NCBI RefSeq assembly: GCF_900185725.1
Contig: NZ_FYAU01000008.1
Location: 1 to 64,000 of the forward strand
Reading direction: 5' to 3'
Length of the DNA: 64,000 bases
From: Stappia sp. TSB10P1A
GTDB taxonomy: Bacteria; Pseudomonadota; Alphaproteobacteria; Rhizobiales; Stappiaceae
The notes beneath the pieces are model-generated. The model searched no databases. It was not told the DNA's origin and saw nothing but the letters and a program-made list of their open reading frames with translations. Positions 1-64,000 of this stretch are shown piece by piece. Position 1 is the stretch's first letter; every line of letters starts with the position of its first letter. Position numbers and translations under genes: made by a program.

Positions 1-2
1 AC

Positions 3-617
3 TACACGGATCCGGGCGAGACCCAGGTGACCTTCACCAATGGCGCCAGCGCCGGTGATGCCGACAGCTTCTCGATCACCACCCAGGCCAATCCGGCGTC
101 GAACTCGACCACCCGCCAGAAGCTGGTGTCGCAGTTCAACGGCATCCTCAGCGAGATCGACAAGCTCGCGCAGGACACCTCGTTCAACGGCATCAACCTG
201 ATCAACTCCTCGTCTTCGAAGCTCACCGTCGCCTTCAACGAGAAGCGCGATGCCGCCAGCAAGTCGGAGCTGATCATCCAGGGTGAGAACCTCACCTCCT
301 CGGGCCTCAACATCACCAAGACCGTCAGCCTCAACGACACTGAGGCGAACCAGGCTCTCGACGAGCTCTCCAAGGCGCTGATCACCCTGCGCGAGGCCGG
401 ATCCAAGTTCGGCTCCAGCCTGTCCACGGTGCAGATCCGCAAGGACTTCACCAAGGCCTCGATCAACACCCTGCAGACGGGTGCCGACAACCTGGTGCTG
501 GCCGACACCAACGAGGAAGGTGCCAACCTCCTCGCCCTGCAGACCCGCCAGCAGTTGTCTACCACGGCGCTGTCGCTGTCCTCGCAGGCCGACCAGGCCG
601 TGCTACGTCTCTTCTAA
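3..617 (+). CDS. flagellin, C-terminal part (5' end outside window)
   Basis: This is the 3' part of a flagellin gene. The frame is open from the first bases of the window, so the true start lies upstream. The final ~90 residues form the conserved flagellin C-terminal D0/D1 helix, ending in a heptad-rich LLALQTRQQLSTTALSLSS stretch and the hydrophobic tail AVLRLF. This region packs in the filament core and is recognised by export chaperones. The preceding part, rich in Asn, Ser and Thr, would be the variable surface domain. It is followed by a strong terminator and then flbT and flaF, the usual flagellin regulators, which supports the call. Which flagellin paralogue it is cannot be decided from a fragment. 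Confidence 0.9.
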   Translation, partial: YTDPGETQVTFTNGASAGDADSFSITTQANPASNSTTRQKLVSQFNGILSEIDKLAQDTSFNGINLINSSSSKLTVAFNEKRDAASKSELIIQGENLTSSGLNITKTVSLNDTEANQALDELSKALITLREAGSKFGSSLSTVQIRKDFTKASINTLQTGADNLVLADTNEEGANLLALQTRQQLSTTALSLSSQADQAVLRLF

Positions 618-642
618 GGTAAATACTAGGCAAACATTTCCT

Positions 643-669
643 GGCGGCGGGATTCCCGCCGCCTTTTTT
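643..669 (+). terminator. intrinsic terminator after flagellin
   Basis: The hairpin GGCGGCGGG-ATT-CCCGCCGCC is followed directly by six T residues. It lies 25 bp after the flagellin stop, so flagellin mRNA can end here. flbT would then need read-through or its own promoter in the ~55 bp that remain. Confidence 0.9.
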
Positions 670-725
670 GCTTCAGGACACCTTAAAATCTTGCCTGAAT
701 CACTTCGTTGTGCGAGTATTCGAAC

Positions 726-1220
726 ATGGCACTGAAGATCGAACTGCGGCCAAGGGAAAGGTTTATCGTCGGGTCCACCGTGATCACGAACGGGGATCAC
801 CGGACGCATATCTTCATCGAGGGCAGCGAACCGATCCTTCGCGAGAAAGACATCTATACGGCGGAAACGGCAAACACCCCCGCCAAACGGATCTATCTTG
901 CTGTGCAGCTCATGTATCTCAACCAGGATATCGAGCGACACAGGAAGGTCTATTTCGACCTGGTGAACGACTTCATTCAGGCGGCACCGAGCACCATCGG
1001 CCTGATCGACGCCGTCAACAATGAGATCTTAACCGGTTCTCTCTACGCTGCCTTGCGACGGGCGAAGGAACTGGTCGAGTACGAACGGGAACTGATCGCA
1101 CATGCACAATCTGGCCACCGCAGCATATCAGCAGACGACGCAATCGACCGTGAGCCCGCGCGAACTGGAAGCCACACTGCTTCTCAAGGCGGCAGCCAGG
1201 CTTCAGGCGGTCAAGGATGA
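726..1220 (+). CDS. flbT: FlbT, flagellin synthesis regulator
   Basis: FlbT binds the 5' region of flagellin mRNA and controls its stability and translation in alphaproteobacteria. The product is 164 residues. The N-terminal MALKIELRPRERFIVGS, the KRIYLAVQLMYL segment and the YAALRRAKELVEYERELI C-terminal helix are typical of the family. The ATG at 726 is chosen because the homologous protein begins there; a TTG six codons upstream is also open. Family members usually end soon after the YERELI helix. Here a Ser/Gly/Gln-rich tail of about 40 residues continues inside flaF, giving a 119-bp overlap. FlaF usually acts together with FlbT. Confidence 0.9.
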   Translation: MALKIELRPRERFIVGSTVITNGDHRTHIFIEGSEPILREKDIYTAETANTPAKRIYLAVQLMYLNQDIERHRKVYFDLVNDFIQAAPSTIGLIDAVNNEILTGSLYAALRRAKELVEYERELIAHAQSGHRSISADDAIDREPARTGSHTASQGGSQASGGQG

Positions 1221-1473
1221 CTGGGGCACCGAGGGCGGCCCCGTCTCTCTGGACGAGGCGCTGTCCTACAACCGCCGTCTCTGGACGATCCTGGCGACCT
1301 CGGTGACGAGCAACGACAACCCGATGCCGCTGGAGATCAAACAGAATCTCGGTTCGCTCGGCGCCTTCATCCTCAAGCACACGCTTGATGTGATGACAAA
1401 TCCGAGCCCGGAGCGGCTGACGACGCTGATCCAGATCAACCGGAACATCGCCCAAGGCCTGCGCGGCACCTGA
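1102..1473 (+). CDS. flaF: FlaF, flagellin assembly/translation regulator
   Basis: FlaF is a small cytoplasmic protein needed for flagellin production and secretion, acting opposite FlbT. The product is 123 residues. The signature AAYQQTTQSTVSPRELEATL at the N-terminus (starting near residue 7) and the LWTILATSV and ALxxNIAQGLRG-like C-terminal segments are typical. The ATG at 1102 is needed to include the conserved YQQ motif, so the gene must begin inside the 3' end of flbT, in another frame. The two proteins are probably translationally coupled. A strong terminator follows 30 bp after the stop. Confidence 0.9.
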   Translation: MHNLATAAYQQTTQSTVSPRELEATLLLKAAARLQAVKDDWGTEGGPVSLDEALSYNRRLWTILATSVTSNDNPMPLEIKQNLGSLGAFILKHTLDVMTNPSPERLTTLIQINRNIAQGLRGT

Positions 1474-1503
1474 CCGGCGCCGCCTTTGCAAGATCCCTTC
1501 GAG

Positions 1504-1529
1504 AACGCCGGCCTTGGGCCGGCGTTTTT
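1504..1529 (+). terminator. terminator after flaF
   Basis: The hairpin AACGCCGGCC-TTG-GGCCGGCGTT is followed by TTT and ends the flbT-flaF transcript. Confidence 0.88.
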
Positions 1530-1677
1530 CGTACTGGGCAGGCGGGTGGCCGTATGGCCCGCATCGGACCAAAGCGCCGAGATGCTGACCCGTCGCGCCT
1601 TGAAATTGCTCAGGCGCCGCACGGGCTTGGCTAGAGCCAAGCACACCGACAGTTGGTATCAGACGTCAGGCCACGAG

Positions 1678-1714
1678 CAGAAACCCCGGCGAACCGTGTT
1701 CGCCGGGGTTTCTG
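1678..1714. terminator. bidirectional terminator between flaF and flgL
   Basis: A perfect 16-bp stem (CAGAAACCCCGGCGAA with its complement, loop CCGTG) lies between convergent transcripts. It sits 60 bp past the flgL stop on the minus strand. Apart from this and the flaF terminator, I see nothing in the 300 bp between flaF and flgL. Confidence 0.88.
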
Positions 1715-1774
1715 CAGGTAGGTTGAAGCGACGACCCAGAAAAGCGCCGCCGACCCGATCAGCCGGCGGTCCCG

Positions 1775-3304
1775 TTACAGGTACTTCGACAGCGACAGTT
1801 GCAGCATGATGCTGGTTGCCTGGTAGCTCACTTCCAGATTGGTCCGCAAGGTCAGGAGCTTGGCTGCCACCTCCTCCCGATTGACCCCTTCGATCCCGTC
1901 GACGATCAACTGGAGCGCGCCCTCTTCGACCCGGTGCCGCTCCTTGGCATCCGCCACCGTCCGCTGGACCGCCGCGAATTCCATATGGTTCTTGCGGATG
2001 CCCGACGCATCCGCGCCATTCGGCGTCAGCACCGCGTTGGAGCGATCAGCCATCGCCTGATAGAAGCGCTGGTTCTCGGGCTGGGACGGCGAGAAGTCGG
2101 AGGCGACAAAGGCCGCGAGAGCTTGCACCACCTGGCGATAGCCGTCTTCGTTGGCGCGGGCGCCGTACCCGACCGTCAGATTCTCGTCGATCGTCGCCTT
2201 CATGTCCGCCCGCGGACTGCCGGGGGAATTGTCGCCGACATACCAGGCGACCGTATCGGGCGTGCCGTCGCGCAGGGACGTTGCCGTCGCGAAGTCGCCC
2301 GCATTCGGAACCACCCGCGCCTGCGGCAGGTAGCCGGGCGGCACCGGAGACTTCGGCGCGGTGTCGAAGAACGCATCGGAGGCACGCATGGTCGAAGCCG
2401 CCTTGAGTTCCGTGCCGGCCAGCGTCTGCAACGCAGTGTCCAGCGCGGCCTTGAAGTTCTCCGCCGTGTCGGCGGGGGTCGCCCCGCGCTGGAAGGTGAA
2501 CTCCGGGTCCTGGGATGCTCCCTGGACGCCGATCGTGATTTCCGTCTGTGTCCCATCGGGCAGATTGACGAAAACCCGGATACCCTCGCCGGGTTCCGGC
2601 TGTCCGGTGAAGTCGACCTCCAGCGACGCCGGCGGTCCCGCCGTCTGTGTGACGGAGGCATTGCTGAGGCCGGACGAGACGTTGTCGATCTTGAAACCGA
2701 ACGGGTGGTCACCGTCCTCGGCAAAGGTCACCTGGCTGCCGACCACCGCAGTCGTGGTCCGCCCGTTGCCGAGCGCACCGAGATCCGCCTGATTGTACTC
2801 GCTGATCACCGTCTGCAAGCCGGCATAGTTGCCGTTGCCCGCGAGAATGAAGTCGAGACTCTGTACCGGCAGCGTGTCGGCCGTCTTGCCGGAGAACAGG
2901 TAGCGGCCGCCCACATCGGTGTTGAGATGCGCCATGAACTCGCGCAACGCGATCTCCGCCGACGTCTGGCTGGAGGTGCGGCCGTTGGAGAACAGCTCGA
3001 AATTGTTGCGATCTGTCGTGGCCTTGGCTTCGATGCGGATCGCCTCCAGGCGCCCGCTGGTCTTGTCGAGAGCATCCAGCCGCAAGCCGGCGATCTGGAT
3101 GGTCTGCCGATAGACCCCGACGGACGAGAGCTGCTGGCGGATCGACAGGTTGAGCACCCGCTCGGATCCCAGCCCGCCATAGGTTTCCGCCTTGAGGCCG
3201 GTGCCGAGCTGGCGCTGCAGGTCATCCATCTGCGAGCGCAGGGCCGTCAGGTAACTGACCTGCCGAGGCAGCGTAAAGCTGTTGCTGTACGGATTGATCG
3301 CCAT
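1775..3304 (-). CDS. flgL: FlgL, flagellar hook-filament junction protein
   Basis: FlgL (HAP3) joins the hook to the filament and is exported through the flagellar secretion channel. The 509-residue product has flagellin-like termini. The N-terminal helix runs from about residue 10 to 100 (QVSYLTALRSQMDDLQRQL, then GSERVLNLSIRQQL). The C-terminal helix covers the last ~80 residues (VEEGALQLIVDGIEG, then SYQATSIMLQLSLSKYL). Between them is a long variable region of about 300 residues, which makes the protein longer than enteric FlgL (about 317). It lies 8 bp behind flgK and is the last gene of flgE-flgK-flgL. Confidence 0.88.
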   Translation of the reverse strand: MAINPYSNSFTLPRQVSYLTALRSQMDDLQRQLGTGLKAETYGGLGSERVLNLSIRQQLSSVGVYRQTIQIAGLRLDALDKTSGRLEAIRIEAKATTDRNNFELFSNGRTSSQTSAEIALREFMAHLNTDVGGRYLFSGKTADTLPVQSLDFILAGNGNYAGLQTVISEYNQADLGALGNGRTTTAVVGSQVTFAEDGDHPFGFKIDNVSSGLSNASVTQTAGPPASLEVDFTGQPEPGEGIRVFVNLPDGTQTEITIGVQGASQDPEFTFQRGATPADTAENFKAALDTALQTLAGTELKAASTMRASDAFFDTAPKSPVPPGYLPQARVVPNAGDFATATSLRDGTPDTVAWYVGDNSPGSPRADMKATIDENLTVGYGARANEDGYRQVVQALAAFVASDFSPSQPENQRFYQAMADRSNAVLTPNGADASGIRKNHMEFAAVQRTVADAKERHRVEEGALQLIVDGIEGVNREEVAAKLLTLRTNLEVSYQATSIMLQLSLSKYL

Positions 3305-3312
3305 GGCTCTCG

Positions 3313-5196
3313 CTAGCTCCGCATCAGGATATCGAAGAGTTCTCTCACCACCTGCATCACCCGCGCATTGGCCGCATAGGCATTCTGCAGGGTGACGAGA
3401 TGCGCCAGTTCCTGGTCGACATCGACCTTGGAACTGTCGTCAAGACGTGTCTTCAGGTTCTGGGTTACCACCTGCTGGCCGGCCAGAGCCGCTTTCGCCT
3501 GGGCGGAACGCCCGCTTTGATGCGAGACGCTGGCGGTGACGAAGTCGGCGATGGAGCCCTTGAAGACGGAGCTGCTGCCGCCGATCCGGGTGCCCGGCGA
3601 GAAGGCCGTCGACGTCCCCTTCAGCTTGTCGAGGATCGCCTGCGGCCGTGTCGCATCGCCGGTGGCGACCCCGGGCGCATACTCGACGAGCAGCGCCGGG
3701 TCGTTCAGGATCTCCTGCGACACACGGATGCGCGAGGCGAAGCCGGTGGTGTTGGGTCGCCCGTCCGCAATCCCCGTGAACGCGCTGCCATTGTCGTCGA
3801 CGAAGAGCGAGAACGCATCGCCAAAGGCCGAGGAACTCCCGGCGGTTTCCAGGGCGCTGAGCCGCTCGATACGAACGCTTCCCGGTGCCGTGCTCTCCAG
3901 CCGAAGGGTCGAGCCGCCCGGAGCGGAGGCTGCGAAGGTGCCCGCACCGATCCGCGGATCGGCGTCGAGAGCCGCCTGGATATTGGCGGCGATGGTGGTG
4001 TAGTCGCCGCTGGAGAAATCGACAGCCAGGAAGATGTCGTTGGAATCGTTGGTTGCCGTCAGGGCCGGCGGGGTCGGACCATCGCTGCGATAGATGGTGA
4101 CCGACTTGGTTCGCCCGGTGGCGAGATCCTTGTACTCGAAGCTGAGACTGTCGCCCGGCTGCAGGTTGGCAAGATCGACCTCGTAGCCGGTCTGAACGCC
4201 GGCATCGATATGAGGCGTTCCCTGCTGCTCGTGCGTGGAGAAGGCGCGGGCGACGGCTGCGGCGATCTCGTCGAGCTGGGTCTGGGCATGCACCAGCGCC
4301 TCGTCGCGCATGTTGATGAGGCCGGCAATCGACCCGCTGCGCAACGTCCGTGTCGAAAGCAGGTCGATCTGACTGCCCTCGGAATTCTCCAGGACCAGCG
4401 TTCCAACGCCCCGCAGGTCGCCATCCATCGAATAGAGCGCGTTGGAATTGACGCTGCCGCGGGCATCGAACTTCAGCTTCATCACGTCGACATCGTAGAG
4501 CAGCGTGCCGCCACCCATGTGGATGCGGACGCCGCCTTGCTCCGTCGGCTTGACCGTGATGTCGATATATCCCGCAAGTTCCTCCAGCATCGTGTCGCGC
4601 TTGTCCATCAAGCCGACGGGGGCAGACCCGTCCTGCGAGGAAGCGACGATCTGGCGGTCGAGCTGCTGAATGTCCGCTAGAAGCGCATTGACCCGGTCGA
4701 CCTGGTCGGCGATCTGGTACTCGACCTCCTGCCGCATCGACTGGATGTCGTTGGACATCGAGTTCAGCTTGCCCGCCAGTTGCTCCGCCATGCGCAGGAC
4801 TTCGAGCCGGTTGGAATAGTCCTCCGGCCCCGAGACAAGGTTCGACATCGATGCCAGGAAGGCATTGTAGGAGTTCGACAGCGAGCCGGCATCGCCGATC
4901 GTCCCGAACAGGGTGTCGATCCGCGCCAGATATTGCTGCGAGACCGAGGCGTAGTTGTATTCCGCCAGCGAGGTGCGGTACTGGCTCTGGACCGCCACAT
5001 CCAGGTATCGGCGCATGCTGTCGACATTGAGGCCGGTGATCCGGCCGTTGCCGTCATAGGCCGCCGAGGCGCTGATCGACTTGCGCGTGTAGCCGACAGT
5101 GTCGGCATTGGCGATGTTGCTCGCTGTCACATCGAGCTGGCGCTGGTTGTAGCCAAGCCCGATCAAAGCGGTATTGAGAGCGCTGCTCAGTCCCAT
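3313..5196 (-). CDS. flgK: FlgK, flagellar hook-associated protein 1
   Basis: FlgK (HAP1) forms the first ring of the hook-filament junction. The 627-residue product starts MGLSSALNTALIGLGYNQRQLDVTASNIANADTVGY, the rod/hook-family N-terminal helix with the ASNIANADTxGYTR motif. The C-terminal 80 residues carry the matching helix (LVTLQNAYAANARVMQVVRELFDIL). The middle of the protein is the variable exposed domain. The gene lies 80 bp downstream of flgE, with a G/C-rich hairpin between them, and 8 bp upstream of flgL. It is probably read through from the flgE promoter, with some attenuation at the hairpin. Confidence 0.92.
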   Translation of the reverse strand: MGLSSALNTALIGLGYNQRQLDVTASNIANADTVGYTRKSISASAAYDGNGRITGLNVDSMRRYLDVAVQSQYRTSLAEYNYASVSQQYLARIDTLFGTIGDAGSLSNSYNAFLASMSNLVSGPEDYSNRLEVLRMAEQLAGKLNSMSNDIQSMRQEVEYQIADQVDRVNALLADIQQLDRQIVASSQDGSAPVGLMDKRDTMLEELAGYIDITVKPTEQGGVRIHMGGGTLLYDVDVMKLKFDARGSVNSNALYSMDGDLRGVGTLVLENSEGSQIDLLSTRTLRSGSIAGLINMRDEALVHAQTQLDEIAAAVARAFSTHEQQGTPHIDAGVQTGYEVDLANLQPGDSLSFEYKDLATGRTKSVTIYRSDGPTPPALTATNDSNDIFLAVDFSSGDYTTIAANIQAALDADPRIGAGTFAASAPGGSTLRLESTAPGSVRIERLSALETAGSSSAFGDAFSLFVDDNGSAFTGIADGRPNTTGFASRIRVSQEILNDPALLVEYAPGVATGDATRPQAILDKLKGTSTAFSPGTRIGGSSSVFKGSIADFVTASVSHQSGRSAQAKAALAGQQVVTQNLKTRLDDSSKVDVDQELAHLVTLQNAYAANARVMQVVRELFDILMRS

Positions 5197-5233
5197 GGCC
5201 TCACCCGGCGTTGGCCTCTCGGCGTCGCAAGGA

Positions 5234-5259
5234 CCGGCTGGCGCAAAGACGCCAGCCGG
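5234..5259 (-). terminator. hairpin between flgE and flgK
   Basis: A perfect 10-bp G/C-rich stem (CCGGCTGGCG / CGCCAGCCGG) with a 6-nt loop has no T-tract after it. It fits an attenuator or mRNA-stabilising hairpin at the end of flgE better than a full terminator. Confidence 0.5.
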
Positions 5260-5276
5260 CCGAATTCAGGCCCGCG

Positions 5277-6680
5277 TCAGCGGATCATGTTGATCGCTTC
5301 CTTCAGCATCTGGTCGCTGGAGCTGACGATGCGGGTATTGGCCGAATAGGCCTGCTGCGTGATGATCAGCTTGGAGAACTCGTCGGCGATGTCGGTATTG
5401 GACGCCTCCAGCCGCTTGCCGATGATCTTGCCGTTCGCCCCGGCGATCGGCTCGCCCGATTCCGGCGTCACCTCGAAGGCGCCGCCGCTGACGCGCTCCA
5501 GCCAGGCCTCGCCCGAGAACGTGACCAGCGAGATCTCGTAGAGTTCGCGGGTCCGGCCGTTGGAGTAGGAGGCGACCAGGCGGCCGGCTTCGGAAACCGT
5601 GACGCCGGTCAGGTCGCCGGCGGGATAGCCGTTCTGGATCAGCTTGGAGATCTTCGCGCTGCCGTTGCTGTCGGCGAACTGGGTCAGCGCATTGGTGCCG
5701 AAGCTGAGCGTGACATTGCCGACCGGCTGCCCGTCGACATTGAGGCCGGTCATCGTCATCGTATCGTTGGCCGGCAGCGTCATGCGGCCGTTGGCGCCGA
5801 ACTGGGCATCGGAGACCTTGACCCACTTGTCATCGGTGCCGGTCGCCTGGGAATCCGCGAGATAGTAGAGCGACCAGGTGTCCGGCTGGGTGCCATCGTC
5901 CTCGAACGTCTTGGCCCAGCGCATCTGCACGTTCACCGGCGTGCCGTTGGCGTTGTAGACGGTGATGGCCTCGCCGGCGATCGAACTGTTGAGGAACGTG
6001 ACCTCGTCATCGGCGGAAATGGAGTTGGCGCCGACCACATGGGTGGCGGGCGCGCCGTCCGGCGCCACGCCGGTGGAGGCCTTGGTCAGGGAGCTGTCGA
6101 GCGTATCCGATCCGCCGGCCAGCTTGGTGCTGGTCTGCGGCGTGGTCGGCAGGTTGCCCTCGTAGTTGATGCGGTCGGTCACCACCGCCGGGATCACCGA
6201 GGTATCGATGGTGATGATCGAGGGAACCGAACCGGAGACGTTCTTGGTCACCGGATCGATCGGCTGCCCCATCAGGTAGTAGCCGGCGCCGTTGACCAGG
6301 CGCCCCTCCTTGTCGACCTCGAAGTCGCCGCGGCGGGTGTAAAGGTCGTTGCCGGTGAAAATGGAGCGGCCGTCGACTTCGCCGGCCCGGCTCTGCACGA
6401 CGAAATAGCCGCTGCCGTTGATGCCCATATAGGTGTCGACCTGGCTCTGCTGCAGGTCGCCCTGAATGCCGTTGGTCGCCCGCGACGTCGCCGAGACCGT
6501 GCCGGCCAACTGGTTGGGCTGCGCGCCCTTGCCGCCGCCGACCAGATCGGAGAACGACGTATCGAGCCGCTTGTAGCCGACGGTCGCCGAGTTGGCGATG
6601 TTACCCGAGATGTTCTCCAGCGCACGAGCCTGCGCGGAAAGGCCGGACACGGCCGCGTTCAATGCACCAAAAACACCCAT
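5277..6680 (-). CDS. flgE: FlgE, flagellar hook protein
   Basis: FlgE polymerises into the flagellar hook. The 467-residue product begins MGVFGALNAAVSGLSAQARALENISGNIANSATVGYKR, the classic hook-family N-terminal helix and box. It ends with the partner helix LEASNTDIADEFSKLIITQQAYSANTRIVSSSDQMLKEAINMIR. The ATG at 6680 is preceded by the Shine-Dalgarno GGAGG seven bases away and matches the family start; the frame stays open further upstream but that part is not hook-like. Transcription is probably from the sigma-54 promoter about 75 bp upstream. It is the first gene of flgE-flgK-flgL. Confidence 0.93.
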   Translation of the reverse strand: MGVFGALNAAVSGLSAQARALENISGNIANSATVGYKRLDTSFSDLVGGGKGAQPNQLAGTVSATSRATNGIQGDLQQSQVDTYMGINGSGYFVVQSRAGEVDGRSIFTGNDLYTRRGDFEVDKEGRLVNGAGYYLMGQPIDPVTKNVSGSVPSIITIDTSVIPAVVTDRINYEGNLPTTPQTSTKLAGGSDTLDSSLTKASTGVAPDGAPATHVVGANSISADDEVTFLNSSIAGEAITVYNANGTPVNVQMRWAKTFEDDGTQPDTWSLYYLADSQATGTDDKWVKVSDAQFGANGRMTLPANDTMTMTGLNVDGQPVGNVTLSFGTNALTQFADSNGSAKISKLIQNGYPAGDLTGVTVSEAGRLVASYSNGRTRELYEISLVTFSGEAWLERVSGGAFEVTPESGEPIAGANGKIIGKRLEASNTDIADEFSKLIITQQAYSANTRIVSSSDQMLKEAINMIR

Positions 6681-6752
6681 GTGAACCTCCAGAACGGATC
6701 GGATGGCGTGGCGAGGCCCGTCGAACGGACCACGCTCTTGCCTCCCGAGTTC

Positions 6753-6767
6753 GCAAGTGTCGTGCCA
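6753..6767 (-). promoter_or_regulatory. sigma-54 (-24/-12) promoter of flgE
   Basis: On the minus strand the sequence CTGGCACGACACTTGCGA matches the RpoN consensus TGGCAC-N5-TTGC at every invariant base, with exact spacing. The -12 element lies 73 bp upstream of the flgE ATG, leaving a leader of about 60 nt. Confidence 0.85.
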
Positions 6768-6856
6768 GTTCCGGAAAACTCCGCAACTCATTGAAAGAAA
6801 AGGAAACAGGCATTTGAAGAGGACAGGCGCCGGGGTCTGGCCGGCAGCTTTGTCCT

Positions 6857-6885
6857 CCCTGCCCGGCAAGTCCTGCCGGGCAGGG
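6857..6885. promoter_or_regulatory. palindromic ftr/FlbD-like enhancer candidate
   Basis: A perfect 12-bp inverted repeat around AGTCC has the core CCCGGCAAGTCCTGCCGGG. It lies about 90-120 bp upstream of the flgE -24 element, where activators of RpoN bind. From memory, it resembles the ftr elements bound by FlbD in Caulobacter. It also lies about 80 bp upstream of the divergent MoxR gene. Confidence 0.55.
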
Positions 6886-6966
6886 TCGGCAACCGGGCAG
6901 CTCTTGCGCAGCACCGTCCCGCCCCATACTGTGCCGCGCATTGGGATCGTTCTGACGGGAAGACAC

Positions 6967-7812
6967 ATGCGTTTTGAAGGCACGTCCGGCTATGTCGCCA
7001 CCGAGGATCTGCGGATTGCCGTCAATGCGGCGATCGCACTGCAGAGGCCGCTGCTGGTGAAAGGCGAGCCGGGCACCGGAAAAACCGTGCTGGCACAGGA
7101 GATCGCCGCAGCGCTCGGGGCGAACCTCATCGAATGGCACATCAAGTCGACGACCAAGGCCCAGCAGGGTCTTTACGAGTACGATGCCGTCTCGCGCCTG
7201 CGCGACAGCCAGCTCGGCGATGACCGGGTCCACGACATCGCCAACTACATCCGCAAGGGACGGCTGTGGGAGGCCTTCACCGCCGACACCCGTCCGGTGC
7301 TGCTGATCGACGAGATCGACAAGGCGGATATCGAGTTCCCCAACGACCTTCTGCGCGAACTCGACCGCATGGAGTTCCACGTCTACGAGACCGGCGAGAC
7401 CATCAGCGCCCGCCAGCGTCCGGTGGTCATCATCACCTCGAACAACGAGAAGGAACTGCCCGACGCGTTCCTGCGGCGCTGCTTCTTCCACTACATCACC
7501 TTCCCCGACGCCCAGACCATGTCGGACATCGTCGATGTGCACTTCCCCGGCCTGAAGCAGGAGCTGCTGCGCGAGGCGCTGAAAGTGTTCTATGACCTGC
7601 GCGAAACGCCGGGCCTGAAGAAGAAGCCCTCCACCTCGGAACTGCTCGACTGGATCAAGCTGCTGCTGAGCGAGGACATCGACGCGGCAACGCTGCGCGA
7701 GCGCGACGGGCGCAAGCTGATCCCGCCGCTGCACGGCGCCCTGCTGAAGAACGAACAGGACGTGCAACTGTTCGAGAAGCTCGCCTTTCTCAGCCGGCGC
7801 GACGGACGCTGA
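6967..7812 (+). CDS. MoxR-family AAA+ ATPase (CoxD-like)
   Basis: This is a MoxR-type AAA+ ATPase of 281 residues. Walker A is GEPGTGKT at 33-40. Walker B is VLLIDEIDKAD, with DEID at about 115-118, followed by sensor 1 TSNNEKELPDAFLRRC. Such ATPases remodel or insert cofactors into partner proteins and normally work with a von Willebrand A protein. The CoxE-like VWA gene starting at 11715 is the probable partner, although four genes separate them. The ATG at 6967 begins the conserved RFEGTSGYVATEDL segment. A secreted-protein gene follows after 4 bp. Confidence 0.85.
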   Translation: MRFEGTSGYVATEDLRIAVNAAIALQRPLLVKGEPGTGKTVLAQEIAAALGANLIEWHIKSTTKAQQGLYEYDAVSRLRDSQLGDDRVHDIANYIRKGRLWEAFTADTRPVLLIDEIDKADIEFPNDLLRELDRMEFHVYETGETISARQRPVVIITSNNEKELPDAFLRRCFFHYITFPDAQTMSDIVDVHFPGLKQELLREALKVFYDLRETPGLKKKPSTSELLDWIKLLLSEDIDAATLRERDGRKLIPPLHGALLKNEQDVQLFEKLAFLSRRDGR

Positions 7813-7816
7813 CCCG

Positions 7817-8356
7817 ATGGCGCGCCGGCAGGTCCCGCTTGCCGCTTCGCTCTTCGCCCTGCTGCTCCTGACGGCGGCCTGGTCGGCCCCGGCCATGGCC
7901 CAGGACAAGGGCACGGATGCGGGCTGGACCAACGTGATCAACGGCATGCGGCACTTCACCGGCCTCGTCTGTCCGGACAAGCTGGCATCGCTCAACCGCA
8001 CCCGCGTGCTCTCCGGTTCGGCCGACCGGCATGCCGGCTGCGTCTATCAGAATGCCGAAGGCATCTCGGCGGTGCTGCGGACCCATCCCTCCGGCGCCGG
8101 CGAGCAGGCGGCGCGCGCATTCCGCGACCGCTTCCACGCCGCCGGTTTCAAAACGGCGGAGATGACCGGCGCGGCCGCCAGCGGCATCTCCTTCCTGACC
8201 GGCGCGCGCGGCGGCAAGGAGCGATGCGAGACGCTGTGGCGCTTGCGGAACGGCAGCGCCGATTTCACCCTGTGGATCGCCTACTCGCTCCCGGACGAAA
8301 CCGGCGAAATCGGCGCGCTGGTGGCAGCCTTCGCCCGGCTGCTCGCCTCGCGCTAG
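7817..8356 (+). CDS. secreted protein of unknown function
   Basis: I do not recognise the family. The 179-residue product starts with a clear Sec signal peptide (MARRQVPLAASLFALLLLTAAWSAPAMA, cleavage after AMA at about residue 28). The mature part is about 150 residues with three cysteines (in VCPDK, GCVYQ and RCETLW), which could form a disulfide in the periplasm. The gene starts 4 bp after the MoxR stop, so it is probably co-transcribed with it. Its role is unknown. Confidence 0.7.
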   Translation: MARRQVPLAASLFALLLLTAAWSAPAMAQDKGTDAGWTNVINGMRHFTGLVCPDKLASLNRTRVLSGSADRHAGCVYQNAEGISAVLRTHPSGAGEQAARAFRDRFHAAGFKTAEMTGAAASGISFLTGARGGKERCETLWRLRNGSADFTLWIAYSLPDETGEIGALVAAFARLLASR

Positions 8357-8476
8357 AGCCCTTTCGGCCACGCTGAACGGCACAGAGACAGCGGCGACAT
8401 GGATTTTCCGGACGCGCGGCGGCCGGCTTGCGGTTAGACTTGCCTGCATCGTTCACTGACGGGAGCCACTGCCGCC

Positions 8477-9055
8477 ATGCTGCGCCTGCTGTTGCTGAGA
8501 CATGCGAAATCGGACTGGGGCCAGCCGGGCCTGTCCGACTTCCAGCGCCCGCTCAACGAGCGGGGACGGCAGGCCGCCCCGGAGGTCGGGGCCCATATGG
8601 CCCGGCACGGGCTGCAGCCGGCGCGCATCCTGTGTTCCAGCGCGCAGCGCACCCGCGAGACGCTGGCCGCCCTGCTGCCCGCCTTCACCGGCGAGGCGGA
8701 CATCCACGTCACCAGGGCTCTCTATGACCAGTCCGAGTTCGGCTATCTCGGGCTCATCCGCAGCCTCGGCGGCGCCGCCCGCAGCCTGCTCGTCGTCGGC
8801 CACAATCCGGCGACCCAGGACACCGCCCTGTCGCTGATCGGCGCCGGCAATCCGGCCCTGCGCGAGGCGATCGGCGCGAAATATCCAACGGCGGCGCTCG
8901 CCGTGATCGACTTCGACGCGTCCGCCTGGTCCGCCGTCGAACCCGGCTCCGGCCGGGTCGTCGCCTATTGCCTGCCGCGACACCTGTCCGGGACCAGCTC
9001 CCTGTCCGCGCTGCCGGAGGCAGCCAATGACGGTGTGCCGGCCACAGACCGCTGA
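8477..9055 (+). CDS. SixA-type histidine phosphatase
   Basis: This is a histidine phosphatase superfamily member of the short SixA type. The 192-residue product has the catalytic RHA motif at the N-terminus (LLLRHAKSDWG, His at about residue 9), the second arginine in CSSAQRTRETL, and the second catalytic histidine in LLVVGHNPATQD. E. coli SixA dephosphorylates phosphohistidine proteins such as NPr and ArcB, but the substrate here cannot be inferred. The ATG at 8477 immediately precedes the conserved beta strand LRLLLLRH, so little N-terminal variation is possible. Confidence 0.82.
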   Translation: MLRLLLLRHAKSDWGQPGLSDFQRPLNERGRQAAPEVGAHMARHGLQPARILCSSAQRTRETLAALLPAFTGEADIHVTRALYDQSEFGYLGLIRSLGGAARSLLVVGHNPATQDTALSLIGAGNPALREAIGAKYPTAALAVIDFDASAWSAVEPGSGRVVAYCLPRHLSGTSSLSALPEAANDGVPATDR

Positions 9056-9115
9056 ACCGGCCTTGCGCTTGCAACGCAAGGGCCGCTTCCCCACATGGGC
9101 TGGCGGAGACACACC

Positions 9116-10582
9116 GTGACGCGACGCAGCTTCCTCACCCGCGTGACCGACGAGGTCCGCTATTCCATCGAGAACATCGCCGAGACCGCGTCGACGCTGG
9201 GAACGCCGACGCTGCGGCTCGGGGTGACCGGCCTGTCGCGCGCCGGCAAGACGGTGTTCATCACCGCGCTGGTGCACAACCTGATCCATGGCGGCCGGCT
9301 GCCGCTGTTCGAGGCCGCCGCCGGCGGGCGGATCGCCCGCGCCTATCTGGAGCCGCAGCCGGACGACAACGTGCCGCGCTTCGATGTCGAGGCGCATGTC
9401 GACACGCTGTTGAAGGAACGGATCTGGCCGCAATCGACGCGGCAGGTCTCGGAACTGCGGCTGACCATCGAATTCGACTCCGCGCATTTCCTGTCGCGGG
9501 CGCTCGGCCGCGGCAAGCTGCATCTCGACATCGTCGACTATCCGGGCGAATGGCTGCTCGACCTGCCGCTGCTGGAAAAGGACTTCCGCACGTTTTCCGC
9601 TGAGGCCCTGGCCCGTGCCAGGGAGCCGGGGCGCGAGGCGGTCGCAGCCCCCTATCTCGAAATCCTTGCCGAGACCGATCCGGCCGCGGAGGCCGACGAG
9701 CCGCAGGCCCGGCGCCTTGCCGCCGCCTATACCGACTATCTGCGCGCCTGCCGCGAGGACGAGCGGGCGCTCTCCATGCTGCCGCCCGGCCGCTTCCTGA
9801 TGCCGGGCGACCTGGAGGGCTCGCCCGCCCTCACCTTCGCCCCGCTCGACCTTGCCGGCCATGACGGCCCGCTCAAGCCCGGCTCGCTGGGCGCGATGAT
9901 GGAACGCCGCTATGAGGCCTACAAGAAGCATGTGGTGCGGCCGTTCTTCCGCGACCACTTCGCCCGCCTCGACCGCCAGATCGTGCTGGTCGACGCGCTC
10001 AACGCGCTGAATGCCGGGCCCGCCGCGCTGGCCGACCTGGAGGCCGCGCTGGCCGAGATCCTCTCGGCCTTCCGGCCCGGCAAGGTGGCGCGGATCTTCT
10101 CGATCTTCGCCCGGCGCATCGACCGGATCCTGTTCGCCGCGACCAAGGCCGACCATCTCAACCGCGCCGATCACGACCGGCTGGAAGCGATCCTGCGCCG
10201 CCTCGTCGGGCGGGCGATCGAGCGCGCCGAATATGGCGGGGCCGAAGTGGACGTGCTGGCGCTCGCCGCAATCCGCGCAACGCGCGAGGCGAGCCTCACC
10301 CATCACGGCGAGACGATGCCGGCGATCCTCGGCACGCCGCTCACCGGCGAGCGCGTCAACGGCGAGACCTATGACGGACGCACGGAAATCGCGCTGTTTC
10401 CCGGCGACCTGCCCGACGATCCGGACGTGCTGTTCGCCGCCGACGCGCCGGCCTCCTCGGTGCGCTTCGTGCGGTTCCGCCCGCCCGAGCTCCAGGTGAC
10501 CGCCGAGGGCGTCAAGCTGTCGCTGCCGCATATCCGTCTCGACCGCGCCCTGCAGTTCCTCATCGGAGACCGGCTGGCATGA
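9116..10582 (+). CDS. YcjX-family P-loop protein
   Basis: YcjX proteins are P-loop NTPases, some linked to envelope stress, with unclear function. The product is about 488 residues. It carries the family Walker A GLSRAGKT near residues 39-46, then long conserved blocks such as HLDIVDYPGEWLLDLPLL, ADHLNRADHDRLE and RFRPPELQVTAEG. The GTG at 9116 has a GGAG seven bases upstream and is preferred. An ATG seven codons earlier (9095) is also possible but lacks such a site. It overlaps the YcjF-like gene by 4 bp. The pair is the standard ycjX-ycjF arrangement of proteobacteria. Confidence 0.88.
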   Translation: MTRRSFLTRVTDEVRYSIENIAETASTLGTPTLRLGVTGLSRAGKTVFITALVHNLIHGGRLPLFEAAAGGRIARAYLEPQPDDNVPRFDVEAHVDTLLKERIWPQSTRQVSELRLTIEFDSAHFLSRALGRGKLHLDIVDYPGEWLLDLPLLEKDFRTFSAEALARAREPGREAVAAPYLEILAETDPAAEADEPQARRLAAAYTDYLRACREDERALSMLPPGRFLMPGDLEGSPALTFAPLDLAGHDGPLKPGSLGAMMERRYEAYKKHVVRPFFRDHFARLDRQIVLVDALNALNAGPAALADLEAALAEILSAFRPGKVARIFSIFARRIDRILFAATKADHLNRADHDRLEAILRRLVGRAIERAEYGGAEVDVLALAAIRATREASLTHHGETMPAILGTPLTGERVNGETYDGRTEIALFPGDLPDDPDVLFAADAPASSVRFVRFRPPELQVTAEGVKLSLPHIRLDRALQFLIGDRLA

Positions 10583-11655
10583 CCTCGAGAGACGACGGCC
10601 TGCGGCGGGACCGCAAACCGGCCGCCTTCCGCCTGGACGACGCCCGCGTGCGCATGAGCGCGGAGGACGACGTGCAGCCGACCCTGTCCGGCGAGGCGCG
10701 GATCGTGCCGACCCGCGAGGGCGAGATCGCCGGGCTGCCGGCGCCCGAGCGCAAGGCCGGCATCCGCTGGGGCCGCTGGTTCGCCATCGGCCTCGGCGGC
10801 CTGGTGTCGCTGGCGGTGGGGCTGTCGGTCGACGCGCTGATCCGCGACCTGTTCTCGCGCACCGACTGGCTCGGCTGGCTCGGCATCGGCCTTGCCGCGC
10901 TGGCGGCGCTCGGCGCCCTCGGCCTGATCCTGCGCGAAATCGTCGGGCTCCTGCGCCTGCGCCGCATCGACGCCCTGCGCCGGACCTTCGCAGAGTCGGC
11001 GGAAACCGACGACCAGGACAAGGCCCGCGCGGGCCTGCGCGAGCTCGTCGCGCTCTATGGCGAGCGCCCGGAAACCGCCCGCGGGCGCAATGCCTTGAGC
11101 GGCCATATGCGCGAGATCATCGACGGCCGCGACCTCGTCGTCCTGGCCGAGCGGGACCTGCTGAAGGAGCTGGACGCGCGCGCCGTGCGCATCGTCAAGG
11201 ACAGCGTCAAGCGGGTGTCCGTCGTCACCGCGATCTCGCCGCGCGCCGCCCTCGACCTTGCCATCGTGCTGATCGAGAACCTGCGGATCATGCGCCGCCT
11301 CGCCGCGCTCTATGGCGGCCGTCCCGGCCTTCTCGGCTTCCTGCGGCTCGCCCGCCATGTCGGTGCGCATCTGGCGATGACCGGCGGCATGGCGGCCGGG
11401 GACAGTCTCGTGTCGCAACTGCTCGGCCACGGCCTTGCCGCGCGGCTCTCCGCCCGCCTCGGCGAGGGCGTCGTCAACGGGCTGCTGACCGCCCGCGTCG
11501 GCATCGCCGCCATCGAGGTCTGCCGCCCCGTCCCCTTCATCGGCAAGCCGGGGCCGGGCGTCTCCGACGTGATGGGCGAGCTGTTCCGCGCCGACCCGGA
11601 AGCCAAGGCCTTGCTGGAAAAGGCGGACGCGCAGGCGAAGGACGCCCGCCCCTGA
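10579..11655 (+). CDS. YcjF family (DUF697/TIGR01620) membrane protein
   Basis: The 358-residue product has a charged N-terminal ~65 residues. Two membrane helices follow, at about 70-90 (WFAIGLGGLVSLAVGLSVDAL) and 95-120 (GWLGIGLAALAALGALGLILREIVGLL). A cytoplasmic DUF697-type domain is rich in Ala and Arg and contains SVVTAISPRAALDLAIVLIENLRIMRRLAALYGGRPG. The ATG overlaps the stop of the YcjX gene, which implies translational coupling. YcjX and YcjF are thought to act together at the inner membrane, but the mechanism is not established. Confidence 0.87.
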   Translation: MTSRDDGLRRDRKPAAFRLDDARVRMSAEDDVQPTLSGEARIVPTREGEIAGLPAPERKAGIRWGRWFAIGLGGLVSLAVGLSVDALIRDLFSRTDWLGWLGIGLAALAALGALGLILREIVGLLRLRRIDALRRTFAESAETDDQDKARAGLRELVALYGERPETARGRNALSGHMREIIDGRDLVVLAERDLLKELDARAVRIVKDSVKRVSVVTAISPRAALDLAIVLIENLRIMRRLAALYGGRPGLLGFLRLARHVGAHLAMTGGMAAGDSLVSQLLGHGLAARLSARLGEGVVNGLLTARVGIAAIEVCRPVPFIGKPGPGVSDVMGELFRADPEAKALLEKADAQAKDARP

Positions 11656-11714
11656 TCCGGCCGCCAGCCAAACGCCGGCTCGACAAGCGCCCGCGTTCTC
11701 CCTAACCTTCGCCC

Positions 11715-12899
11715 ATGTTCCTGACCTTCCTGACCAATCTGCGCGCCGCCGGCCTGCCCGTCTCCTTGCGGGAATATCTGACGCTGCTGGAAGCGCTGAA
11801 GGCCGACCTCGCCGACAAGAGCGTGGAGGATTTCTATTACCTCTCGCGCACCTGCCTGGTGAAGGACGAGGCCAATCTCGACCGCTTCGACCGGGTGTTC
11901 GGCCAGACCTTCAACGGCCTGGAGCTCGGCGGCGGCGGCGACGGCACGCAGGCGCGCGAGCTGCCGGAGGAGTGGCTGCGCAAGCTCGCCGAAAAGCACC
12001 TGACGGAGGAGGAAAAGGCGCAGATCGAGGCGCTCGGCGGCTTCGACAAGCTGATGGAGACGCTGCGCGAGCGCCTCAAGGAGCAGCAGGGGCGGCATCA
12101 GGGCGGCAGCAAGTGGATCGGCACGGCCGGCACCTCGCCCTTCGGCGCCTATGGCTACAACCCGGAAGGGGTGCGCATCGGCCAGGCGGAAAGCCGCCAT
12201 CGGCGGGCGGGGAAAGTGTGGGACAAGCGCGCCTTCCGCGACCTCGACGGCACGGTGGAACTGGGCACCCGCAACATCAAGGTCGCCCTCAAGCGGCTGC
12301 GCCGCTTCGCCCGCCAGGGCGCCCATGACGAGCTCGATCTCGACGACACGATCCGCGCCACCGCCCATCGCGGCCTGCTCGACATCCGGATGCGGCCCGA
12401 GCGGCGCAACGCCGTGAAAGTGCTGCTGTTTTTCGACATCGGCGGGTCGATGGACGACCATATCCGGGTCTGCGAGGAACTGTTCTCGGCCGCGCGCTCC
12501 GAGTTCAAGGTGATGGAGTATTTCTACTTCCACAATTGCCCGTATGAATTCGTCTGGAAAAACAACGCGCGCCGCCATTCCGAGCGCATCCCGACCTTCG
12601 ATGTGCTGCACAAGTACGGCCCCGACTACAAGCTGATCTTCGTCGGCGATGCCTCGATGAGCCCCTACGAGATCGCCTATGCCGGCGGCTCGGTGGAGCA
12701 CTGGAACGAGGAGGCCGGCTCGGTCTGGGTCGAGAGGCTCGCCGGCCACTACGCGCGCAGCGTCTGGCTCAACCCGGTCGCCGAACGGCACTGGGGCTAC
12801 ACCCATTCGATCCAGATGATCCGGGAACTGATGGGCGGGCGCCACTATCCGCTGACGCTGAACGGGCTCGAAGCGGCGATGAAGGAACTGTCGCGCTAG
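11715..12899 (+). CDS. CoxE-like von Willebrand A domain protein
   Basis: This is a CoxE-like VWA protein of 394 residues. The N-terminal ~200 residues are helical and charged (SVEDFYYLSRTCLVKDE). The VWA domain begins at about 235 with VLLFFDIGGSM. The metal-binding MIDAS reads DIGGSM at 241-246 rather than classical DxSxS, which I believe is usual in this family. Such proteins act with MoxR ATPases as maturation or insertion chaperones, for example CoxD/CoxE for CO dehydrogenase. The likely ATPase partner starts at 6967. An orphan CoxL-like protein is encoded at 53902, but any functional link is only inference. Confidence 0.83.
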   Translation: MFLTFLTNLRAAGLPVSLREYLTLLEALKADLADKSVEDFYYLSRTCLVKDEANLDRFDRVFGQTFNGLELGGGGDGTQARELPEEWLRKLAEKHLTEEEKAQIEALGGFDKLMETLRERLKEQQGRHQGGSKWIGTAGTSPFGAYGYNPEGVRIGQAESRHRRAGKVWDKRAFRDLDGTVELGTRNIKVALKRLRRFARQGAHDELDLDDTIRATAHRGLLDIRMRPERRNAVKVLLFFDIGGSMDDHIRVCEELFSAARSEFKVMEYFYFHNCPYEFVWKNNARRHSERIPTFDVLHKYGPDYKLIFVGDASMSPYEIAYAGGSVEHWNEEAGSVWVERLAGHYARSVWLNPVAERHWGYTHSIQMIRELMGGRHYPLTLNGLEAAMKELSR

Positions 12900-13288
12900 C
12901 GAAGCGGGGATAGGCGCCGAACTCTCCCCGGCTGAGCCGCGCAAGGCGGCCGGCTTGTCCCCGTTTTCGCGTTGAAACCGCCCTGAACGGGTAATCCCCG
13001 GCCCGAAGCGCTCTCCCCGCACCGTCCCCGCCGGGATCCGTCAGGCGCCGCCGGTCTCCGCGATCCTCTCCCCCGCCTGTCCCCGCGCGAGAGAGAGCGC
13101 GAAATTGCGCGAGATTGCGAAAATCGTCGCAAATTTCGAGACTCGGACATCAAATCCGTCTCAATTCGCCGCAAACCGGCGCAAATTTCGAGAAATCGGC
13201 GATTTTCGCCAAGGCACGCCGGGGATAGGCTTCGCCGCCGCTGAAACCAGCACCGGCGGGACGCGGAAGCGGCTCGCCGGGCGCACTG
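12900..13288. other. intergenic region between convergent genes with A+T-rich repeat cluster
   Basis: There is no gene here. The first ~200 bp are C-rich and featureless. From about 13090 to 13210 an unusual stretch is dense in AAATT, TTGCGA and TCGCAA words. It contains a 6-bp inverted repeat TTGCGA-N6-TCGCAA (13115-13132) and two 14-bp direct repeats (listed separately). The function is unknown. Confidence 0.6.
13128..13193. repeat. 14-bp direct repeat pair
   Basis: CGCAAATTTCGAGA occurs at 13128-13141 and again at 13180-13193, 52 bp apart, in a compositionally odd intergenic stretch. Confidence 0.7.
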
Positions 13289-14062
13289 TCAGTCGCCGAA
13301 GTAACGGCCGGGCGTGACGCCGAAGGACTTCTTGAACGAGGCGACGAAGGCGCTCGGCCCCTCATAGCCGAGCCGGTCGGCGACCTCGCCGACGGAGAGG
13401 CCCTGCGACAGCCACTCGACCGCCTTCATCAGCTTGGCCTGCCGCCGCCAGGCGCGGAAGGAGAGCCCCGTCTCAGCCGGAAAATGCCGCTCGAAGGAGC
13501 GCAGCGACAGGTTGGCCCGCGCCGCAAGGTCGCTGGCCGAAAGCTCGGCGGCCGGATCGTCGATCAGCGGGCGGATCGCCTCGCGCAGGCGCGGCTCCTC
13601 CGGGATCGGCAGATGCAGCGGCGCGACGCGCGAGGCGGCGATCTGGTCGACCAGCACGGCCGTCAGCCGCCCGGTCGGGCTGTCCGGGTCATAATCCGGC
13701 GGAGAAGACATGAAGGCGAGGATCAGCTCCTTGAGCAAGGGCGTCACCTGCACCACGAAGGGCGTTTCCGGCATCGCCGGCAGGCCGTCGGGCCGCATGT
13801 AGAGAAAGCGGACGTCGGTCTCGGTGTGATAGGTGGAATGGTGGACGATGCCGGGCGGGATGAAGATCGCCCGCTCCGGCGGCACGACGAAGCTGCCGCC
13901 CTGCGTCACCACGGTCACCGACCCGCGCAGGATATGGAAGAGCTGGGCCCGCTCGTGCATGTGCGGCCTGGTCACGGCGCCGGGCCGTTCGGTGCCGATG
14001 AAGGAGATGATCGGGTCCGGATGGTCCTCCGGAAACTTGTTGAGGCGCAGCGGATGGATCAC
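13289..14062 (-). CDS. AraC-family regulator with cupin sensor
   Basis: This is an AraC/XylS transcription regulator. From the GTG at 14062 the product is 257 residues. It has an N-terminal cupin-like sensor (HMHERAQLFHILRGSVTVVTQGGSFVVPPERAIFIPPGIVH) and a C-terminal two-helix-turn-helix domain (LSLRSFERHFPAETGLSFRAWRRQAKLMKA, then VADRLGYEGPSAFVASFKKSFGVTPGRYF). The frame stays open to 14305, but that part runs through an A+T-rich leader with poor codon bias, so an internal start is chosen. A GTG at 14143 is the alternative. The target is unknown; the nearest divergent genes are the small genes from 14574. Confidence 0.8.
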   Translation of the reverse strand: MIHPLRLNKFPEDHPDPIISFIGTERPGAVTRPHMHERAQLFHILRGSVTVVTQGGSFVVPPERAIFIPPGIVHHSTYHTETDVRFLYMRPDGLPAMPETPFVVQVTPLLKELILAFMSSPPDYDPDSPTGRLTAVLVDQIAASRVAPLHLPIPEEPRLREAIRPLIDDPAAELSASDLAARANLSLRSFERHFPAETGLSFRAWRRQAKLMKAVEWLSQGLSVGEVADRLGYEGPSAFVASFKKSFGVTPGRYFGD

Positions 14063-14312
14063 GGGATCACCGATATCGGAAGGCCAGGCCCCAGCATACA
14101 GAGCGCGCACCGCCCGCGCCACGCCTGAGAGGGCGAACGGCACCGGCGTTTTCGGTCCCGGCCAGTGGAAATGCAAAAATAAAAACCCGAATGATCTGCA
14201 AAAATATTTCAGATAATAAAATAGAAACCCGGAAAAACGTGCTACACTACGATCATCGTCATGATTGGAACTCAATTCGGCATCATGATGAATTCCGCAA
14301 TTCAAGAGTCGC

Positions 14313-14357
14313 CCGAATTCAAGAGATATCCGAATTCAAGTTGCCCGAATTCAAGTT
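14313..14357. repeat. CGAATTCAAG short repeats
   Basis: CGAATTCAAG occurs three times, at 14313, 14331 and 14346. The last two are followed by TTGCCCG, giving a 15-bp period. Confidence 0.75.
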
Positions 14358-14430
14358 GCCCGGCAGAAATCGATAGCCACCGGGCTCGCCGCAGCGGCAC
14401 CACCAGACAACAGCACGACGACCGTTCCCG

Positions 14431-14475
14431 GATCGCCTGGCCCCGGATCGCCTGGCCCCGGATCGCCTGGCCCGA
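14431..14475. repeat. 15-bp tandem repeat, three copies
   Basis: Three head-to-tail copies of GATCGCCTGGCCCCG occur, the last with a change at its end. It looks like a small variable-number repeat in non-coding DNA. Confidence 0.85.
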
Positions 14476-14573
14476 CCCGGAAGATGCCGGGCCTCCATTC
14501 CAGGCCGTGAAGGTCGACACCATGACCACGCGCACCACGCCAACCGGCGTCCGTTTCCAGGGCTCCTTATCTG

Positions 14574-14783
14574 TTGTCCGGCGTCGTCGAGCCGCAGCCG
14601 CCGGGCGACGACCAGGTCGACCGGGAAGAGGCGTTGATCGGGGGCCTGTCCTGGATCGCCCGGAGACGGGTCGGCACCTTCATTCACCTGCCGGCAATCG
14701 GCGTGCGGGCAGCGATCCGGCAGTTGGTGCCGATCGACCCGGCCGAGACAGATGCCGTGACCGAAAAGGAAACTCGGAGATGA
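14574..14783 (+). CDS. small hypothetical protein (TTG start)
   Basis: This is a 69-residue protein of unknown function. Its codons have the strong G/C third-position bias of real genes here, whereas the other frames over the same DNA read as Arg/Gly/Pro-rich nonsense. Its stop overlaps the ATG of the next small gene by 4 bp (ATGA), the usual sign of coupling. A TTG is the only reasonable start after the in-frame stop at 14523. The sequence GGLSWIARRRVGTFIHLPAIGVRAAIRQLVP is moderately hydrophobic but shows no clear membrane helix. Confidence 0.55.
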   Translation: MSGVVEPQPPGDDQVDREEALIGGLSWIARRRVGTFIHLPAIGVRAAIRQLVPIDPAETDAVTEKETRR

Positions 14784-15097
14784 CAGCAACACTCTTCACC
14801 CGGCGCAGAGCCGGTCCGCCCGCCGCCGAACAGGGGCCGCACCTGCTAAGGGTCGGACAGGACGTCCGCCTCAGGACCCTACGGGGCAGGCAGGCGAGCA
14901 AGGGCGATATCTACCGCATCACCGGCGTGATGCCCGTGGAGGCCGGCGCTCCCCAATACCGCATCCGCAACGCCGAAGAGAACCACGAGCGGGTGGCGAT
15001 GCAGGATGAACTGGAGCCGCTCGACACGTCCGGCTCCGGCGCCCAGGCGAGCTTGATGGAAAGGACGTTTGGACATGGCCAAGGGACAAAAGCGTAG
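14780..15097 (+). CDS. small conserved hypothetical protein
   Basis: The 105-residue product has a basic N-terminus (MTATLFTRRRAG) and a compact, probably beta-rich core (LLRVGQDVRLRTLRGRQASKGDIYRITGVMP, then YRIRNAEENHERVAMQDELEPLD). The shape recalls small rhizobial proteins of unknown function with a YRIR...HERV motif, from memory. The ATG at 14780 is preceded by CGGAG and overlaps the previous stop. The frame is open further upstream through the tandem repeats, but that part is not coding-like. The next small gene starts inside its 3' end. Confidence 0.65.
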   Translation: MTATLFTRRRAGPPAAEQGPHLLRVGQDVRLRTLRGRQASKGDIYRITGVMPVEAGAPQYRIRNAEENHERVAMQDELEPLDTSGSGAQASLMERTFGHGQGTKA

Positions 15098-15218
15098 CAC
15101 CCGGGAAATCCGCAAGCCCAAGCAGGCGAAGACGGAGGCGAAACCGGAGATCCCCTTCGCCAACCGGGTCAAGCTCTCCACCATGGAGGCCGCCCCGCGC
15201 CAGAAGGGCAAGGGCTGA
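15075..15218 (+). CDS. small basic protein, 47 residues
   Basis: This is a very small lysine-rich protein (MAKGQKRSTREIRKPKQAK at the N-terminus, a KPEIPFANRVKLSTME middle and a QKGKG tail). It starts within the last 23 bp of the preceding gene, in another frame, so the three small genes form one overlapping unit. Similar MAKGQxRSxRExxKPK proteins occur in many Rhizobiales as hypothetical proteins (from memory). High basic charge suggests nucleic-acid or ribosome contact, which is inference only. Confidence 0.65.
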   Translation: MAKGQKRSTREIRKPKQAKTEAKPEIPFANRVKLSTMEAAPRQKGKG

Positions 15219-15423
15219 CGATCGGGCGGCCTGCCTGCGGAAAGCGGCACTTTCAAAGGCTACCGAAGAAGGCGCGGCGGAATGCCTCTCCTTGCGTCTT
15301 CCCGCGTCTTCCCGGACAAGCATCGCGAGATCCGGGAACCATTGGCACCCTCGGCAGGCATGAGGTGTGAAAGCCCCTCCCCGGCGTCGTGCCGGACGAG
15401 GCCGAAGGCCGATGATCCGGGAG

Positions 15424-15600
15424 CCATTGGCACCCTCAGCCGGCGTGGGACGGGAGGGGCGGCCGTCGTGCCGTCCTCTTCGCGCCTACCTCTGTCTTCG
15501 TCATTCCGGCCAAGCGAAGCGCGAGCCGGAACCGGGGAGCCACGGCGGTTGCGGGTTCGTTCGAGAGCGCACCCCATAGGCTCTCGGCTCTCCGATCCCG
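15424..15600. repeat. 177-bp repeat, copy A
   Basis: This copy is identical to 16039-16215 except for one base that I can see (TCTGTC versus TCTCTC). It includes the dispersed motif TTCCGGCCAAGCGAAGCGCG. Confidence 0.9.
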
Positions 15601-16038
15601 CATCTGCGCTTCGCTCCGTGCGGGATGACGAAAGGCGGGGGCGGAGCGCGGGAGGACGCGGGGCGGGAGCGCATCGCCACCTTCCCGGCTGTCACGCCTG
15701 CGCAGGCAGGCGTCCAGTATCCGCTGGTGGTCGTGGTGACACCTCGGTGGAGACTTGCGCAAGGCAGCGCCGAACCCCAAGCCGCCCGACCTGTGGTTAC
15801 TGGTTCCCGGTCTCCGGCTGCGCCGGAACCGGGATGACAACCTGTGGGTGGGGTTCGCGCGGGCGCGTCGTCGCCACCGCTCTGGCAACGAATAGCCCCC
15901 GGCTCTCCGGCTGCGCCTGCGGCCGGGGTGACCTCGGAGGGTGGGTCGACGGCGGTCGGATGATCACCGAAGGGCGAAGGCACGGCCGTGCCCCTCTCTC
16001 AGGACGTCGTCCCGGGCAAGCGAAGCGCGACCCGGGAA

Positions 16039-16215
16039 CCATTGGCACCCTCAGCCGGCGTGGGACGGGAGGGGCGGCCGTCGTGCCGTCCTCTTCGCGC
16101 CTACCTCTCTCTTCGTCATTCCGGCCAAGCGAAGCGCGAGCCGGAACCGGGGAGCCACGGCGGTTGCGGGTTCGTTCGAGAGCGCACCCCATAGGCTCTC
16201 GGCTCTCCGATCCCG
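16039..16215. repeat. 177-bp repeat, copy B
   Basis: This is the second copy of the 177-bp repeat, 615 bp downstream of the first in the same orientation. The near-identity points to recent duplication or gene-conversion-like exchange. Confidence 0.9.
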
Positions 16216-16334
16216 GCTCTGCGGCCGGGATGACGCTGGGAGAGAGCGGTGCGGGATGACGCGAGGAGGGGGCGGAGCGAAGCTAGCCGCCACCGGCGTT
16301 TGTGGTGGGATTGGGGAGCGCCGTCGAGAGGGCC

Positions 16335-17300
16335 TCAGCGCGCCTTTCTGGCCTGGCCGGGCGGCGTTCCGACAACGCGCTTGTAGGCGCGGCTGAAGGC
16401 GGCCTGCGACTGATAGCCGAGACGATGGGCGACCTCCTCGACCGGCAGCCGGTCGCGGGTCAGCCACTGCGCGGCAAGACGCATCCGCAGGGCGGCGACA
16501 TAGCGCAGCGGCGTGGTGCCGGTGGCGGCGGCGAACCGCTCGGCGAAGACCGAGCGCGAACTGCCCATCGTCGCGGCCATGTCCACAAGGGTCCAGTTGC
16601 GCCCCGGATCGCGGTGCAGCGCCGCCAGCACCCGGCCGAGGCGCGCATCGCGCAAGGCCGCGACCCAGCCGGTGGCATCGCCGCAGCCGCACTCGACCCA
16701 GGTGCGGATGACCGAGACGGCAACGACCTCGGCGAGCCGCGCCAGGATGCTGGCCGACCCCGCCCGGTCCCCCGTCATCTCGCGCTCCATCGCATCGAGC
16801 AGCGGCCGCACCTCCGGCTGCTGGCCCGTCGGCGCGCTGACGAGGAGAAATTCCGGCATCAGCTCGATCAGGGGATGCAGCGTGTCGAGCTCCAGTTGCA
16901 TCCGGGCGGTGAAGATCAGCACGTCGCGGGAGCGGCATTGCTGCTCCTCCAGCGCGTCGACCCGGCAGATGCCCGGGCATAGCGGGACGGCCTCATAACT
17001 GTCGAACGGCCGGATATCGACCCCCGGTCCCGAGACGATGGCATGCGCGCCGCCGCGCGGCAGCAGCACCGCATCGCCGCAGGAAATCGGCATCCTCTCG
17101 CCGGACGGCGTCCTGAGCACCGCGGCGCCATGCGCGACGAAGTGGAACCAGGCTTCCCGCGCCTCGGCAAAGCCGATGCCAAAGGGCGCGGAAAACCGCA
17201 GCCTGCTGTAGCTGGCGCCGCGCAGCCGCATGCCCATCAGCAATTCGCTGACGGGATCGGGGAGCGGCGATTGTTGAATTCCGGACGATCGGTCAAGCAT
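16335..17300 (-). CDS. AraC-family regulator, cupin type, divergent from MFS exporter
   Basis: This is an AraC-type regulator of 321 residues. The N-terminal ~190 residues form a cupin-like sensor (GGAHAIVSGPGVDIRPFDSYE). The C-terminal ~100 residues carry two helix-turn-helix motifs (WTLVDMAATMGSSRSVFAERFAAATGTTPLRYV, then VEEVAHRLGYQSQAAFSRAYKRVVGTPPGQ). It is transcribed divergently from the MFS gene at 17380 with 79 bp between them. Regulators in this arrangement usually control the neighbouring exporter. The ligand is unknown. The ATG at 17300 is the only close start. Confidence 0.85.
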   Translation of the reverse strand: MLDRSSGIQQSPLPDPVSELLMGMRLRGASYSRLRFSAPFGIGFAEAREAWFHFVAHGAAVLRTPSGERMPISCGDAVLLPRGGAHAIVSGPGVDIRPFDSYEAVPLCPGICRVDALEEQQCRSRDVLIFTARMQLELDTLHPLIELMPEFLLVSAPTGQQPEVRPLLDAMEREMTGDRAGSASILARLAEVVAVSVIRTWVECGCGDATGWVAALRDARLGRVLAALHRDPGRNWTLVDMAATMGSSRSVFAERFAAATGTTPLRYVAALRMRLAAQWLTRDRLPVEEVAHRLGYQSQAAFSRAYKRVVGTPPGQARKAR

Positions 17301-17379
17301 GGCGGAAATTCTGGCATGGATCGTCTGGGAAATCCAGCCATCTTAGGGACAACTCTCTGACCACGGGTGGATCCCACAG

Positions 17380-18582
17380 ATGACTGACAGACATACCGCT
17401 GCCGGTGCGCCGGCCGCCTCCATGGCGCCCGCCTGGGCCGCCGTCTTTTCCATGAGCCTCGGCGTCTTCGGCCTGGTCGGCGCCGAATTCCTGCCCGCCA
17501 GCCTGCTGACCCCGATGGCTGCCGATCTCGGCATCACCGAGGGCCTTGCCGGCCAGGCGGTCACCGCCACGGCGGCAATGGGCGTGGTCGCCAGCCTGAC
17601 CGTCGCCGCCCTCACCCACCGCATCGACCGGAAGCTGGTGCTGATCGGCTTCTCCCTGCTGCTGATCGTCTCCAACCTGATCGTTGCCTTTGCCGGCAGT
17701 GTCGAGGTGCTGCTGGCGGGCCGGCTGCTGCTCGGCGCCGCGCTCGGCGGCTTCTGGTCGCTCTCAACTGCCGTCGTCATGCGCCTGGTGCCGGAAGCGA
17801 GCGTGCCCAAGGCGCTGTCGATCATGGTCTCCGGCGTCTCGGCGGCGACGATCTTCGCCGCCCCGGTCGGCAGCTATCTCGGCGATCTGGTCGGCTGGCG
17901 CCTGGTCTTCGCCGGGGCCGCCGGACTGGCGGTCGTGGTGCTGGCGGTGCAACTGGCGACCCTCCCCGCCCTGCCGCCGCGCGGCCGCTCGCGGCTCTCG
18001 ACCCTGGCCGTGCTGATGTCGCGCCGGCACATCGCCCTCGCCATGCTGGCCGTGCTGATGGTCTTCGCCGGGCATATGTCGCTGTTCACCTATATCCGCC
18101 CGTTCCTCGAGACCATCACCGGGATCGGCGTCACCGCCATCTCCGCGACGCTGCTGGCCTTCGGCATCGCCTGCTTCGCCGGCAACTATCTCGGCAGCCT
18201 GCTGGTCGCCCGCTCGCTGCGCCTGACGCTGGCGCTCGCGCCGCTCGCCATTGCCACCCTGGCCTTCCTGCTCACCAATCTCGGCGCCAGCTTCCCCTCG
18301 GCGCTCGCGATCATCACGCTGTGGGGCCTGGCCTTCGGCACGGTGCCGGTCGCCTGGTCGGCCTGGATCTCGCGGGCCGTCGCGGACGAGGCGGAAAGCG
18401 CCGGCGGGCTGCTGGTCGCGGCGATCAACCTCGCCATTGCCGCCGGCGCCGCCGTCGGCGGCCTGGTGCTGGACCTCAGCGGCGTCACCAGCGTGTTTCT
18501 GACCAGCGGCTCGGTGCTGGTGCTGGCGAGCCTGACCGTGCTGGCCGGGGTCCAGACCGGCCGGGCACCGGCGCGGGCCTAA
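17380..18582 (+). CDS. MFS transporter (AraJ/drug-efflux type)
   Basis: This is a 400-residue major facilitator with about 12 predicted membrane helices. The first helix reads AAVFSMSLGVFGLVGAEFLPASLLTPMAADLGI. The motif A-like loop after helix 2 is LTHRIDRKLVL, and motif C-like glycines occur in helix 5 (SGVSAATIFAAPVGSYLGDLVGWRL). The DHA1/AraJ-type layout suggests proton-driven export of sugars or drugs. It is divergent from the AraC-type regulator ending at 17300, its likely controller. A G/C hairpin follows about 35 bp after the stop. Confidence 0.85.
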   Translation: MTDRHTAAGAPAASMAPAWAAVFSMSLGVFGLVGAEFLPASLLTPMAADLGITEGLAGQAVTATAAMGVVASLTVAALTHRIDRKLVLIGFSLLLIVSNLIVAFAGSVEVLLAGRLLLGAALGGFWSLSTAVVMRLVPEASVPKALSIMVSGVSAATIFAAPVGSYLGDLVGWRLVFAGAAGLAVVVLAVQLATLPALPPRGRSRLSTLAVLMSRRHIALAMLAVLMVFAGHMSLFTYIRPFLETITGIGVTAISATLLAFGIACFAGNYLGSLLVARSLRLTLALAPLAIATLAFLLTNLGASFPSALAIITLWGLAFGTVPVAWSAWISRAVADEAESAGGLLVAAINLAIAAGAAVGGLVLDLSGVTSVFLTSGSVLVLASLTVLAGVQTGRAPARA

Positions 18583-18615
18583 CGTCAGGATCTGAGCCCC
18601 CGCTTCCCCGCTCCG

Positions 18616-18643
18616 CTCCCGCCGCATACCCTTGCGGCGGGAG
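18616..18643 (+). terminator. hairpin after MFS gene
   Basis: An 11-bp perfect stem CTCCCGCCGCA / TGCGGCGGGAG with a 6-nt loop is followed by CCTTCT rather than a T-run. Confidence 0.6.
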
Positions 18644-18813
18644 CCTTCTGGCGTCTCGGAAACATAAATTGACAAAATAGCGATAACACGCAACGCGCGG
18701 CTCGGGTTAGAGAAGACCAACGAGGCTGGGCGGTTCCAGCCCCTTCCTTCCGGAGCGGCCCGCTCCCTTGCGACGCGCCGCCCCGTCCCCCACCCCTGTT
18801 GCGGATCCAGGCA

Positions 18814-20112
18814 ATGTCCGAACGTGTTTCCTCAAGACCGGCCGAGCCGGTTCCCGCCTTCGCCGCCGCCGAGGCCGGCGCTGCCCTGCCCGGCTCGCGC
18901 CCCGCCGGCGGTGCGCCGACCGGCACCGGCTGGCGCTCCCCCCTCGTGCTGCTGATGATCATGGCGGCGGCGATGCAACTGTCCTTCGCCGCCTGGTGGA
19001 ACCTCATGAACAATTTCGCCGTTCATGAACTCGGCTTCACGGGGCGCGAGATCGGCATCCAGCAGTCGATCCGCGAGATTCCCGGCCTGCTCGCCTTCAC
19101 CGCGATCTACCTGCTGCTGTTCATGCGCGAACAGACGCTGGCCTATCTGTCGCTGGCGCTGCTCGGCATCGGCGTCGCCGCCACCGGCTACTTCCCGACG
19201 ATCTGGGGCTTCTACCTGACCACGCTCGTGATGTCGGTGGGCTTCCACTACTACGAGACGATGAACCAGTCGCTGTCGCTGCAATGGCTGCCCAAGGAGC
19301 GGGCCGCCGCCGGCATGGGCAAGATCCTGTCGATCGGCGCCGCCGCCCAGCTCGTCGCCTACGGCCTGATCTTCTTCGCCTGGCAGTCCCTCGAACTCAG
19401 CTTCACCACGGTGTTCCTCGTCGCCGGCCTGCTGACGCTGGTGGTCCTCGCCTTCCTCGTCATCGCCTTCCCGCAGTTTCGCGAAGGCGTGCCGCAGCGC
19501 AAGAAGATCGTCCTGCGCAAGCGCTACTGGCTGTATTACGCCCTGACCTTCATGGGCGGCGCGCGGCGGCAGATCTTCACCGTCTTCGCCGGCTTCCTGA
19601 TGGTCGAGCGCTTCGGCTACGACGTCCACGAGGTCGCGGCGCTCTTCCTGGTCAACGGCGCGGTGAACATGCTGCTGGCGCCGAAGATCGGCGCCTGGAT
19701 CGGCAAGGTCGGCGAGAAGACGGCGCTGACGGTGGAATATATCGGACTGATCGGCGTCTTCGCGACCTATGCCTTCGTCAACAACGCCTATCTGGCCGGC
19801 GCGCTCTATGTGATCGATCACGCCTTCTTCGCGATCGCCATCGCCATGAAGACCTATTTCCAGAAGATCGCCGATCCGGCCGACATCGCGCCGACCGCCG
19901 GCGTCGCCTTCACCATCAACCACATCGCGGCGGTGTTCATCCCGGCGCTGTTCGGCCTGGTCTGGCTGATCTCGCCGGCCGCCGTGTTCCTGACCGGCGC
20001 GGCCATGGCCTGCGTCAGCCTGACCCTGTCGCGGCTGGTGCCGGACGCCCCGCGCGAGGGCAACGAGGTGGTGTTCTTCTGGCGCAAGCCGGTGGCCGCT
20101 GCCGCGGAATAA
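18814..20112 (+). CDS. MFS transporter
   Basis: This is a 432-residue major facilitator protein. After a Pro/Ala/Gly-rich cytoplasmic N-terminus of about 45 residues come about 12 membrane helices, beginning LVLLMIMAAAMQLSFAAWWNLMNNF. The middle cytoplasmic loop reads FREGVPQRKKIVLRKRYWLYY. Residues such as GFHYYETMNQSLSLQWLPKERAA are distinctive, but I cannot assign a substrate. The ATG at 18814 is used; a TTG five codons upstream is open too. A good terminator follows. The gene stands alone, with no regulator next to it in the same orientation. Confidence 0.8.
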   Translation: MSERVSSRPAEPVPAFAAAEAGAALPGSRPAGGAPTGTGWRSPLVLLMIMAAAMQLSFAAWWNLMNNFAVHELGFTGREIGIQQSIREIPGLLAFTAIYLLLFMREQTLAYLSLALLGIGVAATGYFPTIWGFYLTTLVMSVGFHYYETMNQSLSLQWLPKERAAAGMGKILSIGAAAQLVAYGLIFFAWQSLELSFTTVFLVAGLLTLVVLAFLVIAFPQFREGVPQRKKIVLRKRYWLYYALTFMGGARRQIFTVFAGFLMVERFGYDVHEVAALFLVNGAVNMLLAPKIGAWIGKVGEKTALTVEYIGLIGVFATYAFVNNAYLAGALYVIDHAFFAIAIAMKTYFQKIADPADIAPTAGVAFTINHIAAVFIPALFGLVWLISPAAVFLTGAAMACVSLTLSRLVPDAPREGNEVVFFWRKPVAAAAE

Positions 20113-20140
20113 GGCGGGGACCGCCGATCGACACTCTCGA

Positions 20141-20170
20141 CGGCCGGGCCAGATGCCCGGCCGTTTCGTT
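20141..20170 (+). terminator. terminator after MFS gene
   Basis: The perfect stem CGGCCGGGC / GCCCGGCCG with loop CAGAT is followed by TTTCGTTT. Confidence 0.85.
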
Positions 20171-20312
20171 TCGCAAGGGGTGTTTGCCCGGACGTTTTGT
20201 TGCAAAGGCGCCGCCGCCTGCGACAGGGTGATCTGGCGGCCGGCAAATGCGCAAGTTCTGTCAGGCGGCATCCTGTAGCACTCGTCCCTGCACCAACCGG
20301 GATCGGACAGAC

Positions 20313-21182
20313 ATGCAACGCCCCTCGACCGGCCTCGACTACGCCCAGCGCATCGCCCGCGTGGTCGACCACATCGCCCGTCATCTCGATGCGCCGCTGG
20401 ATGTGGCGAGACTGGCGGAGATCGCCTGCTTCTCTCCCTTCCACTTCCACCGGATCTACCGGACCCAGACCGGCGAGACCATCGCCCAGACGGTCAGGCG
20501 CTATCGCCTGCACCGGGCAGCGGCGGACCTGGTGGGGGAAGCGTTGCCCGTGCCCCGCATCGCGCGGCGCGCCGGCTACGCAAGCACGGAGGCCTTCACA
20601 CGGGCATTCGCCGCCCATTACGGCACTCCGCCGGCGGCCTTCCGCGCCCTGCCCCGCGACCCGGTGCTGTGCTACCAGACGCAACAGGGAGACGAGACAA
20701 TCATGGAAAATCTTCAGGTCCGGATCGAGGACATGGACACGCTGCGCCTTGCCGGCATCCCCCATAAGGGACCCTATATCGAGATCGGCAGCACCTTCGA
20801 GAAGACCTTCGCCTTCGCCGGCGGGGCAGGCCTGCTCGGCCCCTCGATGCGGATGATCGGACTGTATTACGACGACCCGAATTCGGTGCCCGCGCGGGAC
20901 ATGAGGTCGTTTGCCGCCGTCACCCTGCCGGATGGTTTTGCGGGCGACCTGCCCGCGGGCCTGGAGCTGCGGGAGATGCCGGCCGGACGCTACGCCGTGA
21001 CCCTTCACAAGGGCCCCTATGCGGACCTGCATGTGACCTGGGACAGGCTGTTCTCGGCCTGGCTGCCGCAGAGCGGCGAGGAACCGGACGACAGGCCGAC
21101 GATGGAGGAATATCTCAACAATCCCCGCGAGACGGCGCAGGCGGACCTGCTCACGGCCGTCTGCCTGCCGCTGAAGGGCTGA
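20313..21182 (+). CDS. AraC-family regulator with GyrI-like effector domain
   Basis: This is a 289-residue fusion. The N-terminal ~105 residues are an AraC DNA-binding domain (VARLAEIACFSPFHFHRIYRTQTGETIAQTVRRYRLHRAA, then IARRAGYASTEAFTRAFAAHYGTPPAAFR). The C-terminal ~155 residues are a GyrI/SbmC-like small-molecule binding domain (LRLAGIPHKGPYIEIGSTFEKTF to AGRYAVTLHKGPYADLHVTWDRLFSAWLP). This reverses the usual sensor-first order, as in Rob-type regulators. The ligand may be a drug or a hydrophobic compound. The ATG at 20313 is preferred over an open upstream ATG at 20247 because the conserved domain starts there. Confidence 0.88.
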   Translation: MQRPSTGLDYAQRIARVVDHIARHLDAPLDVARLAEIACFSPFHFHRIYRTQTGETIAQTVRRYRLHRAAADLVGEALPVPRIARRAGYASTEAFTRAFAAHYGTPPAAFRALPRDPVLCYQTQQGDETIMENLQVRIEDMDTLRLAGIPHKGPYIEIGSTFEKTFAFAGGAGLLGPSMRMIGLYYDDPNSVPARDMRSFAAVTLPDGFAGDLPAGLELREMPAGRYAVTLHKGPYADLHVTWDRLFSAWLPQSGEEPDDRPTMEEYLNNPRETAQADLLTAVCLPLKG

Positions 21183-21206
21183 ACCGGGAAGATCGCAGGG
21201 CAGGAC

Positions 21207-21235
21207 GGGCCGGGCGCGAAAGCCCCCGGCCCTTT
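21207..21235 (+). terminator. terminator between AraC-GyrI gene and ferredoxin gene
   Basis: The stem GGGCCGGG / CCCGGCCC is followed by TTT, and lies between the two convergent genes. Confidence 0.75.
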
Positions 21236-21237
21236 CG

Positions 21238-21558
21238 TCAGGCCTGGCGCTCGGGAATGCGGACGACGAGGCCGTCCATCGCCTCGCTCACCTTGATCTG
21301 GCAGGACAGGCGCGAGGTCGGCTGGACGTCATAGGCGAAGTCCAGCATGTCCTCTTCCATCGGCTCGGGCGAGCCGGTGACCCCGGTCCAGCTCTCGTCG
21401 ACATAGACATGACAGGTGGCGCAGGCGCAGGCGCCGCCGCATTCGGCCTCGATGCCGGAGACCATGTTCTTGATGGCGTTCTCCATCACGGTCGAACCGA
21501 CAGGGGCATCCACGACGGTTTCGGCACCGTCGGCGGCGATATAGGTGATCTTCGGCAT
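21238..21558 (-). CDS. 2Fe-2S ferredoxin, adrenodoxin/putidaredoxin type
   Basis: This is a small electron carrier of 106 residues. The four cluster ligands are Cys40, Cys46, Cys49 and Cys86 in the pattern C-x5-C-x2-C-x36-C typical of vertebrate-type ferredoxins. An extra Cys44 lies within the first loop ([17 protein letters not shown]). The ATG at 21558 begins the conserved MPKITYI strand. The frame is open 10 codons further up but that part is not conserved. No partner P450, reductase or isc gene is adjacent, so the redox partner is unknown. Confidence 0.9.
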
Positions 21559-21665
21559 GGGCGGCAGGTCTCGGCGCTGGAACGGCACGGGAAGTCTCTC
21601 GCTCCCGACATAACCAATCGCGCCGAAACGTCAAGCATCCTGCCGCAGATGCGCGGGGCGCGGGC

Positions 21666-22121
21666 TCAGCCGCGCAGGATGTCCTCGATGAAGACGCCCG
21701 CCGCCGCAACCGCCGCGCCGACATCGGCAAGGTCGGCGGACAGGCCGGCATCCAGCGCTTCCTGCTGGCGCTCGACCGAGCGGGCGACCTGCCAGGCGCC
21801 GATCCCGCGCGCCGAGCCGAGCAGGGTGTGCAGCAGCCGTGCGAGCGCCGCCTCGTCGCCCGCCTCGCCGCCCGTCTCGCTCATGCGCTCCAGCAGCATG
21901 CGCGACTGCAGCACGAAGAGGCGCAGCACCTCGCGCTCGAGATCGCGATTGCCGAGCGTGTGGCGCGCGAGATGGACCAGATCGACCGGAGCGTCGAGAG
22001 CGGCGTCTGGGGAGACGTTGGGGGAGACGTCGGGGGAGGCGCCGGTTTCGGCGCTCCCGGCGGCGGTTACCCTCTTCGCGCCGCCTCCGGCGGTGTCAAC
22101 GCGTCGTGCTGTTGCCTGCAT
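21666..22121 (-). CDS. Hpt (histidine phosphotransfer) domain protein
   Basis: The 151-residue product has a low-complexity N-terminal ~45 residues and a C-terminal Hpt four-helix domain. The phosphorylatable histidine is His98 in the motif LLHTLLGSARGIGA, where the usual lysine of HxLKGSA is replaced by leucine. The stand-alone domain would relay phosphate between a hybrid kinase and a response regulator encoded elsewhere. Several TTAAC half-sites lie upstream. Confidence 0.8.
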   Translation of the reverse strand: MQATARRVDTAGGGAKRVTAAGSAETGASPDVSPNVSPDAALDAPVDLVHLARHTLGNRDLEREVLRLFVLQSRMLLERMSETGGEAGDEAALARLLHTLLGSARGIGAWQVARSVERQQEALDAGLSADLADVGAAVAAAGVFIEDILRG

Positions 22122-22213
22122 GGCGGACCCTCTCGTTGGAGCCCCCCCTTTCGGAGCCCCGTTCCTCGGCCGCGAGACCGGACGCGGTCGCGCGGTGCCC
22201 GTCTGGCAGGATC

Positions 22214-22290
22214 GTTAAAACTGACGAAAACGAGGTTAAGCATGCCGGAGATTTCCACCGCCCCGGCCAACAAAGTGAATCTTTGGTTAA
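22214..22290 (-). promoter_or_regulatory. three TTAAC half-sites upstream of the Hpt gene (CtrA-like, weak)
   Basis: On the minus strand TTAACC occurs at 22285-22290 and 22234-22239, and TTAAC at 22214-22218. The CtrA consensus is TTAA-N7-TTAA; the two nearer sites are separated by about 17 bp instead, so this is only suggestive. Confidence 0.25.
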
Positions 22291-22407
22291 CGCAGTGAAA
22301 CGCTTTTTCCCCAGGCGGCGAAACTCATCGGCCGATGAGGCCCGCCGCGCCCCTGCCCGCCGACAGGCCGCCGCCGGCGGCGAACCGGCGCGCGAGGCGG
22401 GCGAGAG

Positions 22408-22722
22408 CTAGCCGGAGCGGCCCGCCAGCACGGCGGCGCGGCCGGCCTCCGTCAGCCGGCAAACCAGCCAGTCGGGCTTGATCGGGTTGGAAAACCAAGG
22501 CTCTGCCCATCCCGCCGCCAGGCAGGCGCGGATGGTCGCCTCCGGCACCCGGCGCCCGTCCTGATCGAACAGCGGCAGCTTGCCGCCGGCCTGACCCAGC
22601 CCGCGCGCGAGCCAGGCGGCCTGCACGGCGGAGGGCCCGCGCGCGGTCTTGCGCGCCCCCTGTTTGCCCCTCGCGCCGCCCTTGGAAGAGGCGCCGCCGT
22701 TCCCGTTCGATGCACCGCTCAT
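22408..22722 (-). CDS. small conserved hypothetical protein
   Basis: The product is 104 residues. A Gly/Ser/Lys-rich N-terminus (NGNGGASSKGGARGKQGARK) precedes a compact domain (AVQAAWLARGLGQAGGKLPLFDQDGRRVPEATIRACLAAGWAEPWF, then PDWLVCRLTEAGRAAVLAG). The C-terminal part looks winged-helix-like, which is inference. The ATG at 22722 has AAGGAG nine bases upstream, better placed than for the ATG three codons earlier. It is divergent from the giant gene at 22980, with 257 bp between. Confidence 0.65.
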   Translation of the reverse strand: MSGASNGNGGASSKGGARGKQGARKTARGPSAVQAAWLARGLGQAGGKLPLFDQDGRRVPEATIRACLAAGWAEPWFSNPIKPDWLVCRLTEAGRAAVLAGRSG

Positions 22723-22979
22723 GCCCCTCATCTCCTTGTCATGACTCTGCAAATTGTTGTTCGCCTCGGCAGATTGTGTCATTAGCTTTAGATGTGCGGC
22801 AAGTTTGGGAGAGCTGCGCCAGACGACCAGAGGCCGGTCGCAGGCGCAAATGCAATGCCTCCCTTCGACGCGATTCCGGCTGATCGCCGAATCCGTCATG
22901 CCGTACAAGGTCTTGCGGCGCCGCGTTTAGCGCCGCGGCACCCGATGTGTAACGAGTACGGACGCGAGGCAAACGAGAT

Positions 22980-25900
22980 ATGGCAAATCCCCCGAAGGCG
23001 AAGGATCCCGCCGAGGCTGCCCTGTCGGCTGTCGAGGAAGCGCTGAAGATCGATTTCGGCGACCTGGACGACGGCGGCAAGGCGAGCGGGTCCGAGACCG
23101 CGAGCGCGGGACCGGCAAGCAGCGAACGCATCAGCGAGCGTTCCGGCGACATCGCCGCGACATCGGCCGCCTCCGACAGTCAGCGCGCGTCGGGCCGGCG
23201 CGGGCGCGGCGGCGGACGGCCGACCTCGGCCGCCAATGACGACCGCCGCACCATCGGCAATCTCATCTATGCCCTGCAGCGCCGGCCGAGCTCGGCGCCC
23301 TTCTGGTTCGCCCTCGCCCTCAGCATCGTCTGGGTGGCGGTCGGCTGGTGGCTCGCCTCGGCCACCTTCAGCACCGAACTGTCCAGCCTCCAGAGCGCCG
23401 GCGACATCGCGTCCTCGCCCTCGCTCATCCTGCTGGCCGTCGCGGTCGCCGTGCCCGTGCTGTTCTTCTGGGCGATGGCGCTGATGATCTTCCGCGCGCA
23501 GGAAATGCGCATCGTCGCCCGCGGCATGACCGAGGTCGCCCTGCGCCTCGCCGAGCCGGAGGACGTCGCCAAGGAGTCCATTCTCAGCGTCGGCCAGGCG
23601 ATCCGCCGCGAAGTCGCCGCGATGGGCGACGGCATCGAACGCGCGATCGCCCGCGCCAGCGAGCTGGAAGTCCTCGTCCACAACGAGGTTTCCTCGCTGG
23701 AGCGCTCCTACAACGACAACGAATTGAAGATCCGCGCGCTGATCGACGAACTGGTCATCCAGCGCGAGGCCGTCGTCTCCAACGCCGACCGGGTGCGCGA
23801 CAGCATCACCGGCGCGCATGAGAGCCTGGCGGCGCAGTTGCAGGCGACCTCCGAGAGGATCGGCGAGATCACCGACACGGCGACCGACCGCCTCTCCGGC
23901 GCCATCGAGGCGCGCGTCAGCGAGTTCAACGCCACCGTCGACGGCCGCGTGCGCGAGATCACCGACACGTTCAGCACCGCCGGCGGCGAGCTGATCGACA
24001 ACCTCGCCGCGCATGGCGAGAGCTATGTCGCCCGCCTCACCGGCACCGGCGAGACGCTGGTCGACAGCATGAGCCGCACGGGCCGCGAATTCGCCGAAAC
24101 GCTGGAATCGCGCGGCACGGAGATCAACGACCGCTTCGCCACGACCGCGAACGAGTTCGTCGAGACGCTGTCGCTGCGCGGCGGCGAGATCAACGACCGT
24201 CTGGCCGAAACCTCGGCCAACCTGTTCGAGACGCTGGAGAGCCGCGGCACCGAGATCAACGACACGCTGGCGACCACCGGCGCCTCGATCGTCGACACCC
24301 TGTCGCTGCGCGGCCACGAGATCACCGAGGCCCTGACCAGCACCGGCCAGACCGTCGGCGAGACCATCACCCAGCGCGGCGAGGAGATCACCGCCAGCCT
24401 GTCGCTGACCAGCGGCAAGCTGATCGACACGATCACCACCCGCACCGAGGACCTGCTGTCGACCCTCGACAGCCGCGTCACCGGCCTCGACGCCTCGCTC
24501 GCCGAGACCGGCGACCGGGTGGTGGAGAGCATCTCCCTGCGCGGCCAGGAGGTCACCGACACGATCTCCGTCAAGGGCGCCGAGATCGTCGAGACCCTGT
24601 CCTCGCGCACCAACGAAGTGGCGGAGATCCTGCGCGGCACCGGCGAGTCCATCGTCGTCGACCTGTCCCTGCGCGGCGGCGAGATCGCCTCCAAGCTGGA
24701 CGAGACGGCCGGCAGCCTGACCGAGACCATCACCGTGCGCGGCACCGAACTGGCCGACCGCCTCGGCTCCGTCGGCGACAAGATCCACGAGGCGATCGCC
24801 GTCAACGGCGAGGCCCTGGACCAGCGGCTGGAGACCCGCAGCCAGGAGATGGCCCGGCTCATCGACGGGCAGACCCGCGCCTTCCGCGCGGCGCTGGACG
24901 AGGCCTCCGGCACGCTCGGCACCTCGCTGTCGATGCATACCAGCGACTTCGCCCGGACCCTGTCGGAGACCGGCACGGAACTGGCCCATCTCATCGGCTC
25001 GCGCGGCGAGCGCGTCGCCGGCGAGCTGACCGCCATCGGCGACCGCCTCAGCCATATCCTGGACGAGCGCGGCACCAGCCTGCAGAGCGGCCTCGGCAGC
25101 CATCTCGACCAGATGGAGCACCTGATCGGCGAGCGCGGCAGCCAGTTGGTCGCCTCCTTCGACCAGCGCACCAGCGAGCTCGGCGAGACCCTCGACGGGC
25201 GTATCGAATCGCTCAATTCGACGCTCGACCTGCGCGCCGCCGCCATGGCGGACGCGCTCGACAGCCGCATCCAGGGCTTCGACGAGACCCTGTCGGGCGG
25301 CATCGAGCGCCTGTCGACGACGCTGGACGCCCGCACCGGCCAGTTCGAGACCACCCTCAACGAGCGCACCGTCGCCCTGTCGGACCTTCTGGAGGACCGC
25401 TCGCAGGCGATCACCCTGCAGCTCTCCGACAAGGTCGACCAGGTCGGCGCGACGCTGGGCGCCCGCGCCGAGGAGATCGGCACCAGCCTGTCGGAGCGCT
25501 CGCGCCTGATCGGCGAGGCGATCGAGCAGCACCTCGTCACCTTCGAGGGCTCGATCGGCTCCAAGGTCGAGCAGGCGGCGAACGCCATGTCCGACAAGGC
25601 CGAGCACCTGGCCAGCACCATGTCGCTGGGCACCGAGCGCATCGACCAGGCGCTGGATGCCCGTGCCCGCCAGATCAGCGAGACGCTGATCGCCCGCACC
25701 CGCGAGATCGCCGCCGCCTTTGTCGACGGCCAGACCGAGATGTCGAAGTCGCTGGACCAGCGCCTCACCGACGCCGGCGCGGTGCTGTCGCGCCAGAGCC
25801 AGGAACTCACCGACACGCTGTCCGACCGGATCGCCGAGATCAACGTCTCGCTCGGCTCCAAGGTGTTCGAGGTCGCCGAGACGCTCGACAGCCGCTCGGC

Positions 25901-28427
25901 CGAACTGGAGCGGATGCTGGCGGAGCGGCTTGCCGCGATCACCGGCACGCTGACCAGCGAGACCGAACGCGCCCGCGAGACCCTGTCCGAGGTCGTCATC
26001 GAGGCCGGCGGCACGGTCGACCGCCTGAGCGGCACGCTGTCGGGCGAAAGCAGCAAGCTCAAGGAGATCATCGAGACGACGCTCGATGAGGCGACCACCA
26101 AGCTGGAGGGCGAAGGCGCCCGCCTGCGCCAGATCGTCCTCGGCTCCATCGGCGAGGCGCGCGGCGCCCTGCAGAGCGAGAGCGAGAAGGCGGCCGGCGC
26201 CATCGTCGCCTCGATGACCGGCGCCACCGACACGCTGTCGGGCGAGGGCGACCGGCTGCGCGACCTGCTGCTCTCGGCGGTCGGCGAAGCCGCCCGTTCG
26301 CTGGCGGCGGAAAGCGAGAAGGCCCGCACCCTGTTCGTCGGCACGCTCGGTGAGATGAGCGGCGCGCTTGGCGGCGAAAGCGAGAAGGTCCGCGAGGACC
26401 TCACCCGCACGGTCGCCGATGTCGCGAGCACCCTGTCGGCGGAAAGCGAGCAGGCCCGCATGGTGCTGGCCCGCACCGTCGAGGAGATCCGCAACACCGT
26501 CTCCGGCGAGGCGGACGGCGTCCGCTCGCAGGTGGCGGGAGCCGTGCGCGCCGCCGCCGACCTCCTGGCCGAGCGCGGCAACGCGGTCGCCGAGGATCTG
26601 GTGGCCCGCGCCGATGCGCTCAACCAGGCGCTCGACGAGCGCGCCGGCACGCTGGCCGAGCTTCTCGGCACCGACGGCAACGCCGTCGTCGCCGCGATCG
26701 AGGACCGGGCCCAGGCCCTTGCCTCGCGCGTCTCGGAGATCCACGACGCGATCCTGGAGGCGATCACGGTCAAGGGCCGCGACGTCACCGACAACTTCGC
26801 CCGCACCGGCCTCGACGCCACCCGCAAGCTGGTGGAAGCCGGCGACGCGCTGGTCGCGACGCTGGACGAGCGCAGCACGTCGGCAGCCGAAGTGCTGACC
26901 CGCACCAAGGCGCAGCTCGAAGGCGACATCACCGGTCTGCTCGACCGGCTGACGGAGTCCAACGCCCTGCTCAGCGAGGTCATCGCCAATGCCGGCGACA
27001 ATCTCGGCAAGGTGGAGACCTCGCTGTCGCGCAGCGCCGGCGCCTTCCGCACCGCGATCGACCGGGCGCTCAGCGAGACCTCGGCCTCGGCCGGCTCGCT
27101 GGAGAACCAGACCACGGTGCTCAAGCAGGTCTCGCAGGAGGTCCTCACGGACATTTCCTCGCTGGCCAGCCGCCTGGAAGACCATGGCCGCATGCTCAGC
27201 GAGGCAGCCCGCAACCTCGACGAGACCAACCGCGAGGTCGACGCCCGCGTCGGCGAGCGCAAGACCGCGATCGAGGAGGTGGCGGACACGCTGCTCGCCA
27301 AGACCGAGGCGGTGGACAGCCTGATGCGGACCTTCTCCAAGCAGCTCGAATCGGCCCTTGCCGGCGCCGACCAGAAGAGCCGCGAGGTGACCAGCATGCT
27401 GACGGCGGCCGCCGAGGCGGCAACCGCGGCGGTGACCGAGCAGTTCGAGTCGATGCGCCTGTCGGCGGGCCTGGAAGGCCAGAAGGCCCGCGAGGCCGTA
27501 CGCGCCGCCCAGGACGACATCGTCGCCGAAATGTCGAAGACCCTGTCGGACGCCTCCGAGCGCTTCACCGAGGCGACCAGCCGCATGCGCGACGTCGCCC
27601 GCGAGGTGCACCGGGAGCTGGAGAAGACCCGCGCCGAACTCAAGCGCGGCATTCTCGACCTGCCGGAAGAGGCGGAGCAGTCGGCCTCGGCCCTGCGCAA
27701 GATCGTCAGCGAACAGGTGCGCGCGCTCACCGAACTGTCGGAGATCGTCGCCCGCCAGTCGAACGTGCTCGACACCTCGCGCGCCGGCGAACGCACGGCA
27801 ACGGCGACGCTCGCCACTGTCGCGGCGGCCGCGGCCCCTGCCCGCCAGGCGCCGGCCCCCGAGCCGGCCCCGCGCCAGCCGCCGGCGGCTCCCGCCCGCA
27901 GCGGCGAGATCCGCGGCGAACTGCGCCGCAAGACCCTGAGCGACTTCGACGCGCCGAAGCCGGCCCAGCCCGAGGCTCCGCGCAGCGGCGGCCAGGGCAA
28001 GGGCTGGGTCTCCGACCTGCTGCGCCGGGCCTCGCAGGACGAGGCGCCGGCCGGCAACGAACCGCAGGGCCGCTCGCCGCTGCAGATGGTCGAGTCGCTG
28101 AACTCGCTGTCGATCGACATTGCCCGCGCGATCGACCACGAGACCTTCATCGACCTGTGGGACCGCTACAAGCAGGGCGAGAGGCACGTCTTCACGCGCC
28201 GCCTCTACACCCTGCAGGGCCAGCAGACCTTCGACGAGATCCGCCAGAAATACGCGCGCGATGCCGAGTTCCGCTCGGCGGTCGACCGCTACCTCGCCGA
28301 TTTCGAGCAGTTGCTGTCCCAGGTCTCGCGCAACGACCGCGACAACATCATGAGCCAGACCTACCTGACCTCCGACACCGGCAAGGTCTACACCATGCTG
28401 GCGCATGCGAGCGGCCGGCTCGACTGA
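22980..28427 (+). CDS. giant coiled-coil membrane protein, GPR/RgsE-like (growth pole ring)
   Basis: The product is 1815 residues. Residues 1-100 are hydrophilic. Two membrane helices lie at about 106-128 and 148-171. A helical, repetitive region of more than 1,400 residues follows, built of units like ETLESRGTEINDRFATT and LSLRGGEITDTLS, and would be annotated apolipoprotein- or kinesin-like. A Pro/Ala linker lies near 1615-1690. A conserved C-terminal domain (about 1698-1815) begins SPLQMVESLNSLSIDIARAI and includes FIDLWDRYKQGERHVFTRRLY. This architecture matches the growth-pole-ring protein GPR of Agrobacterium and RgsE of Sinorhizobium, which are essential for unipolar growth. The assignment rests on architecture, not alignment. 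Confidence 0.75.
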   Translation: MANPPKAKDPAEAALSAVEEALKIDFGDLDDGGKASGSETASAGPASSERISERSGDIAATSAASDSQRASGRRGRGGGRPTSAANDDRRTIGNLIYALQRRPSSAPFWFALALSIVWVAVGWWLASATFSTELSSLQSAGDIASSPSLILLAVAVAVPVLFFWAMALMIFRAQEMRIVARGMTEVALRLAEPEDVAKESILSVGQAIRREVAAMGDGIERAIARASELEVLVHNEVSSLERSYNDNELKIRALIDELVIQREAVVSNADRVRDSITGAHESLAAQLQATSERIGEITDTATDRLSGAIEARVSEFNATVDGRVREITDTFSTAGGELIDNLAAHGESYVARLTGTGETLVDSMSRTGREFAETLESRGTEINDRFATTANEFVETLSLRGGEINDRLAETSANLFETLESRGTEINDTLATTGASIVDTLSLRGHEITEALTSTGQTVGETITQRGEEITASLSLTSGKLIDTITTRTEDLLSTLDSRVTGLDASLAETGDRVVESISLRGQEVTDTISVKGAEIVETLSSRTNEVAEILRGTGESIVVDLSLRGGEIASKLDETAGSLTETITVRGTELADRLGSVGDKIHEAIAVNGEALDQRLETRSQEMARLIDGQTRAFRAALDEASGTLGTSLSMHTSDFARTLSETGTELAHLIGSRGERVAGELTAIGDRLSHILDERGTSLQSGLGSHLDQMEHLIGERGSQLVASFDQRTSELGETLDGRIESLNSTLDLRAAAMADALDSRIQGFDETLSGGIERLSTTLDARTGQFETTLNERTVALSDLLEDRSQAITLQLSDKVDQVGATLGARAEEIGTSLSERSRLIGEAIEQHLVTFEGSIGSKVEQAANAMSDKAEHLASTMSLGTERIDQALDARARQISETLIARTREIAAAFVDGQTEMSKSLDQRLTDAGAVLSRQSQELTDTLSDRIAEINVSLGSKVFEVAETLDSRSAELERMLAERLAAITGTLTSETERARETLSEVVIEAGGTVDRLSGTLSGESSKLKEIIETTLDEATTKLEGEGARLRQIVLGSIGEARGALQSESEKAAGAIVASMTGATDTLSGEGDRLRDLLLSAVGEAARSLAAESEKARTLFVGTLGEMSGALGGESEKVREDLTRTVADVASTLSAESEQARMVLARTVEEIRNTVSGEADGVRSQVAGAVRAAADLLAERGNAVAEDLVARADALNQALDERAGTLAELLGTDGNAVVAAIEDRAQALASRVSEIHDAILEAITVKGRDVTDNFARTGLDATRKLVEAGDALVATLDERSTSAAEVLTRTKAQLEGDITGLLDRLTESNALLSEVIANAGDNLGKVETSLSRSAGAFRTAIDRALSETSASAGSLENQTTVLKQVSQEVLTDISSLASRLEDHGRMLSEAARNLDETNREVDARVGERKTAIEEVADTLLAKTEAVDSLMRTFSKQLESALAGADQKSREVTSMLTAAAEAATAAVTEQFESMRLSAGLEGQKAREAVRAAQDDIVAEMSKTLSDASERFTEATSRMRDVAREVHRELEKTRAELKRGILDLPEEAEQSASALRKIVSEQVRALTELSEIVARQSNVLDTSRAGERTATATLATVAAAAAPARQAPAPEPAPRQPPAAPARSGEIRGELRRKTLSDFDAPKPAQPEAPRSGGQGKGWVSDLLRRASQDEAPAGNEPQGRSPLQMVESLNSLSIDIARAIDHETFIDLWDRYKQGERHVFTRRLYTLQGQQTFDEIRQKYARDAEFRSAVDRYLADFEQLLSQVSRNDRDNIMSQTYLTSDTGKVYTMLAHASGRLD

Positions 28428-28490
28428 GCCGGCGGGCCAGCGGCCGGCTCGCCCGATGCGGCGGGGCGGCGGCCGGCTCGACTGAGCCGG
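28411..28490 (+). repeat. duplicated hairpin at the stop of the GPR-like gene
   Basis: A 22-bp sequence containing the last codons and stop (28411-28432) is repeated exactly at 28469-28490. Each copy contains the inverted repeat CCGGCTC-GACT-GAGCCGG. Confidence 0.85.
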
Positions 28491-28537
28491 GGAGGCGGTT
28501 CCCCCGCCCTCCCCGCACAGTGCAGATGACACGGCAG

Positions 28538-28564
28538 ACGCGGTCCCTCGGGGCCGCGTTTGTC
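28538..28564 (+). terminator. terminator after the GPR-like gene
   Basis: A G/C stem (ACGCGGTCC pairing with GGGCCGCGT, one wobble) is followed by TTTGT, 110 bp after the stop. Confidence 0.6.
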
Positions 28565-28571
28565 GTTCGGA

Positions 28572-29459
28572 AGTGCCTTCGTGAGGCCCTCGGCTCGCCG
28601 GTCCCGGCTCGGCGCTGCGCGCCGTCCGGGAGGACGCGGGGAGAGGATTGCGTCCCGGAGGACGCGGGGTTCGCGCGGGCGTGTCCTCGCCGCCGCTCAG
28701 GGTGCCAATAGGCCCCGGATCTCGCGATGCTCGTCCGGGGTGACCCCGGGGGACGAGGCGGCCCCTCTCACTCAGGATGTCGTCCCGGCCAAGCGAAGCG
28801 CGAGCCGGGAACCAGAGGCACCCTCAGCAGGCATGAGATGGAATGCCTCTCCTTTGCGTCTTCCCGGACGAGGCCGAAGGCCGAAGATCCGGGACCGGGG
28901 AGGCACGGCGGCTGCGGGTTCGTCCGCGAGTGCCTTCGTGAGGCCCTCAGCTCGCCGGTCCCGGCTCGGCGCTGCGCGCCGTCCGGGAGGACGCGGGGAG
29001 AGGATTGCGTCCCGGAGGACGTGGGGGGCGCGTGGGCGTGTCCCCGCCACCGCTCAGGGTGCCAATAGGCCCCGGATCTCGCGATGCGCGTCCGGGGTGA
29101 CCCCGGGGGACGAGGCGGCCCCTCTCACTCAGGATGTCGTCCCGGCCAAGCGCAGCGCGAGCCGGGAACCAGAGGCACCCTCAGCAGGCATGAGGTGGAA
29201 TGCCTCTCCTTTGCGTCTTCCCGGACGAGGCCGAAGGCCGATGATCCGGGACCGGGGAGGCACGGCGGGTGTGGCGTCGTTCGGAAGTGCCTTCGTGAGG
29301 CCCTCGGCTCGCCGGTCCCGGCTCGGCGCTGCGCGCCGTCCGGGAGGACGCGGGGAGAGGATTGCGTCCCGGAGGACGTGGGGGGCGCGTGGGCGTGTCC
29401 CCGCCGCCGCTCAGGGTGCCAATAGGCCCCGGATCTCGCGATGCTCGTCCGGGGTGACC
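28572..29459. repeat. tandem array of ~357-bp units, about 2.5 copies
   Basis: Units start at 28572, 28929 and 29287 (periods 357 and 358). The third stops after about 173 bp. Each begins AGTGCCTTCGTGAGGCCCTC and contains GGACGCGGGGAGAGGATTGC, a GGTGCCAATAGGCCCCGGAT segment and the dispersed CGGCCAAGCGAAGCGCGAG motif. Open frames across the array are not coding-like. The rest of the 28.4-29.5 kb gap holds only hairpins. Confidence 0.9.
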
Positions 29460-29488
29460 TTCCGAGGGGGACGCCAGGACGCGCCGCG

Positions 29489-30124
29489 TCACACGTTGGA
29501 CAGCACCCAGGCGGAGAGTTCGCCGAGGACATTGTCCGCCGCCGCGTTCATCGCCGCGACGGCATCGCGCACGCTGGTGCTCGCCGCCGGAACCTCGGCC
29601 CGGAAGATGCGGCTGGCCTTGGTGCGGCCGTTGCGGTCGTTGACCAGCCGCGCCATCACCTCGACCACCGCCCGGGTCTGGCCGTCGATCTGCAACTGGA
29701 AGGACCTCAGGTCCGTCTGCAACTGATAGTCGATCAGCAGCCCCTCGCCCGGCAGGCCGACGCCGCGCAGGCCGCGCGTGTTCTCCAGCGTCTGGACGAT
29801 CTTGGCCTGGACCACCTTGGGCAGGGTGTCGGTCCAGGCGGCCTTCGGGAAATAGGTGTAGACCGGCCCCCGGTCGACGACGGCGATGGACGAGGTGTCG
29901 AGCGCCTGCAGGGCGCGCGGCGCCGCGACCAGCACCTGGATGCCGCCGCCGCGCGCCGACGGCGCGCGTTCGGACACCGCCGGCGCCGTCAGCCCGTAAT
30001 AGGCATCCGGGGTGCTCGCCGTGCCGCAGCCGCCGAGCAGCAGCGCCATGCCGATCGCCCCGGCGGAAAGAAGGCCCTTGAGGCCGGCCCGTTCACCCAC
30101 ACCCACCCCCAATTTCCATGTCAT
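29489..30124 (-). CDS. ABC-transport auxiliary lipoprotein (PqiC-like)
   Basis: The 211-residue product is an outer-membrane-directed lipoprotein. The N-terminus is a long signal peptide ending in the lipobox LLLGGC, with the lipidated Cys at about residue 33. The remainder fits the ABC_trans_aux family (YYGLTAPA, then IQVLVAAPRALQALDTSSIAVV, then YFPKAAWTDTLPKVVQAKIVQTLEN). Such lipoproteins complete MCE systems by connecting the inner-membrane complex to the outer membrane. Its ATG overlaps the stop of the MCE gene by 4 bp. It is the last gene of the four-gene lipid transporter operon. Confidence 0.85.
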   Translation of the reverse strand: MTWKLGVGVGERAGLKGLLSAGAIGMALLLGGCGTASTPDAYYGLTAPAVSERAPSARGGGIQVLVAAPRALQALDTSSIAVVDRGPVYTYFPKAAWTDTLPKVVQAKIVQTLENTRGLRGVGLPGEGLLIDYQLQTDLRSFQLQIDGQTRAVVEVMARLVNDRNGRTKASRIFRAEVPAASTSVRDAVAAMNAAADNVLGELSAWVLSNV

Positions 30125-31770
30125 CGCCGCTGCGCCCCCCCGAAGGTGGGCCTGTCCGGCCCGCCGAAGATCACGCGCTGCGGATCCCGGTTGAGATCGG
30201 AGACGGTGCGCTGGATCTCCACCAGCGTGCGGCTGAGCTGGGCCATGGCATTGGAGAAATCGCTCGATCCCCGCACGGTGAACCGCTCCAGCCCGCTGGC
30301 GATCGGCCCGACCCGCTCGGCGAGCACGTCGGCGACCTTGCGGATCGAGGCCGCCGCCTGCGTCGCCTCGGCGATCAGGCCTTCGCCGTCGCCCTCGACC
30401 ATCGCATCGACCTTCTCGACGACGCTCTGGATGCGGGTTCCGGTCTCGTTGAGCTTCGACGCAAGCTCCTGCGCATCGCGCAGGATCTGGTCGATCTCCG
30501 GCCCGCGTCCCTTCAGGCTCTGGCTGAACTCGTTGACATTGGCGACCGCCTCGCCCGCCCTGTCGATCGCCGCCGTCACGGTCTCGGTCTTCTCCGCCAG
30601 CCCGCCGGAGAACCGCTCGACCGAGGCGACGACGCTGGCGATCTGCTGCGGATCGACGGCGGCCACCACCTTGTCGAGGCGATCGACGGTCTCGACGAGC
30701 TGCGTGCCGAGGACGCGCGTATCGGCGAGGACCTGGCGGATATCGTCCTTGCCCTCGGCGACCACCGTGCTGACCTCTTCGAGGTTCTCCATCGTCCGCG
30801 CCGAGGAGAGCACCAGCCGGTCGATGTCCGCCGACCGCTCCTGCAGCATCGTGGCGAAGGAGGACGCCCCCTCGACGATCCGCGACACGGCCTCGGGCCG
30901 CACCGTCGCGATCACCGCATCGACCTGGGCAAGGCTGTCGGTGAGGCCGGCGGCGAATTTCTGCAGGTCCTGCGCCGCGGTCTCCGCATTGGCGACGAGC
31001 CCGCCGAAGCCGTCCGCCGCCTGCGCCGCCTTTGCCGTGACCTCGGCCGCGTCGGTGACGATCTGGGTCACCCGGTCGGGCGGCACGGCATTGACCACCG
31101 CGGTGGCGCTGTCGACCAGCCCTTCAAGACGGCCGGACAGGCTCTGCAGGGCCTCGCCGGTGCTGGCGACGCTGGCCATGAACGTGTCGACGCCGTCGGC
31201 ATTGTTCGCCAGCGCATCCGTGAAGACCCGCGCGTTGACGATGATCTTGTTCACTTCCTCGCGGTTGTCGTTCACCACCCGCTCGAGCGAGGCCAGCGTC
31301 GTCTCGGCGCGGCTGAGAATGTCCCTTGCGCCCTCGACGATATCCTCGAAGGCGGAGCGCTCGGCATAGATCACCGGCGGCTCGTCCGCATCGGGATCGA
31401 GCAGCAGCGGCGCGCTGGTCGACCCGCCCGACAGGTCGACATAGGCGATGCCCGACAGGGTCTGGAAACCGAGCGTCGCCTTGACGTCCCGGCGCAGCGG
31501 CGTCGACGGGCTGACGCGGATCGTCGCGATCACCACGCGCGGGTCCTTGGCGTCGAAGCCGAGCTCGCCGACATCGCCGACCTTGATGCCGTTGAAATTG
31601 ACCGATCCGCCGACCGACAGGCCGGTCACCGCCCCTTGAAAAATCACCTTCACCGGCACCGCGCGCGGGCCTTCCGCCCGGCTGCCGAGCCAGTAGATGA
31701 AAACGAATCCGATGATCAGCGTCGCAAAGACGAAGGCGCCGATGGCAATATAATTCGCGCGGGTTTCCAT
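30121..31770 (-). CDS. mlaD: MlaD-type MCE-domain lipid-binding protein
   Basis: The 549-residue product has one N-terminal membrane helix at about 7-29 (YIAIGAFVFATLIIGFVFIYWLG). A single MCE domain follows at about 40-120 (VKVIFQGAVTGLSVGGSVNFNGIKVGDVGELGF, then GIAYVDLSGG). A long, heptad-patterned helical region of about 380 residues completes the protein, which probably extends through the periplasm. E. coli MlaD is about 180 residues, so the helical extension is large and recalls YrbD/Mce-type proteins in alphaproteobacteria. The ATG at 31770 begins the conserved METRANY. It lies 17 bp behind the ATPase gene. Confidence 0.88.
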   Translation of the reverse strand: METRANYIAIGAFVFATLIIGFVFIYWLGSRAEGPRAVPVKVIFQGAVTGLSVGGSVNFNGIKVGDVGELGFDAKDPRVVIATIRVSPSTPLRRDVKATLGFQTLSGIAYVDLSGGSTSAPLLLDPDADEPPVIYAERSAFEDIVEGARDILSRAETTLASLERVVNDNREEVNKIIVNARVFTDALANNADGVDTFMASVASTGEALQSLSGRLEGLVDSATAVVNAVPPDRVTQIVTDAAEVTAKAAQAADGFGGLVANAETAAQDLQKFAAGLTDSLAQVDAVIATVRPEAVSRIVEGASSFATMLQERSADIDRLVLSSARTMENLEEVSTVVAEGKDDIRQVLADTRVLGTQLVETVDRLDKVVAAVDPQQIASVVASVERFSGGLAEKTETVTAAIDRAGEAVANVNEFSQSLKGRGPEIDQILRDAQELASKLNETGTRIQSVVEKVDAMVEGDGEGLIAEATQAAASIRKVADVLAERVGPIASGLERFTVRGSSDFSNAMAQLSRTLVEIQRTVSDLNRDPQRVIFGGPDRPTFGGAQRR

Positions 31771-31787
31771 GCTTTCGCTGTTCCTGC

Positions 31788-32597
31788 CTATACCCGCCGC
31801 AACGCCCGCTCGCCGTTGAAATAAGACTGAACCCAGGCGTTGTCGAATGCCATCAGTTCGGCAACCGTTCCCGCCTTGAGCACCCTCTTTTCTCCTAATA
31901 CCGCGACGCGGTCGCAAATGGAATGCAGGCTGTCGAGATCGTGCGTGACCATATAGACGGTCAGGCCGAGCGTATCACGAAGCGCGCGCACCAGATCGTC
32001 GAAAGCGGCGGCGCCGATCGGGTCCAGCCCCGAGGTCGGCTCGTCGAGAAACACGAGGTCCGGATCGAGCGCCAGCGAGCGGGCAAGGCTCGCCCGCTTG
32101 ATCATGCCGCCGGAGAGCTCCGAGGGGAACTTGTCCGCCGCGCTGCGCGGCAGGCCGACCATTTCCAGCTTGAGCAGCGCCAGTTCGTCCATCAGCCGCT
32201 GCGACATGCGCATGTGCTCGCGCATCGGCACCTGGATGTTCTGGCGCACGGTGAGCGAGGAGAACAGGGCGCCCTGCTGGAACAGCACGCCCCAGCGCCG
32301 CTCCACCGCCTGCCGCTCGTCCGGTGAGGCCTTGTCGAGATCGACGCCGAACACCTCGATCGAGCCGGCCCGCTTCGGCGTCAGGCCGAGGATCGCCCGC
32401 ATCAAGACCGACTTGCCGGTGCCCGATCCGCCGACGAAGCCGAGAATCTCGCGGGTGCGGACATCGAGATCGAGATCCTTCAGCACCACCGTCGAGCCGA
32501 AACCGACGGTGACCCCGCGAACCCGCAGGATGATCTCCTGGTCCTGCGGGGACTGATCGTCTGCCTCACGGGGCGAAAGAGCGGTGTCGGAGGACAT
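31788..32597 (-). CDS. mlaF: MlaF-type ABC transporter ATPase
   Basis: This is the ATPase of the Mla-type phospholipid transporter, 269 residues. Walker A is GGSGTGKS at about 56-63. The signature is ELSGGMIKRASLARSLA, Walker B is DLVFLDEPTSGLDP, and the switch histidine lies in YMVTHDLDS. The start codon directly abuts the stop of the permease gene, so they are translationally coupled. It powers lipid movement between the membranes together with the MlaE and MlaD products. Confidence 0.92.
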   Translation of the reverse strand: MSSDTALSPREADDQSPQDQEIILRVRGVTVGFGSTVVLKDLDLDVRTREILGFVGGSGTGKSVLMRAILGLTPKRAGSIEVFGVDLDKASPDERQAVERRWGVLFQQGALFSSLTVRQNIQVPMREHMRMSQRLMDELALLKLEMVGLPRSAADKFPSELSGGMIKRASLARSLALDPDLVFLDEPTSGLDPIGAAAFDDLVRALRDTLGLTVYMVTHDLDSLHSICDRVAVLGEKRVLKAGTVAELMAFDNAWVQSYFNGERALRRV

Positions 32598-33743
32598 TCA
32601 GATCCCGATCGAGGAAAAGAAGATGGCGAAGAGACCGTCGACGACGATCACCATGAAGATCGCCTTCACCACGGACATCGTCGTGTGATGGCCGAGCGAT
32701 TCGGCCGAGCCCGAGACCTTCATGCCTTCGACGCAGGCGACGAGGCCGATGATCATGGCCATGAACGGCGCCTTGACGATGCCCACCAGCAGCGTGTCGA
32801 CGGTCACCGCCTGCTGCATCAGGTTGATGAACACCCGCGGCGCCATGTCGAGATAGAGCCAGGACACCAGCCCGGCGCCGAACAGGGCGGCGAGGTTCGA
32901 CAGGAAGGTGAGGATCGGCAGGGCCAGGATCAGCGCGAACAGCCGCGGCAGGATCAGCACTTCCGTGACCCGCAGGCCGATGACATGCAGCGCGTCGATT
33001 TCCTCGCGCATCTTCATCGAGCCGATCTCGGCGGTGAAGGCCGAGCCGGACCGCCCCGCGACCATGATCGCCGTCAGAATCACGCCGATCTCGCGCAGCA
33101 CCAGAACGCCGGACAGGTCGACGACATAGACCTCGGCGCCGAACTGGCGCAGATAGAAGCCGCCCTGCTGGGCAATGATCGCCCCGATCAGGAAGCTCAT
33201 CAGCATGACGATCGGCACCGCGCCGATGCAGGCGCGATCGAACTGGGTGGCGATCGAGACGAGCCGCAGGCAGCGCGGCCGCACCAGCACGCCGGACAGC
33301 ACGCTGACCAGCGAGCCGACGATGTGCAGAATGGCGAGCGCGTCCCGTCCGATGCCGACGACCTCGCGCCCCGTCGTCTCGAGAACACTGAAGACCGACA
33401 ATTTGTGCCGCACCGGCGCCCAGGGCGGCGGATGGTGCTGCTCGATCTCGGAGATCAGCGCAGCGAAGGAGGGCCGCACGCCCTGCAGGCTGACGCGCGC
33501 GCCGTGGAACTCCAGATCGCCCCGCAGCCTGTGGATGAGCCAGGCTCCGGCCGTGTCGAGCCGGCGAAGCTGGGCAAGGTCGATATGGATCCGCCCCGCC
33601 GCGGACACGCCGACGCCGGCCAGCGCCTGTTCCATGGTCTCGCTGTGATGGATCGTCCACGGCCCGGCAAGCACCAGGAGAAGGACGCCGTCCTTCTCCT
33701 CGAGCGAGATGCGCGGTATCTCCTGCGCTGCCTCAAGCGTCAT
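32598..33743 (-). CDS. mlaE: MlaE-type permease with N-terminal STAS domain
   Basis: The 381-residue product is the permease of the lipid transporter. Residues 1 to about 105 form a STAS-like domain (GRIHIDLAQLRRLDTAGAWLIHRLRG), which in E. coli is a separate protein, MlaB. Residues from about 125 on are the MlaE permease with about five membrane helices and the motifs IGAIIAQQGGFYLRQFGAEVYVVDL and GRSGSAFTAEIGSMKMREEIDAL. The ATG at 33743 is chosen because the upstream open frame is Arg-rich and not conserved. It is the first gene of the operon and divergent from dgcN. Confidence 0.9.
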   Translation of the reverse strand: MTLEAAQEIPRISLEEKDGVLLLVLAGPWTIHHSETMEQALAGVGVSAAGRIHIDLAQLRRLDTAGAWLIHRLRGDLEFHGARVSLQGVRPSFAALISEIEQHHPPPWAPVRHKLSVFSVLETTGREVVGIGRDALAILHIVGSLVSVLSGVLVRPRCLRLVSIATQFDRACIGAVPIVMLMSFLIGAIIAQQGGFYLRQFGAEVYVVDLSGVLVLREIGVILTAIMVAGRSGSAFTAEIGSMKMREEIDALHVIGLRVTEVLILPRLFALILALPILTFLSNLAALFGAGLVSWLYLDMAPRVFINLMQQAVTVDTLLVGIVKAPFMAMIIGLVACVEGMKVSGSAESLGHHTTMSVVKAIFMVIVVDGLFAIFFSSIGI

Positions 33744-33990
33744 GCCAGCCGTCGTCCCGTTCCGTGTCGCCGCCAGCTTGCGCGCTGCGGCAAAGCTGCG
33801 CGGCGAACCGTTGATGCCGGGGGCGCGGCCCCGCGCCACTGCGCCCTCTTGCCGAGCCTCCCGACGTCCACGTATACCTTGGCGCCAACGCAAGCGTCCA
33901 GCCAACCGGCCCCGAAAGGCGGGAGGCCCCACCTTACCGGCCGCACTTGACCGGCCGCACCATGTCCGGACATCCGTCTATCAGGAGACC

Positions 33991-35007
33991 ATGATGGAAA
34001 TTGCCCATCCTTACCTGCTGTTCCTTGGCGACGTTCCCGACGCGCTGGCCGCGAAAACCGGGCTCGGCATCGTCGACTGGCGCCGCGACTGGTGCCTGGG
34101 CCAGCATCGGCTGGAGGGGTGCAAGGCGGACGCGAAACTGCCGGAGATGTCTCCGCAGGAGGCCGCTGCGGCCGGCGCCCGCACCATGGTCATCGGCGCG
34201 GTGAATGCCGGCGGTGTGCTGCCCGCCCATTGGGTGGCCTCGATCGTCGCCGCCCTCGATGCCGGGATGGACGTTGCCAGCGGCCTGCACATGCGCCTGC
34301 GCGCCGTCCCGGAGATCCGCGAGGCGGCCGAGCGCAACGGCCGCAAGCTGTTCGACGTGCGCCATTCCGACATCCGCTTCGACACCGGCAAGGGCACCAA
34401 GCGCAGCGGCAAGCGGCTGCTGACCGTCGGCACCGACTGCTCGGTCGGCAAGAAATACTGCGCGCTGGCGCTGGAACAGGCGATGCGCGACAAGGGCTTC
34501 GATGCCGACTTCCGCGCCACCGGCCAGACCGGCGTGTTCATTTCCGGGCGCGGCGTTTCGCTCGACGCGGTGGTCGCCGACTTCATCTCGGGCGCCGCCG
34601 AGTGGATCTCGCCGGCGGCCGACGAGAGCCATTGGGATCTGGTGGAGGGCCAGGGCTCGCTGTTCCATCCCTCCTTCGCCGGCGTCACCCTCGGCCTGCT
34701 GCACGGCTCGCAGCCGGACGCCTTCGTCGTCTGCCACGAGCCGACCCGCGGCACCATGCGCGGCGTCAAGACCAAGCTGCCGACGATCCAACAGGTCATC
34801 GACATGACCATCGCGCTCGGCAGGCTGACCAACCCGGAGATCCGCTGCGTCGGCATCAGCATCAACACGGTGGCGCTGGACGAGGCGGAGGCGCGCAAGC
34901 TGCTCGCCGACACCGAGGCCGAATACGGCCTGCCGGCGACCGACCCCGTCCGCTTCGGCTGCGACACCATCGTCGAGCGGATCGCCGCCGAGTTCGGCCA
35001 GCCATGA
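33991..35007 (+). CDS. dgcN: DUF1611 protein, DgcN-like D-glutamate N-acetyltransferase
   Basis: This is a DUF1611 protein of 338 residues. Its central P-loop-like segment is TVGTDCSVGKKYCALAL (G147 to K155). The N-terminal third is a Rossmann-like domain (MVIGAVNAGGVLPAHWVASIVAALDAGMDVASGLH). DUF1611 proteins have been assigned as DgcN, which N-acetylates D-glutamate before epimerisation by DgcA; this is knowledge of the pair, not visible in the sequence. The ATG at 33991 follows an AGGAG; a second ATG follows it directly. It overlaps the epimerase gene by 4 bp, which strongly supports the joint function. Confidence 0.72.
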   Translation: MMEIAHPYLLFLGDVPDALAAKTGLGIVDWRRDWCLGQHRLEGCKADAKLPEMSPQEAAAAGARTMVIGAVNAGGVLPAHWVASIVAALDAGMDVASGLHMRLRAVPEIREAAERNGRKLFDVRHSDIRFDTGKGTKRSGKRLLTVGTDCSVGKKYCALALEQAMRDKGFDADFRATGQTGVFISGRGVSLDAVVADFISGAAEWISPAADESHWDLVEGQGSLFHPSFAGVTLGLLHGSQPDAFVVCHEPTRGTMRGVKTKLPTIQQVIDMTIALGRLTNPEIRCVGISINTVALDEAEARKLLADTEAEYGLPATDPVRFGCDTIVERIAAEFGQP

Positions 35008-35987
35008 CGGTCGAACTCGTCGTCGCGACGGATAGCTGGCCGATCGAGGGCGGCTTCACCATTTCACGGGGAAGCCGCACCCATGCGAATGTGGTCGTCG
35101 TCACGCTGACGCAAGGGGCGCATCGCGGGCGCGGCGAATGCGTTCCCTACGCCCGCTACGGCGAGACCGTCGAGGGGGTGATGGCCGAGATCGAGCGGAT
35201 GGCGCCCGAGATCGCCCGCGGTCTCGACCGCGCCGGCCTGCAGCAGGCGATGCCGGCGGGCGCGGCGCGCAATGCCGTCGACTGCGCCTTCTGGGACCTT
35301 GCCGCCAAGCAGGCCGGCACCAGCGCGGCAGCCCTTGCCGGGCTCGGCCCGCTCGGCCCGGTAACGACGGCCTTCACCATCAGCCTCGGCACGCCGGAGA
35401 AGATGGCCGCCGACACGGCGAAGGCGAAGGACCGCCCCTTGCTGAAGATCAAGCTCGGCGGCGAGGGCGACGACGCGCGCATCGCCGCGGTGCGCGCCGC
35501 CGCGCCGGACGCGCGGCTGATCGTCGATGCCAACGAGGCCTGGAGCGAGGCGCTGTTCGCCCGCAACATGGAGGCCTGCCGCGCCGCCGGGGTGGAGTTG
35601 ATCGAGCAGCCGCTGCCCGCCGACGCCGACGCCGCCCTCGCCCACCTGCCGCGCCCGATCCCGGTCTGCGCCGACGAGAGCCTGCACACATCCGCCGACC
35701 TCGACCGCCTCGCCCCGCTCTATGATGCGGTGAACATCAAGCTCGACAAGACCGGCGGGCTGACCGAGGCGCTGCGCCTTGCCCGCACGGCGCGGGAGAT
35801 GAAGTTCAAGGTGATGATCGGCTGCATGCTCGGCACGTCGCTGGCGATGGCGCCGGGCGCGCTGATCGCGCAGGAGGCCGACTATGTCGATCTCGACGCG
35901 CCGCTGCTGCTGTCGAAGGACCGGGAGCCGGGCCTCGTCTTCACCGGCAGCCTGATGCACCCGCCCCGCCCCGAGCTGTGGGGCTGA
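35004..35987 (+). CDS. dgcA: enolase-superfamily epimerase, DgcA-like (N-acetyl-D-glutamate racemase)
   Basis: This is a 327-residue enolase-superfamily member of the dipeptide epimerase/DgcA group. It has the N-terminal capping domain (to about residue 115) and a barrel carrying the KxK base (LKIKLGG, residues 148-150), the metal ligands Asp175 (VDANEAW), Glu201 (IEQPLP) and Asp224 (ADES), and the second lysine in NIKLDKTGG near 246-249. The partner DgcN gene overlaps it. Together they would convert D-glutamate to N-acetyl-L-glutamate. An L-Ala-D/L-Glu epimerase role is the alternative. Confidence 0.75.
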   Translation: MTVELVVATDSWPIEGGFTISRGSRTHANVVVVTLTQGAHRGRGECVPYARYGETVEGVMAEIERMAPEIARGLDRAGLQQAMPAGAARNAVDCAFWDLAAKQAGTSAAALAGLGPLGPVTTAFTISLGTPEKMAADTAKAKDRPLLKIKLGGEGDDARIAAVRAAAPDARLIVDANEAWSEALFARNMEACRAAGVELIEQPLPADADAALAHLPRPIPVCADESLHTSADLDRLAPLYDAVNIKLDKTGGLTEALRLARTAREMKFKVMIGCMLGTSLAMAPGALIAQEADYVDLDAPLLLSKDREPGLVFTGSLMHPPRPELWG

Positions 35988-36052
35988 CCGTCAAAAGGAC
36001 CTGACGACCAGCGGGAGTTGGCGATCAGCGGGACGTGACCGTCAAAAGGACC
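35985..36052. repeat. 17-bp direct repeat after dgcA
   Basis: TGACCGTCAAAAGGACC occurs at 35985-36001 (overlapping the dgcA stop) and again at 36036-36052. Confidence 0.85.
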
Positions 36053-36058
36053 CCCCGA

Positions 36059-37303
36059 TCAGCGGGTCCGGGCGTCCGCGCGCGCGACCACCAGCCCGGC
36101 CAGCAGGAAGACGCCGCCGGCCGCGGCAAGCCCCGCCATGGCGACGAAGGCCGGCATCGGCCCCAGCGCATAGAGATAGCCGGCCCCCGCCGAGGCCAGC
36201 GCCGTCACCGCGCCGATCACCATCGAGTTGATGCCCTGCGCCGCCCCCGCCCATTGCGGCGGCGCCATCCGCGCGACGAAGGCGACGGCGCCCAGATGCG
36301 TGGCGCCGAAGCTGAGCCCATGCAGCAATTGCAGCAGCAGGATCGACAGCGGCGCCTCCGCCAAGGGGAACAGCAGCCAGCGCAGCACCGCCCCGGCAAT
36401 GCCGATGGCGAGCAGCCCGTTGATGCCGAGGACCGCGCGCACCCGCGCGGAGGCGGCGAACAGCGCGATCTCGGTGATCACCCCGACGCCCCAGAAGATG
36501 CCGACGGCGGTGCCCGACAGCCCGGCCTGCGACCAGTGCAGCGCGCTGAAGGCATAATAGGCGGCGTGGCTTCCCTGGGCGCAGCCGGCGGCGAGGATCA
36601 CCAGCAGGAAGCCGGGCGTGACGAAGGCCCCTTCCCGCAACAGCTCGCCGAGACCGCGCCGGCGCGTGCCGGCGGCAATGGCAGGCGGTGCCTCGTCGTC
36701 GACCACCTCGGCAAGGGCAAGATCCGGCGAGGCGATCGACACCGATTCGTTTTCGCTCACCTCGACTCGCGGCAGCGACACGGTGAGCGCAGCAAGGCCT
36801 GCGGCGAAGAGGCCGGCGACGATGCCGCCGACGACGACGGTCACGGTCCATTCGCCGATCAGCACCCCGCCGATGACATTGGCGACGATGAAGGAGACCG
36901 AGCCCCACAGGCGCATGCGCCCGTAATCGCCCTTGCCCTCGCGCTCGACGCGGGCCGCCAGCGCATCCCCGAGCGGCATCAGCGGCGACCAGGCGATGGA
37001 GATGGCGACCAGCAGCAGGGCGCTGGCGAGGAAGCTCTTGGCGACGAAAAAGCCTGAAAACGCAATGGCCGCAATGATGCTGAGCAGGGCGATGGCGCGC
37101 CCCGGCGTGCCGAAGCGATCAACGATGGCGCCGATCACCGGGTTGGCGGCAAGCCGCACCACCATCGGCACGGCGAGCAGCGTTCCGATCTCGCCGGCGC
37201 TCAGGCCCGAGCTGGCAAGCACCAGCGGGAAGAAGGGAAGGAACAGGCCGAGGCCGAAGAAATAGGCTGCGAAAATGGCCGCAACCCTGGCGCTTAAAGG
37301 CAT
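36059..37303 (-). CDS. MFS transporter, HcaT/3-phenylpropionate-like
   Basis: The 414-residue product has about 12 membrane helices. The N-terminus reads AYFFGLGLFLPFFPLVLASSGLSAGEIGTLLAVPMVVRLAANPVIGAIVDRFG, and the motif YGRMRLWGSVSFIVANVIGGVLIG is typical of the LacY/HcaT group of proton symporters. A cytoplasmic loop of about 45 residues sits near the middle. Substrates of this group include 3-phenylpropionate and nucleosides; none can be inferred here. The ATG at 37303 is the first good start. It is divergent from the CheZ gene. Confidence 0.82.
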   Translation of the reverse strand: MPLSARVAAIFAAYFFGLGLFLPFFPLVLASSGLSAGEIGTLLAVPMVVRLAANPVIGAIVDRFGTPGRAIALLSIIAAIAFSGFFVAKSFLASALLLVAISIAWSPLMPLGDALAARVEREGKGDYGRMRLWGSVSFIVANVIGGVLIGEWTVTVVVGGIVAGLFAAGLAALTVSLPRVEVSENESVSIASPDLALAEVVDDEAPPAIAAGTRRRGLGELLREGAFVTPGFLLVILAAGCAQGSHAAYYAFSALHWSQAGLSGTAVGIFWGVGVITEIALFAASARVRAVLGINGLLAIGIAGAVLRWLLFPLAEAPLSILLLQLLHGLSFGATHLGAVAFVARMAPPQWAGAAQGINSMVIGAVTALASAGAGYLYALGPMPAFVAMAGLAAAGGVFLLAGLVVARADARTR

Positions 37304-37430
37304 GGGAGGATGTCCGAGATCCGGTTGGACCCGCCTTCTATACCGATTTTAAGGATTTGGCGATTAAGCATGAACGTCGGTCTCCGGGCGAGCCGGCGCC
37401 GAGGCGGAACAAGAACACGGAACGACAGTC

Positions 37431-38612
37431 ATGGCTGACACGGGCACGCCGAGCGCGATCCGCGAGAGCGATTACGAAACGCTTCTGACCGCCCTGACGG
37501 ACACCGATCGCGGCCGCTGGTTCCTGGACGAATACATCCGCCGCAACCAGAAGCCGGAAACCCAGATGGTGCTGGACGCCATCGCCCGCCTGGAAAAGGT
37601 GATGGTGCGCGAGCGCACGGTGCCCAGCATCGACCGGATTCGCCTCGACATCGCCGACATGCAGGAAGCGATCGAGCGCACCAAGCGCGAGATCTCCAAC
37701 ATCAAGCATGAGCAGGAAGAGGGCAACCGCTTCATCGAGGCCTCCAACGAGCTCGACGCCATCGTCACCAAGACCGAGAGCGCGACCCAGGAAATCCTCG
37801 CCGCCGCCGAAGCGATCCAGGAGACCGCCTGGACGCTGCGCGAGAACGGCGCGGACGAGGCGAGCTGCGACGACATCGACGCCCGCGCGACCGAGATCTT
37901 CATGGCCTGCTCGTTCCAGGACCTGACCGGCCAGCGGACGCAGAAGATCGTCCAGGTGCTGCAGTATCTGGAGTCCCGCATCAATCTCATGGTCTCGATC
38001 TGGGGCATCGAAGGCAGCCAGGCGGAAGATCCGAAGTTCGTCGAGGACAAGCGCCCGGACGCGCATCTGCTGAACGGACCGCAGCTCGAGGGCAAGGGCG
38101 TGTCGCAGGACGCCGTCGACGAGATGTTCGGCGGCGAGGCGAACATGGACTTCGACGGTCTCGAGGCCGGCGCCGATGCGTCCGGCGAAGCGGAAGAGGC
38201 CGAGGCCTTCTCCGGCTCCATCGCCTCGGCCGACGAGATCGACGCCCTCTTCGCCTCGGACGCGGCGGAGACCGGCGCCGACGTGTTCGATGCCGCCGAC
38301 GAGGACGCGGACGGGTCCGGCGACGATACGTCCGCGCCTTCGGCGGGGCTCGATTTCGACGACATCGATTTCGCCGATGCAGACGTTTTCGAGAAGCCCG
38401 GCCGGCCGCAGCCGGACATCGCCCCGGTGGACGACTTCGACGATGTCGTGATGGTCGACAGCGAGGAGGCCGCCGCCTGGGATGCCGAGTTCGAAACTCC
38501 GGACCCGCAGCCGGCCCGGCCGGCGCCGAAACGGGCGATCCTGGACAGCGGCGAAAGCGACGACCCGCTCGACCGCCTGTCCCCCGGCGAGAAGCAGTCG
38601 CTGTTCAGCTAA
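37431..38612 (+). CDS. cheZ: CheZ-like chemotaxis phosphatase with acidic C-terminal extension
   Basis: CheZ dephosphorylates CheY-P. The 393-residue product carries the long four-helix core from about 40 to 200 and the signature FMACSFQDLTGQRTQKI. The catalytic pair corresponds to Asp164 and Gln168 (E. coli D143 and Q147). Residues from about 215 on are an Asp/Glu/Ala-rich tail of low complexity that ends in GESDDPLDRLSPGEKQSLFS, possibly a CheY-binding peptide. No other che gene is adjacent. The DUF2336 gene follows after about 100 bp. Confidence 0.85.
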   Translation: MADTGTPSAIRESDYETLLTALTDTDRGRWFLDEYIRRNQKPETQMVLDAIARLEKVMVRERTVPSIDRIRLDIADMQEAIERTKREISNIKHEQEEGNRFIEASNELDAIVTKTESATQEILAAAEAIQETAWTLRENGADEASCDDIDARATEIFMACSFQDLTGQRTQKIVQVLQYLESRINLMVSIWGIEGSQAEDPKFVEDKRPDAHLLNGPQLEGKGVSQDAVDEMFGGEANMDFDGLEAGADASGEAEEAEAFSGSIASADEIDALFASDAAETGADVFDAADEDADGSGDDTSAPSAGLDFDDIDFADADVFEKPGRPQPDIAPVDDFDDVVMVDSEEAAAWDAEFETPDPQPARPAPKRAILDSGESDDPLDRLSPGEKQSLFS

Positions 38613-38712
38613 CGGCAGCCCGCCCTTTGTCCTTTGTCCTTCGCCCTTGGACCTGCGGCCGATTGTCTGTATCTCTTCGCTCGGGGGCACATTGTGGCAA
38701 TGGACGGGGCGC

Positions 38713-39762
38713 ATGATCCGTGACCGGCTGGAGCAACTGGCAAGGACACGCGAGCCTTCGGCGCGCTCCGAACTCGTGCGCCTGCTCAGCGCCCAATATG
38801 CCGACAAGCTGGAGCGGGAGCCGACGGAAGCCGAGCGCCAGCTCTTTTCAGGCCTCGTGCTCGACGTCTTCGACCAGCTCGACCATTCCGTGCGCCTCGA
38901 CATCGTCGTCCGCCTCGCCCGCACGGCCCGCATCACCCAGCCGCTTGCCGACCGCCTGACCGAGGAGCCCTTCGACGTCAGCGAGCCGGTGCTGGAACAC
39001 TCGCCGGTGGTCAGCGCAGACAAGCTGCTCGAGGTGTCCCGCACGAGGTCGAACCGCCACCGGCTGGCGATCGCCCGCCGCCTCCATGTCCCCAAGGACA
39101 TCGTCGACACGCTGATCGCCCGCGGCACATTCCCGGTGATCAACGCCCTGCTGCACAATCGCGGCGCCGAATTCGCCGTAAGAGCGCTGCTCGCGATCCT
39201 GATTCTCTCGGGCAGCGACCAGCGGCTGCTCTGGGCGCTGGCCCAACGCTGCGCCCTGGACGACGGCTTCCGCGACGACATGCGGATGATCTCGCAGACC
39301 GACTGCCCCTTGATGCCGGACGACCTGGAGCGGGCGCTCGATGATCCGCAGCAACTCGGCCGGCTGGCGGAGCGGGCCATTGCCGACGACCGGGATGCCG
39401 GACTGGAGGTCGCGGGCGAGCAATTGTCGCGTCACGAGATCCACATCCAGATCGCCTCGGGCGAGCTGAGCTTCGAGAGCATCTTCCTGACGCTGATCGA
39501 ACGCAAGGACATGGCGGGGATCATCTGGCTGGTGTCCCGCCACCTGTCCTTGCGCGACTCGACGGTGCGCGACACCTTCGCCTCGCAGGCCGGCGGGGCC
39601 GTCGCGCTGCTGATGAAGGAGACCGGCATCGGCCCCAAGGCCTATGGCAGGTTCCTGCGGCTCAGATGCGACTGGCTCGGCATCAACAGCAAGACCGTGG
39701 CGCAGGACGTCTACAACTATCGGACGATGCGGCACCCCGGCGGCCGGCGCGCCTTCAACTGA
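38713..39762 (+). CDS. DUF2336 protein
   Basis: DUF2336 proteins are a mainly alphaproteobacterial family of unknown function. The 349-residue product is almost entirely helical and Arg/Leu-rich (DQLDHSVRLDIVVRLARTARITQPLADRL, then NRHRLAIARRLHVPKDIVDTLIARGTFPVINALLHNR), suggesting a HEAT-like repeat fold, which is inference. The ATG at 38713 starts the domain. It lies about 100 bp downstream of cheZ on the same strand and may be co-transcribed, hinting at a chemotaxis or motility role. Confidence 0.8.
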   Translation: MIRDRLEQLARTREPSARSELVRLLSAQYADKLEREPTEAERQLFSGLVLDVFDQLDHSVRLDIVVRLARTARITQPLADRLTEEPFDVSEPVLEHSPVVSADKLLEVSRTRSNRHRLAIARRLHVPKDIVDTLIARGTFPVINALLHNRGAEFAVRALLAILILSGSDQRLLWALAQRCALDDGFRDDMRMISQTDCPLMPDDLERALDDPQQLGRLAERAIADDRDAGLEVAGEQLSRHEIHIQIASGELSFESIFLTLIERKDMAGIIWLVSRHLSLRDSTVRDTFASQAGGAVALLMKETGIGPKAYGRFLRLRCDWLGINSKTVAQDVYNYRTMRHPGGRRAFN

Positions 39763-39795
39763 AAGCGGGCGTGTCGGGCGCCGTCCCTTCCTTTC

Positions 39796-39943
39796 GTCCT
39801 CCCGGACGGCGCGCAGCGCCGAGCCGGGATCGGCGAGCCGAGGGCCTGCCGGCAGCCCGTCCGCGAGAATCCGCCACCGCCGTGCCTCCCCGGTTCCGGG
39901 TCTCGCGATGCTCGCCCGGAATGACGACCGAGGGGCTGGGGCG
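39796..39943. repeat. dispersed repeat copy, inverted relative to 28.6-29.5 kb
   Basis: This copy contains CTCCCGGACGGCGCGCAGCG, CGAGCCGAGGGCCT and TCGCCCGGAATGACGAC. These are the reverse complement of motifs in the tandem array and of the 15.5 kb copy. It fills the gap after the DUF2336 gene. Confidence 0.75.
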
Positions 39944-39965
39944 AGGACACGATTGAGTCCAGAAC

Positions 39966-40952
39966 CTATCCGGCCAGCGCCTTCGCCATCATGTCGGCGT
40001 CGATATTGCCGCCGGACAGGGTGAGCGCGACGACGCGCCCGGCGACCGGCAGCCGACCCGACAGAACCGCCGCAAGGCACACCGCCCCGCCCGGCTCCAC
40101 CACCAGCTTCAGCTCGCGGAAGGCGAAGGCGACGGCGGCAAGGGCTTCCGCATCGCTGACCACCAGGCCGCGCTTTGCCCGCCGCCGGGTGATGGAAAAG
40201 CCGATCTCTCCCGGCTGGCGGGCGAGCAGCGCATCGCAGATCGAGCCGGCCTCGCTGGGATTGGCGACCGGCATGCCGGCCGCCAGCGAGCGCCCGTGAT
40301 CGTCAAAGCCTTCCGGCTCCACCGGCAGCAATTCGCAGTCCGGCAGCAGCGTCTCCAGCGCCAGGGCGATTCCCCCGGTCATGCCGCCGCCGCCGGCGCA
40401 GGTGAGCATCGCGTCCGGCACCAGCCCCATCGCCGCCGCCTGTTCGGCAACCTCGGCGCCGATGGTGCCCTGGCCGGCGATGACGCCGGCGTCATTGTAG
40501 GGATGGACCAGGGTCGCGCCGGTTTCCTCCGCGATTCCCAAGGCAATAGCATCCCGGTCGTCGACGCCGCGGCGATAGGTGACGATGCGGCCGCCCGAGC
40601 GGCGGGTGCGGTCGAGCTTGGCCTGCGGCGCGTCCTGCGGCATCACGATGGTCGCCGGCATGCCGAGCACGCGGGCGGCCTCGGCCACCCCTTGCGCATG
40701 ATTGCCGGACGAGCAGGCGACCACGCCGCGCGCGCGCCGGTCCTGCGGGATCAGCGAAAGCCGGTTGAAGGCGCCGCGAAACTTGAAGGAGCCGGTGCGC
40801 TGCAGGGTCTCCGCCTTCAGCAGCACGGTGCCGCCGGTCATCTCGTCGAGAAACGGCGAGCGCAGCAGCGGCGTCACCACCGCTTCGCCGGCGATGCGCG
40901 CCCGCGCGTCGACAATGTCCTGAAATACCGGGTGCATGGGAATCGCGTCCAT
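39966..40952 (-). CDS. PLP-dependent serine/threonine dehydratase family enzyme
   Basis: This is a fold type II PLP enzyme of 328 residues related to threonine dehydratase and serine racemase. The PLP-binding lysine is Lys57 in QRTGSFKFRGAFN. The glycine-rich phosphate loop is CAGGGGMTGG and the family motif SSGNHAQGVAEAA is present. It lacks the regulatory ACT domain of biosynthetic IlvA, as in catabolic or racemase-like forms. The ATG at 40952 has AGGAGG five bases upstream, so the further 15 codons of open frame are excluded. The substrate (Thr, Ser or hydroxy-aspartate type) is not decided by the sequence. Confidence 0.85.
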   Translation of the reverse strand: MDAIPMHPVFQDIVDARARIAGEAVVTPLLRSPFLDEMTGGTVLLKAETLQRTGSFKFRGAFNRLSLIPQDRRARGVVACSSGNHAQGVAEAARVLGMPATIVMPQDAPQAKLDRTRRSGGRIVTYRRGVDDRDAIALGIAEETGATLVHPYNDAGVIAGQGTIGAEVAEQAAAMGLVPDAMLTCAGGGGMTGGIALALETLLPDCELLPVEPEGFDDHGRSLAAGMPVANPSEAGSICDALLARQPGEIGFSITRRRAKRGLVVSDAEALAAVAFAFRELKLVVEPGGAVCLAAVLSGRLPVAGRVVALTLSGGNIDADMMAKALAG

Positions 40953-41051
40953 GGGGGCCTCCTGCGGGAGCATGATCCCTACACGATCACCGAGCATCCT
41001 TGAAGAGCGCGCACCACGCCCGCGCCTGCTCCGGCGCAGATCGCCGGCCGG

Positions 41052-42086
41052 TCACGCCGCGCCGCGAGACTGCGCGATCTCGGCAGCGTGCAGGCAGTTG
41101 CCGAGAAACTGGCGAGTGCTGGCCTGCCAACTGTAGGACAGCGCCACCTCGCGGCAGCGCTCGCGCGAGATCGCCAGTGCCGCCACCGCCGCGCGGCCGA
41201 GATCCTCGTCCAGCACGCCGGCCCCGGTGCCCTCGAGAATGTCGAGCGGCCCCATCACCGGATAGGCCGCGACGGGAACGCCGGCCGCCAGCGCTTCCAG
41301 CAGGACATTGCCGAACGTGTCGGTGCGGCTCGGGAAGACGACCACATCGGCGGAGGAATAGTGCCAGGCGAGATCCTCGCCGGTCTTCGAGCCGGTGAAC
41401 AGGACCTGCGGATAGCGCGCGCGCAGATCCGCCAGTTGCGGCCCGTCGCCGACCACCACCTTCGTTCCGGGCAAGTCGAGATCGAGAAAGGCGGCGATGT
41501 TCTTCTCCACCGCCACGCGGCCGACATACATGAAGATCGGCCCGGCGATCCCCTCGCCCAGGGCGCTGCCCTCGCGCGGGCGGAACAGCTCGTGATCGAC
41601 GCCGCGCGACCAGCGCATCAGCTTGGTGAAGCCGCGCGCCGTCAGGTCCCGCTCCAGGGTCGGCGTTGCCACCATGCAGCCGTGACCGGCATTGTGGAAC
41701 CCGCGCAGCCAGGCATAGGACCAAGACATCGGCACCGGCATGCGGGCCGACAGATATTCGGGAAAGCGGGTGTGATAGCTGGTGGTGTAGACGATGCCGA
41801 GGCTGCGCGCGACGCGGGCGGCCATCAGCCCGAGCGGGCCTTCGGTGGCGATGTGCAGGTGATCGTAACCGCCGGCCAGCACCCGCCGCCGCAGCGCCGC
41901 CGGCGTCGTCAGCGACAGGCGGATCTCCGCATAGGTCGGGCAGGGAACGGTGAAGAAATCCGCCGGCGACAGCACCTCCACCGGCATGTCCATCCGCAGC
42001 AGTTCCTCGACGGTCCGCTCGATGGAGCGCACCACGCCGTTGATCTGGGGATGCCAGGCATCGGTGACGATCAGCAGCGACTTCAT
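41052..42086 (-). CDS. agt: GT4 glycosyltransferase, Agt-like (glycolipid synthesis)
   Basis: This is a 344-residue family GT4 glycosyltransferase. The N-terminus has the MKSLLIVTDAWHPQINGVVRS acceptor-domain start. The C-terminal donor-binding segment reads VFPSRTDTFGNVLLEALAAGVPVAAYPVMGP, with the EX7E-like pattern. It overlaps by 4 bp the metallophosphoesterase gene upstream. Gene pairs of this kind (plcP-agt) make glucosyl- or glucuronosyl-diacylglycerol from phospholipid-derived diacylglycerol when phosphate is scarce. An alternative is an unrelated mannosyltransferase. Confidence 0.7.
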   Translation of the reverse strand: MKSLLIVTDAWHPQINGVVRSIERTVEELLRMDMPVEVLSPADFFTVPCPTYAEIRLSLTTPAALRRRVLAGGYDHLHIATEGPLGLMAARVARSLGIVYTTSYHTRFPEYLSARMPVPMSWSYAWLRGFHNAGHGCMVATPTLERDLTARGFTKLMRWSRGVDHELFRPREGSALGEGIAGPIFMYVGRVAVEKNIAAFLDLDLPGTKVVVGDGPQLADLRARYPQVLFTGSKTGEDLAWHYSSADVVVFPSRTDTFGNVLLEALAAGVPVAAYPVMGPLDILEGTGAGVLDEDLGRAAVAALAISRERCREVALSYSWQASTRQFLGNCLHAAEIAQSRGAA

Positions 42087-42892
42087 GCCGCCGCCTGCGC
42101 CCGTCCGGTGGCACGGCTCTCGGCAGCCTGCACGTGCCGCGCCGCCTCCGCCCAGCGGATGATCTCGAACGTGCCGTCGTGATGCTCGGCGACGGCGGTG
42201 CAGCTTTCCACCCAGTCGCCGGTGTTGATGTAATGGGTGCCGAACTCGTGATGGTCGGCGGCATGGTGGATATGGCCGCAGATCACCCCGTCGACGCCCT
42301 GCCGCTCCGCCTCCCCCGCCAGGGTCTCCTCGAACTTGCCGATGAAGTTGACCGCGTTCTTGACCTTGAGCTTGGCCCAGGCGGACAGCGACCAGTAGGT
42401 CAGCCCCAGCCGCCGGCGCAGCACGTTGAGACCGGTGTTGAGGTTGAGCGCGCTGACATAGGCCCAGTCGCCGAGGAAGGCGAGCCAGCGGGCATGACGC
42501 ACCACCACGTCGAAGCGGTCGCCATGGATGACGAGATAGCGGCGACCGTCGGCCGTCTCGTGCACGGTTTCCTCGATCACCTCGATGCCGCCGAAATGCG
42601 TGCCGAGGAAATCGCGCAGGAACTCGTCGTGGTTGCCGGGCGTATAGACGATGCGGGCGCCCTTGCGCCCCTTGCGCATCAGCTTCTGCACCACGTCGTT
42701 ATGGGCCTGCGGCCAATACCACATGCGCCGCAACCGCCAGCCGTCGACGATGTCGCCGACCAGATAGATGGTCTCGGCATCGTGATACTTCAGGAAATCG
42801 AGAAGCATGTCCGCCTGGCAACCACGCGTCCCCAGATGGATATCGGACAGAAAGATCGCCCGGAAATGTCTCGGGGCCGGCTCGGAGGACAT
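42083..42892 (-). CDS. plcP: metallophosphoesterase, PlcP-like phospholipase C
   Basis: This is a calcineurin-type phosphoesterase of 269 residues, often annotated UDP-2,3-diacylglucosamine diphosphatase-like. The metal motifs are SDIHLG (Asp17, His19), GDIVDG (Asp47), PGNHDE (Asn87, His88), VIHGDRFD and CGHIHHAAD. Rhizobial PlcP, which cleaves the head group from phospholipids under phosphate limitation, has the same layout (from memory, including CQADMLLDFLKYHDAETIYLVGD). A Pho box lies 45 bp upstream, and the glycosyltransferase downstream is translationally coupled. AGGAG is seven bases before the ATG at 42892. A role in lipid A synthesis is less likely given this context. Confidence 0.75.
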   Translation of the reverse strand: MSSEPAPRHFRAIFLSDIHLGTRGCQADMLLDFLKYHDAETIYLVGDIVDGWRLRRMWYWPQAHNDVVQKLMRKGRKGARIVYTPGNHDEFLRDFLGTHFGGIEVIEETVHETADGRRYLVIHGDRFDVVVRHARWLAFLGDWAYVSALNLNTGLNVLRRRLGLTYWSLSAWAKLKVKNAVNFIGKFEETLAGEAERQGVDGVICGHIHHAADHHEFGTHYINTGDWVESCTAVAEHHDGTFEIIRWAEAARHVQAAESRATGRAQAAA

Positions 42893-42936
42893 GGCACGCT
42901 CCTGACAAGACTTTGAGCGTCTAAATGCGCGATTCC

Positions 42937-42954
42937 GGTCTCAGAAATATGACA
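42937..42954 (-). promoter_or_regulatory. Pho box (PhoB site) upstream of plcP
   Basis: On the minus strand the sequence CTGTCATATTTCTGAGAC is a perfect first half (CTGTCAT), a 4-bp spacer and a partial second half (CTGAGAC versus CTGTCAT). About 10 bp further on is CATTTA, a plausible -10. The site is 45 bp upstream of the plcP ATG. Confidence 0.72.
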
Positions 42955-43131
42955 GGCGGCGGAAAACGACTCGAAAGACGGCACCGAAACCTGTCCGCAT
43001 TGCCGCCGGCGCAGGACAGGACCTGCGGCAGGGCCGCGCAACTGGACGGGACGGGGACGGGTCCGCTATCAATCGGCAACGATCACCGGAGGGGCCCCCG
43101 CCCCGTCCGGGCGACACTCGGGAGACACGAC

Positions 43132-43911
43132 ATGGATCTTGGACTTAGCGGCCGCAAGGCGATCGTCTGCGCCTCCAGCCGGGGCCTGGGGCGCGGCTGC
43201 GCCGAGGCGCTGGCCGAAGCCGGCTGCGACCTCGTCATCAACGGGCTCGACCGGCTCCGCCTCGACAAGACCGCCAGCGAGATCCGCTCCCGCTACGGCG
43301 TGACCGTGACCCCCGTCGTCGCCAATGTCTCGACGCAGGAAGGCCAGGAGGCGCTGCTCGCCGCCTGCCCGCAGCCGGATATCCTCATCAACAACAATGG
43401 CGGCCCGCCGCGCCGCGACTATCGCGAACTCGACCGCGAGGCGATGATCGACGGCGTCATCCAGAACATGGTCTCGCCGATCGAGATGATCCAGAAGGTC
43501 GCCGACGGAATGGCCGAGCGCGGCTTCGGCCGCATCGTCAACATCACCTCGATCACCGTCCGCATGCCGCTGGAGGGCCTGGACCTGTCGAGCGGCGCAC
43601 GCGCCGGCCTCACCGCCTTTCTCGCCGGCGTCTGCCGGACCTATGCGGGCCGCAACGTCACCATCAACAACCTGCTGCCGGGCAAGATGGACACCGACCG
43701 GCTGCGCGGCGGCATCGAACGGGCGGCCGGCCTGAGCGGCCGCAGCGCCGACGACATCGGCCGGGCGCAGCAGGCGGAAATCCCGGCCGGCCGCTTCGGC
43801 ACCGCCGAGGAGTTCGGCCAGATCTGCGCCTTCTATTGTTCGCAGCACGCGGCCTATGTCACCGGGCAGAACATCCTGATCGACGGCGGCCTCTACCCGG
43901 CCGCCTTCTGA
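43132..43911 (+). CDS. SDR-family protein with altered catalytic motif
   Basis: This is a 259-residue short-chain dehydrogenase/reductase-like protein. The nucleotide motif is CASSRGLGRG (a TGxxxGxG variant) and NNNGGPPR replaces NNAG. The catalytic serine is present (Ser140 in NITSITVR), but the YxxxK motif reads Ser153-x3-Arg157 (SSGAR). It therefore probably lacks classic oxidoreductase chemistry or uses a changed mechanism; a subfamily with this SGARAG sequence exists. The C-terminus ends in the normal GQNILIDGGLYPAAF. The ATG at 43132 follows GGGAG. It is convergent with fadL across a strong terminator. Confidence 0.83.
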   Translation: MDLGLSGRKAIVCASSRGLGRGCAEALAEAGCDLVINGLDRLRLDKTASEIRSRYGVTVTPVVANVSTQEGQEALLAACPQPDILINNNGGPPRRDYRELDREAMIDGVIQNMVSPIEMIQKVADGMAERGFGRIVNITSITVRMPLEGLDLSSGARAGLTAFLAGVCRTYAGRNVTINNLLPGKMDTDRLRGGIERAAGLSGRSADDIGRAQQAEIPAGRFGTAEEFGQICAFYCSQHAAYVTGQNILIDGGLYPAAF

Positions 43912-43933
43912 CGCCGCTCAGCCACAAACGCAG

Positions 43934-43962
43934 GACGCCGGCGGGAGATGCCCGCCGGCGTC
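43934..43962. terminator. bidirectional terminator between SDR gene and fadL
   Basis: A perfect 12-bp stem GACGCCGGCGGG / CCCGCCGGCGTC with loop AGATG lies between convergent genes. Confidence 0.85.
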
Positions 43963-43988
43963 TGTCGTCTTTCGGTTCAGGCTGCGGC

Positions 43989-45323
43989 TCAGTAGCCGCG
44001 CGCGCTGTCGTAGTCCGGCCGCGCCGCCGGCCCGCCCCAACGGTAGCGCAGCGACGCCGAGACGATGTTCACATGCGCATTGGCCTTGCCGACATAGCTG
44101 CCGACATTCGGGTTGTAGTCCTGATGGCCCGGAGCGATGTTGATGTTGGCCTTGCCCGCGTGGATATAGGTGTAGCCGAGGTCGAGGGACATATCGTCGG
44201 TGACCTTGTAGCTGGCGCCGGCCGACAGCCACAGCCGGTCGGTATCCGGCAGGCGGGTCGAGCGGATCTTGTCGGTGATCGGCGAGATCTCGTAGCCGAT
44301 ACCGGCACGCATCGTCAGGGCGTCGGTGACGTCGTACTCGCCGCCGATGGCGAAGAACCAGGCATCGCGATAGTTGAAGTGCAGCGTCTGCACGGTGGCG
44401 CCCGTCGCCTGCGAGGTGACGCGCGGCGACTTCAGCCGGCTCCAGTTGGTCCACTCGACCGTGCCGAAGACGCGGAAGGCGTCGGTGACGCGCTGCTTGG
44501 CCGAGAAGTTGATCATTTCCGGCGTGACCAGCCCCGCGTCGATCGCCGTCAAGCCGGCGGGCGTCTGGATGTTGCCGTCGAGCGACTGGCTGATTCCCGA
44601 GCGGAAGCCGAGGCCGAGCTCGGTGCCCTCGAACGGCTTGAAGGTGACGCCCGCCGTCACGCCGAAGCCGACATCGTCGCCGTCCAGGATCGCCGAGGGG
44701 TAGCCCGGAACATTGGGGAGCGCCGACTTCAGGGTGACCTTGAAATACTGGACCTGGACGCCGAAGGCGAAGGACAGCATGTCGTTCAGCTTGTAGCCGA
44801 TGGTCGGCGTCACGTTGACCGACATCACCTTGGAGGTTCTGGAATAGAACTGCCCCGCCCAGTTCTGGTGCGGCTTGGTGGTCAGGCCGAAGGGCGCGTT
44901 GATCGACAGGCCCAGAAAGATCTGGTCGGTGAGCTTGTAGGCCGTGTAGGACGCCGGCACATAGCCCTCGCTGCCGATGTCGCCCGAGGGCGCCGAACTC
45001 GGCGTCAGGCCGAGCACGCCGGCACCGATGGCCGAAGGCGTGAAGTTGCCGGTGATCTCGGCATTGGGAGCAATCAGCGAGTGATGGCTCTCAAAGGTGA
45101 ACCCCTCCCCGGCCCCGGTGATGGTCGCCGGGTTCCAGAACATCGACGAGATCGACGGACCGGTGGTGCCGCTGCCGGCGAACGACATACCCTGATAATA
45201 GGCGCTCTGCTCGCGCAAAGCGAAACCGCCGGCGAAGGCGGATGTTGAAGCAGACACCACCGCAATGGCAGCGGCGGACAATAGAAGGCTCTTCCTCGTA
45301 AGTGCCGTGCTCGTGAGTGCCAT
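43989..45323 (-). CDS. FadL/OmpP1-type outer-membrane porin
   Basis: The 444-residue product belongs to the FadL/TodX family for uptake of long-chain fatty acids or hydrophobic compounds. A Sec signal peptide ends near residue 31 (TSAFA-GGFALRE). The mature N-terminus GGFALREQSAYYQGMSFAG includes the family hatch motif, and SSMFWNPATITG is also typical. The protein ends in an aromatic beta-strand (YDSARGY). The ATG at 45323 has GGAGG upstream. No fad genes are adjacent. The acyl-CoA ligase at 58514 is 13 kb away and any link is inference. Confidence 0.85.
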   Translation of the reverse strand: MALTSTALTRKSLLLSAAAIAVVSASTSAFAGGFALREQSAYYQGMSFAGSGTTGPSISSMFWNPATITGAGEGFTFESHHSLIAPNAEITGNFTPSAIGAGVLGLTPSSAPSGDIGSEGYVPASYTAYKLTDQIFLGLSINAPFGLTTKPHQNWAGQFYSRTSKVMSVNVTPTIGYKLNDMLSFAFGVQVQYFKVTLKSALPNVPGYPSAILDGDDVGFGVTAGVTFKPFEGTELGLGFRSGISQSLDGNIQTPAGLTAIDAGLVTPEMINFSAKQRVTDAFRVFGTVEWTNWSRLKSPRVTSQATGATVQTLHFNYRDAWFFAIGGEYDVTDALTMRAGIGYEISPITDKIRSTRLPDTDRLWLSAGASYKVTDDMSLDLGYTYIHAGKANINIAPGHQDYNPNVGSYVGKANAHVNIVSASLRYRWGGPAARPDYDSARGY

Positions 45324-45678
45324 GTCTCGACCATTCCTCCCAGAATGTCAGGTACGAACAACCCCTCGCGTTCGTCCTGTTTGAGGAAGGATGAAAAACC
45401 CACGACATCTTCGCAATCGTCATGATTGGCGAGGGCTTGACGAGCAAGTTAACGCAAAAAAGCCGGCCCGGAGGTTCCGTAACGAGATATTTACGCAACG
45501 GAAGGTCGTCGGCCACGCGAAAATCGGAGCACCCGTGACAGTTTCGCGACATCGCCACACACTCGACGCGCAATTGCCTAGATTTTAGGCAAATTCGTAG
45601 AGATACTGCCTCTCGTGTCTTTTCTGCTATGTGTTGCTCAATCGCAACAATTCAGGAGCGGCGGAGCAACGGGGGACG
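45324..45678. other. intergenic region upstream of fadL
   Basis: No gene is seen. The stretch is A+T-rich for this genome, notably 45440-45500, and holds the likely fadL promoter. A dyad TTGCCTA-GATTT-TAGGCAA sits at 45574-45592. Confidence 0.5.
45574..45592. promoter_or_regulatory. inverted repeat between RND pump and fadL
   Basis: The perfect 7-bp inverted repeat TTGCCTA / TAGGCAA has a 5-bp loop, 250 bp upstream of the fadL ATG. It could be an operator or a weak terminator. Confidence 0.35.
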
Positions 45679-48600
45679 TCACTCCGCCGCCTGCGGCAGA
45701 GCCGGCGCGGGGTCCGGTGCACGCTCTGCCGTGTCCTGTTTCGCAGGTCCGATATCGGACTTGCGGCCGGTTTCCCCGGCGGGGGTCTTGGGCGCGTTCA
45801 CCTCCGCTTCCGTCCTGTCCAGCCGGCGGCGGAACCAGAGCGCATAGAGCGCGGGCATGAACACCAGCGTCAGCACCGTCGCCACGGTCAGGCCGCCGAT
45901 CATCGAGATCGCCATCGGCCCCCAGAAGATGTTCATCGTCAGCGGGATGAAGGCGAGCACGGCCGCCAGCGCGGTCAGGATCACCGGCCTTGCCCGGCGC
46001 ACGGTGGACTCGATGATCGCCTCGCGCATGGTCGCCCCGGCCTGCAGATCGTGGTCGATCTGGTCCGCCAGGATCAGCGTGTTGCGCATCACCATGCCGC
46101 CCAGCGCGATGACGCCGAGAATGGCGACGAAGCCGAAGGCGGCATCGGCGATCAGCAGCGCGGCGACCGCGCCGATCAGGCCGAGCGGGAACGTCATGAA
46201 CACCAGGATGGTCTTCGAGAAGGACTGCATCTGCAGCATGATCAGGACGGCCATCGCCAGGAACATCAGCGGAAACACCTTGGCGAGCGCCGCATTGGCC
46301 TTGGCCGATTCCTCCGCCGCCCCGCCGGTATCGATGCGATAGCCCGGCGCCAGGGTCGCCTCGATCTCGCGCATCGTCGGCAGCAGGGCCGCGGTGACGT
46401 CCGGCGCCTGCACGCCGGCCGCCACATCCGCCCGCACCGCCAGCACCGTCTCGCGGTTCCGCCGCCACAAGATCGGATCCTCGGCGGTGTAGTCGATCCG
46501 CGCCACCTGGGACACCGGGATCGCCCGCCCGTCGCGCACCTGCAGCACCATGTCGGCGATATCGCCGAGCGCGGCGCGCTCCGCCTCGTCCGCCCGCACG
46601 ACCACCCCGACAGAATGCCGTCCCTCGCGCAGCGCCGTCACCTCGTATCCGGACAGCAGCGTCTGCAGCGACTGGCCGATCTCCGTCGTCGACAGCCCGA
46701 GGGCGCGGGCCCGGTCCTGATCGACCTCCAGCCGCACACTCTTGACCTTTTCGCCCCATTGCAGCTCGACATTGCGCGTGTCCGGGTGGGCGCGCATCGC
46801 ATCGCGCACCCGCGCGGCAATGGTCCGCACCTCTTCCAGATCCGGCCCGACGACGCGGAACTGCACCGGATAGCCCACCGGCGGCCCGAGTTCGAGCTTG
46901 TTGGCGCGCCCGTTCACCACCCCCTCGGCCTCCGCGAACCGGGCCTGCAACTCCTTGACGAGGGCCGTCGTATGCTCGCCGCCCTTGGTCTGGACCAGGA
47001 TCAGCGCATAGCTCGGGTTGGGCAAGGCCGGGTTGTAGGCGAGGAAGAAGCGCGGCGCGCCCGCCCCCACATAGGTGGTGAAATAGTCGACATGCTCGCT
47101 GGTCGCGAGCCACGCCTCCAAGGCCTTCGCCTCCCGGTCGCTCGCCGCGAAGGAGGCGCCTTCCGGCCCCTTCAGCTCGACCAGCACTTCCGGGCGCGAG
47201 GAGCTGGGGAAGAACTGCTGCTTGACGAAGCCCATGCCGTAGCCGGCCGCGACCAGCAGCCCGATGGTGGCCAGCACCACCGGCAGACGGAAGCGCACCG
47301 CGCCGGTGACCAGCCGGCGCAGGCGGTTGTAGGCCGGCGTGCGGTAGATCGCGTCCTCGTCCTCGTGCCCGCGCTCGGCCGCGTGGCGCTCCAGCGAGCG
47401 CGGCAGCAGCTTCAGCCCGAGATAGGGGGTGAAGACGACGGCGACGATCCAGGAGACCAGCAGCGCGGTCGCGACGACCCAGAAGATGCCGCCGGCATAT
47501 TCGCCGGCCGCCGACGCGGCGAAGCCGACCGGCAGGAAGCCGGCGACGGTGACCAGCGTGCCGGTCAGCATCGGGAAGGCGGTGGATTCCCAGGCGAAGG
47601 TCGCCGCGCGGGCCCGGTCCCAGCCCTGCTCGATCTTCACCACCATCATCTCGATGGCGATGATGGCATCGTCGACCAGGAGCCCCAGCGACAGGATCAA
47701 CGCGCCCAGCGAGATGCGCTCCAGATCGATGCCCATCTGCATCATCGCCACGAAGGTGGCGGCGAGCGTCAGCGGCACCGACAGGGCAACGATGATGCCG
47801 GTGCGGAAGCCCAGCGACAGGAAGGACACGAGAAGCACGATCGAGATGGCGACGGCGAATTTCAGCAGGAACTCGCCGACGGCCTCCTCCACCACTTCCG
47901 GCTGGTTCGAGACCTGGTGCATCTCGGCCCCGAGGGGGAGCCGCGCCTCGATCTCGGCCGCCTTCTCATGCAGGCGCTCGCCGAGCTCCAGCACGTTGCC
48001 GCCCGCCGACATGGCGACGCCGATCATGATCGCGTCCTCGCCATTGTAGCGCGACACATAGCTTTGCGGATCGGCGAGGCCGCGGGTCACCGTCGCGATG
48101 TCGCCGAGCCGGAACACCCGGCCCTCCGCCTGCACGGGCACGGCCGCCACCGCCTCGATGCCCTGCAGGCTGCCGCTGACGCGCACCTGCACCGTCTCAC
48201 TCGGCGTGTCGACGGAGCCCGACGGAACCACTGCGTTCTGCGCCGCCAGCGCATCGAAGATCGCGCTGACGGGAATGCCGAGGGTGGCGAGCTTGGCATA
48301 GGAGATATCGACATGGATCTTCTGGTCCTGCTCGCCGAAGAGCTGGACCTTCTCGACGCCCTCGACCGCCAGGAAGGACTGGCGCGCCATTTCGGCAAGA
48401 TCCGACAGTTCGCTCCAGGTCGCGCCCGGAGCCGTCAGCGCATGCACCTGGACATAGACGTCGGCATATTCGTCGTTGAAGAAGGGGCCAAGCACGCCCT
48501 GCGGCAGGTCGCCGGAAATATCGCCCACCTTCTTGCGCACCTGATACCACAGGTCCGCGACCTTCGAGGGGGGCGTCGCGTCGTCGAGGACGATCTGCGT

Positions 48601-48879
48601 CGCCATGAAGCCCGGCCGGGTATAGGTCTCCAGCCGCGACAGCCAGGGCAGCGTCTGCAGCCGGGTTTCCACCCGGTCCGCCACCTGCTCCTGCATCTCC
48701 TCAGCGCTCGCGCCGGGCCAGACCGCCGTCACCACCATCACCTTGACGGTGAAGGACGGGTCTTCGTTGCGGCCGAGATTGCCATAGGCGTAAACGCCGG
48801 CGACCGCGGTGACGAGGATGAAGAAGAGAACGAGCGTCTGGTGCCGAATGGCCCAGGCCGACAGGTTGAAGCTGCTCAT
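45679..48879 (-). CDS. RND-family multidrug efflux transporter
   Basis: This is an inner-membrane RND pump of 1066 residues, of the AcrB/MdtB family. It starts MSSFNLSAWAIRHQTLVLFFILVTAVAGVYAYGNLGRNEDPSFTVK. The proton-relay aspartate pair is in SLGLLVDDAIIAIEMM (near residues 401-403). Two repeats of six membrane helices flank two periplasmic pore domains. The ATG at 48879 overlaps the adaptor stop by 4 bp. No outer-membrane factor gene is adjacent, so a TolC-like protein elsewhere must be used. Controlled by the divergent TetR gene (inference). Confidence 0.92.
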   Translation of the reverse strand: MSSFNLSAWAIRHQTLVLFFILVTAVAGVYAYGNLGRNEDPSFTVKVMVVTAVWPGASAEEMQEQVADRVETRLQTLPWLSRLETYTRPGFMATQIVLDDATPPSKVADLWYQVRKKVGDISGDLPQGVLGPFFNDEYADVYVQVHALTAPGATWSELSDLAEMARQSFLAVEGVEKVQLFGEQDQKIHVDISYAKLATLGIPVSAIFDALAAQNAVVPSGSVDTPSETVQVRVSGSLQGIEAVAAVPVQAEGRVFRLGDIATVTRGLADPQSYVSRYNGEDAIMIGVAMSAGGNVLELGERLHEKAAEIEARLPLGAEMHQVSNQPEVVEEAVGEFLLKFAVAISIVLLVSFLSLGFRTGIIVALSVPLTLAATFVAMMQMGIDLERISLGALILSLGLLVDDAIIAIEMMVVKIEQGWDRARAATFAWESTAFPMLTGTLVTVAGFLPVGFAASAAGEYAGGIFWVVATALLVSWIVAVVFTPYLGLKLLPRSLERHAAERGHEDEDAIYRTPAYNRLRRLVTGAVRFRLPVVLATIGLLVAAGYGMGFVKQQFFPSSSRPEVLVELKGPEGASFAASDREAKALEAWLATSEHVDYFTTYVGAGAPRFFLAYNPALPNPSYALILVQTKGGEHTTALVKELQARFAEAEGVVNGRANKLELGPPVGYPVQFRVVGPDLEEVRTIAARVRDAMRAHPDTRNVELQWGEKVKSVRLEVDQDRARALGLSTTEIGQSLQTLLSGYEVTALREGRHSVGVVVRADEAERAALGDIADMVLQVRDGRAIPVSQVARIDYTAEDPILWRRNRETVLAVRADVAAGVQAPDVTAALLPTMREIEATLAPGYRIDTGGAAEESAKANAALAKVFPLMFLAMAVLIMLQMQSFSKTILVFMTFPLGLIGAVAALLIADAAFGFVAILGVIALGGMVMRNTLILADQIDHDLQAGATMREAIIESTVRRARPVILTALAAVLAFIPLTMNIFWGPMAISMIGGLTVATVLTLVFMPALYALWFRRRLDRTEAEVNAPKTPAGETGRKSDIGPAKQDTAERAPDPAPALPQAAE

Positions 48880-50051
48880 CGCAGGGCTCCGACCTGAACC
48901 GGACCCTGCGCCTGTCGCAGCACCGCGTTGATCTTCAGGCCCGGATCGAGCCGGTGAACGCCGAGGCTGACCACATGGTCGCCATTCGCAAGGCCGGAGA
49001 GGATCGCCCGCTCCGCCTCGATCCGGCGGACCACGACAGCGACCGCCTCGACCCGCTCCGCTCCGGGAGCCGCCCGCCAGACATGCGGCGTGGCGCCGGA
49101 ATACCACACGGCGGTCAGCGGCACCGCGACCTCACCCTGCGGGGCCGCATGCTCGAGATGGACACTCGCGGTCATGCCGAGCCGCGCGTCGGCGCCCGGA
49201 TCGTCGAGGGCGAAGCGCGCGGTGAAGGTGCGCGCCGCCGTGTCGGCGACCGGCGACAATTCGCGCAGCCGGGCCTGATAGCGACGGTCGGGGCTGGCCC
49301 AGAGCGTCACGCTGGCGCGCGCGTCGGCAAGCCCCGTCACCTGCGCCTCGGGAATCGCCACCTCGACCTCCCGCTCGGCATCGCCGGCGATGCGCACGAT
49401 GCCCTGGCCGGCGGCGACAACCTCGCCCGGCTCGGCCATCACCGCCGTCACCACCCCGTCGCGATCCGCCTTCAGGCTCGCGTAGTCCAGTTGATTCGCC
49501 GCGAGGATGCGCTGCTCGACCGCCGCCTTCAGCGTGGCGGCGGCGGCGTCGTCCGCCGCGACCGCCTGATCGAGCGCCGCCTGCGAGACATGCCCCTTGT
49601 CCTTGAGGGCGCCGACGCGGATGCGATCCTCCGCCGTGCGCCGGGCCTGTGCCTCGGCGGCGCGCTCTTCCGCCTGCCGCGCCCGCAGCGCCGCGTTGAG
49701 GTCGTTCTCCTCGAGGCTGGCGATCGGCTGGCCCGCCGCGACCCGGTCGCCGACATCGACGAGCCGCGCCGAGATCTTGCCCCCCACCCGGAAGGCGAAA
49801 GGCGCATCGCTGCGCGCATGGACGGTTCCGGAGAATGTCACGCTGCGGCCATCCGCCGGGACGGCCGGCTCGACCCAGACCACGCGCGGCGTCGACGCAA
49901 CGTCCGCCTCCTCCGACGCCTGGGGCTGGCAGCCGGCGATCACCCCCGCCAACACCAGCATGGGCCCGAGCCGCCCGCCGATGCGCCGCAGACGGAAAAG
50001 CGCGGCAGTGGGGACAGCAAGCGCGGGAAATGCGGGTAAGCGGCTCATCAT
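48876..50051 (-). CDS. RND periplasmic adaptor lipoprotein
   Basis: This is the membrane-fusion subunit of the pump, 391 residues from the first ATG of an ATG-ATG pair. An N-terminal lipobox (LVLAGVIAGC, Cys near residue 40) indicates a lipoprotein. Family blocks follow: the lipoyl half RVGGKISARLVDVGDRVAAGQPIASLEENDL, an alpha-helical hairpin (ALRARQAEERAAEAQARRTAEDR), the second lipoyl half, and a beta-barrel and membrane-proximal part. It overlaps the pump gene by 4 bp and is the first gene of the operon. Confidence 0.9.
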   Translation of the reverse strand: MMSRLPAFPALAVPTAALFRLRRIGGRLGPMLVLAGVIAGCQPQASEEADVASTPRVVWVEPAVPADGRSVTFSGTVHARSDAPFAFRVGGKISARLVDVGDRVAAGQPIASLEENDLNAALRARQAEERAAEAQARRTAEDRIRVGALKDKGHVSQAALDQAVAADDAAAATLKAAVEQRILAANQLDYASLKADRDGVVTAVMAEPGEVVAAGQGIVRIAGDAEREVEVAIPEAQVTGLADARASVTLWASPDRRYQARLRELSPVADTAARTFTARFALDDPGADARLGMTASVHLEHAAPQGEVAVPLTAVWYSGATPHVWRAAPGAERVEAVAVVVRRIEAERAILSGLANGDHVVSLGVHRLDPGLKINAVLRQAQGPVQVGALR

Positions 50052-50130
50052 ACGGGCCTTTCGGAGTGCCGTCCCGCCCGTGGCAAGCCGGCATGGTCGA
50101 TCGTGACCGGCGAGATATCGCCGTGCAGCC

Positions 50131-50160
50131 CTAATATGAGTTATCAATGACGATTGTCAA
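50131..50160 (-). promoter_or_regulatory. sigma-70-type promoter of the RND operon
   Basis: On the minus strand a perfect -35 TTGACA (50155-50160) is followed after 18 bp by TATTAG (50131-50136). It lies about 85 bp upstream of the adaptor ATG. Confidence 0.65.
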
Positions 50161-50169
50161 TAATCGTCA
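50148..50169. promoter_or_regulatory. TetR-type palindromic operator
   Basis: A perfect 8-bp inverted repeat TGACGATT / AATCGTCA is separated by 6 bp (GTCAAT). It overlaps the -35 of the RND promoter, so a bound repressor would block it. It lies between the divergent TetR and RND genes. Confidence 0.75.
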
Positions 50170-50391
50170 GAGGACATATATATTCATGGTGTGTGACATA
50201 CATTCACGCTACGACATGCCCGACCGACCACGCCTGCGGCAGCGGCGCGGCGGCCGACCGGCAAGGCCGGCTGGCACGCCGCCGGCGCCGGTCACGAGTT
50301 GACGCCTGCCGCAACGGCTCCCATTGTGGGCAAAAGGTTGCCGCGCAACCGGGCCGCAAGGGCAGCGGCCAGAAAACCGGATCAGTGCATC

Positions 50392-51087
50392 ATGAGTGAC
50401 TTGCTGGATAGGGAAGAGGCAGCCGCCAGGGACGGGACGAGCAGTCCGGCAACGCGCGAGACGCGGCGACGCATCGTCGAGAAGGCCAACGAGCTGTTCC
50501 ACCTCTACGGCTATCAGAAGACGACGGTGGCCGACATCGCCCGCGAACTCGGCATGTCGCCGGCCAATGTCTATCGCTTCTTCGCCTCGAAGACGGAACT
50601 GACCAAGGCCGTCGCCGTGATGGTCACCAGCAGCATGCGCGCGGCCATGGAAAAGGGCGTCGACACGTCCGGCGGCGCCAGCGCCGACAAGCTGCGCCGG
50701 ATGGTCCGCCAGCACTTCCACCACGTCCGCGAGCACTACACCGGCCATCGCAAGATCCACGACCTGCTGGAAGCCGCGATGGACGAGGCCTGGGACGAGG
50801 TCGAGAATCACAAGGCCGAAATGCGCGCGAGCTTCTCCCGACTGATCCGGGAAGGGATCGGGAGGGGCGAGTTTCCCGAGCAGGATGCCGACACCGCCGC
50901 GCTGCTGTTCCAGCACTCGCTGGTGATGTTCTTCCATCCCGCGCTGGTCGCCCAGACCTGCCGCTGCCTGCCGGAAGGCCACCAGGACCTGATGTTCGAG
51001 CCGATGGTGGATTTTGCCCTCGCCGCCCTGCGCGACGGCCGCTTCCGTGAGCTGCCGCCGGGCCTGATGCAGCCGGCCGCGTGCTGA
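50392..51087 (+). CDS. TetR/AcrR-family repressor, divergent from RND pump
   Basis: This is a 231-residue TetR-type regulator. The N-terminal DNA-binding domain is at about 20-70 (RRRIVEKANELFHLYGYQKTTVADIARELGMSPANVYRFFASKTELTKAV). The C-terminal domain is for ligand binding and dimerisation. The ATG at 50392 is the first ATG near the conserved domain; the frame is open about 30 codons further upstream, but that part is Arg-rich and not conserved. It is divergent from the RND operon with a palindromic operator between them. The 340-bp gap holds that operator, the RND promoter and otherwise nothing I recognise. Confidence 0.87.
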   Translation: MSDLLDREEAAARDGTSSPATRETRRRIVEKANELFHLYGYQKTTVADIARELGMSPANVYRFFASKTELTKAVAVMVTSSMRAAMEKGVDTSGGASADKLRRMVRQHFHHVREHYTGHRKIHDLLEAAMDEAWDEVENHKAEMRASFSRLIREGIGRGEFPEQDADTAALLFQHSLVMFFHPALVAQTCRCLPEGHQDLMFEPMVDFALAALRDGRFRELPPGLMQPAAC

Positions 51088-51114
51088 GCCGCAAGGGTCG
51101 GTCCTGTCGCCCGC

Positions 51115-52257
51115 TCAGGGCGCGCGCCCCTCAAGCACCTGGCGGTCGCTGACCTCGCTCCACGGTGCCAGCCGCTCCAGCGCGCGCGTGTAGCTGAGGT
51201 GAATGTCCCGCGCGATGTCGCTCGTGCTGGCGAGCGCCGCGACCACATCCCGCGACGTGTCGCGCAGGGCCAGCATCACGTCGGGCGGGAAGCGCCGCAA
51301 CTCGACGCCGTCCTCCTGGACCAGGAGGCGCAGCGCCTCCGCATTGCGCCAGGAGCTCTCGGCGATGGAATGCAGCGTCTCGGTGCGGCAAGCGGCGACG
51401 ATCACCGCCTTGAGATCATCCGGCAGACCCTCATAGGCGACCTGATTGACCAGCGCTTCGCTCGCCCCGTTCGGCTCGTGAAAGCCGGGCGTGTAGCACA
51501 GCTTCGCCACTTTCTGCAGGCCGATCGCCCGGTCGCCCTCGGGCCCGAGGAACTCCGCCGCGTCGAGCAGCCCGCTTTGCAGCGCCGCGACGAGTTCTCC
51601 CGGCGGCAGGGACACGGGCGTCGCCCCGAGGCGGCGCATCACCTCGCCGCCAAGGCCGGGCATGCGGATCCGCAATCCGCGAAAGTCGTCGAGCGACAGC
51701 ACCGGCCGCATGAACCAGCCGCCGAGCTGCGGCCCGCTGTTGCCGCCCATGAACGGCCGGATGCCGAAGGGCGCATAGAGCCTTTCCCACAACCCCATGC
51801 CGCCGCCCTGCTCCAGCCAGGAGACATGCTCGGAAGGAAGCAGGCCGAAAGGCACGGCCGAGAAGAAGACGGCGGCCGGCAGCCGGTCCTGCCAGAAGGC
51901 GGGCGATGAATGCCCCATCTGCGCCGTACCGGAGGACACCGCGTCGAAGACCTCGCCGCCGGCAACGAGGCCGCCGGCGGGAAACAGCCGCACCCGCATC
52001 CGCCCGCTGCTGAGGCGCGCGATCGCGTCGCAGAGCCGTGCGGCCGACACGCCCGGACCCGGCATGCCGGCGGGCCAGGTCGTCACCATCTTCCACTCGA
52101 TCGTCGTCTGCGCCAGCGCCGGGGCGGCCAGCCCGCCGACGAGCCCAGTCCCGGCGAGCCCAGTCCCGACGAGACCGGCCCCGGCAAGGCCGAGCGCGCC
52201 GCGCCGGGTCACCGAGGCGGCTCCCGAGGAACTGGCGGATGTCTTGCGATGTGTCAT
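51115..52257 (-). CDS. TRAP-type (DctP) solute-binding protein, Tat-exported
   Basis: The 380-residue product has a twin-arginine signal (SVTRRGALGLAGAGLVG, Arg-Arg pair near residue 19) followed by an Ala/Gly-rich hydrophobic region with a short tandem repeat (GTGLAGTGLVGG) and cleavage near PALAQ. The mature part is a TRAP DctP-type binding protein (TTIEWKMVTTWPAGMPGPGVSAARLCDAI, then RIRMPGLGGEVMRRLGATPVSLPPGEL). Such proteins bind carboxylic acids. No DctQ/DctM membrane genes are nearby, so this is an orphan. The ATG at 52257 is chosen to place the Tat motif near the N-terminus. Confidence 0.82.
   Translation of the reverse strand: MTHRKTSASSSGAASVTRRGALGLAGAGLVGTGLAGTGLVGGLAAPALAQTTIEWKMVTTWPAGMPGPGVSAARLCDAIARLSSGRMRVRLFPAGGLVAGGEVFDAVSSGTAQMGHSSPAFWQDRLPAAVFFSAVPFGLLPSEHVSWLEQGGGMGLWERLYAPFGIRPFMGGNSGPQLGGWFMRPVLSLDDFRGLRIRMPGLGGEVMRRLGATPVSLPPGELVAALQSGLLDAAEFLGPEGDRAIGLQKVAKLCYTPGFHEPNGASEALVNQVAYEGLPDDLKAVIVAACRTETLHSIAESSWRNAEALRLLVQEDGVELRRFPPDVMLALRDTSRDVVAALASTSDIARDIHLSYTRALERLAPWSEVSDRQVLEGRAP
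52143..52187. repeat. 15-bp in-frame tandem repeat in the Tat signal peptide
   Basis: There are three diverged units of GCCCAGTCCCGGCGA, coding for the repeated Gly-Thr-Gly-Leu pentapeptide block. Confidence 0.8.
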
Positions 52258-52522
52258 TCGACGCCTGGAACCCTCTGTGCCGAGCATGCCGGGCCGCGGA
52301 TCGCGCCGCTTGCACGCGGACACTGTTCGAACCGGTGTTTCATGGCAGACTCCGACATGGGGGGCAACTGCGCAAGCCTTGCGCGTTCAAAGTTTATCAA
52401 CCGCGCGCAACATGCCGCGACCGACCGGGGCACAGCACGGTTGCCCTTGCCCCACCCGGCGGCATCCGCTTCACTGTCGCCATGAGTCGCGGCGCCCGCC
52501 GCCCTTGCAGCCGGAGACGTCC

Positions 52523-52759
52523 ATGGTTCCGTTTTTCGTGATGATCAAATGCCATCTCGGCAAGGCCTACCAGGTCGCCAACGCCATCGCCGATGCGGAA
52601 ATCGCGTCCGAGATCTACTCGACCGCCGGCGACTACGACCTGCTGGTCAAGTTCTACATCGACGACGACGCGGATATCGGCCACTTCGTCAACGAGAAGG
52701 TCCATCCCTTCGACGGCATCCTCGACACCAAGACGATCATCACGTTCAAGGCGTTCTGA
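52523..52759 (+). CDS. stand-alone Lrp/AsnC ligand-binding domain (RAM) protein
   Basis: This is a 78-residue protein made only of the Lrp/AsnC C-terminal effector domain (MVPFFVMIKCHLGKAYQVANAIADAEIASEIYSTAGDYDLLVKFYIDDD). There is no helix-turn-helix. Such domains can form oligomers and modulate full-length Lrp proteins or bind amino acids. The ATG at 52523 follows GGAG seven bases upstream. Its position is isolated, between an orphan binding protein (-) and an EamA transporter (-). Confidence 0.8.
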   Translation: MVPFFVMIKCHLGKAYQVANAIADAEIASEIYSTAGDYDLLVKFYIDDDADIGHFVNEKVHPFDGILDTKTIITFKAF

Positions 52760-52784
52760 CGCGCCTTGAACGAGCCGTGCCGGC

Positions 52785-53765
52785 TCAGACCTTGGACGGG
52801 GGGACCGTGCTGCGCTCCCGCGACCGGTCGAGGCCGAGCTGGCGCTCGCGGAAGATGACGAAGACGCCGGCGCCGATGACGATGGCGGCGCCGCCGATGA
52901 CCTCGAGCGTCGGAACTTCCGCGAAGACGATCCAGCCGACCAGCACGGTCCACAGCATCGTCGTGTATTCGAACGGCGCGATGGTCGAGGCGTCGGCATA
53001 GCGGTAACTCTGGGTCAGCAGGATCTGCCCGACGCCTCCCGAAAGCCCGATCGCCACCAGCATCACCGCGTCGGTGGCATCCGGCATCACCCAGCCGAAT
53101 GGCGCCGACATCAGCGCGAAGACCGAGGTCACGCCGGCGAACCAGACGACTATGGTCGAGGTCCGCTCGGTGCTGGTCAGCCGGCGCACGGTGATCATCG
53201 CCAGCGCCATGAAGATCGCGCTGGCAAAAGCCAGCATCGCCCCGAGCGAGGCTTCGTCCGTCGGCGCGGCGCCGGACAGATGCGGCGACAGGATGATGAG
53301 GATGCCGAGGAAGCCGACGGCGACGGCGCTCCAGCGATAGGCCCGGACCTTCTCCCGCAGGATCACGGCGGCCAGCGCCACCGTCATCAGCGGCGCCGAG
53401 AAGCCGATCGCCGTCGCATCGGGCAGCGGCAGCAGCGCCAGAGCCGCGAACCACAGCGACATGGCGGTTCCCCCCACCAGCGCGCGGCTGATATGGCCCC
53501 AGGGCCGCCGCGTCACGAAGGCGTCGCTCACCCTGCCCTGCCAGGCGATCACCAGCAGCACCGGCAACATGCCGAAGAAGGAGCGGGCGAAGATCACCTC
53601 GCCGACCGGATAAGCGCCGTCGAGCAGCTTCACCATGGCGACCATGCCGGTGAAGACGAGCGCGGACGCCACCTTCAGCGCGATGCCGAGCCGGGGATTG
53701 TAGGCGTTGAGTTCGGCCGTTCCCGGCGACTGGCTGGCTGCGGGGGCAGCGCGCTCAAGGGACAT
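52785..53765 (-). CDS. EamA/DMT-family transporter
   Basis: This is a 326-residue drug/metabolite transporter with about 10 membrane helices in two EamA repeats (LKVASALVFTGMVAMVKLLDGAYPVGEVIFARSFFGMLPVL, later MLVAIGLSGGVGQILLTQSYRYADASTIAPFEYTTMLWTVLVGWIVFAEVP). Members export amino acids or metabolites; the substrate cannot be inferred. A similar protein, encoded at 56504, shares the LPLPDATAI / LPLADATAI motif with it, so the two may be paralogues. Confidence 0.85.
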   Translation of the reverse strand: MSLERAAPAASQSPGTAELNAYNPRLGIALKVASALVFTGMVAMVKLLDGAYPVGEVIFARSFFGMLPVLLVIAWQGRVSDAFVTRRPWGHISRALVGGTAMSLWFAALALLPLPDATAIGFSAPLMTVALAAVILREKVRAYRWSAVAVGFLGILIILSPHLSGAAPTDEASLGAMLAFASAIFMALAMITVRRLTSTERTSTIVVWFAGVTSVFALMSAPFGWVMPDATDAVMLVAIGLSGGVGQILLTQSYRYADASTIAPFEYTTMLWTVLVGWIVFAEVPTLEVIGGAAIVIGAGVFVIFRERQLGLDRSRERSTVPPSKV

Positions 53766-53901
53766 TGCGGGTCAGGGTCCGCCCGTGAGACCGGCGGTGC
53801 GGACAGCCGGCAGGATGAAACATCCTCTATTTATAGGATGAATCGCGCAAGGCCGCCTGCAGGAAATGCAAGGCACCCTTGCGCGATACACATGACTTAG
53901 C

Positions 53902-56205
53902 TCAGCTATTCGCCGCCCGGATCGCCTCCCAGACCCGCTGCGGCGTCGCCGGCATGTCGATATGGGCAAGGACGCCGCCGCGCCGCAGGGCATCGACGAC
54001 CGCGTTCATCACCGCCGGGCCCGCACCGATCGTGCCGGCCTCGCCCGCTCCCTTGATCCCCAGCGCATTGGTGGTGGAGGGAATGTTGTGGGTCTGGAAG
54101 CTGATGTCGGGAATGTCGGCCGCCCTCGGCATCTGGTAGTCGAGGAAGGAGGCCGTCAGCAACTGCCCGTCCTCGTCATAGACGGTGCTCTCCATCAGGG
54201 CCTGGCCGATGGCCTGGACGACACCGCCATGCACCTGGCCGGCCAGCAGCAAGGGGTTCACCGTGACGCCGAAGTCGTCGACGATCACATAGTTCAGCAA
54301 GGCGATATCGCCGGTCTCCGGATCGACCTCCAGCTCGCAGACATGGGTGCCGTTGGGATAGGTCGCCTCCGCCTGCTTGACCTCCTCGCGCGCCGAAAGC
54401 TGCTCGGGCGCGGACGCGGCGATCTCGGCCAGCGTCACCGACCTGTCGGTGCCGACGACGCGGACCTCGCCGCCGACCAGTTCCAGGTCCGCCGCGCCGG
54501 CCTCCAGCCTGTCGGCGGCAAGATCCTTGATCTTCTTGACGAGGCTGCGCGAGGCCTCCAGCACGGACGGAAGGCCGATCGGGATCGAGCGCGAGCCGCC
54601 CGTGCCGCCGCCCTTGCGCACCCGGTCGGTATCGCCCTGGATCATGGTGATGCGGTCGAGGTCGACGCCGAACTGCTCGGCGATGATCTGGCCATAGGCC
54701 GTGGCGTGGCCCTGGCCGTTGGTCTGGGTGCCGATCAGCAGCGTCAGCGAGCCGTCGCGGCCAAGCTCCACCGTCGCCTCCTCGGAGCCGGCGAAGGCGC
54801 AGGCCTCGATATAGGTCGCCATGCCGATGCCGCGATAGCGGCCGCGCGCGGCGGATTCCTCCGCCCGCGCCGCAAATCCCTGCCAGTCGGCCGCCGCCAG
54901 CGCCTGGTCCATATGGACGGCGAAGTCGCCGGTGTCGTACATGCGCCCGGTCAGGGTCGTGTAGGGCATCTGCTCGGGGCGGATGAAGTTGCGCCGGCGC
55001 AGCTCCGCCGGCGACATGTCCATCTCCGCCGCCGCCTTGTCGACCAGCCGCTCCAGCAGATAGGCCGCCTCGGGACGCCCGGCGCCGCGATAGGCATCGG
55101 TCGGCGTGGTGTTGGTGAAGACGCCCTTGACCACCCCATACATCACCGGCACGTGGTAGAGGCCGGTCGCCATCGACAGGCCGAAGCTCGGGATCATCGG
55201 GCCGTACTGGTGCAGATAGGCGCCCATCGCCGCGACGATCTCCACCCTGAGCGCCAGGATGCGCCCATCGGCATCGAGCGCCACTTCCGCCGTGGAGAGA
55301 TTGTCGCGCCCATGCGCATCGGCGAGGAAATGCTCGCTGCGCTCGCAGATCCACTTGACCGGCCGCCCCAGACGCTCCGCCGCGACGAGGCAGGCCGGAT
55401 ATTCCGGATAGACGAAGTTCTTGGTGCCGAAGCCGCCGCCGACATCCGGGGTGATGACGCGCAACCGCTCCCTCGCAATGCCGAGGATGTCGCCGGCGAT
55501 GATCGCCTGCATGCTGTGCCCGCCCTGGGTCCCGGCGGTCAGCGTGTAGCGGCCGGTCGCCGCGTCATATTCGCCGATGCAGCCGCGCGGCTCCATGTAG
55601 TTGCACACCAGCCGGTTGTTGACGATGTCGATCCGGGCCACATGATGCGCGGCCTCGAACGCCCGGTCGGTGGCCGCCGCATCGCCGGCATCGTAGACGA
55701 ACGCGAGATTGCTGCCGCTCTGCGGCCAGACCAGCGGCGCGCCGGGCGTCAAGGCGTCGCCCGTCTCGATCACCGCATCGAGCGGCTCATAGTCGACATC
55801 GATCAGTTCGGCCGCCGACTTGGCGTTGGCGAGCGTGTCGGCGACGACCAGCGCGATCGGCTCGCCGACATGGCGCACCGTGTCGGTGGCCAGCACCGGG
55901 CGCGGCGGCACCGCATGGCGGGTGCCGTCCGACTGGGTCATCACCGTCTTGGTCGGCATCGGGCCGAGATCGGGAATGTCGGCCGCCGTCATCACCATGG
56001 CAACGCCGGGGGCGGTCCGTGCCGGCTCCAGATCGCCGAGGGCGATGCGGGCATGGGCGACGGACGAGCGCAGCACATAGGCCCGCAAGGCCCCCTCCGG
56101 CTGCACATCGTCGGTGTAGCGCCCCCGGCCCGTGACCAGCGCGTCGTCTTCCTTGCGGCGCACCGGTGCGCCGATGCCGAACTTGCCGTGCACCAATTCG
56201 TTCAT
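53902..56205 (-). CDS. form II CoxL-type molybdenum hydroxylase large subunit
   Basis: This is a 767-residue molybdopterin-binding subunit of the xanthine oxidase/CO dehydrogenase family. The N-terminal a/b-hammerhead is VRRKEDDALVTGRGRYTDDVQPEG. The active-site motif is AYRGAGRPEAAYLLERLVDKAA; AYRGAGR is the signature of form II (BMS), not of genuine CO dehydrogenase (AYxCSFR). Other family blocks are GGGFGTKNFVYPEY and GQGHATAYGQIIAEQFG. The iron-sulfur (small) and FAD (medium) subunit genes are absent next to it. The ATG at 56205 begins the conserved MNELVHGKFGIGAPV. Confidence 0.88.
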   Translation of the reverse strand: MNELVHGKFGIGAPVRRKEDDALVTGRGRYTDDVQPEGALRAYVLRSSVAHARIALGDLEPARTAPGVAMVMTAADIPDLGPMPTKTVMTQSDGTRHAVPPRPVLATDTVRHVGEPIALVVADTLANAKSAAELIDVDYEPLDAVIETGDALTPGAPLVWPQSGSNLAFVYDAGDAAATDRAFEAAHHVARIDIVNNRLVCNYMEPRGCIGEYDAATGRYTLTAGTQGGHSMQAIIAGDILGIARERLRVITPDVGGGFGTKNFVYPEYPACLVAAERLGRPVKWICERSEHFLADAHGRDNLSTAEVALDADGRILALRVEIVAAMGAYLHQYGPMIPSFGLSMATGLYHVPVMYGVVKGVFTNTTPTDAYRGAGRPEAAYLLERLVDKAAAEMDMSPAELRRRNFIRPEQMPYTTLTGRMYDTGDFAVHMDQALAAADWQGFAARAEESAARGRYRGIGMATYIEACAFAGSEEATVELGRDGSLTLLIGTQTNGQGHATAYGQIIAEQFGVDLDRITMIQGDTDRVRKGGGTGGSRSIPIGLPSVLEASRSLVKKIKDLAADRLEAGAADLELVGGEVRVVGTDRSVTLAEIAASAPEQLSAREEVKQAEATYPNGTHVCELEVDPETGDIALLNYVIVDDFGVTVNPLLLAGQVHGGVVQAIGQALMESTVYDEDGQLLTASFLDYQMPRAADIPDISFQTHNIPSTTNALGIKGAGEAGTIGAGPAVMNAVVDALRRGGVLAHIDMPATPQRVWEAIRAANS

Positions 56206-56503
56206 TCGAGTGCCTCGTTGCTGACAGCGGGACAGGGTCCCGAGATCGCTGCGATGATTGCGGAAACTGTTGCATGCGACATGTCGCATGCTGCGGAAGG
56301 GTCAAGGCCGATCATGGCGGATACCGCGTCCCGACGGGAGCGCCAGTGTGTGCAGGCGCGAAGCTTAGCGGCAAAACCGCGTTCCCGCCAAGGGGGAGCG
56401 GAACACCGGCCGGGCCCTTTCGCGAATGCGGACAATGGGACTATGCTCAGCCTCTCACCTTCTTGCGGCGGCGCTCGTCGCCTGCCCGCCCACGGATAGC
56501 CCG

Positions 56504-57502
56504 ATGCCCCCACCTTCCGAGCACACGCCCCCGGACCCTCCCGATTCCGCGGACAGGCGCAGCCTCGCCCAGCGCTACCGCGACACCGGCGACAGGCTCT
56601 CCCTGTTGCCCGACAACATCCGCGGCATCCTGTGGATGCTGCTGGCCGGCATCTTCTTCACCGCCATGGTGACGCTGATCAAGCTGCTGGGCGCGCGGCT
56701 GCATGTCGCCGAGATCATCCTGATCCGCCAGATCATCATGACGATCATCGTCGCCCCGGTGATCATCTCCGGCCTTCCCGGATCGCTGAAGACGCAGCGC
56801 CCCGGCCTGCATGTGATCCGCGTCGGCTGCGCCTCGGTGGCGATGCTGGCCGGCTTCACCGCGATCATTCACCTGCCGCTGGCCGACGCCACCGCCATCG
56901 CCTTTTCCAAGACCTTCTTCCTGACGATCTTCGCCATCCTGTTCCTCGGCGAGACGGTCGGGCGGCACCGCTGGGCGGCCACCATCATCGGCTTTGTCGG
57001 GGTGGTGGTGATCCTCCAGCCGGGCGGCGACACCGGCTTCAGCATCTATGCGGCGATGGCGGTGCTGGGCGCGGCCTCGGCCGCCGTCGTGATGATCATC
57101 ATCCGCAAGCTGTCGCAGGTCGAGCGGCCGGTGACCATCCTCACCTATCAGGCCTTCTTCGTCGGCCTGATCATGCTGCCGATCGCCCTCTATAACTGGC
57201 GCACGCCGACGCTGGAGGAATGGGGGTTGCTGCTGCTGGTCGGCATCGCCTCCTGGGCCGGGCAGATGTGCAACATCCGCGCCTTCCGCGCCGGCGAAGC
57301 CTCGGCGCTTGCCGCGCTCGACTATGCCCGCCTGATCTACGCGACGATCATCGGCTTCCTGGTCTTCGGCGACCTGCCGGCGCCGGTCACCTATGCCGGT
57401 GCGTCGCTGATCGTCGCCGGCGCGCTCTATACGGTCTGGCGGGAAAACCGGCTCGGCCGCCAGGTCACCGCGCGTGTCGGCGTGCGGGCCGATCCGCCCT
57501 GA
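56504..57502 (+). CDS. EamA/DMT-family transporter
   Basis: This is a 332-residue transporter with about 10 membrane helices. After a Pro-rich cytoplasmic N-terminus come helices beginning ILWMLLAGIFFTAMVTLIKLLGARLHVAEIILIRQIIMTIIVAPVII and the motif LPLADATAIAFSKTFFLTIFAILFLGETV typical of EamA domains. The ATG at 56504 is preferred; an open frame extends to 56426. It resembles the transporter at 52785. The 298-bp gap before it is shared with the divergent coxL-like gene and shows no clear motif. Confidence 0.83.
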   Translation: MPPPSEHTPPDPPDSADRRSLAQRYRDTGDRLSLLPDNIRGILWMLLAGIFFTAMVTLIKLLGARLHVAEIILIRQIIMTIIVAPVIISGLPGSLKTQRPGLHVIRVGCASVAMLAGFTAIIHLPLADATAIAFSKTFFLTIFAILFLGETVGRHRWAATIIGFVGVVVILQPGGDTGFSIYAAMAVLGAASAAVVMIIIRKLSQVERPVTILTYQAFFVGLIMLPIALYNWRTPTLEEWGLLLLVGIASWAGQMCNIRAFRAGEASALAALDYARLIYATIIGFLVFGDLPAPVTYAGASLIVAGALYTVWRENRLGRQVTARVGVRADPP

Positions 57503-57517
57503 CCTTGCAGCAAGGGC

Positions 57518-58387
57518 TCACGCGCCGTTGAAATGCGGCGTCCAGATCCCGTCGATCCGGTAGCCGCCGAGCGTTTCGGCCATCTGCGCGAAGGCCGGCG
57601 TCCGGCTGAAGGCGATCAGCGCCTGGAACGGCGGCTCGAACCAGTCCCGCCGCGACACCAGCAGGTCGAACCGCTCCTCGCAGACGGGCACGAAATCCAG
57701 CCGGAACTGCCGTGCCGAGGCGGCAAGGCCGAAGGCCGCATCCGCCCGCCCGTCGAGCACGGCAAGCGCCGCCTCGCGCTCGTCGCGGGCCATCGGCCCG
57801 CCCTGCGGCACCGCGATGCCGGCTTGCGCAAACAGCCGCTCCATCAGGTGCTGGCTGCCCGCCTGCGGCTGGCGCCGCACCACGCGCCTGCCGGCAAGAT
57901 CGGCAATGGCGGCGATGCCGAGCGGATTGCCCGGCGCGACGATGATGCCGCGGTTCCGCCAGGCCCATTCGGCAAGGACCACCGGGCGGAAGCGGAAGCG
58001 CCGCGCGACAAGGTCGGTGTTCCAGCCCTCGTCCTGAACCATGTGAAGGCCGGCCGCGACCCCCTCCAGATGGTCGAACCGGTCGAGCCCGTCGAGGCTG
58101 CCGTCGAAAAAGGCGGCGAGCCCCGAGCCCGATTCGCGCAGCGCCCATTCCAGCAGGGGATCATGGCTGCCCAGCAGCACGGCCGGCCGGACGCCGTCGC
58201 CCGCCGGCGCCTCGCTGGCATTCTCGATCCAGGCAAGCACCACTTCGCGCGGGAACAGCAGCTTGCCGGTGGCGCGGCTGTGCGGAATTTCCCCCGCCGC
58301 CGCCAGATCGTAGATCTTGCGCTCCTTCACCCGGAGCAGGTCGGCCATTTCCCGTGTGGTCAGGTAGGTCGGCAGGTCGGCCGTCAT
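57518..58387 (-). CDS. one-component regulator: HTH_17 plus PBP-like domain
   Basis: The 289-residue product fuses an excisionase/MerR-like helix-turn-helix (MTADLPTYLTTREMADLLRVKERKIYDLAAAGEIPHSRATGKLLFPREVVLAWI) with a periplasmic-binding-protein-like domain, PBP_like (RPAVLLGSHDPLLEWALRESGSGLAAF, then PGNPLGIAAIADLAGRRVVRRQPQAGSQHLMERLF). PBP_like domains bind molybdate/tungstate-type or small ligands in other proteins. It acts as a ligand-sensing repressor or activator; the target is unknown. The ATG at 58387 starts the HTH domain. It is convergent with the EamA gene. Confidence 0.75.
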   Translation of the reverse strand: MTADLPTYLTTREMADLLRVKERKIYDLAAAGEIPHSRATGKLLFPREVVLAWIENASEAPAGDGVRPAVLLGSHDPLLEWALRESGSGLAAFFDGSLDGLDRFDHLEGVAAGLHMVQDEGWNTDLVARRFRFRPVVLAEWAWRNRGIIVAPGNPLGIAAIADLAGRRVVRRQPQAGSQHLMERLFAQAGIAVPQGGPMARDEREAALAVLDGRADAAFGLAASARQFRLDFVPVCEERFDLLVSRRDWFEPPFQALIAFSRTPAFAQMAETLGGYRIDGIWTPHFNGA

Positions 58388-58513
58388 CTTGCCAGGGCCC
58401 CGTAGCGATTGGCGGAAAGGATCGCGGCCGACAATGCCAACTCGGCCGGCGCGCATCAAGCGCCGGCCGTCACCGTCGCCATCTCCGGGCCGGGGCCGGG
58501 CCGGGGCCGCGTC

Positions 58514-60175
58514 TCAGCCGCCCTCCGCCTTGGCGCGCTTGGCCGCTTCCTCCTCCACCAGCTCCTTCTTGGACAGCTTGCCGACCATCGTCTTGGGCAG
58601 GGCGTCGCGGAATTCGATCTCATGCGGCAGTTCGATAGGCGACAGATGCTCCTTCAGGAAGCTGCGCAGATCCACCGCCGACAGCTCCTCGCCGGAGCGG
58701 AGCTTGACGAAAGCCTTCGGCGCCTGGCCGCGATAGGGGTCGGGAATCGCGATGACGATCGTCTCCTCCACGGCGGGATGCTGGTAGATCGCCTCCTCGA
58801 TCATCCGCGGATAGACGTTGTAGCCCGAGCACAGGATGAGGTCCTTGATGCGGTCGACCAGATAGACGAAACCGTCCGGGTCGCGGTAGCCGACATCGCC
58901 CGTATGCAGGGCGCCGTTCTCGATCGTGCGGGCCGTCTCCTCCGGCCGGTTGTAATAGCCGGCCATCACCTGCGGCCCGCGCACCACCAGCTCGCCCTTC
59001 TCGCCTTCGGCAACGCGTTCCGACGGGTTTTCCAGGCTGCGGAACTCCAGCACCGTGCCCGGGATCGCCACCCCGATCGAGCCGGCGCGCCGGTTCTCGT
59101 TGAGCGGGTTGGCCGCAACCACGGGCGAGGCCTCGGTCAGACCGTAGCCTTCGACCAGGATGCAGCCGGTCAGTCCCTCGAACTGGGTCTTCACCTCCAC
59201 CGGCAGCGGCGCACCGCCCGAGATGCACAGGCGGATCGAGGTCAGGTCGTAGTTCGGCGTCATCTGCGAATTGTTGATCGCGGTGTAGATCGTCGGCACG
59301 CCCGGAAACAGCGTGATCTTCTTCCGCCGGACGGTTTCGAGCAGCATCTTCAGCTCGAAGCGCGGCATCAACACCATCTCGGCCGCCAGCACCACGGACA
59401 GGTTCTGCGCCACCGTCATCGCGAAGACATGGAAGAACGGCAGGACGCAGAGCATCCTCTCCTCGCCGACCTTTGCGTTGCAGAAGAGCGACCGCATCTG
59501 CTCGATATTGGCGGCAAGGTTGGTATGCGTCAGCATCGCGCCCTTGGGAACGCCGGTGGTGCCGCCGGTATATTGCAGGACAGCGATGTCGGTGTCGGGC
59601 TTGATGTCGGCAACGCGTGGGCTGGCCCCGTGACCGATCACCTCCGCGAACCGCGGATGCGCGGCGTCCTGCGGAATGCGGGCGCGGTCCCGGCCCTTGA
59701 ACAGCGTGAACAGCAGCTTCTTGGGCTGCGGCAGGATCTCGGCCATCGGGCAGACGATGATGCGGTCGAGCGAGCCCTCGCGCCGCACCGCCTCGACCTT
59801 GTCATAGATGACCTTGAGGTCCATCGTCACCATGATGCGCGTGCCGCTGTCCCGCGCCTGGAAGGACAGTTCGCGCTCCACATAGAGCGGATTGAAGTTG
59901 ACGACGATGCCGCCGATCTTGAGCACGGCGAAATAGAAGATCGTGTAATAGGGCGTGTTGGGCAGGCACAGGCCCACCTTGTCGCCCTTGACGATGCCCA
60001 TCGCCTGCAGCCCCGCCGCCGCCCGGTCGGACAGCGCGGAAATCTCGCCATAGGTCCAGCCCTTGCCGAGGAAATCCATGGCGGGCTTGCGGCCATGTTC
60101 CCTGGCCGCCGTATCGAGATAGGTGTGGATCGGCTGCGGACGAAAAGCGGCAAGCCAAACCTGCGGTTCGCTCAC
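58514..60175 (-). CDS. long-chain fatty-acid-CoA ligase
   Basis: This is an ATP-dependent acyl-CoA synthetase of 553 residues, a member of the ANL superfamily. The AMP-binding P-loop is QYTGGTTGVPKGAMLTH (about 201-217), followed by A5-like GYGLTEASPVVAANP and the A8-like hinge VDRIKDLILCSGYNVYPRMIEEAIYQHPAVEE. The catalytic lysine lies in TMVGKLSKKEL near the C-terminus. A GTG at 60175 with GGAGG eight bases upstream is chosen over the further open frame. It activates fatty acids for beta-oxidation or lipid synthesis. An ACGT-type operator lies about 180 bp upstream. Confidence 0.9.
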   Translation of the reverse strand: MSEPQVWLAAFRPQPIHTYLDTAAREHGRKPAMDFLGKGWTYGEISALSDRAAAGLQAMGIVKGDKVGLCLPNTPYYTIFYFAVLKIGGIVVNFNPLYVERELSFQARDSGTRIMVTMDLKVIYDKVEAVRREGSLDRIIVCPMAEILPQPKKLLFTLFKGRDRARIPQDAAHPRFAEVIGHGASPRVADIKPDTDIAVLQYTGGTTGVPKGAMLTHTNLAANIEQMRSLFCNAKVGEERMLCVLPFFHVFAMTVAQNLSVVLAAEMVLMPRFELKMLLETVRRKKITLFPGVPTIYTAINNSQMTPNYDLTSIRLCISGGAPLPVEVKTQFEGLTGCILVEGYGLTEASPVVAANPLNENRRAGSIGVAIPGTVLEFRSLENPSERVAEGEKGELVVRGPQVMAGYYNRPEETARTIENGALHTGDVGYRDPDGFVYLVDRIKDLILCSGYNVYPRMIEEAIYQHPAVEETIVIAIPDPYRGQAPKAFVKLRSGEELSAVDLRSFLKEHLSPIELPHEIEFRDALPKTMVGKLSKKELVEEEAAKRAKAEGG

Positions 60176-60352
60176 GATGGTTCCTCCCGGACCCGGCACG
60201 TTGTCCCGTGCCCCTGTTGTGTCATGGCCCTTTGTCTCAAGGCGCCAATGTGTGACGGCCCTTGGTGCCATGGCCGTGTCCTCTCGCGGCTCCGCCTCCC
60301 GCGCGGATCCGCGGCCGGCTTACCCGGCTAGCTCAACATGGCCAAAGCTTCC

Positions 60353-60372
60353 CTTTACGTCAACGTTAAATG
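60353..60372. promoter_or_regulatory. ACGT-N2-ACGT operator candidate upstream of acyl-CoA ligase (LiuR-like)
   Basis: The sequence CTTTACGTCAACGTTAAATG contains two ACGT cores 2 bp apart with flanking TTT/AAA. From memory, this resembles the sites of MerR-family LiuR-type regulators of acyl-CoA and branched-chain amino-acid degradation. The gap between the ligase gene and the adenine deaminase gene holds no gene. Confidence 0.45.
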
Positions 60373-60441
60373 TGCCCGCCGAGCGAGTGGGCAGTCTATC
60401 ATGCCGCCGCTGCCCTCGATATGGCGGGCATGGCACCCCGC

Positions 60442-62163
60442 TCACGCCAGCAACGCGAAGCGGTCCACGTCGAACATGCCGCGGTCGGTGATCTTCAGGT
60501 GCGGAATGACCGGCAGCGGCAGGAAGGCCACCTGCAGGAACGGCTCCGGCAGGGTGCAGCCCAGCGAACGGGCGGCGATCCGCAGCGAGCCCAGCGCGTG
60601 ACGCACCTCCTCGAAGGCGGCAAGGCTCATCAAGCCGGCGACCGGCAGGGCCAGTTCCGCCATCACCGTCTCGCCCTTCGCCACCACGAAGCCGCCCTGC
60701 AGCTCGGCGATCCGGTTGACCGCCGTTGCCATCGACAGATCGTCGCAGCCGACGACGCAGATATTGTGGCTGTCATGGCCGACGGAGGAGGCAATCGCCC
60801 CGTCCTGGAGGCCGAAGCCGGAGACGAAGCCACGGCCGATATTGCCGTTCCTGCCATGCCGCTCCACCACCGCGACCTTGGCGACATCGGACACCGGATC
60901 GGCCTGCAACCCGCCCTCCCCCGCCGGCAGGCTGCGCGCCAGATGCTCCGTGATGATCCGGCCCGGCACCACGCCGATGACGGCGGTCTCGTTCTCTCCG
61001 GACGCCGCGATCCTGAAATCCGCCACGGTTACCGGCCGCTGCAGGCGGACGCTGTCGAGCCCGACCGGCTGCAGCGGCGCGCGCGCGGCGAAGGCTTCCT
61101 CGTCGACCGGCCGCCCGCCGGCGATCACCGAGTGAACCCGGCAGTCTTCCAGATCGTCGAGCAGCACGAGATCGGCGCGCCAGCCCGGCGCCACCTGGCC
61201 CCGGTCGCGCAGGCCGAAGGCCACCGCCGCCGACCAGCTCGCCGCCCGATAGGCATCGCAGGGCCGGGCGCCGCGGGCGATCAGCCGCCGGATCATGCTG
61301 TCGAGATGGCCTTCCTCGGCAATGTCGAGCGGGTTGCGGTCGTCGGTGCACAGGCAGACGAAGGAGGAGGTGTCCGGCGTCAGGATCTCGGCCAGCGCCT
61401 CCAGATCCTTCGACACCGAGCCTTCCCGGATCAGGATGGTCATGCCCTTGGCGAGCTTCTCGCGCGCTTCGGCTGCCGTGGTCGCCTCATGGTCGGTGCG
61501 GATGCGCGCGGCGAGATAGCCGTTGAGATCGAGGCCCGACAAGAGCGGCGCGTGCCCGTCGATATGGCCGTCCTGGAACGCCGCCAGCTTGGCGATCGCG
61601 CCGGGATCGCGGGCGAGCACGCCGGGAAAATTCATGAATTCGGCAAGGCCGATGACCTTGGGATGGGCGCGGAACGGCTCGAGATCCTCGATCTCCAGCC
61701 GCGCGCCGGCGGTCTCGAAGGCGGTTGCCGGCACGCAGGATGAGAGATTGACCCTGAGGTCCATCAGCGTGCGCTCGGACGCATCGAGGAAATAGCGAAG
61801 GCCGGCAGCGCCGAGCACATTGGCGATCTCGTGCGGGTCGCAGATCGCCGTCGTCACCCCGTGCGGCAGCACGCAGCGGTCGAATTCCAGCGGCGTCACC
61901 AGCGACGATTCGACATGCAGATGGGTGTCGATGAAGCCCGGCACGACGATGCGGCCGCCCCCGTCGATTTCCCGTTCGCCGCGATAACGGCCGTGTGTTC
62001 CGACGATCCGCTCGCCGACAATCGCCACATCCGTCTCCGTCAGCGATCCGTCGAGGATGGAGAACAGCCAAACGTTGCGCACGACCAGATCGGCCGGGAT
62101 TTCTCCCCGCCCGGCCGCGATCGCCCGCTCCAGAAAGGCGCGTGTTTCCATCGTGTTCGGCAT
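60442..62163 (-). CDS. ade: adenine deaminase
   Basis: Adenine deaminase converts adenine to hypoxanthine and ammonia. The 573-residue product is an amidohydrolase with the metal-binding motif THLHVESS (His81, His83). It also shows [37 protein letters not shown] and the C-terminal [26 protein letters not shown], all typical of the bacterial Ade family. The length is normal. The ATG at 62163 follows GGGAGC. It is divergent from frcR; purine and fructose genes are probably just neighbours. Confidence 0.9.
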
Positions 62164-62284
62164 GTTCTGCTCCCTGGCGTGCGATCCCTGCACCCTGCCT
62201 CGCATTCAAGCATGGCACAAGCGCGGCAGGGCGCGCCAGCACCACCCGACGTTGCGGATTCCGCGATGCAGCACGGAAAGCGGA

Positions 62285-62313
62285 TTGACAAGGTCCCCGT
62301 TCCGATAATTAAT
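62285..62313 (+). promoter_or_regulatory. promoter of frcR
   Basis: A perfect -35 TTGACA (62285-62290) is followed by a 17-bp spacer and ATTAAT (62308-62313) in an A+T-rich stretch, 26 bp before the frcR ATG. No strong Shine-Dalgarno is visible. Confidence 0.55.
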
Positions 62314-62339
62314 AAATCAACTGAAAGAAATAAAACCGC

Positions 62340-63689
62340 ATGACGATCCGCCCGGCAGAGGCGGAGGCGGATCAGGGGAGGACAGTCGAGGTGGCCAGGC
62401 GCCCGCTTGTCGGACAGGGATCGAATTCCGTTCAGTTGCGCCGCTACAACGAGCGCATCGTGCTGCAGGTGCTGCGCCGGGTCGGCGAGGCGTCCAAGGC
62501 CGATCTCGCGCGCCTTGCCCAGCTCACCAACGCCGCCATCGGCGGCATCATCCAGGACCTGACGACCAGCGGCCTGATCGAGACCCTGGGCAAGCGGCAC
62601 GACGGCGGCCGCGGTCAGCCGGCGACGATGCTGCGCCTGGCGGCGACGGGGGCCTACGGCTTCGGCGTGCGCATCGACCGGACCTCGATCGAGACGGTGC
62701 TGGCGGACTTTTCCGGCCGCATCATCGGCCGCCAGTCGCATGACCGCTTCCTGCCCGAACCCGAGCGGGTGGTCGACATCGTCGCCCGCGACATCGCCAG
62801 CCTGCTGCGTCTCGTCTCGCCGGAAGAGCATGCGCGCATCGCCGGGGTCGGCGTCGCCATGCCGTTCAACCTCGGCTCCTGGCTGCATGAACTCGGCCTG
62901 CCGAGGGCGAACTTCCACCTGTGGGACGACATCGACTTCAAGCAACTCCTGCAGGATGCCATCGACTTCCCGGTCTTCTCCGAAAACGACGGCACCGCCG
63001 CCGCCATCGCCGAGCTGTTTTCCGGCGCCGGCCGACATGCCGACGATTTCCTCTACCTGTTCCTCGGCCCCGCCATCGGCGGCGGCGTCGTCTATGGCGG
63101 CGACTGCGTCAAGGGCGTGCGGGGCAATGCCGGCGACGTCGCGATGATCCCGGTGCCGCGCAGCCGCCTCGCCTCCGCCCCGGCGCCGCGCGGCGAGATG
63201 GACATCCTGCTGACCCGCGCCTCGCTCTCGGCGCTGAAGCGCCACCTTGCCCATCACGGTATCGTCGCCGAGACGCGGGACGATCTCGAGCGGGCCGTGG
63301 AAAGCAACCACCCGGCGGTCGAGGAATGGCTTGCCGACTGCGTCGCCGCGCTGACGCCGGCGATCTGGTCGGCGATCTCGCTGATCGACGTGCCGCTCGT
63401 CGTCATCGACTTCGACATCGACGGCGGCCTGCCGCAGCGGCTGATCGACGAGTTGACCCGCGCGCTGGCGCTGGCCGCGCCGCAGTCGCGCGTGCCGCCG
63501 CGCCTGCAGCGCGGCTCCTTCGGCCAAGACGCGGGCGCCGCCGGCGCCGCCAACCTGCCGATCTTCTTCAACTATTCGCCCCGCACCGCGATCCTGACCG
63601 CGAACGAGGGCAAACAGGGTGCCGCCGATGCCGCCGCGCGCAAGGCGCGAAAGGACATCGAGCCCGCACAGGATGGCCGTCCGGCATGA
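62340..63689 (+). CDS. frcR: FrcR, ROK-family transcriptional regulator of fructose uptake
   Basis: The 449-residue product is a ROK-family repressor. The N-terminal winged helix is at about 30-80 ([49 protein letters not shown]). A ROK sugar-binding domain follows, with a [12 protein letters not shown] motif. The gene is directly upstream of a FrcB-like binding protein gene, as in the rhizobial frcR-frcBCAK fructose ABC transporter operon. Loss of repression on binding fructose or a relative is inferred from the family. The tail ([20 protein letters not shown]) is low complexity. Confidence 0.85.
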
Positions 63690-63741
63690 GGAGCCGGGCG
63701 GTCCGCGACGCGATCGCAAAACCAACTGGGAGGAACTGACC

Positions 63742-64000
63742 ATGCTTAGGAAACTGATGCTCGCCGGCACCGTGCTCGGCATCGCCGCCGCCACTCCGGC
63801 GCTCGGCGCCGACATCACGGCCTGCCTCGTCACCAAGACGGACACCAATCCGTTCTTCGTCAAGATGAAGGAAGGCGCCACCGCCAAGGCGGCCGAACTC
63901 GGCATCCAGCTCAAGTCCTATGCCGGCAAGATCGACGGCGACCACGAGAGCCAGGTCGCCGCCATCGAGACCTGCATCGCCGACGGCGCCAAGGGCATCC
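63742..64000 (+). CDS. frcB: FrcB, fructose ABC transporter binding protein (3' end outside window)
   Basis: Only the first 86 residues are present; the gene continues beyond the window. A Sec signal peptide ([22 protein letters not shown]) is followed by a sequence highly typical of FrcB ([28 protein letters not shown], then [19 protein letters not shown]), from memory of the Sinorhizobium protein. GGGAGGAA precedes the ATG by about 9 bases. It follows frcR after 52 bp. FrcC and FrcA should lie downstream. Confidence 0.88.

Follow-up and report, generated by a model that had tools for sequence, protein, structure and literature searches.

A CcrM-type GANTC site at a fixed distance from the predicted Pho box of the plcP-agt operon in Stappia and related Hyphomicrobiales

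Introduction

The remodelling of membrane lipids by plcP and agt permits growth in phosphorus-poor water and soil. The portions of the literature available to us treat it as a phosphate (Pho) response (PMC4796936, PMC9239053, PMC8528852). Such a gene pair lies in the window analysed here, a 64,000-nucleotide stretch of the Stappia sp. TSB10P1A contig NZ_FYAU01000008.1, and its promoter raises the question of whether phosphate is the only signal to which the operon responds. We consider it reasonably probable that the operon serves phosphate-starvation lipid remodelling from a promoter with two inputs, PhoB and a layer set by CcrM, perhaps with GcrA.

Results

The operon consists of two genes on the minus strand, plcP (42083-42892; 269 aa), predicted to encode a metallophosphoesterase of the phospholipase C type, and agt (41052-42086; 344 aa), predicted to encode a GT4 diacylglycerol glycosyltransferase. 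Both begin with ATG and, as a prior reading of the sequence alone (the sequence-only reading) had described, they overlap by 4 bp, with the ATGA at 42083-42086 (minus strand) holding the stop of plcP and the start of agt. An AGGAG ribosome-binding site of plcP, read from the sequence, occupies 42899-42903 on the same strand. Divergent from plcP, on the plus strand, is a short-chain dehydrogenase gene (43132-43911; family named by eye, its start being a chosen in-frame ATG within a listed ORF that begins at 42925), which has the intergenic region in common with plcP and is not counted as a part of the system.

The plcP-agt operon itself is already known and is the ordinary part of this locus: Pelagibacter HTCC7211, Erythrobacter NAP1, Methylosinus trichosporium OB3b and Pseudomonas aeruginosa (PA3219-PA3218) also have plcP followed by agt, and in P. 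aeruginosa the two overlap by 4 bp as they do in Stappia. We detected plcP in 52 of the 61 relatives searched, a set with 13 further genomes of the same genus, and in 352 of 396 genomes of the order. From the order we assembled 97 distinct plcP loci (102 fetched, 5 duplicates removed), a set of best and hand-picked matches to which most genera of other families contribute one or two loci. The set is non-random for the order, being skewed to higher PlcP identity and thin in low-identity families; agt adjoins plcP within 300 bp in 96 of these 97 loci, at an Agt identity of at least 49.5%. In a scan of named genomes the nearest plcP relatives were found in Stappia, namely S. indica SBBC 49 (PlcP 94.9% and Agt 88.4% identity) and Stappia sp. 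WLB 29 (95.9%, measured on a PlcP truncated where its sequence stops).

PlcP matches the Pfam Metallophos family and contains SDIHLG, GDIVD, GNHD, HGD and GHIH, which we take to be the metal-site motifs of metallophosphoesterases. By tblastn it is 64.3% identical (1e-113) to the homologue of Sinorhizobium meliloti strain Ak57 and 56.5% identical to a homologue on a P. aeruginosa plasmid record; from the species, from the single matching place in each record, and for P. aeruginosa also from the neighbouring gene, we infer that these loci are the PlcPs that have been studied. Identity to E. coli LpxH is 24.5% (1.6e-7), the two NCBIfam LpxH models give it 42 and 38.9 bits, under their cut-offs of 134 and 190.35, and LpxI is encoded elsewhere in the same genome. 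By sequence comparison, then, the protein is nearer to PlcP homologues than to LpxH, and the outcome that the sequence-only reading had named as counting against it, a closer similarity to LpxH or LpxI-context enzymes, did not appear. Its expectation that routine annotation would call the first gene a lipid A diphosphatase also came true: the name 'UDP-2,3-diacylglucosamine diphosphatase' is attached to 20 of the 25 plasmid-collection homologues listed (from 32 records), and for the other 5 no gene is listed.

Agt carries GT4 domains in Pfam and is 50.9% identical to the product of the gene after plcP in P. aeruginosa, a species in which the pathway has been tested with mutants of plcP, agt1 and agt2 and with the recombinant enzymes Agt1 and Agt2, according to the available part of that study (PMC8528852). 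The accessible text on the characterised Pelagibacter enzyme GTcp lists GRVAXEKN, FPSXTDTFG, a catalytic His and Asp, and Trp320 among its residues (PMC8231724). Agt fits both motifs, with GRVAVEKN at 189 and FPSRTDTFG at 251, and its R190, K195, D256, T257, F258, G259 and W320 have numbering identical to that of GTcp; the catalytic His lies at 105, against 104 in GTcp, and the counterpart of GTcp Arg163 is probably R161, placed by context without an alignment. Published products of such operons differ, as far as the sections available report them: deletion of plcP-agt in Methylosinus abolished the glucuronic acid lipid GADG and left MGDG unaffected (PMC9239053), deletion of plcP in Phaeobacter MED193 abolished the betaine lipid DGTS, and the SAR11 Agt yielded MGDG and GADG in E. 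coli (PMC4796936). The Stappia operon may accordingly make any one of several non-phosphorus lipids. The protein comparisons proposed in the sequence-only reading thus support, at the level of homology, its interpretation of the pair as genes for lipid remodelling under phosphate stress.

The same reading had placed a PhoB box, a complete CTGTCAT followed by a partial second half after a 4-bp spacer, 45 bp before the start of plcP. We find this 18-mer, CTGTCAT-ATTT-CTGAGAC, as a predicted PhoB site at 42938-42955 (minus strand), ending 45 bp from the plcP ATG and one base beyond the end given in that reading. It departs from the classical CTGTCAT-N4-CTGTCAT at 3 of 14 positions, and the genome holds 182 sites with at most 3 mismatches, against 63 for a reversed-pattern control. 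Because such a match is too weak alone, we relied instead on the local form of the box and on its conservation. The pstS promoter of this genome reads TTGTCAC-AAAA-GTGATAC, pointing to TGATAC or TGAGAC as the second half-site used locally. Exact matches to TGTCAY-AWW-NN-TGAKAY (TGTCAYAWWNNTGAKAY) occur in the 5.13-Mb genome only at plcP and pstS, and tolerating one mismatch brings the number to 3, compared with 1 for the control; as the pattern was composed after both sites were known, these counts speak to specificity and not to blind discovery. The one-mismatch box at C28, upstream of an ORF taken by eye for a TRAP-type binding protein, was dropped. The pstS gene was named by its position before pstC, pstA, pstB, phoU and phoB and scores 150 bits with its own model (cut-off 206.6), while pstC passes the TIGR02138 cut-off and the PhoB of this cluster passes TIGR02154 (345.4 bits, cut-off 296.2).

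Among relatives, the block that contains the Pho box is conserved upstream of plcP. A -10-like element had also been proposed, and at the expected place, +28 to +33 from the start of the box, lies the hexamer CATTTA (42922-42927, minus strand), a weak element compared with the TATAAG found at +28 in pstS. Across 46 genera, an average of 2.17 of 6 positions agree with TATAAT at +28, against 1.29 in the stretch beyond. By this predicted box at -35 distance, in a form common to plcP and pstS, plcP qualifies as a predicted member of the Pho regulon. In our judgement a plcP-agt operon under PhoB control is highly probable; the gene identities come from homology, and PhoB binding and the enzyme activities are predicted.

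Between the Pho box and the -10-like hexamer, 2 nt from the former and 3 nt from the latter, stands GAATC (42931-42935, minus strand), an instance of the CcrM site GANTC that begins at +20 from the first base of the box. The sequence-only reading had not mentioned it.

Using a box finder that makes no use of GANTC, we found a GANTC that starts exactly at +20 upstream of plcP in 74 of the 97 loci of this non-random set; counting only the first locus per group, it is present in 38 of 52 genera and 15 of 24 families. None of the 97 loci has a GANTC at +19 or +21. The middle base at +20 is A in 61 loci, C in 9, G in 3 and T in 1. Of further named records, S. meliloti carries GAGTC at +20, Shinella GACTC and Methylobacterium bullatum GAATC; Sinorhizobium K101 has GAGTT. 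The other 32 GANTCs within the 160-nt windows are scattered, and about 0.2 would be expected at +20 by a hand estimate. When the 42 nt after the box were shuffled in 200 rounds, the mean was 0.36 and the maximum 2 of 97. An anchor of any GTCAY, which ignores the second half-site, gave 68 sites in 52 genera; the equivalent offset of +18 came up in 40 cases and the next offset in 3. The automatic count leaves 23 of the 97 loci and 14 of the 52 genera without a +20 GANTC, including loci from two species congeneric with TSB10P1A (L020 and L021). We kept these counts as they stand; in at least two loci (L072 and L120) the finder misplaced the box, and inspection shows a GANTC at +20.

The column profile over 46 genera has the shape of GANTC, low at the middle base: information is 1.36 bits for G, 1.43 for A, 0.44 for N, 1.50 for T and 1.23 for C, and the columns directly beside the site hold 0.2-0.4 bits. 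This pattern bears on the simplest alternative to a methylation input, that the operon is controlled by PhoB only and that the GANTC is kept for structural reasons, as a spacer contacted by PhoB or sigma70, with its methylation having no regulatory role. The four fixed letters are those of the CcrM site, the middle base is freer and the neighbours drift, which argues against that alternative.

A second argument against it comes from pstS, the Pho control that we examined. Among the best 30 pstS loci of the order (from matches in 116 of 149 genomes), none has a GANTC at +20; two (L126 and L127) have one at +22, where it is part of a further GTCAT repeat. The idea that GANTC belongs to every Pho promoter was therefore set aside. 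So was the view that all plcP promoters have it, given 60 plcP loci from other orders of the class, chosen to cover many families (matches in 124 of 290 genomes, 5 of the 124 belonging to the own order): none of the 60 has a GANTC at +20, though just 17 of them have a clear box (box score of at least 14), and 2 of these 17 have a GANTC at +19.

We also scanned one genome per species for exact matches to the composite element TGTCAYAWWNNTGAKAYNNGANTCG, which is strict and fits Stappiaceae best, so that the scan measures specificity and not spread. It returned 43 stretches, 36 of them lying 60-187 nt before plcP in Stappia, Roseibium/Labrenzia, Pannonibacter, Breoghania, Rhodobium, Amorphus, Methylobrevis, Chthonobacter and others. 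The remaining seven, one in a Hyphomicrobiales MAG (L224, the hit whose ORFs were inspected) and six in unrelated taxa (Clostridiales, Methanimicrococcus, Bacteroides, Rossellomorea, Marsarchaeota and Ruminococcus records), were taken as chance matches, about 15 being expected in random sequence by a hand estimate. In the own genome the only exact match is at plcP, and with up to 3 mismatches there are 6 sites against 4 in the control.

The genome encodes a CcrM homologue with N6_N4_Mtase and RAMA domains, whose best NCBIfam match is the Caulobacter CcrM model at 636.8 bits, under its cut-off of 830, and it contains two GcrA genes. The conserved promoter GANTC and the ccrM homologue in the same genome together make the plcP promoter a candidate for CcrM control. 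The extended GcrA motif is given as YGAKTCK in the available text of PMC7987155; read from the column profile of the 46 genera, the bottom strand agrees with its Y in 36, with its K in 38 and with its last K in 13, so that YGAKTC is matched in most genera and the full motif fits in part.

Discussion

Our analysis suggests a promoter at which two signals could meet. In low phosphate, phosphorylated PhoB would bind the box at 42938-42955 and occupy the -35 region, where it would replace -35 recognition and bring sigma70 polymerase to the weak -10. PlcP would then remove the head group of phospholipids to give diacylglycerol, and Agt would add glucose or glucuronic acid to it, so that phosphorus would be saved. 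CcrM would methylate the GANTC between the Pho box and the -10, and the methylation state, read by sigma70-bound GcrA or by the polymerase directly, would modulate the same promoter and thereby couple the glycolipid switch to replication and the cell cycle. We regard a functional CcrM site in the plcP promoter as fairly probable, its conservation being observed and its methylation and effect predicted; GcrA, as the reader of that methylation, we propose tentatively and with some doubt.

Several reports, as far as their available sections go, connect GANTC sites with transcription. Activation at 40-60 min marks the group of cell-cycle-regulated Caulobacter start sites that have a GANTC between -10 and -35 (PMC4287350), genes with conserved GANTCs are enriched among those that go down in a ccrM mutant (PMC3973325), and efficient GcrA binding depends on CcrM at 80 loci (PMC3667746). 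The mere presence of a GANTC means little, since 24% of random Agrobacterium tumefaciens genes have one within 200 bp upstream (PMC11514494). Together with the partial fit to YGAKTCK, the literature on GANTC promoters leads us to favour a PhoB promoter that is also sensitive to methylation.

A near parallel is the phosphate-starvation promoter P169 of Caulobacter elpS (CCNA_00169), which resembles the plcP promoter in being PhoB-dependent and in that its GANTC methylation shifts on phosphate starvation; in the portions of PMC5172544 available, PhoB raises this methylation, and a GANTC mutant retains phosphate induction with basal activity up to 136%. That result points to a GANTC that tunes expression and does not act as an on-off switch. 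P169 differs from the plcP promoter in serving another gene, in being shielded by MucR, in that its GANTC mutant is still induced, and in that those portions describe no fixed array of Pho box, GANTC and -10. Caulobacter cell-cycle promoters such as podJ P2, with a GANTC at -24, place the site similarly between -35 and -10, but they serve cell-cycle genes and, in the part of PMC4287350 available, no PhoB input is named.

The strongest competing account is the PhoB-only operon introduced above, which we judge somewhat unlikely. The plcP-agt pathway is established, in the available parts of its published studies (PMC4796936, PMC9239053, PMC8528852), and a Pho box suffices to account for phosphate control; the genera and the two own-genus species that have no GANTC agree with this account, as does the continued starvation induction of the P169 mutant. 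It is the shape of the conserved columns and the pstS promoters that speak against it and for a promoter with a methylation input.

A different and unlikely possibility is that the GANTC is a mark of hypomethylation: during starvation, bound PhoB and polymerase would block CcrM, and the site would record recent starvation with a weak effect on transcription. Being separated from the box by 2 nt and from the -10 by 3 nt, it is within reach of both proteins, and bound MucR and CtrA can shield a GANTC, according to the available text of PMC5172544, yet at P169, the one PhoB promoter with GANTCs that has been studied, PhoB raised methylation instead of lowering it. The identification of the first gene as the lipid A enzyme LpxH, in a pair that would make an envelope glycolipid or an LPS sugar, was rejected as extremely improbable: it draws on the name in public annotation and on a solved-structure search that returned only one sequence, named an LpxH-type hydrolase, and it is opposed by sub-cut-off LpxH models, low identity to E. 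coli LpxH, the presence of LpxI, the Agt motifs and the Pho box form common to plcP and pstS.

A promoter that combines PhoB with CcrM, our preferred reading, appears to be undescribed as far as open-licence literature reaches. Pho boxes are reported for the marine plcP-agt clusters and for Pseudomonas, as predicted here, while the available descriptions of those promoters do not mention a GANTC, in contrast to the GAATC of Stappia; in P. aeruginosa the 300 nt before the annotated plcP start contain none. Our search of open-licence literature, with supplements outside its scope, found no link between plcP and GANTC or CcrM and none between GANTC and the Pho regulon, and a promoter treated with PhoB, GcrA, CcrM and GANTC all together only in PMC5172544. 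The main text of the Ensifer methylation study (PMC8725594) does not mention plcP, SMc00171, PhoB or phosphate, and the word 'lipid' is absent from the main text of the A. tumefaciens CcrM-depletion study (PMC11514494).

If the proposal is correct, a CcrM site at a fixed position would tie the make-up of the membrane to DNA methylation and replication, and plcP would be a metabolic target of CcrM preserved through long evolution, in contrast to the GcrA/CcrM regulons that the available text of PMC7987155 reports as rewired even between close relatives. We further speculate, with less than even confidence, that phospholipid replacement in Hyphomicrobiales may work as an epigenetically gated AND switch, in which phosphorylated PhoB and GANTC methylation read by GcrA-sigma70 would both be required, restricting or timing the response; daughter cells might then differ in their membrane programmes or retain a memory of starvation. 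The composite element of Pho box and GANTC would in that case be a dedicated and ancient signature of plcP promoters. In S. meliloti Ak57, whose plcP homologue is presumably SMc00171, named a Pho regulon phospholipase C in the accessible part of PMC3596328, the box ATGTCAT-CATC-CTGAAAC is followed by GAGTC at +20, as in the Stappia arrangement. Unlike in Stappia, the next annotated gene there is an MFS transporter and not agt, which indicates that the GANTC element goes with plcP.

CcrM site at related plcP promoters

Loci L020 and L021 represent two species belonging to the same genus as the window; their plcP promoters carry CGAAGTCG in place of CGGAATCG, such that the Pho box is intact and the CcrM site is lost. 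These species thereby provide natural test strains. In other orders, the plcP promoters of L156 and L209 contain a GANTC at +19, one base nearer the Pho-like box, perhaps representing an independent gain or an older form of the arrangement. At L030, L041, L043, L111 and further loci spanning several genera, the inferred plcP start is 100-157 nt downstream of the box, and because of this distance plcP at these loci has either a longer leader or a misplaced start codon.

Gene neighborhoods

In the window's own genome, gcrA (3186-3728, +) and phoB (3885-4583, -; both in locus L124) are convergent neighbors at about 73.2-74.6 kb of contig C40, adjoined by phoU and pst genes; the predicted co-regulators proposed for the plcP promoter, GcrA and PhoB, are thus encoded by adjacent genes. 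A second GcrA-family gene lies separately on the same contig (C40:310764-311231, locus L063).

Naming other window genes by eye from their translations, we take 37431-38612 (+) and 38482-39762 (+), which adjoin, to encode CheZ-like and DUF2336-like proteins, respectively. Read in this way, 43989-45323 (-) presumably encodes an outer membrane protein resembling FadL, and 45679-49107 (-) an efflux pump of the RND type.
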